Assembly: GCA_016927325.1 (NCBI GenBank) | Contig: JAFGMY010000018.1 | Span: 1-41,457 of the forward strand | Reading direction: 5' to 3' | DNA length: 41,457 nucleotides | Origin: Actinomycetota bacterium | GTDB taxonomy: Bacteria; Actinomycetota; Geothermincolia; Fen-727; Anoxymicrobiaceae | The notes under the pieces: generated by a model | Told to the model about the DNA's origin: nothing | The model's input: the letters and a program-made list of their open reading frames with translations, nothing else | Database searches by the model: none | Part shown: positions 1 through 41,457 of the stretch, in pieces | Numbering within the stretch: the stretch's first letter is position 1 | How the letters are laid out: each line of letters starts with the position of its first letter | Program-made: the position numbers and the translations under genes

Positions 1-38
1 CATTTGACTCTTGGAGAAGTAAGAAAGGCCTACGATAG

Positions 39-914
39 ATGCCATCCCCACGCGTAAAGAACGATCGGGCGAGCGCCAGGAAAACAAATGGTAACGGATC
101 GAAAACAAAACGGGAAACTGTGAAGAAGCCGCAGGAGAAAGAAAAAAAAGAGCTTTCCGACGATGTCTGGAGGGAATACAAAGAGACGCATTCTCCCGAA
201 GCCAGGGAGGAGCTGATACTTCACTACTCACCCATGGTGAAGTACGTAGCAGGGCGCGTGTCTTCGGGGCTGCCCCCCTCGGTAGAGTTCGGTGACCTCG
301 TCAGCTACGGTGTGTTCGGTCTTCTGGACGCTATCGAGAAGTATGACCCCGGCCGGGGGATCAAGTTTGAGACTTACGCGATCGCCAGAATAAAGGGCGC
401 GATCATAGACGAGCTTCGGGCTGATGACTGGGTTCCGCGTTCCATAAGGTTCAAGGCGCGCGAGATAGAAAAAGCATACATTGAACTCGAGACCAAGCTT
501 CGCAGAAACCCTACCGACGAGGAAGTGGCCAAGAAACTGGGAATGAGCCTGGAAAGTTACCTGGAGGTTCTCAACAAGCTTTCATTCATTTCTCTCGTGG
601 CGCTGGATGAGTTGTGGAGCGTGGGTGGGGACAAGCCCGACCAGGTCAGCCTCGCCGATACGGTCGAGGACGTTAAGGCCAAAGACCCTTCACAGATGTT
701 TGAAGTGGAAGAGATGAAAAATATTATCGCCGAGGCGATAAACAAGCTTCCCGAGAGGGAGCGGATTGTAGTAAGCCTCTACTACTATGAGGGTTTGACG
801 ATGCGAGAGATCGGTGAGGCGCTGTCCGTCACCGAGTCCCGTGTCTGCCAACTGCACACAAAAGCAATTTTAAGGCTGCGGGCGAGGCTGTCGGCCGCGC
901 TCGGCCTAGCCTGA
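39..914 (+). CDS. whiG: RNA polymerase sigma factor, FliA/WhiG family
   Basis: 291 aa; sigma-70 region 2 (EFGDLVSYGVFGLLDAIEKYDPGRGIKFETYAIARIKGAIIDELRADDWVPRS) and region 4 (LPERERIVVSLYYYEGLTMREIGEALSVTESRVCQLH); location upstream of rpsB matches actinobacterial whiG. Confidence 0.9.
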   Translation: MPSPRVKNDRASARKTNGNGSKTKRETVKKPQEKEKKELSDDVWREYKETHSPEAREELILHYSPMVKYVAGRVSSGLPPSVEFGDLVSYGVFGLLDAIEKYDPGRGIKFETYAIARIKGAIIDELRADDWVPRSIRFKAREIEKAYIELETKLRRNPTDEEVAKKLGMSLESYLEVLNKLSFISLVALDELWSVGGDKPDQVSLADTVEDVKAKDPSQMFEVEEMKNIIAEAINKLPERERIVVSLYYYEGLTMREIGEALSVTESRVCQLHTKAILRLRARLSAALGLA

Positions 915-1050
915 CGTATTCAATACCCGCGCGGTCTCGATTTATTTCTACTGAAACCAGATTTTTATCGGTGTCGAGACTCAGGTGTACGTCCGGCTGA
1001 CGTTGATTTCAAGGCGATGGTTCCGTGGAGGAAAGTCCCTTGTTTCAACG

Positions 1051-1077
1051 GCGCAAGGCCGCCGCCGTCGCTTGCGC
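1051..1077 (+). other. Hairpin in the rpsB leader (GCGCAAG / CTTGCGC, 7-bp stem)
   Basis: Inverted repeat read directly; no following T-tract, so not a canonical terminator. Confidence 0.35.
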
Positions 1078-1100
1078 TATCAAATCGGCTATATTACACT
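1072..1100 (+). promoter_or_regulatory. Possible sigmaA promoter for rpsB: TTGCGC-N17-TACACT
   Basis: -35/-10-like hexamers with 17-nt spacing, about 127 nt upstream of the rpsB ATG. Confidence 0.3.
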
Positions 1101-1226
1101 GAGGAAGATTTTCAGGCCGCGAGCATGAAAAAATACACACCTGGATGGACCACGGGACCGGTGTCACACAGTGATCGTCCTGATGGGTTGATATTCAGGG
1201 AAGAACAACCGAAATTGGAGGTATGC

Positions 1227-2204
1227 ATGGCTGTTGTTGACATTAAAGACCTCCTCGAGGCAGGAGTGCATTTCGGGCACCAGACCCGCCGATGGAACCC
1301 AAAGATGAAACCCTTCATCTTCACCGAACGCAATGATATCTATATTATCGATTTGCAGAAGACTCTGGTGAAAATAGGGTTGGCTTACAATACGATCCGG
1401 AATAACGTGGCGGGCGGCGGCTCGGTGCTGTTCGTGGGTACCAAGAAGCAGTCACAGGAAGCGGTGCACGAACACGCTGTCAGGTGCGGTATGCCATACG
1501 TGAACTTGAGGTGGTTGGGCGGTACCCTGACCAACTTCAAGACGATACATGGCAGGGTGCTGTATCTGAAGGAGCTTCAGAGAAGGGAAATGGAAGGTGA
1601 GCTCGATACTCTTCCGAAGAAAGAGGCACTGCTGATCAGGAGGCAGATTTCCAAGCTGGAGAAAAACCTTACAGGACTCCTCACCATGGAATCCGTTCCG
1701 GGGATGATCTTTGTCATAGATCCTAAGAAAGAGAGAATCGCCGCCAACGAAGCACGCAAGCTCGGGATACCGATCATAGGACTGGTCGACACCAACTGCG
1801 ACCCGGATGAAGTAGATTATATTATTCCCGGAAACGACGATGCGATACGCTCGATAGGGCTGATGTGCCGGGTGGTCGCGGACGCTGTTATAGATGGCCA
1901 GGGAATGAGGGAAGCCAGGCTGGCCGATGAGATGTCCGCCAGGGAAGCGGAATCGAAAAAAGCCGGCGAGAAACCGTCCAGGAGACATTCTGAGGCGGTG
2001 CCGGCGTACAGCGCGTCACCCTTCGACAGCGAAGAAGCCGGAAGCAAAGCATCCTCGGATGTCAAAGAGGAAAAGGCCGGTGGGCCGGAAGAAGCCGCAA
2101 AGGCGGAGGTTCACGAATCTGGTGAAAAACCGGATGAGGTGCCTACCGAGGAGACATCCGGTGAGACGGCAAGTGAGAAGGTGGAAGAAAAAGACGGACA
2201 GTAG
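1227..2204 (+). CDS. rpsB: 30S ribosomal protein S2 with a long charged C-terminal extension
   Basis: [32 protein letters not shown] is the canonical S2 N-terminus; RBS TTGGAGGT just upstream of ATG 1227, so the ORF-track start at 1017 is judged too early. Confidence 0.95.
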
Positions 2205-2248
2205 TCCGATAGCAGAAATAGAGTTTTTTAGAAACGAGGTATCAAGAA

Positions 2249-2872
2249 ATGGGAAAGCCCGAAATATCCGCGAAACTGGTCAAAGAGCTTAGAGAGAAGA
2301 CCAATGTCGGAATGATGGACTGCAAAGCCGCTCTCCAGGAAACTGAAGGCGATATTGAGAAAGCGGCCTTGTTGCTCCGCAAGAAAGGTCTCTCGGGTGC
2401 GAAGCAGAGGCAGCAGAGAACAGCCAATCAGGGTGTGATAGATTCGTATCTGCATATAGGGCAGCAGATAGGTTCCCTGGTGGAGATAAACTGCGAGACC
2501 GATTTCGTGGCCAGGAACGATGAGTTCCTTGAGCTGGCTCATCAAATAGCGCTTCATGTCGTCGCCTGTAATCCTCAATATATGGACAGGGAGTCGGTTC
2601 CCGTAGATATCGTGGAAAGCGAGAAGGTGATTTACCGCTCTCAGTGTGAATCGGGGGGAAAACCGGAAAAGGTATGGGACAGGATCATCGACGGAAAACT
2701 GGATAAGTTCTACCAGGACACCTGCCTGATGGAGCAACCTTTTGTTAAAGACCCTTCAGTAACCGTGAACGAGCTGCTTGCGGAAGCCTCGTCGCGGGTC
2801 GGCGAAAAACTATTGGTGCGGCGTTTCTTAAGGTTCCAGGTGGGTGAAGACACGGGTGAGAACTGTGAGTAA
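2249..2872 (+). CDS. tsf: Elongation factor Ts (short form, 207 aa)
   Basis: VKELREKTNVGMMDCKAALQETEGDIEKAALLLRKKG; downstream of rpsB. Confidence 0.96.
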   Translation: MGKPEISAKLVKELREKTNVGMMDCKAALQETEGDIEKAALLLRKKGLSGAKQRQQRTANQGVIDSYLHIGQQIGSLVEINCETDFVARNDEFLELAHQIALHVVACNPQYMDRESVPVDIVESEKVIYRSQCESGGKPEKVWDRIIDGKLDKFYQDTCLMEQPFVKDPSVTVNELLAEASSRVGEKLLVRRFLRFQVGEDTGENCE

Positions 2873-3667
<795 letters not shown>

Positions 3668-3714
3668 GCCTTTTAGAGATTAACATTCGGACATTTCGAC
3701 AAGAGGGGTGTTCC

Positions 3715-4269
3715 ATGGACAAGATCATGAAAGAAACAGAGGACAAGGCTGCCAAGGCCGTTGAATTCACCAGCCGCGATTTTGCCTCCATACGTACGGG
3801 AAGGGCTTCTCCTTCGCTGCTGGACCGGCTGAAAGTCGATTATTACGGAACACCCACACCTCTGAGCCAGATAGCGACCATATCGGCACCCGAAGCGAGG
3901 TTGCTTGTCGTGCAGCCGTACGACCGGAACAGCATGGCGGAAATCGAGAAAGCGATTACACAGTCGGACCTGGGCCTTGTTCCGTCAAACGACGGCGAAC
4001 TGATCAGGCTGCCTATACCACAGCTGACCGAGGAGCGCAGGCATGAGCTGACGAAGCTTGTGAAGTCAAGGGCTGAAGAGGGGCGGGTCGCGGTCCGTAA
4101 TATAAGGCGGGAAGCCATTGACGATCTCAGGGAGGAAGAGAAGAAGGGCGAGTCCACCAAGGACGACCTGCATAAAGGAATGGAAGACGTGCAGGCGCTG
4201 ATCGACGCCAAAATCGAAGAAATAGATATCCTCGCGGAAAAGAAGATAAAAGAGCTTATGGAAATATAA
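3715..4269 (+). CDS. frr: Ribosome recycling factor
   Basis: FASIRTGRASPSLLDRLKVDYYGTPTPLSQIATISAPEARLLVVQPYD; synteny. Confidence 0.97.
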   Translation: MDKIMKETEDKAAKAVEFTSRDFASIRTGRASPSLLDRLKVDYYGTPTPLSQIATISAPEARLLVVQPYDRNSMAEIEKAITQSDLGLVPSNDGELIRLPIPQLTEERRHELTKLVKSRAEEGRVAVRNIRREAIDDLREEEKKGESTKDDLHKGMEDVQALIDAKIEEIDILAEKKIKELMEI

Positions 4270-4299
4270 TGCGGAACAGCCCGTGAAAGGGGTATTAAC

Positions 4300-5148
4300 T
4301 TGGTATGGAAACGGGTGCTGGGTGCGGTAATATTCGGTTTGATATTTTTGGGCACCCTTATCTGGGGAGGGCTCCCGTTTACATTCGGCATAGCTTTCGC
4401 GGCTGCGGTCGGGGCGGTCGAGCTGTTCAGCCTTTTCGAGTCCAAAGGGGTGATTATCGGGACCGCCGCGCTGATCGGGATAATGGGATCGATCGCTTAT
4501 GTATTCCTGGCGCACTTTGAGGGAAATGTAAGTTATGGTTATGTGACCGTCGGGCTCCTTTTTGTGAGCTTTCTCTGGTATATGATTGTTCTCCGTCACG
4601 TGAGGTCCACCAACGCTATCGCCCTCACCGTGCTTGCGCCACTCATAACCGGACTTTGCCTCAGCCACCTGGTGCTTCTCAGGGACATGGCGGACGCGGC
4701 CGAACCGGCTGGAAAAGGCTGGATAATAGTAATTTTCGTTGTGGCGCTGATATGGGTTTACGATATTTTCGCCTGGGCTGTCGGCAGAAAAGTGGGAAGA
4801 AGAAAGATCGTGCCGGGCATCAGCCCCAATAAGAGCCTCGAGGGCATGGTCGCCGGAACCGTAGCGGCGGTTTCCGCGTCTTTACTGTTCAGGTACCTGA
4901 TCACCTGGATACTGGGCAATAACTCCTATCCATGGTTTTCAAACGGGGTGGCGGTAATCATTGGTGTGCTCGTGTGCCTGCTCGGCCCGGTCGGCGACCT
5001 GGCGGAATCACTCATTAAAAGAGATTACGGTGTAAAGGACACCGGGAAGATAATATTGGCCCACGGGGGCATAATGGACAGGTTTGATTCCACCCTTTTT
5101 GTCGTTCCCGCTGTTTACTACTACCTGTTGTTGTTCGTTCTTACTTGA
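4300..5148 (+). CDS. cdsA: Phosphatidate cytidylyltransferase
   Basis: Multi-TM protein with C-terminal signature GPVGDLAESLIKRDYGVKDTGKIILAHGGIMDRFDS; TTG start. Confidence 0.93.
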   Translation: MVWKRVLGAVIFGLIFLGTLIWGGLPFTFGIAFAAAVGAVELFSLFESKGVIIGTAALIGIMGSIAYVFLAHFEGNVSYGYVTVGLLFVSFLWYMIVLRHVRSTNAIALTVLAPLITGLCLSHLVLLRDMADAAEPAGKGWIIVIFVVALIWVYDIFAWAVGRKVGRRKIVPGISPNKSLEGMVAGTVAAVSASLLFRYLITWILGNNSYPWFSNGVAVIIGVLVCLLGPVGDLAESLIKRDYGVKDTGKIILAHGGIMDRFDSTLFVVPAVYYYLLLFVLT

Positions 5149-5192
5149 AATGAAGGGTTTCTGGTCCGCACTATGAGTACCCGGGAAATGTT

Positions 5193-6359
5193 TTGAAAAG
5201 AATAGCCGTACTGGGTTCGACCGGCTCAATTGGAAAGCAGGCTTTTGAAGTTGTTCAGGGGCTTGGAAATGAAATTTCGGTTGTCGCGATGTCCGCGTAC
5301 AAGAACGGAGACCTCCTGGCAAACCAGGTACGCACTCTCGGCGCCAAGAAGGCCTGCCTGATCGATCCATACGCTTCAAACAGGTACGCTCCCGTTTTCG
5401 AGGAACTGAACGTGGAGTTTTTTGCGGGCGCGAGAGGCCTGCTGGAGATGGTGGGTTCGGAAGAATACGATATCGTCCTGAACGGCATCTCCGGGTCGGC
5501 CGGACTTCCGCCAACCCTGGAGGCCCTGGAGCAGGAAACCGTACTGGCTCTAGCCAACAAGGAAAGCCTGGTGGCGGGCGGGAACCTGGTTATGAGCAAG
5601 GTCAAGGCCGGGAACTCCAGGCTGGTTCCGGTGGACAGCGAGCACTCGGCGATATTCCAGTGCCTGCTGGGTCAGGACGGGCCGGGACTGAGGAGGGTGA
5701 TTCTAACCGCGTCAGGAGGGCCGTTCAGAAACATGCCCGCCGATGAGTTGAAGTCCATCACTGTGAGAGAGGCACTCGCTCATCCGACCTGGACGATGGG
5801 AAGGAAGATCACCATCGACTCGGCTACCCTTATGAACAAGGGGCTTGAGGTAATCGAGGCCTGTCATCTGTTTGATATCGGCATAAGCGATATACACGTG
5901 GTGGTCCATCCTCAAAGCGTGATCCACTCCATGGTCGAGATGGTCGACGGCTCGGTGATAGCCCAGATGGGAGTCCCTGATATGCGTGTCCCGATACAGT
6001 ACTCGCTGACTTATCCCGAAAGAGTCTCCAACCCTGGAAAGTATCTTTCACTTGAGGAGTACGGGTCGCTTACTTTTGAGGAAGTTGACAGGAAAAAGTT
6101 CAGGTGTCTTGAAGTAGCATATTGGGCAGGCAGGGAGGGAAAGACCTACCCTGCCGCGATGAACGCCGCGAATGAGGAAGCGGTGGCGGCGTTCTTATCT
6201 GAGAAGATAAGGTTTACCGATATCGCCGGGGTGGTTGAAGGAGTGTTGGAAAAGCACGAAGCCTTGGACGGAGATTCTCTTGATGAAATCCTTGCCGCCG
6301 AACAGGAAGCGAGAATCCGGGCGCACGAGTTGATAAACAGGCTGGAGGGCTGTAATTGA
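5193..6359 (+). CDS. dxr: 1-deoxy-D-xylulose-5-phosphate reductoisomerase
   Basis: AVLGSTGSIGKQAFEVV, ALANKESLVAGG, VPVDSEHSAIFQCL, TMGRKITIDSATLMNKGLEVIEA. Confidence 0.96.
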   Translation: MKRIAVLGSTGSIGKQAFEVVQGLGNEISVVAMSAYKNGDLLANQVRTLGAKKACLIDPYASNRYAPVFEELNVEFFAGARGLLEMVGSEEYDIVLNGISGSAGLPPTLEALEQETVLALANKESLVAGGNLVMSKVKAGNSRLVPVDSEHSAIFQCLLGQDGPGLRRVILTASGGPFRNMPADELKSITVREALAHPTWTMGRKITIDSATLMNKGLEVIEACHLFDIGISDIHVVVHPQSVIHSMVEMVDGSVIAQMGVPDMRVPIQYSLTYPERVSNPGKYLSLEEYGSLTFEEVDRKKFRCLEVAYWAGREGKTYPAAMNAANEEAVAAFLSEKIRFTDIAGVVEGVLEKHEALDGDSLDEILAAEQEARIRAHELINRLEGCN

Positions 6360-7480
6360 CTGTATTTCTGGTTATTGTCGTAGCATTCGTCATAATTACT
6401 TTCATGATTTTTACCCATGAGCTGGGCCATTTCTACGCGGCCCGCCTCTGTAAAGTCAAGGTGGACCAGTTCTCGATAGGGTTCGGTCCCGAGATAAAAG
6501 GGTGGGACAGGGGAGAAACCCGTTACTCGCTGAAATGGATACTGGCCGGCGGATCGGTAAGGATCTGTGGTATGGACCCCGACGAAGAGGTGTCCGAAGG
6601 GGATTTTCCCCGGAGTTATTATGGCGCGCCTTATTGGAAAAGAGCCGTGATAGTTGTTGCCGGTTCCCTGGTACATGTTCTAATCGCAATGATCCTGTTT
6701 TTTCTGTTCTTCTGGCCGATAGGCTACCCGGTTTTGACTGGGAGAATCGGAGAGGTCCAGAAGACAGTTGAGTTCGGGAAAAGTGAGGAGCTTCCCGGTC
6801 CTGCGTACGAGGCCGGTCTAAAGAAAGGCGATCTGGTAACCTCGGTTGACGGGGTTGAAGTGGAAGGGTGGTCGGAGCTCAGCGGCGAACTCTCATCTCA
6901 TCCCGACGAGACTGTAACCATTGAGTACGAAAGAGACGGCAGGAAGAATACTGTCGACGTTGAGCTTCTCAAGACTTCCGACGACAGGGGTTATCTCGGA
7001 ATTGAAGTTGATTCGAATGATTACTTCCGGGAAAAGATGTCTCCACTGGAAGCTGCTTGGGAATCGGTGAAGACTACGGGTCAAGTCTCATGGCTTATGA
7101 TTAAAGGAATAGGGAAGCTGTTTACCCCCGAGACATTCAAGGTGCTCATCGGTTTGGAGGAACGGACCGAGGAGAGTCCCCGCAGTGTGGTAGGGGCGGT
7201 CCAGTTGAGTTATTACGCAGCTGCCCAGAACTTCTCAATATTTGTATTTATGATCGCCCAGTTGTTTCTGTTTCTGGCGATATTCAACCTTATCCCCCTT
7301 CCGCCTTTTGACGGAGGTCATCTTCTTGTGATTATTGTAGAGAAACTGTTTCACAAGGAAATTGACTTAAAGAAGCTTGCACCGGTTGCATGGGCGGTAA
7401 TTGTTATCTTGTCAGTTGTAGCATTGAGATTGGCACTTCTGGATCTGTTTAACCCGCTGGGGAATCCCTTTGCGCCTTGA
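6356..7480 (+). CDS. rseP: Site-2 protease family membrane metalloprotease with PDZ domain
   Basis: HELGH zinc motif, PDZ region GPAYEAGLKKGDLVTSVDGVEVEGW, NLIPLPPFDGGHL; 4-nt overlap with dxr. Confidence 0.92.
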   Translation: MTVFLVIVVAFVIITFMIFTHELGHFYAARLCKVKVDQFSIGFGPEIKGWDRGETRYSLKWILAGGSVRICGMDPDEEVSEGDFPRSYYGAPYWKRAVIVVAGSLVHVLIAMILFFLFFWPIGYPVLTGRIGEVQKTVEFGKSEELPGPAYEAGLKKGDLVTSVDGVEVEGWSELSGELSSHPDETVTIEYERDGRKNTVDVELLKTSDDRGYLGIEVDSNDYFREKMSPLEAAWESVKTTGQVSWLMIKGIGKLFTPETFKVLIGLEERTEESPRSVVGAVQLSYYAAAQNFSIFVFMIAQLFLFLAIFNLIPLPPFDGGHLLVIIVEKLFHKEIDLKKLAPVAWAVIVILSVVALRLALLDLFNPLGNPFAP

Positions 7481-7489
7481 GGTAAGAAA

Positions 7490-8575
7490 ATGAGTGATAG
7501 AAGGAAGACCAGGGAGATTTCTCTCGACAGAGTGCGCATCGGCGGAAGCGCACCGGTTACCGTCCAGTCCATGACCAATACCGTTACATCCGATGTTAAG
7601 TCAACCATGGAGCAGATCAGGAAACTGGAGAATGCCGGTTGTGACATCGTGCGGGTGGCGGTTCCTGATATTCAGTCGACCGAAGCTTTGCCGGCGATTA
7701 TCAAAGGCACTTCTCTTCCTGTGGTCGCGGATGTTCACTTCGACAGGCACCAGCTGGCTATGCTGGCCATGGAAAGCGGCGTCGCCGGGATCAGGATAAA
7801 TCCGGGCACCATTGGAAACCGCTCCAGGCTTGCCGATATCGCGAGGGAAGCCGCCGACAGGGATGTAGCGGTAAGGGTCGGTATTAACGCTGGATCCCTG
7901 GAGAGAAGGCTTCTGGGGCCGGGAGGACATGCTGAAGCTTCAGCCCTGGCGACCAGTGCGCTTGAGGGCGCCTCTTATATGGAAGAGCACGGCGTTAAAA
8001 ACATCAAGATTTCGGTGAAAGCGTCGGATGTGCCGAGGACTATCGAGGCGTACCGTATCGTATCCGGGGAATGCGACTGGCCGTTGCATGTTGGAGTTAC
8101 CGAGGCCGGCACCACGTGGTCCGGTACGATAAAGAGTTCAATCGGGATCGGGGCGCTGCTGGCGGAAGGCATCGGTGATACCATTCGCGTATCGCTTACC
8201 GCTTCGCCGGTCGAAGAGGTAAGGGTAGGGAGAAAGATAATCGCGGCGCTTGGGCTGGGCAGTGCCGGCCCCGAAGTGATATCATGTCCTACTTGTGCCC
8301 GGGCTGAGATTGATGTCATAAGAATCGCGCTTGAGCTCGAGAGAAAGATCGGTGGCTTGAAATCGAATATCAAGATAGCGGTAATGGGATGCGCGGTCAA
8401 CGGGCCCGGAGAAGTTCGGGACGCCGACATCGGGATTGCCGGCAGCAGGACCGCCGCTTTGTTATTTGTAAAAGGTGAAATGATAAAGAAGGTTGAGCCT
8501 GAAAATATTCTGGATGAAATGATTGAGGAGATAGAGAAGATGACCGGAGAAAAAACGGCAGGTGAGAGCAGTTGA
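7490..8575 (+). CDS. ispG: 4-hydroxy-3-methylbut-2-enyl diphosphate synthase
   Basis: VTVQSMTNTVTSDVKSTMEQIRKLENAGCDIVRVAVPD; CPTCAR and GCAVNGPGE motifs. Confidence 0.96.
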   Translation: MSDRRKTREISLDRVRIGGSAPVTVQSMTNTVTSDVKSTMEQIRKLENAGCDIVRVAVPDIQSTEALPAIIKGTSLPVVADVHFDRHQLAMLAMESGVAGIRINPGTIGNRSRLADIAREAADRDVAVRVGINAGSLERRLLGPGGHAEASALATSALEGASYMEEHGVKNIKISVKASDVPRTIEAYRIVSGECDWPLHVGVTEAGTTWSGTIKSSIGIGALLAEGIGDTIRVSLTASPVEEVRVGRKIIAALGLGSAGPEVISCPTCARAEIDVIRIALELERKIGGLKSNIKIAVMGCAVNGPGEVRDADIGIAGSRTAALLFVKGEMIKKVEPENILDEMIEEIEKMTGEKTAGESS

Positions 8576-10281
8576 GGTTTTCTCATGTTACAGTCCCTAC
8601 CTTGAGGGAAAAACCGGCGGACGCGGAGACGGCGAGCCATGAACTTCTGATAAGAGCCGGCATGATGAGGCCCGCCGCGGCCGGAATATACTCTTTTCTG
8701 CCGCTTGGCGCACTGGCTCTGGCGAGAGTTGAGAACATCGTACGGGACGAGATGAATGCAGCTGGTGCTCTGGAGGTGGCTTTGCCTACCCTGCACCCAT
8801 CCGAACCCTGGATCCAGAGCGGACGGTGGCAGGCGTATGGCCCCGAGATGATGAGGATGAAAGACAGGCAGGGAAGAGAGTTCTGCCTGGGCCCGACCGC
8901 TGAAGAGGTAATTACCTCTATTATAGCGAGGAGCGCACCTTCATACAGGGACCTTCCGATAAACCTTTATCAAATACAGACCAAGTTCAGGGACGAGATC
9001 AGGCCCCGGTTCGGCTTAATGCGGGGCCGCGAGTTCAGGATGAAGGACGCCTACAGTTTTCATACCAGCGAGGAAGATCTCGACCGTGAGTTCAAAGCCA
9101 TGTATGGGGCTTACGTTTCGATCGCAAAGAGATGTTCGCTGGAGACAAGTGTTGTTGAAGCCGCGACCGGCCTGATCGGCGGCAGTGAATCGAGCGAGTT
9201 TATGGTTCCATCCGATATCGGTGAAGATGTACTGGTCCACTGCGAAAGCTGCGATTATGGGGCCAATGCGGAAATGGAGAAACACAGACCGGCCATAAAA
9301 ATGGGGGAAGCTGCTGCAGGGTCTCTCGAAGAGGTGCATACTCCCGGAATGACGTCGATAGAAGAGGTGGCCGGCTTTATGAAGACTGCGCAGACGTCGG
9401 TGATCAAATGCGTACTCTATGTTTCCGGTAACGAACCGGTCGCGGTTTTTGTACCCGGGTACCGCGATGTATCGGAGTCTAAGCTCGCGATGCATCTCGG
9501 CACAGATGATTTTCATCCCATGAGGGAAGATGAAATAGAGAGGTACCCGGACCTCGCGGTGGGATTTGTCGGGCCGGTGGGGCTGGATGGTGTAAAAACT
9601 GTTTTTGATTCCGAGTTGAAGGGGGTCAAGGGAGTAATATGCGGGGCCAACCGAAGTGATTACCACCTTCGCGGGGTGGAGGAAGAAAGAGACTTCAATG
9701 CGGAGCCTCTGTTCGATGTAGCCTCGGTGCAGGAGGGAGATCTGTGCTTTAAGTGCGGAGGTGCGCTTAAACTGTCCAGAGGGATAGAGATCGGACACAT
9801 ATTCAAGCTGGGTCTTAAGTATTCCGAGCCTTTGAACGCCGTGTTTTCAGATAAGAGCGGAGAGCTGAAACCGATTATAATGGGGACATACGGCATCGGA
9901 ACATCGAGGATGCTTGCCACCGTTGTAGAGCAGCACCATGATGAAGCGGGTATAAAATGGCCCAGGGCGGTCGCGCCTCTCCCGGTAGAGATAATTGTGC
10001 TCGGAACAGAAGATGCGAAGCAGGTTGAAACAGCTCTTAAACTTCAAGCCGATTTGAAGGACCGGGGATTAGGAGTCCTTTATGACGACAGGGACTTGAG
10101 CCCGGGCATAAAGTTCAACGACGCGGACCTGGTTGGACTCCCTCTTCAGGTCGTTATCGGGAAGAAGCTGGCGTCGGATGGGACCGTTGATGTAAAAACA
10201 CGCTATACGGGACTCAAGTCCGCTTTTGAGGTTGAAAGCGCGGCCGACATGATAACCAGGGCGCTCGATGAAGCACCCTGA
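8572..10281 (+). CDS. proS: Prolyl-tRNA synthetase with YbaK-like editing insertion
   Basis: MRPAAAGIYSFLPLGALAL, GPTAEEVITSIIA, MKDAYSFH, GTYGIGTSRMLATVVEQHHDEAGIKWP; overlaps ispG by 4 nt. Confidence 0.95.
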   Translation: MRFSHVTVPTLREKPADAETASHELLIRAGMMRPAAAGIYSFLPLGALALARVENIVRDEMNAAGALEVALPTLHPSEPWIQSGRWQAYGPEMMRMKDRQGREFCLGPTAEEVITSIIARSAPSYRDLPINLYQIQTKFRDEIRPRFGLMRGREFRMKDAYSFHTSEEDLDREFKAMYGAYVSIAKRCSLETSVVEAATGLIGGSESSEFMVPSDIGEDVLVHCESCDYGANAEMEKHRPAIKMGEAAAGSLEEVHTPGMTSIEEVAGFMKTAQTSVIKCVLYVSGNEPVAVFVPGYRDVSESKLAMHLGTDDFHPMREDEIERYPDLAVGFVGPVGLDGVKTVFDSELKGVKGVICGANRSDYHLRGVEEERDFNAEPLFDVASVQEGDLCFKCGGALKLSRGIEIGHIFKLGLKYSEPLNAVFSDKSGELKPIIMGTYGIGTSRMLATVVEQHHDEAGIKWPRAVAPLPVEIIVLGTEDAKQVETALKLQADLKDRGLGVLYDDRDLSPGIKFNDADLVGLPLQVVIGKKLASDGTVDVKTRYTGLKSAFEVESAADMITRALDEAP

Positions 10282-10513
10282 ATCGTATGGCGCGAAGATG
10301 AAATGGGAGAAAGTCGCCGTTGCCCCGAATGAAGTGGTAGCGGGGCTTCTAGAGACTGCATTGAAGCGATCGGGAATTCCCGTGCTGAATAAGAAGACCG
10401 GTCTGGACGACTTCCCGTTGTCACCGGCCAACCAGCGGGCGATCTATGTCCCTCAAGGCATGAAAGAGGTCGCTCTTGAACTGCTGAGGGATCTATGGGA
10501 TATTGAGCGGTGA
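10268..10513 (+). CDS. Small DUF2007-like protein
   Basis: 81 aa; short beta-alpha pattern with PNEVVAGLLETALKRSGIPVLNK, typical of the DUF2007 family; family call by eye. Confidence 0.6.
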   Translation: MKHPESYGAKMKWEKVAVAPNEVVAGLLETALKRSGIPVLNKKTGLDDFPLSPANQRAIYVPQGMKEVALELLRDLWDIER

Positions 10514-10516
10514 TTA

Positions 10517-11239
10517 TTGGAGGGTTACCGTCTCACACGCGCTGACGATCATCCATCAAGAGGTGTACCGACTATGGTTTCAGATGAGAAAATATCACCA
10601 GTTAAAGGCCCGGACACTGATGCGGAGCAGATATCAACCGGTGAAAAGATCGATTTAAGGCTACGCTGGTTCGCCGATTTTTACCTCAGGCCTTTTTACT
10701 GGCTGTTCGGCAAACTGGGGGTTTCCCCCAACTGGATCACATTTCTGGGTCTCGCCATGGCTTTGCTCTGCGGCTATCTCCTGGCAATCGGCAAGGTGCC
10801 GTATGCCGCCGCCGCTTTCACGGTTTCAGGCATACTCGATCTGCTGGACGGCTACGTGGCCAAAAAGTTCAACAGGATGTCGTCACTGGGTTCTTTTCTC
10901 GATTCGGTTTCCGACCGCATTGCGGATGCGGCTGTTTACCTCGGCTTGATGCTTTATTTCCTGAACCGCGGCGAGGGTCTCTATGCCGGACTGGCCGTCG
11001 CCGTAATGGTCCTTTCATTTCTCATAAGTTATGTGAGGGCAAAGGCGGAAACATTAGGGGTCAGGTGCAGGTCAGGGTTGATGTCAAGGGCTCCGAGGTT
11101 TCTGGTAATGCTTCTGGCCTTGTACTTGAACGGCTTGAGTGACTGGATCCTGCGAATCGACTTATGGATTCTTACGGTGCTGATACTGGAGACCCTGGCG
11201 GAGAGAATTATCGAAACATGGAGGGCGTTGGACAAGTGA
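10517..11239 (+). CDS. CDP-alcohol phosphatidyltransferase (PgsA/phosphatidylinositol-phosphate synthase-like); start possibly 10574
   Basis: CDP-OH-P motif DLLDGYVAKKFNRMSSLGSFLDSVSD (DxxDGxxAK..G..xD..xD), multi-TM; followed by acyltransferase with GTGA overlap. Confidence 0.85.
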   Translation: MEGYRLTRADDHPSRGVPTMVSDEKISPVKGPDTDAEQISTGEKIDLRLRWFADFYLRPFYWLFGKLGVSPNWITFLGLAMALLCGYLLAIGKVPYAAAAFTVSGILDLLDGYVAKKFNRMSSLGSFLDSVSDRIADAAVYLGLMLYFLNRGEGLYAGLAVAVMVLSFLISYVRAKAETLGVRCRSGLMSRAPRFLVMLLALYLNGLSDWILRIDLWILTVLILETLAERIIETWRALDK

Positions 11240-12114
11240 AGATTAATTACTACCTTTTTTTCATTATGGGAAAAGTGATAGGTTTTCTGCCGGTAGGCAT
11301 TTCGATGCGGCTTGCCAGGATCGGTGGAAGTGCTTACTACTACGCCGTGAAGAAAAAGCGGGAGCAGGCCAAGAAGAATATTCGGCGGGTGCTGGGAAAC
11401 GACGCATCAGGCAGGGAGATCGCGCGTATGGCTAAAAAGATGTGTCAGCATTACGCCCAGTACTGGATCGATATTTTCTGGGTGCCGACGAGGACCAGGG
11501 AGTACATACTGGACAGGTTTTCGATTATAGACCTCGAGAACTTCGACAAGGCCTTCGCCATGGGGAAAGGTGTACTGGTGGTCTTGCCTCATTTCGGGTC
11601 CTGGGAGGCGGGAGCGGTGTACCTTGCCACGCGGGGCAACTTTTCGGCGGTCGCGGAAGTGCTTGAGCCCCCCGAGCTGTTTCAACTGTTCTGTGAAATG
11701 AGAGAGTCGGTCGGAATAACAATATTTCCCTACGACCATAAGCCGAGAACAAGGCTCCGGATGATAGAGTTTTTAAGGGACGGGGGCATGCTCGCTCTTC
11801 TTGCCGACCGGGATATCAAGGGAACAGGTGTGGATGTGGAGTTTTTCGGGGAAACAACAACATTTCCACCCGGCCCCGCCGCACTGGCTTTCAAGGGAGA
11901 ATCTCCTATCGTATGCGTAAACGTAATGAAGAACAGTGACGGGACATGGACCGCCCGTGCGACCGAGCCGATAATGCCCGACATGGAGGCTGACAGAAGA
12001 GAGATATTGAGGGAAATGATGCAGGAAGTGGCATATAAGCTCGAGGATTTAATAAGAGACGACCCCGCCCAGTGGCATATGCTTATGCCCGCCTGGCCGG
12101 GTGACCGTGATTAG
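11236..12114 (+). CDS. LpxL/HtrB-family lysophospholipid acyltransferase (PIM acyltransferase-like)
   Basis: HFGSWEAGA acyltransferase motif, LLADRDIKGTGVDVEFFGE, PAALA; GTG start overlapping the upstream stop; track start 11164 likely too early. Confidence 0.85.
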   Translation: MKINYYLFFIMGKVIGFLPVGISMRLARIGGSAYYYAVKKKREQAKKNIRRVLGNDASGREIARMAKKMCQHYAQYWIDIFWVPTRTREYILDRFSIIDLENFDKAFAMGKGVLVVLPHFGSWEAGAVYLATRGNFSAVAEVLEPPELFQLFCEMRESVGITIFPYDHKPRTRLRMIEFLRDGGMLALLADRDIKGTGVDVEFFGETTTFPPGPAALAFKGESPIVCVNVMKNSDGTWTARATEPIMPDMEADRREILREMMQEVAYKLEDLIRDDPAQWHMLMPAWPGDRD

Positions 12115-13211
12115 CCGCGGATAATATCGAGTATCAATTCACGCGTACTTCTTTCTCCCGGCAGGGAGTAGTGGCTTCCCTCAATGAAGACCGGTTTTCC
12201 CAGGTGGAACTTTGATGCGGCCGCCGTTGAAGATTCGGGGCTGTTCAACCATGTTCCTGCGGTTGACAGTACCGTTACATTGCCCGAAGCGATGTTTTCC
12301 GGCACTTTCATGCCGCCGATAAGTTTTGACAGGCTGACCCTTGTTCCGGGTTCGTGTCTCGCCGGAGGTTTGAACGCTGAGACAAGCACATCGAGAATGT
12401 TGAGTTCTCTGAGGGCGTTCACCGCGCATGAGCCGTCCGCAGCTATGGCCGTCGGGTCAACAGCCACGGCGTGCAGTACCTCCTCGCGATCGCCGGCGCA
12501 TTTGACAGCCGCGATACCGCCCATGCCGACACCGACAACCACGATTTCATTACTTCCGGTTCTTTCGACGAGCGTTTCCGCCATCGCTTCGACTGTGATC
12601 TCCATGAACGGGGATGACAAGCCCCGTGGATTCATGCCGTGACCGTCGATGTCGAACGCAATCGAGGCGTGTCCCTCGGAAGAGAGGAAGGTGGCGAGTC
12701 CGCGTAGGTCTTCTCTGGAGCCGCCGTACTCGTGGATCAGCATGACCGGGACGTTGATGTCACCGGTTTCGCATGGATTCATCAACAAAGCGGGCACGCG
12801 CAAGCCGTCCGTCTCTACATAAACCGTCTCTGTTCCACCAGCCTCCGGCACCGGCAGTCCAACCCTTTTTTTTCGGGCAAAGGAAATCCCGGTGATTCTG
12901 AAAATAAATGAAAGAAAAAACTGGGCGATCGTGGCCGCTAAAATGCCAAGCGTGAGAAGCACCAGTGTTTCCACTCCCTCCACATCGGGAGCTGCGAAAT
13001 GACTGGGTTCTGAAAAGTACCAGGACCCGGAAATGACGATCATTAGAAGGCCGGCTGCGATGGTCCAGTACTTCCTGTCGGGGCAGCCGGTGAGGGAAAT
13101 TCCGTTCAGTTTTTTCCACGCGACCAGGAACTGCCAAAGCCCGAGCGCCAGGAAGAAGAACATTATGAGCATGGCCGGCAGGTCGCCTCTGGCGTGCACT
13201 ACGTTTTTCAT
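12111..13211 (-). CDS. Alpha/beta hydrolase with N-terminal transmembrane segments
   Basis: 366 aa; N-terminal hydrophobic helices, then VPVMLIHEYGGSREDLRGLATFLSSEGHASIAFDIDGHG and VGVGMGG nucleophile-elbow-like sequence. Confidence 0.75.
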   Translation of the reverse strand: MKNVVHARGDLPAMLIMFFFLALGLWQFLVAWKKLNGISLTGCPDRKYWTIAAGLLMIVISGSWYFSEPSHFAAPDVEGVETLVLLTLGILAATIAQFFLSFIFRITGISFARKKRVGLPVPEAGGTETVYVETDGLRVPALLMNPCETGDINVPVMLIHEYGGSREDLRGLATFLSSEGHASIAFDIDGHGMNPRGLSSPFMEITVEAMAETLVERTGSNEIVVVGVGMGGIAAVKCAGDREEVLHAVAVDPTAIAADGSCAVNALRELNILDVLVSAFKPPARHEPGTRVSLSKLIGGMKVPENIASGNVTVLSTAGTWLNSPESSTAAASKFHLGKPVFIEGSHYSLPGERSTRELILDIIRG

Positions 13212-13876
13212 CAGCGGCCCGCTCCTCTCCTGAAGCTTCCCGGAGTTCTGATCGAGCTCAGGACTCTATACTCGGCATTGGTGAGCTTCTTCGCGAGCGG
13301 GGCATAAAGCGGCAGCGCCGCCCTGGCGGCGCATGCGGAAGCTGCCGCCAGGAGCAACCCGCCCGCAATGTCCAGCGGATAATGTACGCCGGCAGCCACT
13401 CTTGAAAAGCATGCGTAAAAGCCCAGCAGAAGCATGGCGGCGGCTACCCGCCTGTTGTAAAAAAAGACCGCTAACGCCATTGTGAAAAACAGGGTGGCCG
13501 GATTGGAGGGGAACGCGGAGTCGGTATTGTGATAAAAGAGGAAATTAACCTCATAGCTGGTAAAGGGGCGCGGCCTGAAGAACATATTATTGAGTATGAA
13601 AAGAAGGGCCATTGATATAATGACAGCGAGAAACACTGAGAGGAATCCGGAAAAAGCGTTTTCTCTTTCGCGGCGGTTCATTGCCATTGGTATGGTAAGG
13701 AGTACAAGTATGACGAGGACAACTGGTATTATGTGATCATCCGCCCCCAGGCGGAAAAACCAGTCCAGTGCTCGGTTGCCGCCGGCGAGTGAGTTGGCGG
13801 CCTGGAAAAATGCTTTGTCTATTGATATAAGAAGTCGAGCTATTGCGGTCACGCGGCTCCCTGCTGTTGCGAACAT
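13211..13876 (-). CDS. PAP2-superfamily membrane phosphatase (BcrC-like)
   Basis: FFRPRPF, FPSNP (variant of PSGH), SRVAAGVHYPLDIAGG; multi-TM. Confidence 0.8.
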   Translation of the reverse strand: MFATAGSRVTAIARLLISIDKAFFQAANSLAGGNRALDWFFRLGADDHIIPVVLVILVLLTIPMAMNRRERENAFSGFLSVFLAVIISMALLFILNNMFFRPRPFTSYEVNFLFYHNTDSAFPSNPATLFFTMALAVFFYNRRVAAAMLLLGFYACFSRVAAGVHYPLDIAGGLLLAAASACAARAALPLYAPLAKKLTNAEYRVLSSIRTPGSFRRGAGR

Positions 13877-13943
13877 GCTGTCGGCTTTGAAACGCAGGGA
13901 GAATAATAACCGATTTCGAAGGTAAATGCATGGTAGTGGTCAT

Positions 13944-15074
13944 ATGAGAATAGCAATCGTTTCACCATATTCCTGGAAGCATCCGGGTGGAGTCAACAAT
14001 CATATCCGGGGCTTGTCCGGTCAATTGATAAAGCTCGGCCACGAGGTCGCCGTTATGGCTCCCGACGGTTCCGGGAAGGCGGACGGAGCTTCAGTCGTTG
14101 AAACACGGTGGGGCGACTGCCCGGTATTTTCCGCAGGCAGATCATTCGCGATCCCCGCGAACGGTTCCATCGCCAACCTGGCACTGGTTCCCGGAACCGG
14201 AAGAAGGGTCAGGGCGTTTCTGCGGGAGGGACGGTTCGACGTTGTGCACGTGCACGAACCTCTGGTGCCCCTGGTGTCTACGGCGGCTCTGGGTGGTACC
14301 GGGTACCGGCTGGTTGCGACATTCCATGCGGCATCTGAAGGCCAGGACCTTCTCTACAGGGTCGCAAGATTAAGGTATGGGAGGCTTTTTGAAAATATAG
14401 ACTGCAGGGTAGCGGTTTCTCTCTCGGCGAAAAAAGTAATAGCGGGATATTTTCCGGGGGAGTACAGGATAGTGCCGAATGGGGTTGAAGAATCGAGATT
14501 CAGCGGTTTTGTCGGTACCGGAAAAAAGGAACTGTGGAGAAACGAGACTTTGATCCTGTTTGTGGGGAGGGACGAACCCAGGAAAGGGCTGCCGGTCCTG
14601 CTGGAAGCTTTCGAAACGGTGGTGAAGAAAATGCCAGGTTGCAGGCTGTTGCTCGCCGGGTCTTCAATAGAGGAAGAAAGGGTCTTTCCGAAGCTGAGTC
14701 CCGAGCTTCGGCGGAAGGTGACCGTTCTCGGCCATGTAAGTGATGAGGAGCTTCCCGCGTACTACGCGATGTCGGATGTCTTCTGCGCTCCCGCGCTGGG
14801 CGGAGAGAGCTTCGGCATCATTTTACTCGAGGCGATGGCGGCGGGCACACCGGTTGTAGCTTCGGACATAGACGGTTACAGGGACGTGGTTGAATCCACC
14901 GGGGGCGGTATTTTGTTTGAGAATGGAAACGCGAGACATCTCTCATGCAAGTTGATGGAGGTTCTTGCAGACCGGGAGTTTCGCGGCAGGCTTGCATCCG
15001 ACGGACGAAATGGTGTTAAGCGGTATTCATGGGACCGGGTGGCGCTGGAAATAGAGTCTTGCTACAGAAGCTGA
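13944..15074 (+). CDS. pimA: GT4 glycosyltransferase, PimA-like (phosphatidylinositol mannosyltransferase)
   Basis: MRIAIVSPYSWKHPGGVNNHIRGLSGQLIKLGHEVAVMAP; FVGRDEPRKGLPVLLEAF; SFGIILLEAMAAGTPVVASDIDGYRDVV; start inferred at 13944 rather than 13926. Confidence 0.85.
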   Translation: MRIAIVSPYSWKHPGGVNNHIRGLSGQLIKLGHEVAVMAPDGSGKADGASVVETRWGDCPVFSAGRSFAIPANGSIANLALVPGTGRRVRAFLREGRFDVVHVHEPLVPLVSTAALGGTGYRLVATFHAASEGQDLLYRVARLRYGRLFENIDCRVAVSLSAKKVIAGYFPGEYRIVPNGVEESRFSGFVGTGKKELWRNETLILFVGRDEPRKGLPVLLEAFETVVKKMPGCRLLLAGSSIEEERVFPKLSPELRRKVTVLGHVSDEELPAYYAMSDVFCAPALGGESFGIILLEAMAAGTPVVASDIDGYRDVVESTGGGILFENGNARHLSCKLMEVLADREFRGRLASDGRNGVKRYSWDRVALEIESCYRS

Positions 15075-15124
15075 AACCGAACCTGACACGGTTGTTAATC
15101 GGTTACCTGCTATACGGGGAGTGA

Positions 15125-16807
15125 TTGAAGATGGGTGATATTTCAGGCGATGGTCTCCGGTGGTGGGGATGGGGAGAAACGAATAAGAGTTACCCGGTAG
15201 AGAAAAGGCCGGAGTATATTGAGTATCTCAAGAAAAGAATCGGCGTTGAAATAAAGGAACTGCGCACCCCCGATCCGAAACTGGGGCAGATTGATCTTCA
15301 GAAACCGGGGATAAGTGAAAAAGACCTGAAGCGTCTCGAGAAAGCAGCCGGGGGCGGAATGGTTTCAACCACTGATGAAGACCGGATAAGACATGCGGCC
15401 GGCAAGAGCTACAGGGATGTAATCCGGGCCCGGCTCGGAGTGATAGAAAACCCTCCTGACGCTGTTTTTTATCCAGGGTCTGAGGAAGATGTGGCGTCTG
15501 TAATGGAAGCGGCTGAAGACATGTCCCTGGCGCTGGTTCCATACTGCGGCGGAAGCAGTGTGGTCGGGGGTGTAGAGCCGATGAAAGGAGCAGATCTTAA
15601 GGGTACGGTCTCCGTTGATATGCGCGGCATGGCGGAACTCATTTGCGTTGACCCGGTAAGCATGACGGCCAGGTTCCAGGCGGGCGTCTGGGGCCCGCGG
15701 CTCGAAGCCGAACTGGAAAAACACGGCTTGTATCTGGGCCATGCGCCCGAGTCTTTTAAATACAGCGGTCTGGGAGGATGGATCGCCAGCAGATCCGCAG
15801 GGAGACAGTCGACCGGTTACGGGAAGATCGAGGAGATGGTTGAGTCACTGCGTATGATCGCTCCCGGGGGAGTTGTGGATACGCGGGAAACTCCCGCCTC
15901 GGCAACAGGTCCCGACCTTGTGCGGATTGTCTGCGGCTCTGAAGGTGTTCTGGGAATAGTAACGGAGGCAACGGTGAAAGTCCGCAGGAGGCCGGAGCTG
16001 TTCAATTACAGGGGACTTCTGTTCAAGGAGTTCGAAGCGGGAGCCGAGGCGGTGCGCGAGATCATGCAGACAGGGGTTGTCCCTGAGACGATAAGGGTCT
16101 CGGATATGGAGGAGACGGCCCTTGCGTACAGGCTGATGGGGCGTTTCAAGAACAAGGCCCTAGATGCAGGACTGGATTTGGCGATGAAGACTCTCGGGTC
16201 GATTGGTTACTCGTTCGACAGGGGTTCATACGCGGTGATCGGGTGTGAAGGGGAGGAAAAAGACGTCCGCCGCCGCATGCGGAAGATCATGTCTGTGTGC
16301 AGAAAACACGGGGCGTTCCCGCTGGGCAGATATGCGGGGAACCAATGGTATAAGAACCGTTACGACCACCCGTACCTGAGGGACATTATGCTCGGCTGGG
16401 GCCTGCTCGTCGACACCCTCGAAACAGCGGCAGACTGGTCGAAGGTGTCTGGTTTGCAGGAGAAGGTCACCGGGGCGATAAAAGGAGCACTGGACGATTA
16501 CGGCTCGAAGTCAATTGTGACCAGCCACCTTTCTCATTCTTACCGAAGTGGATCGAGCCTGTATTTCATTTTTATTGGAAACCGTTCGGAGGGGCGGGAG
16601 ATAGAACAGTGGGAACACCTCAAGAGAAAAGCAGGAGAGGCGATTCTGGCCGGAGGCGGAACGATCAGCCATCATCACGGAGTGGGTTACGAACACGTTC
16701 CCTGGTTTGTCCGTGAGTATGGGGAGCAGGGCATGAGCGCCTTAAGGGCCTTGAAGAGCGCACTGGATCCATCGGGAATCATGAATCCCGGCAAGCTTGG
16801 GCTTTAA
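15125..16807 (+). CDS. FAD-binding oxidase, alkyldihydroxyacetonephosphate synthase (AGPS)-like
   Basis: N-terminal RWWGWGE; FAD_binding_4 region VPYCGGSSVVGGVEP...; SATGPDLVRIVCGSEGVLGIVTEATVKV; C-terminal GGTISHHHGVG. Confidence 0.85.
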   Translation: MKMGDISGDGLRWWGWGETNKSYPVEKRPEYIEYLKKRIGVEIKELRTPDPKLGQIDLQKPGISEKDLKRLEKAAGGGMVSTTDEDRIRHAAGKSYRDVIRARLGVIENPPDAVFYPGSEEDVASVMEAAEDMSLALVPYCGGSSVVGGVEPMKGADLKGTVSVDMRGMAELICVDPVSMTARFQAGVWGPRLEAELEKHGLYLGHAPESFKYSGLGGWIASRSAGRQSTGYGKIEEMVESLRMIAPGGVVDTRETPASATGPDLVRIVCGSEGVLGIVTEATVKVRRRPELFNYRGLLFKEFEAGAEAVREIMQTGVVPETIRVSDMEETALAYRLMGRFKNKALDAGLDLAMKTLGSIGYSFDRGSYAVIGCEGEEKDVRRRMRKIMSVCRKHGAFPLGRYAGNQWYKNRYDHPYLRDIMLGWGLLVDTLETAADWSKVSGLQEKVTGAIKGALDDYGSKSIVTSHLSHSYRSGSSLYFIFIGNRSEGREIEQWEHLKRKAGEAILAGGGTISHHHGVGYEHVPWFVREYGEQGMSALRALKSALDPSGIMNPGKLGL

Positions 16808-17059
16808 TGAAGAGCCGGACCGACGCCTGGAGCGCCCGGCTGTATTCCACGCCCTTGTGATCCGTACCCTCCGGTGCGTACGACGCCGAACCGAGAGCGC
16901 GACTGGAGAGTCACGCCACAAATGACGGAAGCCAGAGACGAGATTCTGCTTCCGGCAAAACCAAACCGCATGCATTGGGGTTGACTTATGTCATTATGAT
17001 ATTTGGTGCTATTGGGTTAGAATCAAGAAACAGTTGTTCTCTAGAAAGTCGAGGTACAA

Positions 17060-17278
17060 ATGAGGGAAAAAGTGGAAGAGGTGCTCGGGAAAGTAAGGCC
17101 GATGCTCCAGAGCGACGGCGGAGACGTCGAGTTGGTTGATATCGAGGATGGAATCGTAAAGGTGAAACTGCTTGGCGCCTGCGGCGGTTGCCCAATGTCG
17201 ACGATGACGCTCAAGAGAGGCATTGAAGCCAAGCTGATGGAAGAAATTCCTGAAGTAAAAGGCGTCGAATCGGTCTGA
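17060..17278 (+). CDS. NifU C-terminal-domain Fe-S scaffold protein
   Basis: 72 aa; [45 protein letters not shown] with CxxC. Confidence 0.93.
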
Positions 17279-17405
17279 TTCCGATTCTCATGGAATCTGG
17301 AAATTTTATATTTGTCGAATATCAAGTTTGTGGAGTGCGGCAGCATGAGACAAACTTGAAACCTGTAATGGGGACTATTCTAAATTGAAACAAAGGGAGC
17401 GTTAG

Positions 17406-18185
17406 TTGTATTTCGCGGGTGTTGATATAGGTTCGATAACCGCAAAAGCGGTAGTTCTCGATAACGACACGATACTCTCGACCAGCCTGGCCAGGACCGG
17501 GCACGACAGCAGAAACGCGGGGCGGATGGTTCTGGAGGAAGCGCTTGGTGAAGCAGGGATATCAGAGGAGGACCTGGCTAAGGTTATCGCGACGGGATAC
17601 GGCAGGCTGAACGTTGATTTCACCGACGAGAAAGTAACGGAGATAACCTGCCATGCCAGGGGTGCGCACTTCTCACTTCCCGATGTCAGAACCGTGATCG
17701 ATCTTGGGGGACAGGACTCCAAAGGGATAGCAATCGGCGATAACGGAAAAGTAATTGATTTTGTGATGAACGACAAGTGTGCCGCCGGAACCGGAAGGTT
17801 TCTGGAGGTAATGGCCGCGGCGCTGCAGGTGGACCTTGGAGACCTCGGTTCTATTTCGAGAGAGTCGAAGGACCCGGCGCCGATCAGCAGCGTATGCACG
17901 GTCTTCGCTGAAAGCGAAGTCATATCAAGGGTCGCCGAAGGAGTGCTGAAAACGGATATTATAGCCGGTATCCATAAAGCTATCGCGTCCAGAATATTCG
18001 CTATGATTTCCAGGATTCCGGTAAACGAAAAAATAGTCATGACCGGCGGTGTCGCCAGGAACAGCGGTGTCGTGGATGCTTTGGAGGAAAGGTTTAAAAC
18101 GAGGATAATTGTTCCCGGGATGCCTCAGCATATGGGATCTCTCGGAGCCGCCATCATCGCCAGGGAACGTTCCAATGAAACGTGA
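17406..18185 (+). CDS. 2-hydroxyacyl-CoA dehydratase activator ATPase (HgdC/BcrA/BadF family)
   Basis: YFAGVDIGSITAKAVVLD, DLGGQDSKGIAIGDNGKVIDFVMNDKCAAGTGRFLEVMA, MTGGVARNSGVV. Confidence 0.93.
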   Translation: MYFAGVDIGSITAKAVVLDNDTILSTSLARTGHDSRNAGRMVLEEALGEAGISEEDLAKVIATGYGRLNVDFTDEKVTEITCHARGAHFSLPDVRTVIDLGGQDSKGIAIGDNGKVIDFVMNDKCAAGTGRFLEVMAAALQVDLGDLGSISRESKDPAPISSVCTVFAESEVISRVAEGVLKTDIIAGIHKAIASRIFAMISRIPVNEKIVMTGGVARNSGVVDALEERFKTRIIVPGMPQHMGSLGAAIIARERSNET

Positions 18186-18227
18186 TCATTAAATATTGTC
18201 TGATTGAAGACCGGGGTGCCGGGAAAA

Positions 18228-19364
18228 ATGTGTGACACTCTTTCGACTCTTTTCGACATGCGGCAGGATCCTTATTCCGGAGCAAGGAGCCTGCATGCGG
18301 CAGGCAGGAGTATCCTGGGATACTCTTGTTCTTATGTACCTGAAGAACTGATATACGCGGCAGGAGTCGTGCCTGTCAGGATTCTCGGGGATAATAAGCA
18401 GAGGGTGGCCTGGGGAGGACATCTTCAAAACTACTGCTGTTCGCTTTCAAGGTCTACTCTGGATATGGCGCTCAACAAGGAGTTTGATTTTGTCGATGGA
18501 TTTGTATTCGGGCATACCTGTGACACGATGCAGAGGTTGAGCGACATCTTGAGGATAAACGCCGGTTTTGAGTTTCACGCGGACCTGGTCGCGCCGTCGA
18601 GGCTTAATGGCGAGGCTGCGTTCGGGTACATGCTTGAGGAACTCGGGGAGTTCAGGTCGAAGCTCGAGGCCCGTTACGGGCCGATAAGCGATGAACGAAT
18701 CGTAGAAAGCATGGCTGTTTATCATGAAAACAGGAAGCTCGTGCGCAAGTTGTACGAGCTCAAGAAACGTAGTCCCGGTAAAATTACGTCTACGGACCTT
18801 ATCTGGGCGGCAACTGCGGGTTATCTGATGGACAGGGCCGGGCACACCAGGCTTCTGAGGGCTCTGCTTGACGAGCTTGAATCCTTAAGCGTCACGCCAG
18901 AGCCGGGGGATGAGAAAATCCCGCTTTTCGGCATCGGTTCCGTGATGGACCAGTGGGAGTTTCTGGATATGATGGAAACCGCCGGCGGCACTTTCATCAA
19001 CGACGATTTCTGCAATGGAGGCCGATACGCTGAGGATTTTGTGCCCGGACCGGATGAGCCTATGGCCGCTCTCGCCCGGAGCTTGATGGGCAGGGCTTCC
19101 TGTCCATGCAAACATGGCGGGGACAGGTCAACCGCGCTGATTGACAAAGTGAAGTATTCCGGCGCTGCAGGGGTGGTGTTTTTCCTGCTCAAATACTGTG
19201 ATCCTCATTCATTCGAGTATCCTCATTTGAAATATTTATTGGGTGAACTGGGTGTGCCTTCAATACTGGTCGAGATTGAACATGGTGCCGTATCGATGGA
19301 AAGCATGCGGACGAGAATCGAAGCTTTGCTGGAAACGATCAAAGGATTGAAGCAGGCCCGTTAA
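18228..19364 (+). CDS. 2-hydroxyacyl-CoA dehydratase / benzoyl-CoA reductase family subunit (HgdB-like)
   Basis: GYSCSYVPEELIYAAGVVPVRI, CPCKHGGDRS, GVVFFLLKYCDPHSFEYPHLKYLLGELGVPSILVE; ATG 18228 preferred over 18204. Confidence 0.88.
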   Translation: MCDTLSTLFDMRQDPYSGARSLHAAGRSILGYSCSYVPEELIYAAGVVPVRILGDNKQRVAWGGHLQNYCCSLSRSTLDMALNKEFDFVDGFVFGHTCDTMQRLSDILRINAGFEFHADLVAPSRLNGEAAFGYMLEELGEFRSKLEARYGPISDERIVESMAVYHENRKLVRKLYELKKRSPGKITSTDLIWAATAGYLMDRAGHTRLLRALLDELESLSVTPEPGDEKIPLFGIGSVMDQWEFLDMMETAGGTFINDDFCNGGRYAEDFVPGPDEPMAALARSLMGRASCPCKHGGDRSTALIDKVKYSGAAGVVFFLLKYCDPHSFEYPHLKYLLGELGVPSILVEIEHGAVSMESMRTRIEALLETIKGLKQAR

Positions 19365-19382
19365 CAGAAGCCGTTAATCCGG

Positions 19383-20654
19383 GTGGCCACGGGTTTTTAC
19401 ATTACGGCACTTTCGTACAGTGATCTGGAGCAATCAATGGGCGAAGAAGAGAAAGAACTGCATAAAAAGATCCTGGCTACCGACGCCATGAAACAGCTCA
19501 TGGCCACGTACTACATGGAGGCGAAGGCGGCGGAGGGTGATGATAAAAAGCCTGTTTGCTGGATAACCAGCGGCGCCCCGGTGGAGTTTCTGGTAGCTAT
19601 GGATATAATTCCCGTCTATCCGGAAAACCACGGCGCCCTGTGCGGCGCCGCCAGGATGGCGGTGGACCTGGCTGAAATCGCCGAGGGGGCGGGATTCAGC
19701 CGTGATTTATGTTCATATGCCCGGCTGGACATCGGTTCGGCGATGAGCAGGGGAGGGCCGATAGGGGGTCTGCCAAGGCCGGATTTTCTCTTGTGCTGCA
19801 ATAATATATGCGGCACGGTGGTCAAGTGGTACGAAGAGCTTGCCGTATACTTCAACGTGCCGATGTTTCTGATTGATACACCTTTCGTACATGAGAGTTC
19901 CAGGCGGTACGCGATCGACTATGTGGCTGCCCAGTTCAGGGAGCTGATCGAATTTCTGGAGGAGTTTACGGCAGGGAGTTACGATGCGGAAAGGTTCAGA
20001 GAGGTCGCGCTTTTGTCCAAAGAAGGGATCGGCCTGTGGTCCGATATATTGAGGCTGTCCGAAAACCGCCCCTCTCCGATCACCTGCTTTGACGCGTTCA
20101 TACACATGGCTCCTATTGTTACGCTAAGAGGTACTGCCCGGGTTATTGATTACTACCGGGCCCTGAAAGCTGAGATCGAACAAAGAGTTGAAAAGGGGAT
20201 ATCGGCTGTTCCCGAGGAAAGATACAGGCTTCTATGGGACAACATCCCAATATGGTATGAGCTCAGAAACCTTGGGCATTTGTTCGCGGAGCAAGGTGCA
20301 TGTCTGGTAGCAGATACTTATACAACAGCCTGGGCTGTGGAAATAGAGGTTGATGACCCGGTAAACAGCATGGCCAGGGCATATTCCAGCATATATTTGA
20401 ATATCTCCATAGACCTGATGTTCAAGAAGGTGAAAGCTCTTATTGAAAGATATTCAGTGGACGGAGTGGTAATGCATTCGAACCGCTCATGCAAACCTTA
20501 TTCACTGGGGCAGTACGACATCGCAAGAATGATCTTGAGTGAAACCGGTAAACCGGTATTGGTAATCGAGGCTGATATGACCGATTCAAGGGTTTTTTCG
20601 TCTTCACAGGTCCATGACAGAATTCTGGCTTTTATCGAGACCCTGCACTCCTGA
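19383..20654 (+). CDS. 2-hydroxyacyl-CoA dehydratase / benzoyl-CoA reductase family subunit; start possibly 19437
   Basis: WITSGAPVEFLVAMDIIPVYPENHGALCGAA, FSRDLCSYARLDIG, CNNICGTVVKWYEELA, HSNRSCKPYSLGQYDIARMI. Confidence 0.88.
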   Translation: MATGFYITALSYSDLEQSMGEEEKELHKKILATDAMKQLMATYYMEAKAAEGDDKKPVCWITSGAPVEFLVAMDIIPVYPENHGALCGAARMAVDLAEIAEGAGFSRDLCSYARLDIGSAMSRGGPIGGLPRPDFLLCCNNICGTVVKWYEELAVYFNVPMFLIDTPFVHESSRRYAIDYVAAQFRELIEFLEEFTAGSYDAERFREVALLSKEGIGLWSDILRLSENRPSPITCFDAFIHMAPIVTLRGTARVIDYYRALKAEIEQRVEKGISAVPEERYRLLWDNIPIWYELRNLGHLFAEQGACLVADTYTTAWAVEIEVDDPVNSMARAYSSIYLNISIDLMFKKVKALIERYSVDGVVMHSNRSCKPYSLGQYDIARMILSETGKPVLVIEADMTDSRVFSSSQVHDRILAFIETLHS

Positions 20655-20863
20655 CACCCCTTCTTTCAGCTAATAATTTATAAATATATCATTAATATTT
20701 TAAGTTATATTGTCTATCGGTTTAGCGGGAGATCAAAAGAAAAGCTTGACATTACTGGAATTTGTTATAGTTTTAACTAATATGGCGGAAACGAGCTGAG
20801 TTCATCGAGCGATACGCGGAAAAAGTTGTCGGTGAAAGGTCTCAATTCTGAAAAGAGGGGGAA

Positions 20864-21361
20864 ATGGGGGAAAGGGAACTCCGGGTCTTGATAGTAGAAG
20901 ATATGGAGACTGAAGCCTGGACTATCGGGAAAGTGCTTGAGAAAAAGCTAGGCGCAAGCTTTGATATTGCACTTGACGAGAATGAAGCCCGCCATAAGCT
21001 CAATTCCGGTGAATACGATCTGGTAACCCTTGATTATAAGCTGAGCAACTTTGACGGCCTGGAACTCCTGCGTGAGATAGTTGAGTACGAAAACTGTCCT
21101 CCGGTGATATTTATTACCGGTGACAGCAGTGAGAGTATCGCTGTCGAAGCGTTCAAGATAGGTGCGCTCGGGCATGTCATCAAACAGGGAAATCTGTACA
21201 CCCGGCTTATTGAGGAATCCAGGTTTGCTCTGGCAAAAGCCGCTTATATCAAGGCGAACATCCCTACTGAAAGAGAGATACTGGAACAGTCGCTGCTTAT
21301 CCACGATTTGCAGAACAAGGCGTCCGGCAGGGCATCTAATCTCGGAATACGATTTTTCTGA
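20864..21361 (+). CDS. Stand-alone response-regulator receiver domain protein
   Basis: VLIVEDME, DLVTLDYKLSNFDGLELL, FITGDSS, GHVIKQGN: acidic pair, phospho-Asp, T and K all present; no DNA-binding output domain. Confidence 0.88.
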   Translation: MGERELRVLIVEDMETEAWTIGKVLEKKLGASFDIALDENEARHKLNSGEYDLVTLDYKLSNFDGLELLREIVEYENCPPVIFITGDSSESIAVEAFKIGALGHVIKQGNLYTRLIEESRFALAKAAYIKANIPTEREILEQSLLIHDLQNKASGRASNLGIRFF

Positions 21362-21487
21362 CCCCGGGGCGTTGCGTGTATTTAATTTCCCGGTTACTTG
21401 TAACTGCTGATATAATTCCGCTTGCAGGAAAATGAACGGTGATTTCTTATATATGTTATCGTGCAATGTGGTGTGTGAGCAAAGCGG

Positions 21488-22612
21488 TTGGTGACACCAG
21501 TGAAAAGCGATTCCAGTGAGTTCAACTTCGACTTTTCGTCGGATCACATTGAAGATATTTATAAATCTCTAGTCGAGTCTTCTCCGGACGCGTTATCTTT
21601 TCATTCTATCGATGGTACATTTATCAAGGCTTCTCCGAGGATGGCCGAGCTTCTCGGGTTCGACAATGAAGATCAACTGGTTGGAAGAACTGTTTACGAC
21701 TTCATCTCCAATGAGAGTGTCGACCGGGCAAAGCAGAGCGTCGCCACGATACTTGTCGAGCAAGGCAGGGTGGAGAACAGGGAGTACAAGATTCTGCGCA
21801 AAGACGGGAGCTGTTTTATCGCTGACGCGAGCGCTTCGATTGTGCAGGACAGCCTGGGTGAGCCAAGGGCTGTTATTGCCGTAATCAGAGACATAACCCC
21901 CAGGAAGAAGCTCGAGGAGAAGCTGAAGGCGCTAAACACCGAATTGGAAGACTATGCGCATACTGTTTCCCACGATCTCTCGGGCCCGATAACGAACATA
22001 ATTGTGGCCGGTAAAATGGCTTGCGAGATGCTTGATGGACTACCCGATTGCGAACAGAAGCAAGATATGGAGCAGGTGCTCGAGGCCATTAAGTATCAGG
22101 GAAAGAAAGCCCATGAGATGACAAGGGACCTGCTTTCTCTGGCGGAGGCCGGCCAGATCCCGTACTATGTGGAGGATGTAAGCCTGAGTAACGTCATGAA
22201 CGGAATAACCAAAGCGTTCTCCGGGTGGGTCGAAGAAAACGATATCAAGATTGTCGTGGGGGATGATCTTGGCAGTATCAAGGCAAATCCAACCCAGATC
22301 TACCAGTTGTTCGCAAGCCTTTTCAGGAACGCTGTTCAGCATGGAAAAGCCGATGAACCCGTAATTGAGGTCAGAAGACTTGCGGCTGAAGAGAAAGGGG
22401 AACATAGATTTCTTTTTCGCGACAACGGCCCCGGTATACCGGAGGGCATAATCAACGATCTGTTTCACCCGTTTGTCAAAAGCGGCTATGAGAATACAGG
22501 TGTAGGATTGTCAATTGTCGAGAAGATCGTCAATGTCTACGATGGGGAGATCAAGGCTTATAATCATGATGGCGCCTGCTTCGAGTTCAGTTTGAAGGAA
22601 CCGGTGGAGTAA
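21488..22612 (+). CDS. PAS-domain sensor histidine kinase
   Basis: PAS region (SSPDALSFHSIDGTFIKASPRMAELLGF), H-box AHTVSHDLSGPITNI, N-box QIYQLFASLFRNAVQH, DNGPGI, GVGLSIVEKIV. Confidence 0.9.
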   Translation: MVTPVKSDSSEFNFDFSSDHIEDIYKSLVESSPDALSFHSIDGTFIKASPRMAELLGFDNEDQLVGRTVYDFISNESVDRAKQSVATILVEQGRVENREYKILRKDGSCFIADASASIVQDSLGEPRAVIAVIRDITPRKKLEEKLKALNTELEDYAHTVSHDLSGPITNIIVAGKMACEMLDGLPDCEQKQDMEQVLEAIKYQGKKAHEMTRDLLSLAEAGQIPYYVEDVSLSNVMNGITKAFSGWVEENDIKIVVGDDLGSIKANPTQIYQLFASLFRNAVQHGKADEPVIEVRRLAAEEKGEHRFLFRDNGPGIPEGIINDLFHPFVKSGYENTGVGLSIVEKIVNVYDGEIKAYNHDGACFEFSLKEPVE

Positions 22613-22964
22613 GGCGTTGCGCTGTGTTCCATTTTGCGGTTCCGGTTTCCGTCGGCTTTGAGGAAAGAAGAAGATGAAAACGGGATTCCGTAATCCCCGG
22701 CAATTAGATGGAAACTTCGGGTTTGTGATATATTTGGCACTTCAGGGATCACAGGGGATTCGCATCCTGTATGAATAGTTGAGAACCGGTGAAAATGACA
22801 GTTGCTCAAGAGTGAAAAGATCAGGCACTCCATCGATTAACCAGCACTGGCAGCAATACCTCAAACTCGAGCTTTAAACTCAGCCGCAATTTCCCCGGGT
22901 GAAATGGTTTGAAAATTCTGATATAAGGTTGTCCGGGAAGGCACGTTGTACAGGGAGGCATTAA

Positions 22965-24884
22965 GTGCCGATGGAAGGCAAAAGCATCGTTCCGATTGAC
23001 GATTTCTTTTATTTCGTTTGTTCCATGTCGGACTTTGAGACATTCGATGTCGTGAACAGTGAGATGGCCGGGCACCTTGGTTATGAACCTGAAGCTCTTG
23101 CCGGGGTAAAGGTACGTCAGGTTTTCAGCAGTGATGAAGCGGAAGAATGGATCACCTCGGCGAAAGAGGTGTTTGAAAAGAAAAAGAAAGTCCGCCATGA
23201 ACAGTATGTCACCAACAAAGCCGGTCAACGCAGGTTTCTTCGAATCGTAAAGGCGCCAAGGTCCGACAACGATGGCAAGGTGTTAAACGTCGTTTGCGCC
23301 TGCGAAGACATTACAGAGAAGAAAACCGCTGAAGATCTTGTGAAGGCACAAAGGGATATGGCGGTGGCTATGCTGAACAGTGATATCGGCGACACGCTTC
23401 GGACGGGAATTCAGTCTATCCTGGACTGCACCGGCCTTGATTTCGGCATACCGGGGTTGTTGCTTGACGACGATGAGACATGGGAGTTTCCCTGCCTGGT
23501 AGGTGTTTCTGAAAAGTCCGCCGATTCGCTGCGAAAATGGCTGGTGGGCAATAAGGCATATAAAAACAAGCTTGAGAGCAAGCCGGTTTATATGCAATTT
23601 GGAGAGCTCTCCATACAGAGGGACGGCTTCAGGGGTATGGGTGGAATAAAAGCGGTCGCTGTGATACCGGTTGTTGAAGACGGGCGGATGATCGGCACTG
23701 TATACATAGGTTCTCATTCGGCAGAGGTAATCCCCCGTAAATCCCGGGATATTATCGAGGCCCTTGCGGGCCAGATGGGTCAGGCGATAAGCAGGTACAG
23801 AATAGTGGCGGCTTTGAAAGAAAGCGAGGAGACGTATCGTGCTCTGATCGAGGCGTCTCCCGATCCGATTCTTATCATGGATACAAACGCAACGATAATA
23901 AAAGCCTCCAGGCGGGCGCTGGAACTGCTGGAACGCGATGAACACGAGGTGATAGGTGAAGACGCAATGAGATTCATGGCGCCGGAATATGTCGCGGCGG
24001 CCCGTAATGATATTTCCCTGCTGCTCGACACCGGGGTTCTTGTCAACAGGGAATATGAACTCACAAAAAAGAGCGGCGGCCGATTTTATTTCAGTTCCAG
24101 CTATTCAGTAATACACCACGCTGACGGAAGCGCGAAGTCGATTGTCGTCACGGGCAAAGATATGACTGATATTAAGAGGGCGGAGAAAAAGCTCAAAAGA
24201 ATAAACGCGGAACTGCAGAGCTATGCCCATACAGTCTCGCACGATCTCAAGGGGCCCGTTTCGAACATTATTCTGGCCGGTGAGCTGGTTCTTCAAATGC
24301 TCAAGAGGCTTCCCCCGGGGGAAGCCCGTGATGAGATTGAGCAGGTCCTGGGCACCGTGGTGATCCATGGCAACCGGGCGCATGATCTGATACAGAACGT
24401 GCTTGTTCTTGCCGAGGTCGGACAGGAGCCGCATAGGCTGGAGAAGGTCGACCTTCATGAAAAGGTAAAGAGAATTACGCGGGAATATGCGGCTGAGGTG
24501 GAACGAAGAGGGATTAATATCATGGTTGACGAAGATATGGGAACCATGAACGCAAATCTGACGCAGATGTATCAGCTCTTCTCGAACCTTATCTTAAACG
24601 CCATGCGCCACGGTGCCGCCGACAATTCCGTTATCGAAATAAAGAGAATTCCATCCACGCGGCACGGTGAAAGCCGTTTTATGATCAGGGATAACGGACC
24701 TGGAATCCCCGAAGAGGTTATAAAAAACCTGCTGGAAGATATTGCCAGTACGGGCAAAATAAGATATGGAATAGGCCTGTCGATCGCGGAGAAAATAGTC
24801 AAGGCTTACAACGGCGAACTGAGAGTCTATAATGATAACGGCGCCTGTTTTGAGTTTTCCCTGATGGACATCGGTCAGGCTTGA
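22965..24884 (+). CDS. PAS-GAF-PAS sensor histidine kinase
   Basis: 639 aa; GAF-like QRDMAVAMLNSDIGDTLRTGIQSILDCTGLDFG...; PAS; H-box AHTVSHDLKGPVSNI; DNGPGI; GIGLSIAEKIV. Confidence 0.9.
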   Translation: MPMEGKSIVPIDDFFYFVCSMSDFETFDVVNSEMAGHLGYEPEALAGVKVRQVFSSDEAEEWITSAKEVFEKKKKVRHEQYVTNKAGQRRFLRIVKAPRSDNDGKVLNVVCACEDITEKKTAEDLVKAQRDMAVAMLNSDIGDTLRTGIQSILDCTGLDFGIPGLLLDDDETWEFPCLVGVSEKSADSLRKWLVGNKAYKNKLESKPVYMQFGELSIQRDGFRGMGGIKAVAVIPVVEDGRMIGTVYIGSHSAEVIPRKSRDIIEALAGQMGQAISRYRIVAALKESEETYRALIEASPDPILIMDTNATIIKASRRALELLERDEHEVIGEDAMRFMAPEYVAAARNDISLLLDTGVLVNREYELTKKSGGRFYFSSSYSVIHHADGSAKSIVVTGKDMTDIKRAEKKLKRINAELQSYAHTVSHDLKGPVSNIILAGELVLQMLKRLPPGEARDEIEQVLGTVVIHGNRAHDLIQNVLVLAEVGQEPHRLEKVDLHEKVKRITREYAAEVERRGINIMVDEDMGTMNANLTQMYQLFSNLILNAMRHGAADNSVIEIKRIPSTRHGESRFMIRDNGPGIPEEVIKNLLEDIASTGKIRYGIGLSIAEKIVKAYNGELRVYNDNGACFEFSLMDIGQA

Positions 24885-24981
24885 GTCGTCTCTACATAAA
24901 TCCTTATTGTCCCCCACACGTTGAAGCAGGGGCGTTTTGCTATTACTATTAGTTTAATCGTGGCAAAAACGGGGAGTATAT

Positions 24982-27900
24982 GTGACAAAACAAGTCAGGG
25001 TCCTGGTAGTAGACGACCAGCCCGGAGAAGCCAAATTGATTGCCTTGATTCTCGAAAGGGAACTGGAAGCTGAAACCACTTTGACTTACGGTTATGCTGA
25101 AGCGCTCGAAGAGGTATTTTCGGGAAAGTACGATATTGTTACGCTTGATTACCAGCTTAACTCACACAACGGGCTCGACCTACTTTCTGAAATTCAGAAG
25201 ATGGATTCACCTCCGCCGGTCGTGATGGTGACCGGCCACGGTGATGAACAGGTTGCGGTGAGCGCTTTCAAGCTGGGGGTGTCCGGTTACGTCGTCAAGG
25301 ACAACAGGATGAAGACCCTGCTGGTTGAGGAAGCTCGTTCCGCTCTCGCCAGGCATGAACTGGCCAGAGTTGAAAAGGAGCTGGAGGAAAAGGCTGAGGA
25401 GCGGGCACTATTACTCGACAACATACCAACACTGGTATGGTACCTTACCGATCATGAGACTTACGGCGCCGTCAACTGGGCAATGGCCGATTTTTTCGGG
25501 GTAAGACAGGAGGACTACGAGAACGCCGGGATTGCGGATGTTGGCGGAATGGAGGCACCAGGGGAGTGCCGCGTATTGAACGAGGAGTTATTTGCGAAGA
25601 AGGAACAGATTTTCTGCGAGAGGTGCCTGGAGGATAAACAGGGAAGGCCGCATACGTTCAGAGTTGTGAAAACCCCTAAACTGGACAGCGATGGAAATGT
25701 TCAATATGTGGTCTGCACCGGTGAGGATATAACGGAGCGCAAGCGCGCTGAAAAGATACTGAGTGTGCAAAGGGATCTTGCCCTCCAGTTGTCTGAAGAC
25801 CTCGAATTCGAGGAGATACTGGCGAAATGTATTGGAATATTAATGGATGCGACCGGTTTTGATGTAGGTGGCGCATACTTGCGGGAGGAGGAGACCGGTG
25901 GGTTCAGGCATGTTTATCACAAGGGAACAAGATCGCGGGAAGCCGTAGAAGCAATCGGATATATCGGTCCGGAGAATCCACGTTACAGGCTTCTCGCCGA
26001 CGGCGATCATATATTCATGAATTTCAAAGACTTTCCTGCGCCCGCTGACGACGCAAGGCTGAAAGAGGGGCTGAAAGTCTCATCGATATTCCCCATCAGG
26101 GACAAGGACAGGGTGATCGGTTCGGTCAATGTAGCTTCGCATACGATTGAGGAACTCTCCCGGGAAACAAAGGATCTTATCGAATCACTGTCCGGTCAGG
26201 TGGGCCAGATATTAAGCAGGGCCATACTCGATCGAGCGCTTCGATTCAGTGAAACAAGACACCGTGTTCTTTTTGATTCAAATCAGGATGGCATCCTGTA
26301 TCTTGACGAACGAGGAAATGTGATCGACGTGAACCAGGCTTTTCAATATTTGTCCGGGTATACGGTTGACGAGATAAAGAGTGGTATTTTTCCCCGGTCG
26401 ATATGCAGGAACAATGGGCCGGAAATGCTCGAGGAGTTTACAAGGACTGTTTTCAATGAAGGCAGGGTGGAGGAAATAGAGTGTGAGTTGATCGGAAAAA
26501 ACGGGGTCCTCCTGGATACGGATGTTAAAGGATTCGCGGTGTACGGCCAGCGGGGAGAACCGGTGGGGATTTGGATGATCTTCAGGGACGTTACCAAGCA
26601 GAAGAAAACCGAGAAGTATTTCAAGGCACAGCGGGATATTGCGGTGGACGTACTGAGGGCGGAGAATCTGGAGGAAGCCCTGAACACCGGTATGCAGGCT
26701 ATCCTGGATATCACCGGAATGGACTGCGGCGTAGCCGGTTTTCTGGACAGGGAAAGAAGGAAATTCACGCTTGCTTACTCTCACGGTTTGTCTGATGAGT
26801 TTATCGAGGCGGCTGTCAAGGCGGTTTCAGGCAATTCGAAATACAGGGAAATCCAGGCAAGCGGCCCGGTATATTCCAGGTACGACCTGCTGCCTATTTC
26901 AAAAGATTCCGTTCGCAGCGCTGAGGGTATAAAAGCGATTGCCATACTGCCCATCATCGAGAACGGTGAGATGATAGGTGGGGTGAATGTCGGCTCCCAT
27001 ACGATGGAGGAGATTCCAGGTGAATCCAGGGATATCATTGAGTCGCTTGTCTACCAGATGGGATGGGCGATCGGTAGATACAGGCTGCTCTCCGCATACC
27101 GGGAGAGCGAGGAGATATTCCAGGCGCTGGTCAAAGCGTCTCCAGATCCGATTCTGGTGCACGACCTGAAAAACAGAACGATCATGGTTTCACGGGCTGC
27201 GCTGGATACGCTCGGTTATGGAAGTGAGGAAGAACTGCTGGGAAGAGATATAGTGGAACTGGTCGCGGAAGAGTATGTTGAAGAGACCAGGGAGGCAATG
27301 CTCGAAGTAATGAAATGCGGGAGTTCCGCGGGCAACGAAATTGAAGTAGTGAGAAAAGACGGGGGCCGATTAACTTTCGACGTCAGTGGTTCGCTTGTTC
27401 ATGACAGCGAGGGAAATCCCAGGGCGATAGTAATAACCGCCAGGGATATAACCGAAAGAAAGAACACCGAAATGAAACTGAAGAGCATGAACGCGGAGTT
27501 AAAAGGGTACGCGCACACCGTTTCACATGATTTGAAGGGCCCGGTTTCAAATATTATTCTCGGTGCCGATCTTTGCGGGGAGATCGTCGATAAACTGGCC
27601 CGGGATGATCATTCGAATGAGCTGCGGGAAATAGTCGATTTGATGAACAACCATGCGAAAAGGGCACTCGACCTGATTCAGGATCTTCTGTCTATCGCTG
27701 AAGCCGGGAAAATGCCAATGAATTTGGAGGATGTTGACGTGGGTAGAATACTGGAACGAATCAGAAGTAAGCTTTCACAGGAAATAAAGAGGAAAAATAT
27801 ACGTTTGAGGGTAGATGAGAACCCGGGTGTGATTCATGCCAACCCCACCCAGATATATCAACTCTTTTCCAACCTCGTTCGCAACGCGGTCCAGCACGGA

Positions 27901-28170
27901 GTCGACAGATCGGTGGAAAATCCAATTATTGAGATCAAGCGGCTGCCGTTGCCAGCCCCCGGAAAACACCGTTACCTGATCAGTGACAACGGCCCTGGGA
28001 TACCGGATGAAATTGCTTCGGGCCTCTTCGGGGCATTTGCGGGCACCGGTGACCTGAAGGTGGGACTGGGACTGTCGATCGTTGAGAAAATTGTGAGCAC
28101 GTATGACGGAGAAATTAAGGCATACAACGATAACGGCGCCTGTTTTGAGTTCACCATCAGCGACGCTTGA
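24982..28170 (+). CDS. Receiver-PAS-GAF-PAS-GAF-PAS histidine kinase (1062 aa)
   Basis: N-terminal receiver VLVVDDQ / TLDYQL / MVTGHG / VVKDN; two GAF-like modules; three PAS regions; H-box AHTVSHDLKGPVSNI; DNGPGI; GLGLSIVEKIV. Confidence 0.9.
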   Translation: MTKQVRVLVVDDQPGEAKLIALILERELEAETTLTYGYAEALEEVFSGKYDIVTLDYQLNSHNGLDLLSEIQKMDSPPPVVMVTGHGDEQVAVSAFKLGVSGYVVKDNRMKTLLVEEARSALARHELARVEKELEEKAEERALLLDNIPTLVWYLTDHETYGAVNWAMADFFGVRQEDYENAGIADVGGMEAPGECRVLNEELFAKKEQIFCERCLEDKQGRPHTFRVVKTPKLDSDGNVQYVVCTGEDITERKRAEKILSVQRDLALQLSEDLEFEEILAKCIGILMDATGFDVGGAYLREEETGGFRHVYHKGTRSREAVEAIGYIGPENPRYRLLADGDHIFMNFKDFPAPADDARLKEGLKVSSIFPIRDKDRVIGSVNVASHTIEELSRETKDLIESLSGQVGQILSRAILDRALRFSETRHRVLFDSNQDGILYLDERGNVIDVNQAFQYLSGYTVDEIKSGIFPRSICRNNGPEMLEEFTRTVFNEGRVEEIECELIGKNGVLLDTDVKGFAVYGQRGEPVGIWMIFRDVTKQKKTEKYFKAQRDIAVDVLRAENLEEALNTGMQAILDITGMDCGVAGFLDRERRKFTLAYSHGLSDEFIEAAVKAVSGNSKYREIQASGPVYSRYDLLPISKDSVRSAEGIKAIAILPIIENGEMIGGVNVGSHTMEEIPGESRDIIESLVYQMGWAIGRYRLLSAYRESEEIFQALVKASPDPILVHDLKNRTIMVSRAALDTLGYGSEEELLGRDIVELVAEEYVEETREAMLEVMKCGSSAGNEIEVVRKDGGRLTFDVSGSLVHDSEGNPRAIVITARDITERKNTEMKLKSMNAELKGYAHTVSHDLKGPVSNIILGADLCGEIVDKLARDDHSNELREIVDLMNNHAKRALDLIQDLLSIAEAGKMPMNLEDVDVGRILERIRSKLSQEIKRKNIRLRVDENPGVIHANPTQIYQLFSNLVRNAVQHGVDRSVENPIIEIKRLPLPAPGKHRYLISDNGPGIPDEIASGLFGAFAGTGDLKVGLGLSIVEKIVSTYDGEIKAYNDNGACFEFTISDA

Positions 28171-28197
28171 GTTGTTGAAAACCTCTGGATGTGAATC

Positions 28198-28578
28198 ATG
28201 AAAAAGACAATTGTAGCCGCCGCGGTCATTTCCAGAGATGGCAGAGTGCTCATAGCACGACGAAAAGATGATGACAGGCATCCGGGGAAGTGGGAGTTTC
28301 CGGGGGGCAAGGTTGAAGAGGGTGAGTCACCGGAAGAGTGTGTGGTCCGGGAAATAGCTGAAGAGATGGGTATTGTGATAAGGGTCTGCGGGGAAGTGGC
28401 ACTGGTCGGTCACCGGTATGACGACGTCGAGATCGAACTTGCCGCGTTCAGTTGTGAAATTGCCGGTGGTGAGATTGAAAACCGGGGATGTTCGGCACAC
28501 GCATGGGTGGCTCCCGAAAGCCTTCTTGAATTTGACCTGCTTCCACCGGACAGGGAAATCGCGTCCATCCTGCATTGA
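28198..28578 (+). CDS. mutT: NUDIX hydrolase, MutT-like
   Basis: Nudix box GGKVEEGESPEECVVREIAEEMGI. Confidence 0.9.
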   Translation: MKKTIVAAAVISRDGRVLIARRKDDDRHPGKWEFPGGKVEEGESPEECVVREIAEEMGIVIRVCGEVALVGHRYDDVEIELAAFSCEIAGGEIENRGCSAHAWVAPESLLEFDLLPPDREIASILH

Positions 28579-28592
28579 TGAGACATCGGTCA

Positions 28593-29813
28593 TCAGAAGA
28601 GCGATTTATCGCTTATGTCCATAGCTTTATCCACCTGCTCCTTGAGCACCGGCGGAAGTCCTTCGATATCGACGTTCATGAAGCCCCGCACAATAGCGGA
28701 AATCGCTTCGTTCTCGGAGAGTCCCCTGGCCATAAGGTACTCGACCTCGTCTCTGGCGATTTTACCGACCGCCGCCTCGTGGGACATATCGACTCCGGCG
28801 ACCTTCCCGTCAAGTTCCGGGATGGCCTTTATCTCACCATCCCCTTTTAGAATCATGCCCTGACACTCGAGGTGGGCTTTGATACCCTCGACTTCACCGA
28901 CAAGCATCCCCCTGGCTACGATCCTGCCGCCGGTGGAAAGTGCGCGCGAGATGATCTCGCAACGTGTGTCCGGGGCGGACAATACCGCCCTGGCTCCCAC
29001 ATCCATGTCGGTTCCCGGCGGTGCGTACAGGACCGAGCTCAATCGCGCGGTTGCCCCTTTTCCGACAAGGTAGACGCTGGGATAGAGCTGCATGGACTCT
29101 ACCTGGTGCATCGAAATATAGTTGTTGATAAAGACGCCGCCTTCCTCAACCCTGGTTGCGCTTCTCGGCCTGACCGCCACCCTCCTGGACCAGTTATGGA
29201 TCATCGAGAACGTTATCTTGGCGTTTTTCTTGACGTAAAACTCACTCACTCCGACATGCAGGCCGCGGTTTTCCGGTGAATCGGTCGCGCAACCGGTGAT
29301 TATGTGGAGCTCAGAGCCTTCTTCCGCGATGATAACGTTGTGCACGTTCTGGCTCACGTCTTCCGACTTGAGGTACAAACAGGCCTGGACAGGAAACACC
29401 GTCCGGGCTCCCGGCATGGACCTTACAAAGTAGCCACCCTGGAAATTCAACTCCGCGTGCGCGGTATACTTGTCGGTTTCCACAGGGACCACGTTCCAGA
29501 CGTACTCTTCAAGCCAGGAATACTTTTCCAGCGCGTCTACCATGGACATTATCTCTATGCCGTCCTGCCTGGGAGAAGCGTGAAGGACCGAGCTGTCCAC
29601 CTGGATAAACGAACCGGACCTTTCATTGCCGGTGATGTCCACCCCGGCATTCAACAATCTTTCCTTGTCGACGATATCGATATTTTCCAGGTCCTGGGCG
29701 GGGTACTGCGGCGCGTTGGAACTGTATTCGTCAATATTGATGTCGGATCCGTATTCTGCTTTCTTGTTCTGCGCCTTGAGCGCTTTTTCTTTTATCTCTG
29801 ACACGTGAGACAC
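28593..29813 (-). CDS. SufB/SufD-family Fe-S assembly scaffold (minimal SUF type)
   Basis: 406 aa; HIITGCATDSPENRGLHVGVSEFYVKKNAKITFSMIHNW..., EGIKAHLECQGMILKGDGEIKAIPEL, DMSHEAAVGKIARDEVEYLMARGLSENEA. Confidence 0.9.
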   Translation of the reverse strand: MSHVSEIKEKALKAQNKKAEYGSDINIDEYSSNAPQYPAQDLENIDIVDKERLLNAGVDITGNERSGSFIQVDSSVLHASPRQDGIEIMSMVDALEKYSWLEEYVWNVVPVETDKYTAHAELNFQGGYFVRSMPGARTVFPVQACLYLKSEDVSQNVHNVIIAEEGSELHIITGCATDSPENRGLHVGVSEFYVKKNAKITFSMIHNWSRRVAVRPRSATRVEEGGVFINNYISMHQVESMQLYPSVYLVGKGATARLSSVLYAPPGTDMDVGARAVLSAPDTRCEIISRALSTGGRIVARGMLVGEVEGIKAHLECQGMILKGDGEIKAIPELDGKVAGVDMSHEAAVGKIARDEVEYLMARGLSENEAISAIVRGFMNVDIEGLPPVLKEQVDKAMDISDKSLF

Positions 29814-30514
29814 TCCTCATATCCATGGCTGCGGATTCCGTCCATTATTTCGTGGGGATTACCGGTACACCAGATTGTATTATTTACCAGGACACAGCCC
29901 TTGTCTGCTTCCACGTAGTCCAGAATGTACCCGGAGTGAGTGATAATCAGCCCGGATTTTTCCCGTTTTCTGTGAAGGTCTTTCTGAAGCAGTTCACGTA
30001 TCGAATTGCCGATAAGCCCCATATTGACGATGTCCACACCGGACTCCGGCTCGTCCAGCAGCACCAGGTCGGGATCCTGTGTCATCAACTGCAGTATTTC
30101 GGCTCTTTTTATTTCACCGCCGGAAAACCCGAGATTTATATCCCGGTCAAGGAAATCCGTGAAGTTGAGTTCTTCAGCCAGTTCAAGAGGGTCTTTGCCG
30201 TCCCTCTTGACCATCTCAAGCATTTGTTTCAGTTTCAGCCCCCGGATTGTGGGCGGCCGCTGAAACATGATCCCAATTCCGTGCTTCGCTCTTTCGTATG
30301 AAGGCCACTCGGTAATGTCCTCGCCCTTGTATATGATCTTCCCGCTTTCCACCTGGTAATTGCCGATTCCCATTATGGACATGATAAGGGAAGTCTTCCC
30401 GGAACCGTTTTCACCGAAAAGCATATAAGTTTCACCTTTGTCTATTGAAAGGCTGACATTTTCAAGTATCCGCTTTCCTTCCACCGATACCGTAAGATTT
30501 TGAACCTCGAGCAT
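29792..30514 (-). CDS. sufC: SufC-like ABC ATPase
   Basis: Walker A GENGSGKTS, NLGFSGGEIKRAEILQLM signature, DLVLLDEPESGVDI Walker B; ATG 30514 (MLEVQNLTVSVEG) preferred over 30592; overlaps the sufB-like gene. Confidence 0.92.
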   Translation of the reverse strand: MLEVQNLTVSVEGKRILENVSLSIDKGETYMLFGENGSGKTSLIMSIMGIGNYQVESGKIIYKGEDITEWPSYERAKHGIGIMFQRPPTIRGLKLKQMLEMVKRDGKDPLELAEELNFTDFLDRDINLGFSGGEIKRAEILQLMTQDPDLVLLDEPESGVDIVNMGLIGNSIRELLQKDLHRKREKSGLIITHSGYILDYVEADKGCVLVNNTIWCTGNPHEIMDGIRSHGYEECLTCQR

Positions 30515-30569
30515 GCTACACCTCTTCAGAGTCGTTAGAGCCGGTCGGCTCTTTCGTGATTTCCATAAA

Positions 30570-30616
30570 GATAGAAAAGGCCCTTGCCTCATAATTATAA
30601 CAACACGGGCAAGGGC
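30570..30616 (-). terminator. Rho-independent terminator or attenuator-like hairpin between the ssb operon and the sufC-like gene
   Basis: Perfect 9-bp stem GCCCTTGCC/GGCAAGGGC (30580-30588 with 30608-30616), followed on the minus strand by CTTTTCTATC. Confidence 0.6.
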
Positions 30617-30631
30617 TGAATATAAGTTTCA

Positions 30632-30644
30632 TGTCAATATGACA
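30632..30644. promoter_or_regulatory. Palindrome TGTCA-ATA-TGACA upstream of the sufCB-like pair
   Basis: Perfect 5-3-5 inverted repeat in the intergenic region; regulator unknown. Confidence 0.35.
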
Positions 30645-30649
30645 CAACT

Positions 30650-30916
30650 TTAATTTTCGCTGGTGTTTATGTTCAGCTCGTCGATCCTGTTTTTTCTCAA
30701 GACGGTCGGATGAAGGCGCATTACCTCGCCGTCACCTCTTTCGATTGTTCTCAAGGCGGTTATGAGGGTCTCGACGAAATCCTTGAACTCCTCCCTGAAA
30801 AAAGACATGTGTATGAAATCATGCTGGACCACGAACGTCTCCGCTTCCTCGTATTTCCATACCGAGGTTTCTATACCATTCTTTGAAGTAAACGACGATA
30901 GATCTGTGATTGCCAC
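30650..30916 (-). CDS. Uncharacterised 88-aa protein downstream of ssb
   Basis: Same strand as ssb, strong RBS (AAAGGAGAG) upstream of ATG; no recognisable family. Confidence 0.7.
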   Translation of the reverse strand: MAITDLSSFTSKNGIETSVWKYEEAETFVVQHDFIHMSFFREEFKDFVETLITALRTIERGDGEVMRLHPTVLRKNRIDELNINTSEN

Positions 30917-30967
30917 TGTTTCTCTCCTTTCGCTAATCCGTTCACGTGTGTTCTCCGGTTACTGTTC

Positions 30968-31315
30968 TTACGCCGGTAGTGCCTGAAACTCGAGGGAGCT
31001 GCCGACGACACCCGCCTTGATTTTAGTTTTACTTTTCGGATTACCGTTGTCGTCAACCCACTGATCGTGCTTCAGCTCGCCGACCACCACCACCCTGTCT
31101 CCTTTTTTGAGCGAATCCAGAATGTTGGCGGCCTGCACCCCCCAGCACTCAACATCCAGGAACTCCGTTCTTGATTGAGGAGTCGCTTCCTTGTCTTCAT
31201 CCGGCCTTCTCATGCGGTTGACGGCCACGCGGAAGTTGGTCACGTTCAGCCCGTCGGAGCCGGCCTTTGGGTCGGAAGTCAGGTTTCCGACTAACGCAAT
31301 GCTGTTAAAGTACAT
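30968..31315 (-). CDS. ssb: Single-stranded DNA-binding protein, OB fold only (no acidic C-terminal tail)
   Basis: MYFNSIALVGNLTSDPK, NFRVAVNR, EFLDVECWGVQAANILDSLKKGDRVVVVGELKHDQW; 115 aa, ends ...GSSLEFQALPA. Confidence 0.9.
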   Translation of the reverse strand: MYFNSIALVGNLTSDPKAGSDGLNVTNFRVAVNRMRRPDEDKEATPQSRTEFLDVECWGVQAANILDSLKKGDRVVVVGELKHDQWVDDNGNPKSKTKIKAGVVGSSLEFQALPA

Positions 31316-31393
31316 TGTTACCCCCGTTCCTTTCTCGTCAGCTTATGGTTGACGCCACTTACGGAGACGTTCGATATTTAGAACGCCTGTGGA

Positions 31394-31429
31394 TTGACCG
31401 ACCGGTATAAATATTGGTATCATATGATA
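31394..31429 (+). promoter_or_regulatory. Candidate promoter/operator for the XRE gene: TTGACC-N18-TATCAT with 12-bp palindrome TATCATATGATA over the -10
   Basis: Read directly; palindrome 31418-31429 begins at the -10 hexamer. Confidence 0.35.
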
Positions 31430-31502
31430 GATGTTACTTATGTCGCTAATATGACAAGATTGTTGTCCATTGAATCATAATTAGATGGAGGTGTCAACCG
31501 CG

Positions 31503-31763
31503 TTGGAAAAGGAAATAAGAAAAGAGTTTCAGGTTTCAGATGAAGCGGTGTTGAGATACGACAAGGCGTTCGCCGATCGGTTGAAGAACATGAGGGACAG
31601 GAACGGCCTGAAAAGGGACTGGGTGGCCGAACAGCTTGGTGTTCACTACAACACTTTAAAAAACTGGGAACTTGGAAAGTCGCATCCCGGGACCAGGGAG
31701 ATAATCGTGCTCTCGAAGATATACCATGTTACGCTTGATGAGTTCTTTAAAGGCCTTGCTTGA
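31503..31763 (+). CDS. XRE-family helix-turn-helix transcriptional regulator
   Basis: LKNMRDRNGLKRDWVAEQLGVHYNTLKNWELGKSHPGTREIIVLSKIYHVTLDEFF; GGAGGTG 9 nt before TTG 31503 suggests a later start than track 31485. Confidence 0.85.
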   Translation: MEKEIRKEFQVSDEAVLRYDKAFADRLKNMRDRNGLKRDWVAEQLGVHYNTLKNWELGKSHPGTREIIVLSKIYHVTLDEFFKGLA

Positions 31764-31929
31764 AAACGTGATTGAATTTGAAAGACTTTTTGGGCGAATT
31801 CTCTTCTTAATGAAACCGTGCCTCCGGATCAGCCTCGTATAAAAAACTTTGTAAATAGAGTGCCATTCATTGATATTTCAACTTAGGAAAAGGTATATGT
31901 TACCGATTGGTAAATAACTCAATAGAGCC

Positions 31930-31960
31930 TGGTTCACCGGGTCGTCGATGGTTGACCGGG
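31930..31960 (+). repeat. Two 12-nt direct repeats TGGTT(C/G)ACCGGG, period 19
   Basis: 31930-31941 and 31949-31960, one mismatch. Confidence 0.45.
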
Positions 31961-32074
31961 TTCGGCGGCTAACTTTCATAGGCAAATGCAGAGGCACAGT
32001 TTGTTTTCTGATGCAGAATGGCTGCAGGTGAAATTATCCGGGTACTGTACTTTTGGGGATAGGGGGGATAGCAA

Positions 32075-32254
32075 GTGGAAAGAAGGCCTGAGATGGACAG
32101 AAGGGAGGTCGCCCTCGAGTTGGTTAAACTTGGAGCGACGACCGGCATTATAAAGATTGATGATTTGAAGGGTTTTGGCACTCTTTTGAAGGCATACACG
32201 AAAGCTTTTGAGGCGGTGATCGAAAGCGAACGTACGCCGATGTTGAAAAAGTAG
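32075..32254 (+). CDS. Small 59-aa protein missed by the 60-aa ORF cut-off (start GTG 32075, or ATG 32093)
   Basis: VERRPEMDRREVALELVKLGATTGIIKIDDLKGFGTLLKAYTKAFEAVIESERTPMLKK; purine-rich RBS AGGGGGGATA upstream; balanced helical composition. Confidence 0.6.
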   Translation: MERRPEMDRREVALELVKLGATTGIIKIDDLKGFGTLLKAYTKAFEAVIESERTPMLKK

Positions 32255-32320
32255 GCGGGCCGTTCAGCTGTACGGGTTGTCAATTCCTGTTGTTTGCCCT
32301 ACCATCATTTAGTTGCACGT

Positions 32321-32395
32321 GGGCGTTTAGCTCAGCGGGAGAGCACCTGCCTTACAAGCAGGGGGTCACTGGTTCAAATCCAGTAACGCCCACCA
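32321..32395 (+). tRNA. tRNA-Val (anticodon TAC), CCA encoded
   Basis: Full cloverleaf: GGGCGTT/AACGCCC acceptor, D arm GCTC..GAGC, anticodon stem CCTGC/GCAGG with loop CTTACAA, T arm ACTGG-TTCAAAT-CCAGT, A discriminator, CCA. Confidence 0.97.
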
Positions 32396-32396
32396 T
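32367..32396 (+). repeat. att-like direct repeat, copy 1 (within tRNA-Val 3' end)
   Basis: CACTGGTTCAAATCCAGTAACGCCCACCAT, identical to 32554-32583. Confidence 0.9.
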
Positions 32397-32454
32397 CAAC
32401 CAATCATGATATGAACCATTGACCCCAATGACGTCTAATATCAGTCACGCTTTC

Positions 32455-32474
32455 GTGGGGCTCTCCAGCCCCGC
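32455..32474 (+). repeat. Hairpin GGGGCT-CTCC-AGCCCC between the att-like repeats
   Basis: Perfect 6-bp stem, extendable to 8 with one wobble. Confidence 0.5.
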
Positions 32475-32511
32475 TCATTTGTTAAAACAATCTTTGAAAT
32501 CAAACTCCTTT

Positions 32512-32536
32512 AGTGCGGGGCTCTCAGCCCGGCACT
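32512..32536 (+). repeat. Hairpin AGTGCGGGGCT-CTC-AGCCCGGCACT between the att-like repeats
   Basis: 10 base pairs with one G-G mismatch; same core as the previous hairpin. Confidence 0.55.
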
Positions 32537-32553
32537 ATCATGGTGTTATGATC

Positions 32554-32583
32554 CACTGGTTCAAATCCAGTAACGCCCACCAT
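32554..32583 (+). repeat. att-like direct repeat, copy 2 (truncated tRNA-Val 3' end)
   Basis: 30/30 identical to 32367-32396; upstream flank is not tRNA-like. Confidence 0.9.
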
Positions 32584-32759
32584 TTAACCCCGGTGCCTGC
32601 GGTTTTGTTTTGCCGAAGACAAAATTAAACCCCTGACATCGGTCTCACTTTATGAATACGCAAACATCCCGTACTGCAAACCAGTGATTTGGTCACCAGC
32701 TCCACAAGCCACAAAACCAATGAAGCAATGCCTGTGAATCAGCTCCTTTAGTGAAACGT

Positions 32760-33371
32760 CTATTTCCAGGCGGGGGCATCACTCAAACGGGAACCGCACT
32801 GGTCGCAGAGTTCGGTATGAGCGGGAAGTTTCCGCCCGCAACCGGTGCAGGACTTGATAAAGTAGCTGTCGTCAAGAAACGTGCCGCACTTCCAGCATGC
32901 TACATAGTGGCTGGGGACGTAAACGTTGCAGTTGACGCACAGAACCGACCCATTTTCAAATTCCCACCGGGCCGGGGCGAAAACGGTACGGTCGGATTGG
33001 GGGTACGAAGGATAAGTGTTTATTTTGAAAGCAACCTGATTTGTCTGGGCTGTTTTGGATGATCTGTTTGCGTAATAGAGAACGGCGAAGATGACTGCTA
33101 CGGAAAGAAAACCGAATGCTCCAAGCCAGGTAACGGCCTGACCGGCCGGGCCTTCCACCAGGTGCCCGTTCAGTAGAGCCCAGACGCTGATGAAACATGG
33201 GGCTGCCAGCGTCAAGCGATTCAAGTCGGCTTTCCTGCTGAATCGCCAGAAGAACGCAGAGGCAAGAAGAGCGAGCAGTATCGCAAGCAAAGGCATGATA
33301 GTGTAATCAAAATACTGGTCCATTGAAAATTCAACCGCAAAAACTGCATAGAGTGATGAAACGCCGCCCAT
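32760..33371 (-). CDS. Membrane protein with C-terminal zinc ribbons
   Basis: About three TM segments, then CVNC...CWKCG and CTGCGRKLPAHTELCDQCGSRL. Confidence 0.8.
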   Translation of the reverse strand: MGGVSSLYAVFAVEFSMDQYFDYTIMPLLAILLALLASAFFWRFSRKADLNRLTLAAPCFISVWALLNGHLVEGPAGQAVTWLGAFGFLSVAVIFAVLYYANRSSKTAQTNQVAFKINTYPSYPQSDRTVFAPARWEFENGSVLCVNCNVYVPSHYVACWKCGTFLDDSYFIKSCTGCGRKLPAHTELCDQCGSRLSDAPAWK

Positions 33372-33805
33372 TGGATACCGCCTCCCGTTTGCCGATCAGT
33401 GCCTTCAGCAATTCAACTGTTTCCCCCGGATCACCGTAATTATAAACACATTACAGTGATTCATTCCATGCCTTGCGCACACCGTCCTTCATGCAAAGTT
33501 CCGGCCGGGAGGGCGTTCGGGTTGAATTCTGAGGATTCATGGATAACTGTCCGGTGTTTATTTGTGTACGTTTCCAGAAGCAGGAGATTGCCGGGACATT
33601 GACGCGTTTTGACAATTTCGACTGTTGTTCCCGATCGTCCTGGAGCCGGCATGGAATACCGCACGCTCTTCGAACCCGGCCTTCTCGACTTTGCACTGCG
33701 CATTCTGTATCATTGCGGAGTTGCGGAGCCTGAAAAAGTTCCAGAATCGGACAGGCCGGCCCGTAATTATTGTATGGAAGGCTCAAGCAGGGCAGAGGAG
33801 TTGCT

Positions 33806-34324
33806 ATGCCGACGGTGTTCGCCGTTAACTGGACCGCGATATTTTCAGAAATGAACAGGTACCTTGCCACGTTTCTTATCGCCATGATTCCGATTGCGGA
33901 GCTCAGGGGTGCAATCCCGTATGCATGGCACATGGGGATACCGTGGTGGCAGGCTTATATTATTAGTGTCGCCGGGAACATGACCCCGATATTTTTCATC
34001 CTCTGGCTTCTGGAACCGGTTTCAAAATGGCTTATGGAGAACTCGAAAATCTTCAACAAGTTTTTCGAATGGTTATTCGGCAGGACCCGGAGAAAGCTGG
34101 AGAAGAGGTATGCAATTTACGCGGAACTGGCCCTCGCGATTTTTGTTGCCATTCCGTTGCCGGTGACAGGGGCATGGACAGGTTCCGTGGCGGCTTTTGT
34201 GTTCGATATTCCATATCGCAAAGCCCTGTTATGGATATTCGTCGGTGTACTTACCGCCGGTTTGATAGTAACCGCCGTAATGGGGACATCCGTTGGTATC
34301 TTTAACATATTTAAAGGTGGTTAA
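33806..34324 (+). CDS. Small multidrug-export (Sm_multidrug_ex / COG2426) family membrane protein
   Basis: LIAMIPIAELRGAIPYAWHMGIPWWQAYIISVAGN, IPLPVTGAWTGSVAAFVF; ATG 33806 preferred over 33770. Confidence 0.85.
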   Translation: MPTVFAVNWTAIFSEMNRYLATFLIAMIPIAELRGAIPYAWHMGIPWWQAYIISVAGNMTPIFFILWLLEPVSKWLMENSKIFNKFFEWLFGRTRRKLEKRYAIYAELALAIFVAIPLPVTGAWTGSVAAFVFDIPYRKALLWIFVGVLTAGLIVTAVMGTSVGIFNIFKGG

Positions 34325-34404
34325 AAGTGCGGGAAGGTAGTTGAAAGACGTCACTCTTGAGGTATCATGATGAATGTTGAATATTTCAGGACAAATCAAG
34401 GGAG

Positions 34405-35139
34405 TTGTATGTGAGCGGGATTGATTCCGACGCTCGGAACAGAAGACTGCTGGAAGTCCAGGTGATCGACACCAGGATATTCGATCTTAAGAACCAGATA
34501 ATTAATCTTGCCGGAAAGCACGGTCTGGACGAACTCGAGCGCGAAGCCGAAAGCGTGGGGGAGTCACTCCAAAGCAGGAAAAACGCGCTGGAAGCTCTCG
34601 AACACAGGCAGCACAAGCTTGACGGTGAGCTCGATCTGCTGACGCTTAAGATCAAGAAGGAAAAAGAGAAGCTGTTCAGCGGTACGATAATGAACCCTAA
34701 AGAGCTTAACGGGATAAACGAGGAGATACAGTCTCTGGAGAAGAGGCGTGATGAAATGGAGACCGAAGATCTGGAGTTGATGGATGCGTCTGATCTGGCG
34801 GGTGAGGAAGTCAAGACAGCCGGGAGCGAGTTCAAGGAAATCGCCGGACGGCAGGATGAGGCGAAAGGCGCATACACCGCCGAACTTGCCGACCTTGAAA
34901 AACAGATAAGCGTGTTGGAAGAGGAGCGGGACGCCTTGAAAGGGGAACTCGACAGTGAGACGGTTGAACTCTACGAAAAGCTCTTGAGACAAAAGGGCGG
35001 GCTTGCTGTTGTCAAGATTGAACACGGCAGGAACTGTGGGGGTTGTCACATTGAGTTCAGCATCAGCCAGGTTGACCGTTTCCAGCACGAGGAAGGCTTC
35101 TTCCGGTGTGAATTCTGCCAGAGGATTCTTGTGAAATGA
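34405..35139 (+). CDS. Coiled-coil protein with C4-type zinc ribbon (zf-RING_7/DUF164-like)
   Basis: Long coiled coil; C-terminal CGGCHIEFSISQ...FFRCEFCQRILV; adjacent to rnhA as in actinobacteria. Confidence 0.88.
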   Translation: MYVSGIDSDARNRRLLEVQVIDTRIFDLKNQIINLAGKHGLDELEREAESVGESLQSRKNALEALEHRQHKLDGELDLLTLKIKKEKEKLFSGTIMNPKELNGINEEIQSLEKRRDEMETEDLELMDASDLAGEEVKTAGSEFKEIAGRQDEAKGAYTAELADLEKQISVLEEERDALKGELDSETVELYEKLLRQKGGLAVVKIEHGRNCGGCHIEFSISQVDRFQHEEGFFRCEFCQRILVK

Positions 35140-35155
35140 TTCTTTTACTGATTGC

Positions 35156-35641
35156 GTGAATATGGTTATGGGACATGGAGACTGGTTGAACATATATTCC
35201 GATGGTGGTTCGCGCGGCAACCCAGGGCCTGCCGGAATCGGCGGTCAGGCGATTGACGAAAAAGGCCGTGTTCTTGCGGAGGTATGTGAATTTCTTGGAG
35301 ACGCCACAAATAACGTAGCGGAGTACCGGGCTCTTATACGCATACTCGAGGAAAGCGCCGGGTTGGGATTCAACAAGATAAGCATAAGGACCGACAGTGA
35401 ACTCGTGGCATATCAGATAACCGGTGCGTACAGGATAAAAAGCAAAAACCTGTTGCCTCTGGCCGAGAGGGTGAGATCGCTGCTCGAAAAGTACGAGGAT
35501 GTAAGAGTCACGGCGATTCCGAGGGAAGAGAATGAGGTTAGTGACCGGCTTGCCAATACTGCTATCGACATGGGGCTCGAGGGTGAGATAGAGCCGATAT
35601 CACCCGGCCACGCGCAAGGGACGCAGGGCAACCTGTTTTAA
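35156..35641 (+). CDS. rnhA: Ribonuclease HI family protein
   Basis: IYSDGGSRGNPGPAGIGG, NNVAEYRALI, RTDSELVAYQITGAYRIKSKNL. Confidence 0.92.
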   Translation: MNMVMGHGDWLNIYSDGGSRGNPGPAGIGGQAIDEKGRVLAEVCEFLGDATNNVAEYRALIRILEESAGLGFNKISIRTDSELVAYQITGAYRIKSKNLLPLAERVRSLLEKYEDVRVTAIPREENEVSDRLANTAIDMGLEGEIEPISPGHAQGTQGNLF

Positions 35642-35710
35642 AACGGTGGATCCAATTGCAGGGGACGATCCCTGTACTTGAGCGCCTACTTTAAATAGTC
35701 ATTTTTATGA

Positions 35711-35738
35711 GCACGGGGACGGCCGTGTTTTTATTAGA
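35711..35738 (+). terminator. Possible rho-independent terminator (CACGG-GGACGG-CCGTG then TTTTTATT)
   Basis: 5-bp GC stem followed by a T-tract, downstream of rnhA. Confidence 0.5.
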
Positions 35739-35754
35739 GTGTACCAGTAGTAGA

Positions 35755-35773
35755 ATAACGGCTGCGCCGTTAT
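35755..35773 (+). repeat. Hairpin ATAACGGC-TGC-GCCGTTAT
   Basis: 8-bp perfect inverted repeat, intergenic. Confidence 0.5.
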
Positions 35774-35863
35774 CGGTGGATTACATGTATTTAGAACGAG
35801 GCTTGATGGCGATATGGGTTTTATACTGACGGTATGACGATACCGGTCTAAGGCGGGATCTGA

Positions 35864-37153
35864 ATGGAATGTTGTGTAATTGGAACCGGATACGTGGGGT
35901 TGGTCACGGGGGCCTGCCTTGCCGATATGGGCAATTCCGTGATTTGCGTCGACCGCGATAACCTGAAGATAAATAAGTTGAGCAAGGGTGAGATCCCTAT
36001 CTTTGAAGCGGGGCTCGAAGCAATAGTCACGAGATGCCTGAAGAGCGGCAAGCTGAAATTCACCACCTCGACAAAAGAAGCGGTTCATGTGAGTACCCTG
36101 ATCTTTATTACTGTTGATACCCCTTCGGACTACCAGGGTTATGCGGACCTGACGCATGTTGATGAAGTGGCCGGGGATATAGCCTCCGTAATGAACGGTT
36201 ATAAGATAATAATTAACAAGAGCACCGTACCGGTCGGCACCACCCGTCGGGTGGAAAGAGTTATCGAGGAGTCCCTGAAGGAGTACCATGAGTTCGATGT
36301 GATATCCAATCCCGAGTTCCTGCGGGAAGGCACCGCCGTGTCCGACTTCATGAAACCTGCCCGTATAGTGATCGGAAGCGGGTCACAGAAGGCGATCATG
36401 ATGATGACCGACCTCTACCGCAAGATGAACGCCCCGTTGCTGATCACCGACCCGGTCAGTGCAGAGATGATCAAGTACGCTTCCAATGCTTTTCTGGCTA
36501 CAAAAGTATCTTATATCAACGCAATAGCGAATATATGTGAGGTTGTCGGAGCCGACGTAAGGGAAGTCTCTCTCGGCATGGGTTACGACGAGCGGATCGG
36601 TTTTGAGTTCCTGAGGGCCGGCCCCGGTTTCGGAGGGTCGTGTTTCCCCAAGGACTGCCGCGCGCTTCTCAGGATTGCCGGCGATTACGGCTACAATTTC
36701 AAGCTTCTCGAAGGTGTAATGGATGTCAACAGGGAACAGCAGCTCCGGACGGTGGACAAGATAAAACGCATGGCCGGTGGCTTTGACGGGAAAAAGATCG
36801 GGGTGCTGGGGCTGGCTTTCAAGGCGAATACTGATGACATAAGGGAGTCTCCCGCGGTGAATATTGTAAGCATGGTGCTTTCCGGAGGGGCTGAGGTTTC
36901 AGTTTACGATCCAGAAGCAATGGAAAATGCTTCAGAGTTTATACCCGAGGCGAAGTTTGCCGGTGACGCGTATGAAGTCGCCGCCCAGGCTGATATTCTG
37001 GTTCTTTTAACAGAGTGGGATGAATTCAAGTGGCTGGATTATACACGGATAAAGGAGCTTATGAACTCGCCTGTTCTGCTGGATGCGAGGAACTGCCTCG
37101 ACCCGGCTGTACTGAGAAAGATCGGATACACGTATGAAGGAGTTGGGAGATGA
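35864..37153 (+). CDS. ugd: UDP-glucose 6-dehydrogenase family protein
   Basis: CVIGTGYVGLVTGACLADMGNSVICVD, STVPVGTTRRVE, NPEFLREGTAVSDFMKPARIVIGS, GPGFGGSCFPKDCRAL. Confidence 0.95.
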   Translation: MECCVIGTGYVGLVTGACLADMGNSVICVDRDNLKINKLSKGEIPIFEAGLEAIVTRCLKSGKLKFTTSTKEAVHVSTLIFITVDTPSDYQGYADLTHVDEVAGDIASVMNGYKIIINKSTVPVGTTRRVERVIEESLKEYHEFDVISNPEFLREGTAVSDFMKPARIVIGSGSQKAIMMMTDLYRKMNAPLLITDPVSAEMIKYASNAFLATKVSYINAIANICEVVGADVREVSLGMGYDERIGFEFLRAGPGFGGSCFPKDCRALLRIAGDYGYNFKLLEGVMDVNREQQLRTVDKIKRMAGGFDGKKIGVLGLAFKANTDDIRESPAVNIVSMVLSGGAEVSVYDPEAMENASEFIPEAKFAGDAYEVAAQADILVLLTEWDEFKWLDYTRIKELMNSPVLLDARNCLDPAVLRKIGYTYEGVGR

Positions 37154-37836
37154 AGCTCTCTGTGGTAATGCCTGTTTATAACGAAAGGAATACCATAAAG
37201 GAGATTTTGAGAAGGGTGCGCTCGGTTGACCTGGGGGAAATCTCCATCGAGATCGTGGCCGTTGATGACGGTTCGGATGATGGAAGCGTCGATATCCTGA
37301 AAATGGAAGCCGATTCAACAACCAAGGTCATTTGCCACGACAGGAACATTGGGAAAGGTGCCGCGATCAGGTCCGGCCTGGAACAGGTGACCGGTGATCT
37401 TATTATTATTCAGGACGCCGATCTTGAATACGACCCTGATGATTACAGGGACATGCTGGCGCCGGTGCTGAAGAAAAAAGCCGAAGTGGTTTATGGATCG
37501 AGGTTTACCGGTGAGCGCCGGAATATGCTTTTCTGGCATATGCTTGGAAACAAGTTCCTGTCGCTTGTTACGGACGTGCTCTACAATACTACGATTTCCG
37601 ACATGGAAACGTGTTACAAGCTTTTTACAAAAGAAACGCTTGAAGATATCAGTATCAGGTCAAACGGGTTTGATGTGGAGCCCGAAATCACCGCGAAATT
37701 ACTTAAGAAAGGCATCAGGATTTACGAAGTGCCCATTTCTTATGCCGGGCGTGAGTACTACGAGGGCAAGAAAATAACATGGAAAGACGGTGTTTTGGCG
37801 CTATGGGCGCTGCTCAAGTACCGTTTTGTTAATTAG
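37150..37836 (+). CDS. GT2 glycosyltransferase, DPM1/ArnC-like (polyprenyl-phosphate sugar synthase-like, no C-terminal TMs)
   Basis: LSVVMPVYNERNTIKEILRRV, VDDGSDDGSVDIL, NIGKGAAIRSGLEQVTGDLIIIQDADLEYDPDDY. Confidence 0.9.
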   Translation: MKLSVVMPVYNERNTIKEILRRVRSVDLGEISIEIVAVDDGSDDGSVDILKMEADSTTKVICHDRNIGKGAAIRSGLEQVTGDLIIIQDADLEYDPDDYRDMLAPVLKKKAEVVYGSRFTGERRNMLFWHMLGNKFLSLVTDVLYNTTISDMETCYKLFTKETLEDISIRSNGFDVEPEITAKLLKKGIRIYEVPISYAGREYYEGKKITWKDGVLALWALLKYRFVN

Positions 37837-37842
37837 CATTCC

Positions 37843-38385
37843 ATGCTTGGTGCATGGAGTCTGGGAGGTGCAAAGGTGTCTAAGGCAACGATAGTGAGCA
37901 TCCTGTTGCTGGTTCTCAGTATAGGCCTGGCTGTAGCGGGACAACTCAGCATGAAGGCCGGCATGAGCAAAGTTGTGGAGGACGGAGGCGAGCTTTCATT
38001 CGCGGATTTCAAGAATCCGGTTGAGCTGGCTTCCAGGATAGGAAAAAGCGTCTGGGCCGTAATTGGGGTGCTTCTGTACGCGATTTCCGCGGTATTCTGG
38101 CTGATAGTTCTCTCGAGGGTGGATTTAAGTGTAGCCTATCCTCTGGTAGCGGCTGGATATGTCGTGGTTGTCTTCTATTCATGGCTGGTTTTCAAGGAGG
38201 ACGTCAAGTGGTTTACCTGGGTGGGACTGATCTTGATTGTGGCGGGTGTCGTTATCGCGGGACAGGGACTTGCCGCCGGTGATGATGACAAAAGCGACAA
38301 AACTTCAATAGAACGAAAAGCCGAACCCACCCTAGCAACGGAAGCCGCTTTCCCGAATGAAACAAGTATCAGCAATAATAATTAA
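37843..38385 (+). CDS. SMR/EamA-type small membrane transporter (ArnE-like); start probably downstream of 37843
   Basis: Four hydrophobic helices; GQLSMKAGMSK, VDLSVAYPLVAAGYVVVVFYSWLVFKE; acidic/polar C-tail. Confidence 0.8.
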   Translation: MLGAWSLGGAKVSKATIVSILLLVLSIGLAVAGQLSMKAGMSKVVEDGGELSFADFKNPVELASRIGKSVWAVIGVLLYAISAVFWLIVLSRVDLSVAYPLVAAGYVVVVFYSWLVFKEDVKWFTWVGLILIVAGVVIAGQGLAAGDDDKSDKTSIERKAEPTLATEAAFPNETSISNNN

Positions 38386-39418
38386 TTACAACGGGCTTAA
38401 CGACCTTCCCGAGTTTCTGGAATCATTGCGCGATCAAGACTACGAGAATATTGAACTGGTGGTTATCGACAACTGCTCCAGCGACGGCTCACGGGAGTTT
38501 CTGAAAGAGTTCACAGGCTCGGACGAAGCGAAAAAGAGGTTTGCCGGCCAGTCTCCCACTTTCATAGAAAACAGGGACAACAGGGGGTTCAGCGCGGCGC
38601 TCAATACGGGCATCTCGCAATCGAACGGCGAGTTCATACTGTCGCTGAATACCGATGTCGTTCTGGAGCCGGAGTTTCTTTCAACCCTCATGCAGTCCAT
38701 GAACGGGGAGAAGGTTGGGAGCGCGTCAGGAAAACTGCTCCGGTTTCCGCCCCATAACCGCGACAACATTATCGACTCCGCCGGCCACCTGATTTTCAGG
38801 AACCGGCTTGCTGAGAACAGGGGCGAGGGTGAGACGGGCTCGTCGGCTTATATGGAGGACGCCGAAGTATTCGGCACTTGTGGTGCGGCCGCCCTCTACT
38901 CACGGGAGATGCTGGAAGACATAAAAGTCAGCGGGGAATACTTTGATGAAGACTTTTTCGCGTTCTGGGAAGACCTCGATGTTGATTGGAGGTCCAGGTT
39001 GCGTGGATGGCACTGCGTGTATAACCCCCGTGCCATCGCATATCATAAGCGGGGCGGGGCCGGGTACCGCAAATCGGTCCTGGTCGAGTACCATAACTAC
39101 AAGAACCGCTGCCTGATGGTAATAAAGAACGACAGGCTTGCATGCGTCCTGAGAAACCTTCCGGGGATTATTTTTACCGACCTTCTCAAAGGAGGGGCAC
39201 TGCTGATAAGGTGCCCCCGGGCGCTTCTGGCGTCGTTGGAAGTATTGAGGCTGCTGCCGAGAATGCTGAAAAAGAGAAAGACGATACAAAGTGGAAAAAC
39301 CGTATCGGACAGTGACATTGATAAATGGTTCCAGCCGTTTTACTACGGCAAATGGATAAGACGACACCTTCTTAACAGGGGGGAAATGATAATCGAGGGG
39401 GAAAAAACGAGGCGTTGA
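38357..39418 (+). CDS. GT2 family glycosyltransferase (rhamnosyltransferase-like)
   Basis: VSAIIINYNGLNDLPEFLESLRDQDYENIELVVIDNCSSDGS, NRGFSAALNTGI, FFAFWEDLDVDWRSRLRGW; overlaps the upstream gene by 29 nt. Confidence 0.9.
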   Translation: MKQVSAIIINYNGLNDLPEFLESLRDQDYENIELVVIDNCSSDGSREFLKEFTGSDEAKKRFAGQSPTFIENRDNRGFSAALNTGISQSNGEFILSLNTDVVLEPEFLSTLMQSMNGEKVGSASGKLLRFPPHNRDNIIDSAGHLIFRNRLAENRGEGETGSSAYMEDAEVFGTCGAAALYSREMLEDIKVSGEYFDEDFFAFWEDLDVDWRSRLRGWHCVYNPRAIAYHKRGGAGYRKSVLVEYHNYKNRCLMVIKNDRLACVLRNLPGIIFTDLLKGGALLIRCPRALLASLEVLRLLPRMLKKRKTIQSGKTVSDSDIDKWFQPFYYGKWIRRHLLNRGEMIIEGEKTRR

Positions 39419-40308
39419 AAAAAATCGCGGCCGTGATAATAAACAGGAATACCAAGGAGTTTCTTCGAGAGTGCATTGTCTCTTTAGAGAGTCAGGACAT
39501 CGATGGGGAAGTGCCCGTATGGGTTGTCGACAATGGATCTGGAGACGGCAGCCAGGCGATGGTCTTGAACGAGTTTAAGGGTGTGAATCTTGTCTGGAAC
39601 AGTAAAAACCTGGGATATTCCAGGGCATGCAACCAGGGCGTCGAACAAACCGGGACGCCGTATGTAGTGGTAATGAATACCGACACGGTATTGAGGGAAG
39701 ACACCCTGAAAACGATTGTCGAGTATTTCGAAAGGCATCCGGAAGCAGGAATCGTCGGCCCTAAGATACTGAACAGCGATGGCAGCCTTCAGTTTTCATG
39801 CAGAGAGTTCCCGTCCGTAAAAGACGCGTTCATGCACGCATTCCTTGGATATTTCGTATCGGGAAACAGGTACTCCAAGAAGTACCTGAAGATGGATTGG
39901 GATCACCGGGAAGACGTGGAGGTCGACTGGGTTTCCGGCGCGTTTATGGGTATCCGCAGAAAGGCGTTTGATGATATAGAGGGCTTTGACGAAAAGTACT
40001 TCATGTACGTTGAGGACGTCGACCTGTGCTGGCGCATGTGGCAGTCCGGATGGAAAGTCGGCTATGTCCCGGCCGGTGACGTGTATCACCATATCGGAAT
40101 GACCAGCAGGATGGTTTCAACCAGCATGTCGCTTCATCATCATTTGAGCATGCTTAGATTTCATCGCAGGACTTATCGAGGCCCGTTGAAATTTATTGTG
40201 GACCCCGCTGTAGCCGCGGGGATTATGTTACGATTCCTGATGGTCACATGCATAAGTTACTACTATAAATTGAAAGGTTCTTCCAGGAAGGGCTTATATG
40301 ACAAATGA
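39415..40308 (+). CDS. GT2 family glycosyltransferase
   Basis: IAAVIINRNTKEFLRECIVSLE, WVVDNGSGDGS, NLGYSRACNQGVEQT, YFMYVEDVDLCWRMWQSGWKV. Confidence 0.9.
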   Translation: MKKIAAVIINRNTKEFLRECIVSLESQDIDGEVPVWVVDNGSGDGSQAMVLNEFKGVNLVWNSKNLGYSRACNQGVEQTGTPYVVVMNTDTVLREDTLKTIVEYFERHPEAGIVGPKILNSDGSLQFSCREFPSVKDAFMHAFLGYFVSGNRYSKKYLKMDWDHREDVEVDWVSGAFMGIRRKAFDDIEGFDEKYFMYVEDVDLCWRMWQSGWKVGYVPAGDVYHHIGMTSRMVSTSMSLHHHLSMLRFHRRTYRGPLKFIVDPAVAAGIMLRFLMVTCISYYYKLKGSSRKGLYDK

Positions 40309-41266
40309 CGGCGTCGAAAGAAAAAAAGCTCTTGTAACAGGAGCGGATGGGTTTGTAGCGTCACATCTCCTGGGGGTCCTGGCTTCCGAAACGGAATGGG
40401 ACCTGCACGGAATAGGGTTAAAGGACGGCCTGTCCGAAAAAATACCCGGCGTTAGTTATCGGGTGGTCGATATTACCGATTACGATTTGTTGAGTGATTA
40501 TATTAGGTCTTTAACGCCGGACGTGGTTTTCCATCTTGCCGCGCAGCCGTCGGTGGCGCTCTCCTGGAAAAATCCCAGGCGGACTTACGAAATCAATCTT
40601 CTTGGCCAGTTGAATTTGTTGGAAGCCATTCATGAGTCGTGCAATGATATTTCCGTTTTGATCACCTGTTCCAGCGAGGAGTACGGAAAGGTAACGCCGG
40701 ATATGGTACCCATAAAGGAAAACACGGAGCTGAAGCCCTGCAGCCACTATGCCGTGAGCAAAGTCTCCCAGGAGATGATGGGACTTATGTATGAGCAGGC
40801 GCTTGGATGGAGGGTAATGGTGACGAGGGGCTTTAACCAGGCGGGGCCCGGCCAGTCGCCCGACTTCGCGGTGTCTTCGTTTGCCCGGCAGATAGCGCTC
40901 ATAGAAGCTGAAAAGATCCCGCCTGTTTTAAAAGTGGGAAACCTGGACGCCTCAAGGGATTTTATCGATGTCCGGGACACCGCGAGGGCGTTTTTTATGA
41001 TCATGGAGAACGGCAGGGGAGGTTCCGTTTACAATGTCTGCTCGGGTGTGGCAAGAAAAATATCGGAGATACTGGATATGCTTCTGGGCATGACCCGTTC
41101 GGAAATAACCGTCGAGCATGATTCATGCAGGCAGAGGCCGAGCGACATTCCGGTCCTGGAAGGTGACGGTAGCCGCTTAAGGGAAGAAGTGGGATGGAAA
41201 CCGTCGATACCGGTCGAACAGACTTTGCGTGACACCCTCGATTACTGGCGTGGGCAAATATTGTGA
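40298..41266 (+). CDS. NAD-dependent epimerase/reductase, GDP-4-dehydro-6-deoxy-D-mannose reductase (RMD)-like
   Basis: ALVTGADGFVASHLL, HLAAQPSV, SSEEYG, HYAVSK (YxxxK), RGFNQAGPGQSPDFAVSSFARQIA, VGNLDASRDFIDVRDTARAF. Confidence 0.85.
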   Translation: MTNDGVERKKALVTGADGFVASHLLGVLASETEWDLHGIGLKDGLSEKIPGVSYRVVDITDYDLLSDYIRSLTPDVVFHLAAQPSVALSWKNPRRTYEINLLGQLNLLEAIHESCNDISVLITCSSEEYGKVTPDMVPIKENTELKPCSHYAVSKVSQEMMGLMYEQALGWRVMVTRGFNQAGPGQSPDFAVSSFARQIALIEAEKIPPVLKVGNLDASRDFIDVRDTARAFFMIMENGRGGSVYNVCSGVARKISEILDMLLGMTRSEITVEHDSCRQRPSDIPVLEGDGSRLREEVGWKPSIPVEQTLRDTLDYWRGQIL

Positions 41267-41392
41267 AGATTAGTGTCCCAGTCTGTGTGTTTTGCCGCAG
41301 GCACAATAAACGGCCTGGCACCTGTGAAGCTTATAGTCTCCGGTTAGACGGATGTCCGGTGATCGCGATGTACACTATGGAGGTGATTTGAT

Positions 41393-41457
41393 TTGAAGGC
41401 GGCTATGCTGGTCGGAGGTTTTGGGACGAGGCTCAGGCCTCTGACGATAACGACGCC
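41393..41457 (+). CDS. Sugar-phosphate nucleotidyltransferase (N-terminus only, runs off the window)
   Basis: TTG start after GGAGGTGA; LKAAMLVGGFGTRLRPLTITT is the NTP-transferase signature. Confidence 0.85.
   Translation, partial: MKAAMLVGGFGTRLRPLTITT

Follow-up and report, generated by a model that had tools for sequence, protein, structure and literature searches.

The rtT repeats found behind the tRNA-Tyr genes of E. coli have been known since 1978. What they are known for is an RNA and a small protein that derive from them, not mobility. To our knowledge they have been described at one tRNA only, and we know of no account of the origin of the 178-bp repeats at tyrT/rtT. At tyrV/tyrT of E. 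coli K-12 each 178-bp unit ends in 19 nt of tRNA-Tyr, and 57 nt past the CCA we observe an inverted T-arm (GCGGGGAAGGATGAGAAGCTTCGAC; 19/25, with a GAGAA loop) that is followed by GC palindromes and that, as far as we know, is not in the published rtT definition. In another group of short palindromes, the canonical REPs, the hairpin has GTRG at its foot and there is no tie to tRNA genes. Tandem clusters of REPINs are known (PMC3116915), and tRNA is nowhere mentioned in four core REP/RAYT papers (PMC6006769, PMC8266576, PMC3116915, PMC2817692); nor did we find a report of a tRNA-associated REPIN or RAYT in the open-access full-text literature.

Here we describe a segment behind a tRNA-Val gene that resembles both systems in part. 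The window, i.e. the whole stretch of 41,457 nucleotides that was analysed, is one entire contig (C24) of G000, a 2.47-Mb metagenome-assembled genome (MAG) of an Actinomycetota bacterium that is 82% complete. We read the segment, with a probability of roughly 0.58, as a diverged unit of a small non-autonomous palindromic mobile family, which is delimited by the T-arm of the host tRNA and would move as folded single-stranded DNA via a Y1 HUH enzyme. Taken by itself, the mechanism is close to an even call; that the unit belongs to a class of tRNA-anchored segments with a common layout is highly probable.

The segment behind tRNA-Val

A sequence-only reading of the window had reported an exact 30-bp duplication of the tRNA-Val 3' end, which we could confirm: CACTGGTTCAAATCCAGTAACGCCCACCAT is present in two exact copies on the same strand, at an offset of 187 bp and with an insert of 157 bp between them (Table 1). 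The repeat is far beyond chance: even when up to 3 mismatches are allowed the window has no further match, and dinucleotide shuffles give 0. It also holds, as that reading had stated, that the stretch 5' of copy 2 is not tRNA-like (15.1 bits with the tRNA model, E 3.1, against a cut-off of 29) and that the window contains no integrase, PF00589 being absent from the whole contig. A plain tandem duplication would leave a direct repeat near a tRNA, as would a decayed second tRNA copy, an outcome that the sequence-only reading had itself considered, and full-length decayed tRNA copies do exist in one relative (G001). Here, the stretch before copy 2 fails the tRNA model and an inverted T-arm and a doublet of REP-like hairpins lie between the copies, which refutes both explanations for the window and leaves them practically no weight.

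Table 1. Features of the tRNA-Val locus, in positions of the window
Feature	Position	Strand	Remarks
tRNA-Val(TAC) gene, intact	32321..32395	+	anchor: own T-arm and 3' end
30-bp direct repeat, copy 1 (T-arm, acceptor 3' strand, CCA, T)	32367..32396	+	
Linker, 11 nt, from tRNA 3' end to inverted T-arm	32397..32407	.	12-57 nt in related units
Inverted tRNA-Val T-arm, GATATGAACCATTGACCCC vs GATTTGAACCAGTGACCCC	32408..32426	-	17/20 identical
REP-like hairpin 1, GTGGGGCTCTCCAGCCCCGC	32455..32474	+	
REP-like hairpin 2, GTGCGGGGCTCTCAGCCCGGCAC	32513..32535	+	z -5.7
Terminal palindrome TATCATGGTGTTATGATC	32536..32553	.	pairing possible with ATCATGATA, left end of insert
30-bp tRNA 3'-end repeat, copy 2	32554..32583	+	right boundary of the unit
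Dispersed palindromic repeat (TTTAACCCCGGTGCC...CGGTCTC)	32583..32646	+	abuts copy 2

The inverted T-arm, the two REP-like hairpins and the palindromic repeat abutting copy 2 are features beyond the sequence-only reading. The inverted T-arm begins 12 nt past the CCA of tRNA-Val, and its identity was equalled by 0/3000 shuffles and by 0/810 other windows of the contig; it is weaker than the arms of most units, and its gapped score was reached by 1/5,000 shuffles. The 157-bp insert folds far better than shuffled sequence, as RNA or DNA (z -5.4, -5.9), and is unique in G000 as a whole, with relatives for its parts: the hairpin doublet recurs in the same order and with similar spacing on contig C7 (locus L204), and CTCTCAG-type hairpins (GSNCTCTCAGNSC) occur at 24 sites in G000 vs 5 in the reversed control. 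Further copies of the dispersed palindrome (TTTAACCCCGGTG...) were seen at L002, L004, L263 and L267, with one copy (C113) lying away from tRNA genes; the same repeat family occurs beside tRNA-Arg and inside tRNA-Ala and tRNA-Glu units of G000.

What these units have in common with REPIN/BIME and RAYT systems are paired, short, GC-rich dispersed palindromes that are non-autonomous and, in related units, have a Y1 HUH gene nearby or within. In a REPIN the two REPs stand in inverted orientation, whereas hairpins 1 and 2 of the window share one loop orientation and fail in this respect; GTGGGG-type starts (GTGG) are found at hairpin 1 and at the right ends of the type I units described below, and GTGC at hairpin 2. 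The likeness to rtT (Rfam RF00391, RtT) is one of layout: tandem units of 178 bp in E. coli and of 187-220 bp in the window family are closed by a tRNA 3' end, of 19 nt in the E. coli units and 30 nt in the window unit, and an inverted host T-arm is present in E. coli, in the window and in related units. RF00391 itself gave no match in the window region at E values up to 10, the E. coli repeats scoring 133-138 bits, and for this lack of sequence homology we call the window unit rtT-like in layout and not a member of the RtT family. Among all Rfam families only tRNA was above cut-off, in the window and in the arrays of its relatives, and neither unit nor insert had a match in phages and plasmids.

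Related units at the tRNA genes of the order

The genomes compared were mostly draft MAGs. A search of relatives with this stretch of the window revealed additional tRNA 3' ends, spaced by about 208 bp, behind tRNA-Val in G011, G012 and G009, and these three genomes carry tandem arrays with units of 196-230 bp. From its 5' side, an array unit consists of a tRNA 3' end (25 nt), a linker of 20-35 nt and then the T-arm in inverted form, its loop changed (e.g. CGTTACTGG-GTGCA-GAACCAG). Type I units continue with the motif GGGGTCACCGCGCGCC, an interior, the motif GGCGCGTGGGGT and the GGTTCRAATCC...CCA of the next tRNA 3' end; type II units have GGGGGG hairpins and the ends GAGCGACG ahead of GGTTC; a third kind is built on a CCGGTG...CACCGG palindrome, the one abutting copy 2 in the window. 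The arms of the units are complementary and the centre is unpaired (AAAT vs GTGCA or GAGAA), with GAGAA found in actinobacterial units such as GGGGCGAGAAGCCCC and GGTGAGAAACTG, and the unit junctions vary, at or near GGTTC. The window unit is single and diverged: type I and type II end motifs are lacking, and its direct copy takes in the T-stem letters CACT. Our best reading is that of an old unit, with a REP-like doublet that either makes up the interior or has overwritten it.

The type I junction pattern was present in 9/13 genomes of the order and in 0/18 others of the class, with 0 in the reversed control, and its left motif, which was searched within the order only, adjoins tRNAs of several kinds. 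In the GTDB collection, tRNA-linked matches to the junction pattern are confined to this group; eight further loci outside the order (Alphaproteobacteria, Streptomyces and others) were rejected, none of them being at a tRNA gene, and viral contigs had no match to the pattern. The sequence-only reading had proposed comparing the tRNA-Val locus across sister genomes, and occupied and unoccupied loci are indeed both present across the order. The clearest single disrupted target is a tRNA-Val copy in G005 (C199, L046, 1-115), which has a compact type I hairpin inside its T-arm (GGTT...GGTTC). A tRNA-Arg(TCG) gene in a different family within the phylum is followed, 137 nt downstream, by part of a tRNA-Arg 3' end (22/25; G034:C21, L045, 9497-9785), and from this locus the phenomenon may extend outside the order.

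In a census, 78 tRNA rows from two genomes (G000 and G002) were scored for two features, a copy of the last 25 nt of the tRNA no more than 600 nt away and an inverted T-arm no more than 250 nt away. Both were found at about 13/78 tRNA genes, and one of the two at several more. In G002 they were tRNAs for Asn, Gln, Lys, Thr, Arg, Pro, Ser, Leu, Val and Ala (about 10/48), in G000 for Val, Arg and Ala; besides tRNA-Val, the latter genome shows the layout at Arg-TCT, Ala-GGC and Asp-GTC, and partially at Ser, Glu and Gly. No tRNA-Val gene of other orders (n=16, one truncated at a contig end) had both features. Arrays are under-counted, because in G000 many of the tRNA 3' ends are at the same time contig ends. 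Four of its contigs (C2, C97, C148 and C63; L338, L265, L339 and L340) stop 0-1 nt from a tRNA CCA, and 10/40 of its tRNA 3' ends lie within 150 nt of the end of a contig, where about 0.4 would be expected; it looks as though the assembly breaks at repeats that follow tRNAs.

The sequence-only reading took the 30-bp repeats for an att-like scar of tyrosine-recombinase integration or for the mark of a minimal integrated element. In the att-scar case, an island or satellite of small size would have entered the 3' end of the tRNA, with the repeats as its attL and attR. A partial tRNA 3' copy present as a direct repeat is indeed common to tRNA-integrated islands and to these units, and behind tRNA-Ser(TGA) of G004 (C232, L087, 144-3939) two gene-bearing segments (about 1.2 and 2.5 kb) resemble cassettes, in that a compact hairpin site together with a tRNA-Ser 3' copy closes each of them. 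The units differ from islands in having no integrase, a tiny palindromic content, an inverted T-arm and many tRNA species per genome. No dedicated integrase was found: the full-length tyrosine recombinases of G000 are only XerC/XerD-like, and the two matches each in the array-bearing G011 and G012 have a length and sequence that look XerC/XerD-like (tested for one protein of G011). Furthermore, an att scar predicts neither the inverted, tRNA-matched T-arm nor the palindromic interior, and it does not account for a genome in which more than ten tRNA species are used. Thus, the att-scar interpretation is mostly wrong and we consider it very unlikely; on present evidence, the window segment is not an integrase island. 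What survives of the sequence-only reading is a very small element bounded by a tRNA 3' copy and probably mobilised in trans, and what does not is a collapsed island. AT-rich DNA next to tRNA-Ala(GGC) of G009, at a contig end (C31, L144, 260-1330), contains a gene for a tyrosine recombinase and looks like an ordinary integrated element of distant source.

The gene-bearing segments of G004, and arrays with variable interiors, also bring integrons to mind. In that case the folded hairpin of T-arm and inverted T-arm, with its unpaired centre, would be an attC-like site, the T-arm of the tRNA would serve as attI and the units would be cassettes; quasi-palindromic, complementary arms with a conserved unpaired centre are common to both. 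The units lack IntI and the attC core (RYYYAAC/GTTRRRY), their boxes being tRNA T-stem sequence, and the sequence of the arms tracks the host tRNA and not an attC core. As the order is without IntI, save for one likely contaminant contig and one interrupted match below cut-off, an integron-like system is quite unlikely. The sole TIGR02249 match above cut-off, on a 4-kb contig of G006 (C98, L143), is a true integron integrase with an ordinary attC array; it looks proteobacterial, and the contig is likely a contamination of the G006 bin.

Interiors have moved from one tRNA gene to another, and the arms match the tRNA of each site

Inverted T-arms resemble the tRNA beside which they stand: the diagonal sum of the comparison was 550 vs 365 ± 13, reached in 0/10,000 permutations, where it is the effect size that counts and not the exact probability, since the permutation mixes related and unrelated tRNAs. 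The interiors behave differently from the arms. Those at tRNA-Val and tRNA-Ser(TGA) of G009 are 97.3% identical over 147 bp and those at tRNA-Thr and tRNA-Ser(CGA) of G002 92% identical, with tRNA 3' ends that are only 59-68% alike within these pairs. Near-identical interiors flanked by host-matching T-arms show that the interior moves and that the arms are re-matched to the host tRNA.

Such re-matching could also arise with no transposase at all, if replication switched template at the T-arm hairpin, with GGTTCRAATCC as microhomology, to give inverted and direct copies that unequal recombination then expanded into arrays. Arms re-matched to the local tRNA, variable junctions and exact tandem repeats are all in line with this. 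Active dispersal fits better with the same interior and end motifs at several tRNAs, and also with a transposase gene inside one unit, and we therefore regard template switching as unlikely.

Transposase genes, mechanism and meaning

This gene, which is RAYT-like, lies at tRNA-Ser of G001 (L160, 1684-2547). The unit around it (1481-2625) has the same termini, with the left motif (1501) on one side of the gene and, on the other, a right end that includes a tRNA-Ser 3' copy (2588-2625). The gene encodes a protein of 287 aa, with HYHLLVD and with the Y in EYRMMNAVRY, which matches Pfam Y1_Tnp above cut-off and NCBIfam REP_Tyr_transpos at 6.7e-13, under the curated cut-off. Similar genes lie beside tRNA-Ala units in G001 and G002, and in G002 a sister gene is found directly behind tRNA-Ser, with a 25/25 copy. 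The RAYTs of tRNA sites, to which a gene at L082 (3239-4180) also belongs, form one clade of 8 (clade A, support 100/100), which is divergent from the RAYTs of REPIN systems and had no sequence match among solved structures; 0 of the 17 other RAYTs of the order have a tRNA in their locus. A search of 397 genomes of the phylum gave close relatives of the clade in G001 and G002 only. With the clade in two genomes and the units in at least nine, we infer its mobilising role, and consider it the most likely mobiliser, not a proven one; as units occur in more genomes than the clade does, the gene may be cargo instead. Some of the genomes are incomplete MAGs; in G000 (82% complete) no member of the clade was found, and the RAYT that this genome has on C4 falls outside the clade, with no REP-like hairpin found beside it. 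Since no matching transposase gene was found in G000, the window copy is probably immobile now.

A unit has the inverted T-arm on its left, a hairpin-rich interior and the direct tRNA 3' end on its right, a plan that leaves the tRNA intact. This much we observe, together with its recurrence at many tRNAs, the tandem arrays and the movement of interiors; what our preferred reading of a mobile family delimited by the T-arm adds to it is inferred. The T-arm is a natural hairpin with a near-universal GTTCRA loop, and it would be the site that is recognised and at which exchange takes place. The element would move as folded single-stranded DNA, the candidate enzyme being a Y1 HUH transposase of the RAYT/TnpA-REP-like kind, and the arms would probably take their new sequence from the local tRNA, through pairing or copying along the long quasi-palindrome. 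The Y1 transposases known to us neither duplicate nor invert their target, and re-matching of the arms therefore needs an extra step; no excision, circle or recent insertion was seen. A more far-reaching version, which we put forward tentatively and hold to be possible but rather doubtful, is that the terminal repeats are rewritten at each insertion to the T-arm of the host, that movement as folded single-stranded DNA is due to the dedicated RAYT clade, and that the rtT repeats of E. coli are relics of the same kind of element. If this were true, one interior could colonise any tRNA gene without destroying the gene.

We believe that these observations turn rtT from a one-locus oddity into a recurrent class with a common anatomy and offer a testable origin for rtT-like repeats, namely palindromic elements for which the T-arm of a tRNA serves as the site. 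They also call for caution, in that a tRNA 3' copy by itself is not proof of an integrase island. For the elements themselves, keeping the interior and changing the ends with each tRNA would be an unusual route to many safe insertion sites.
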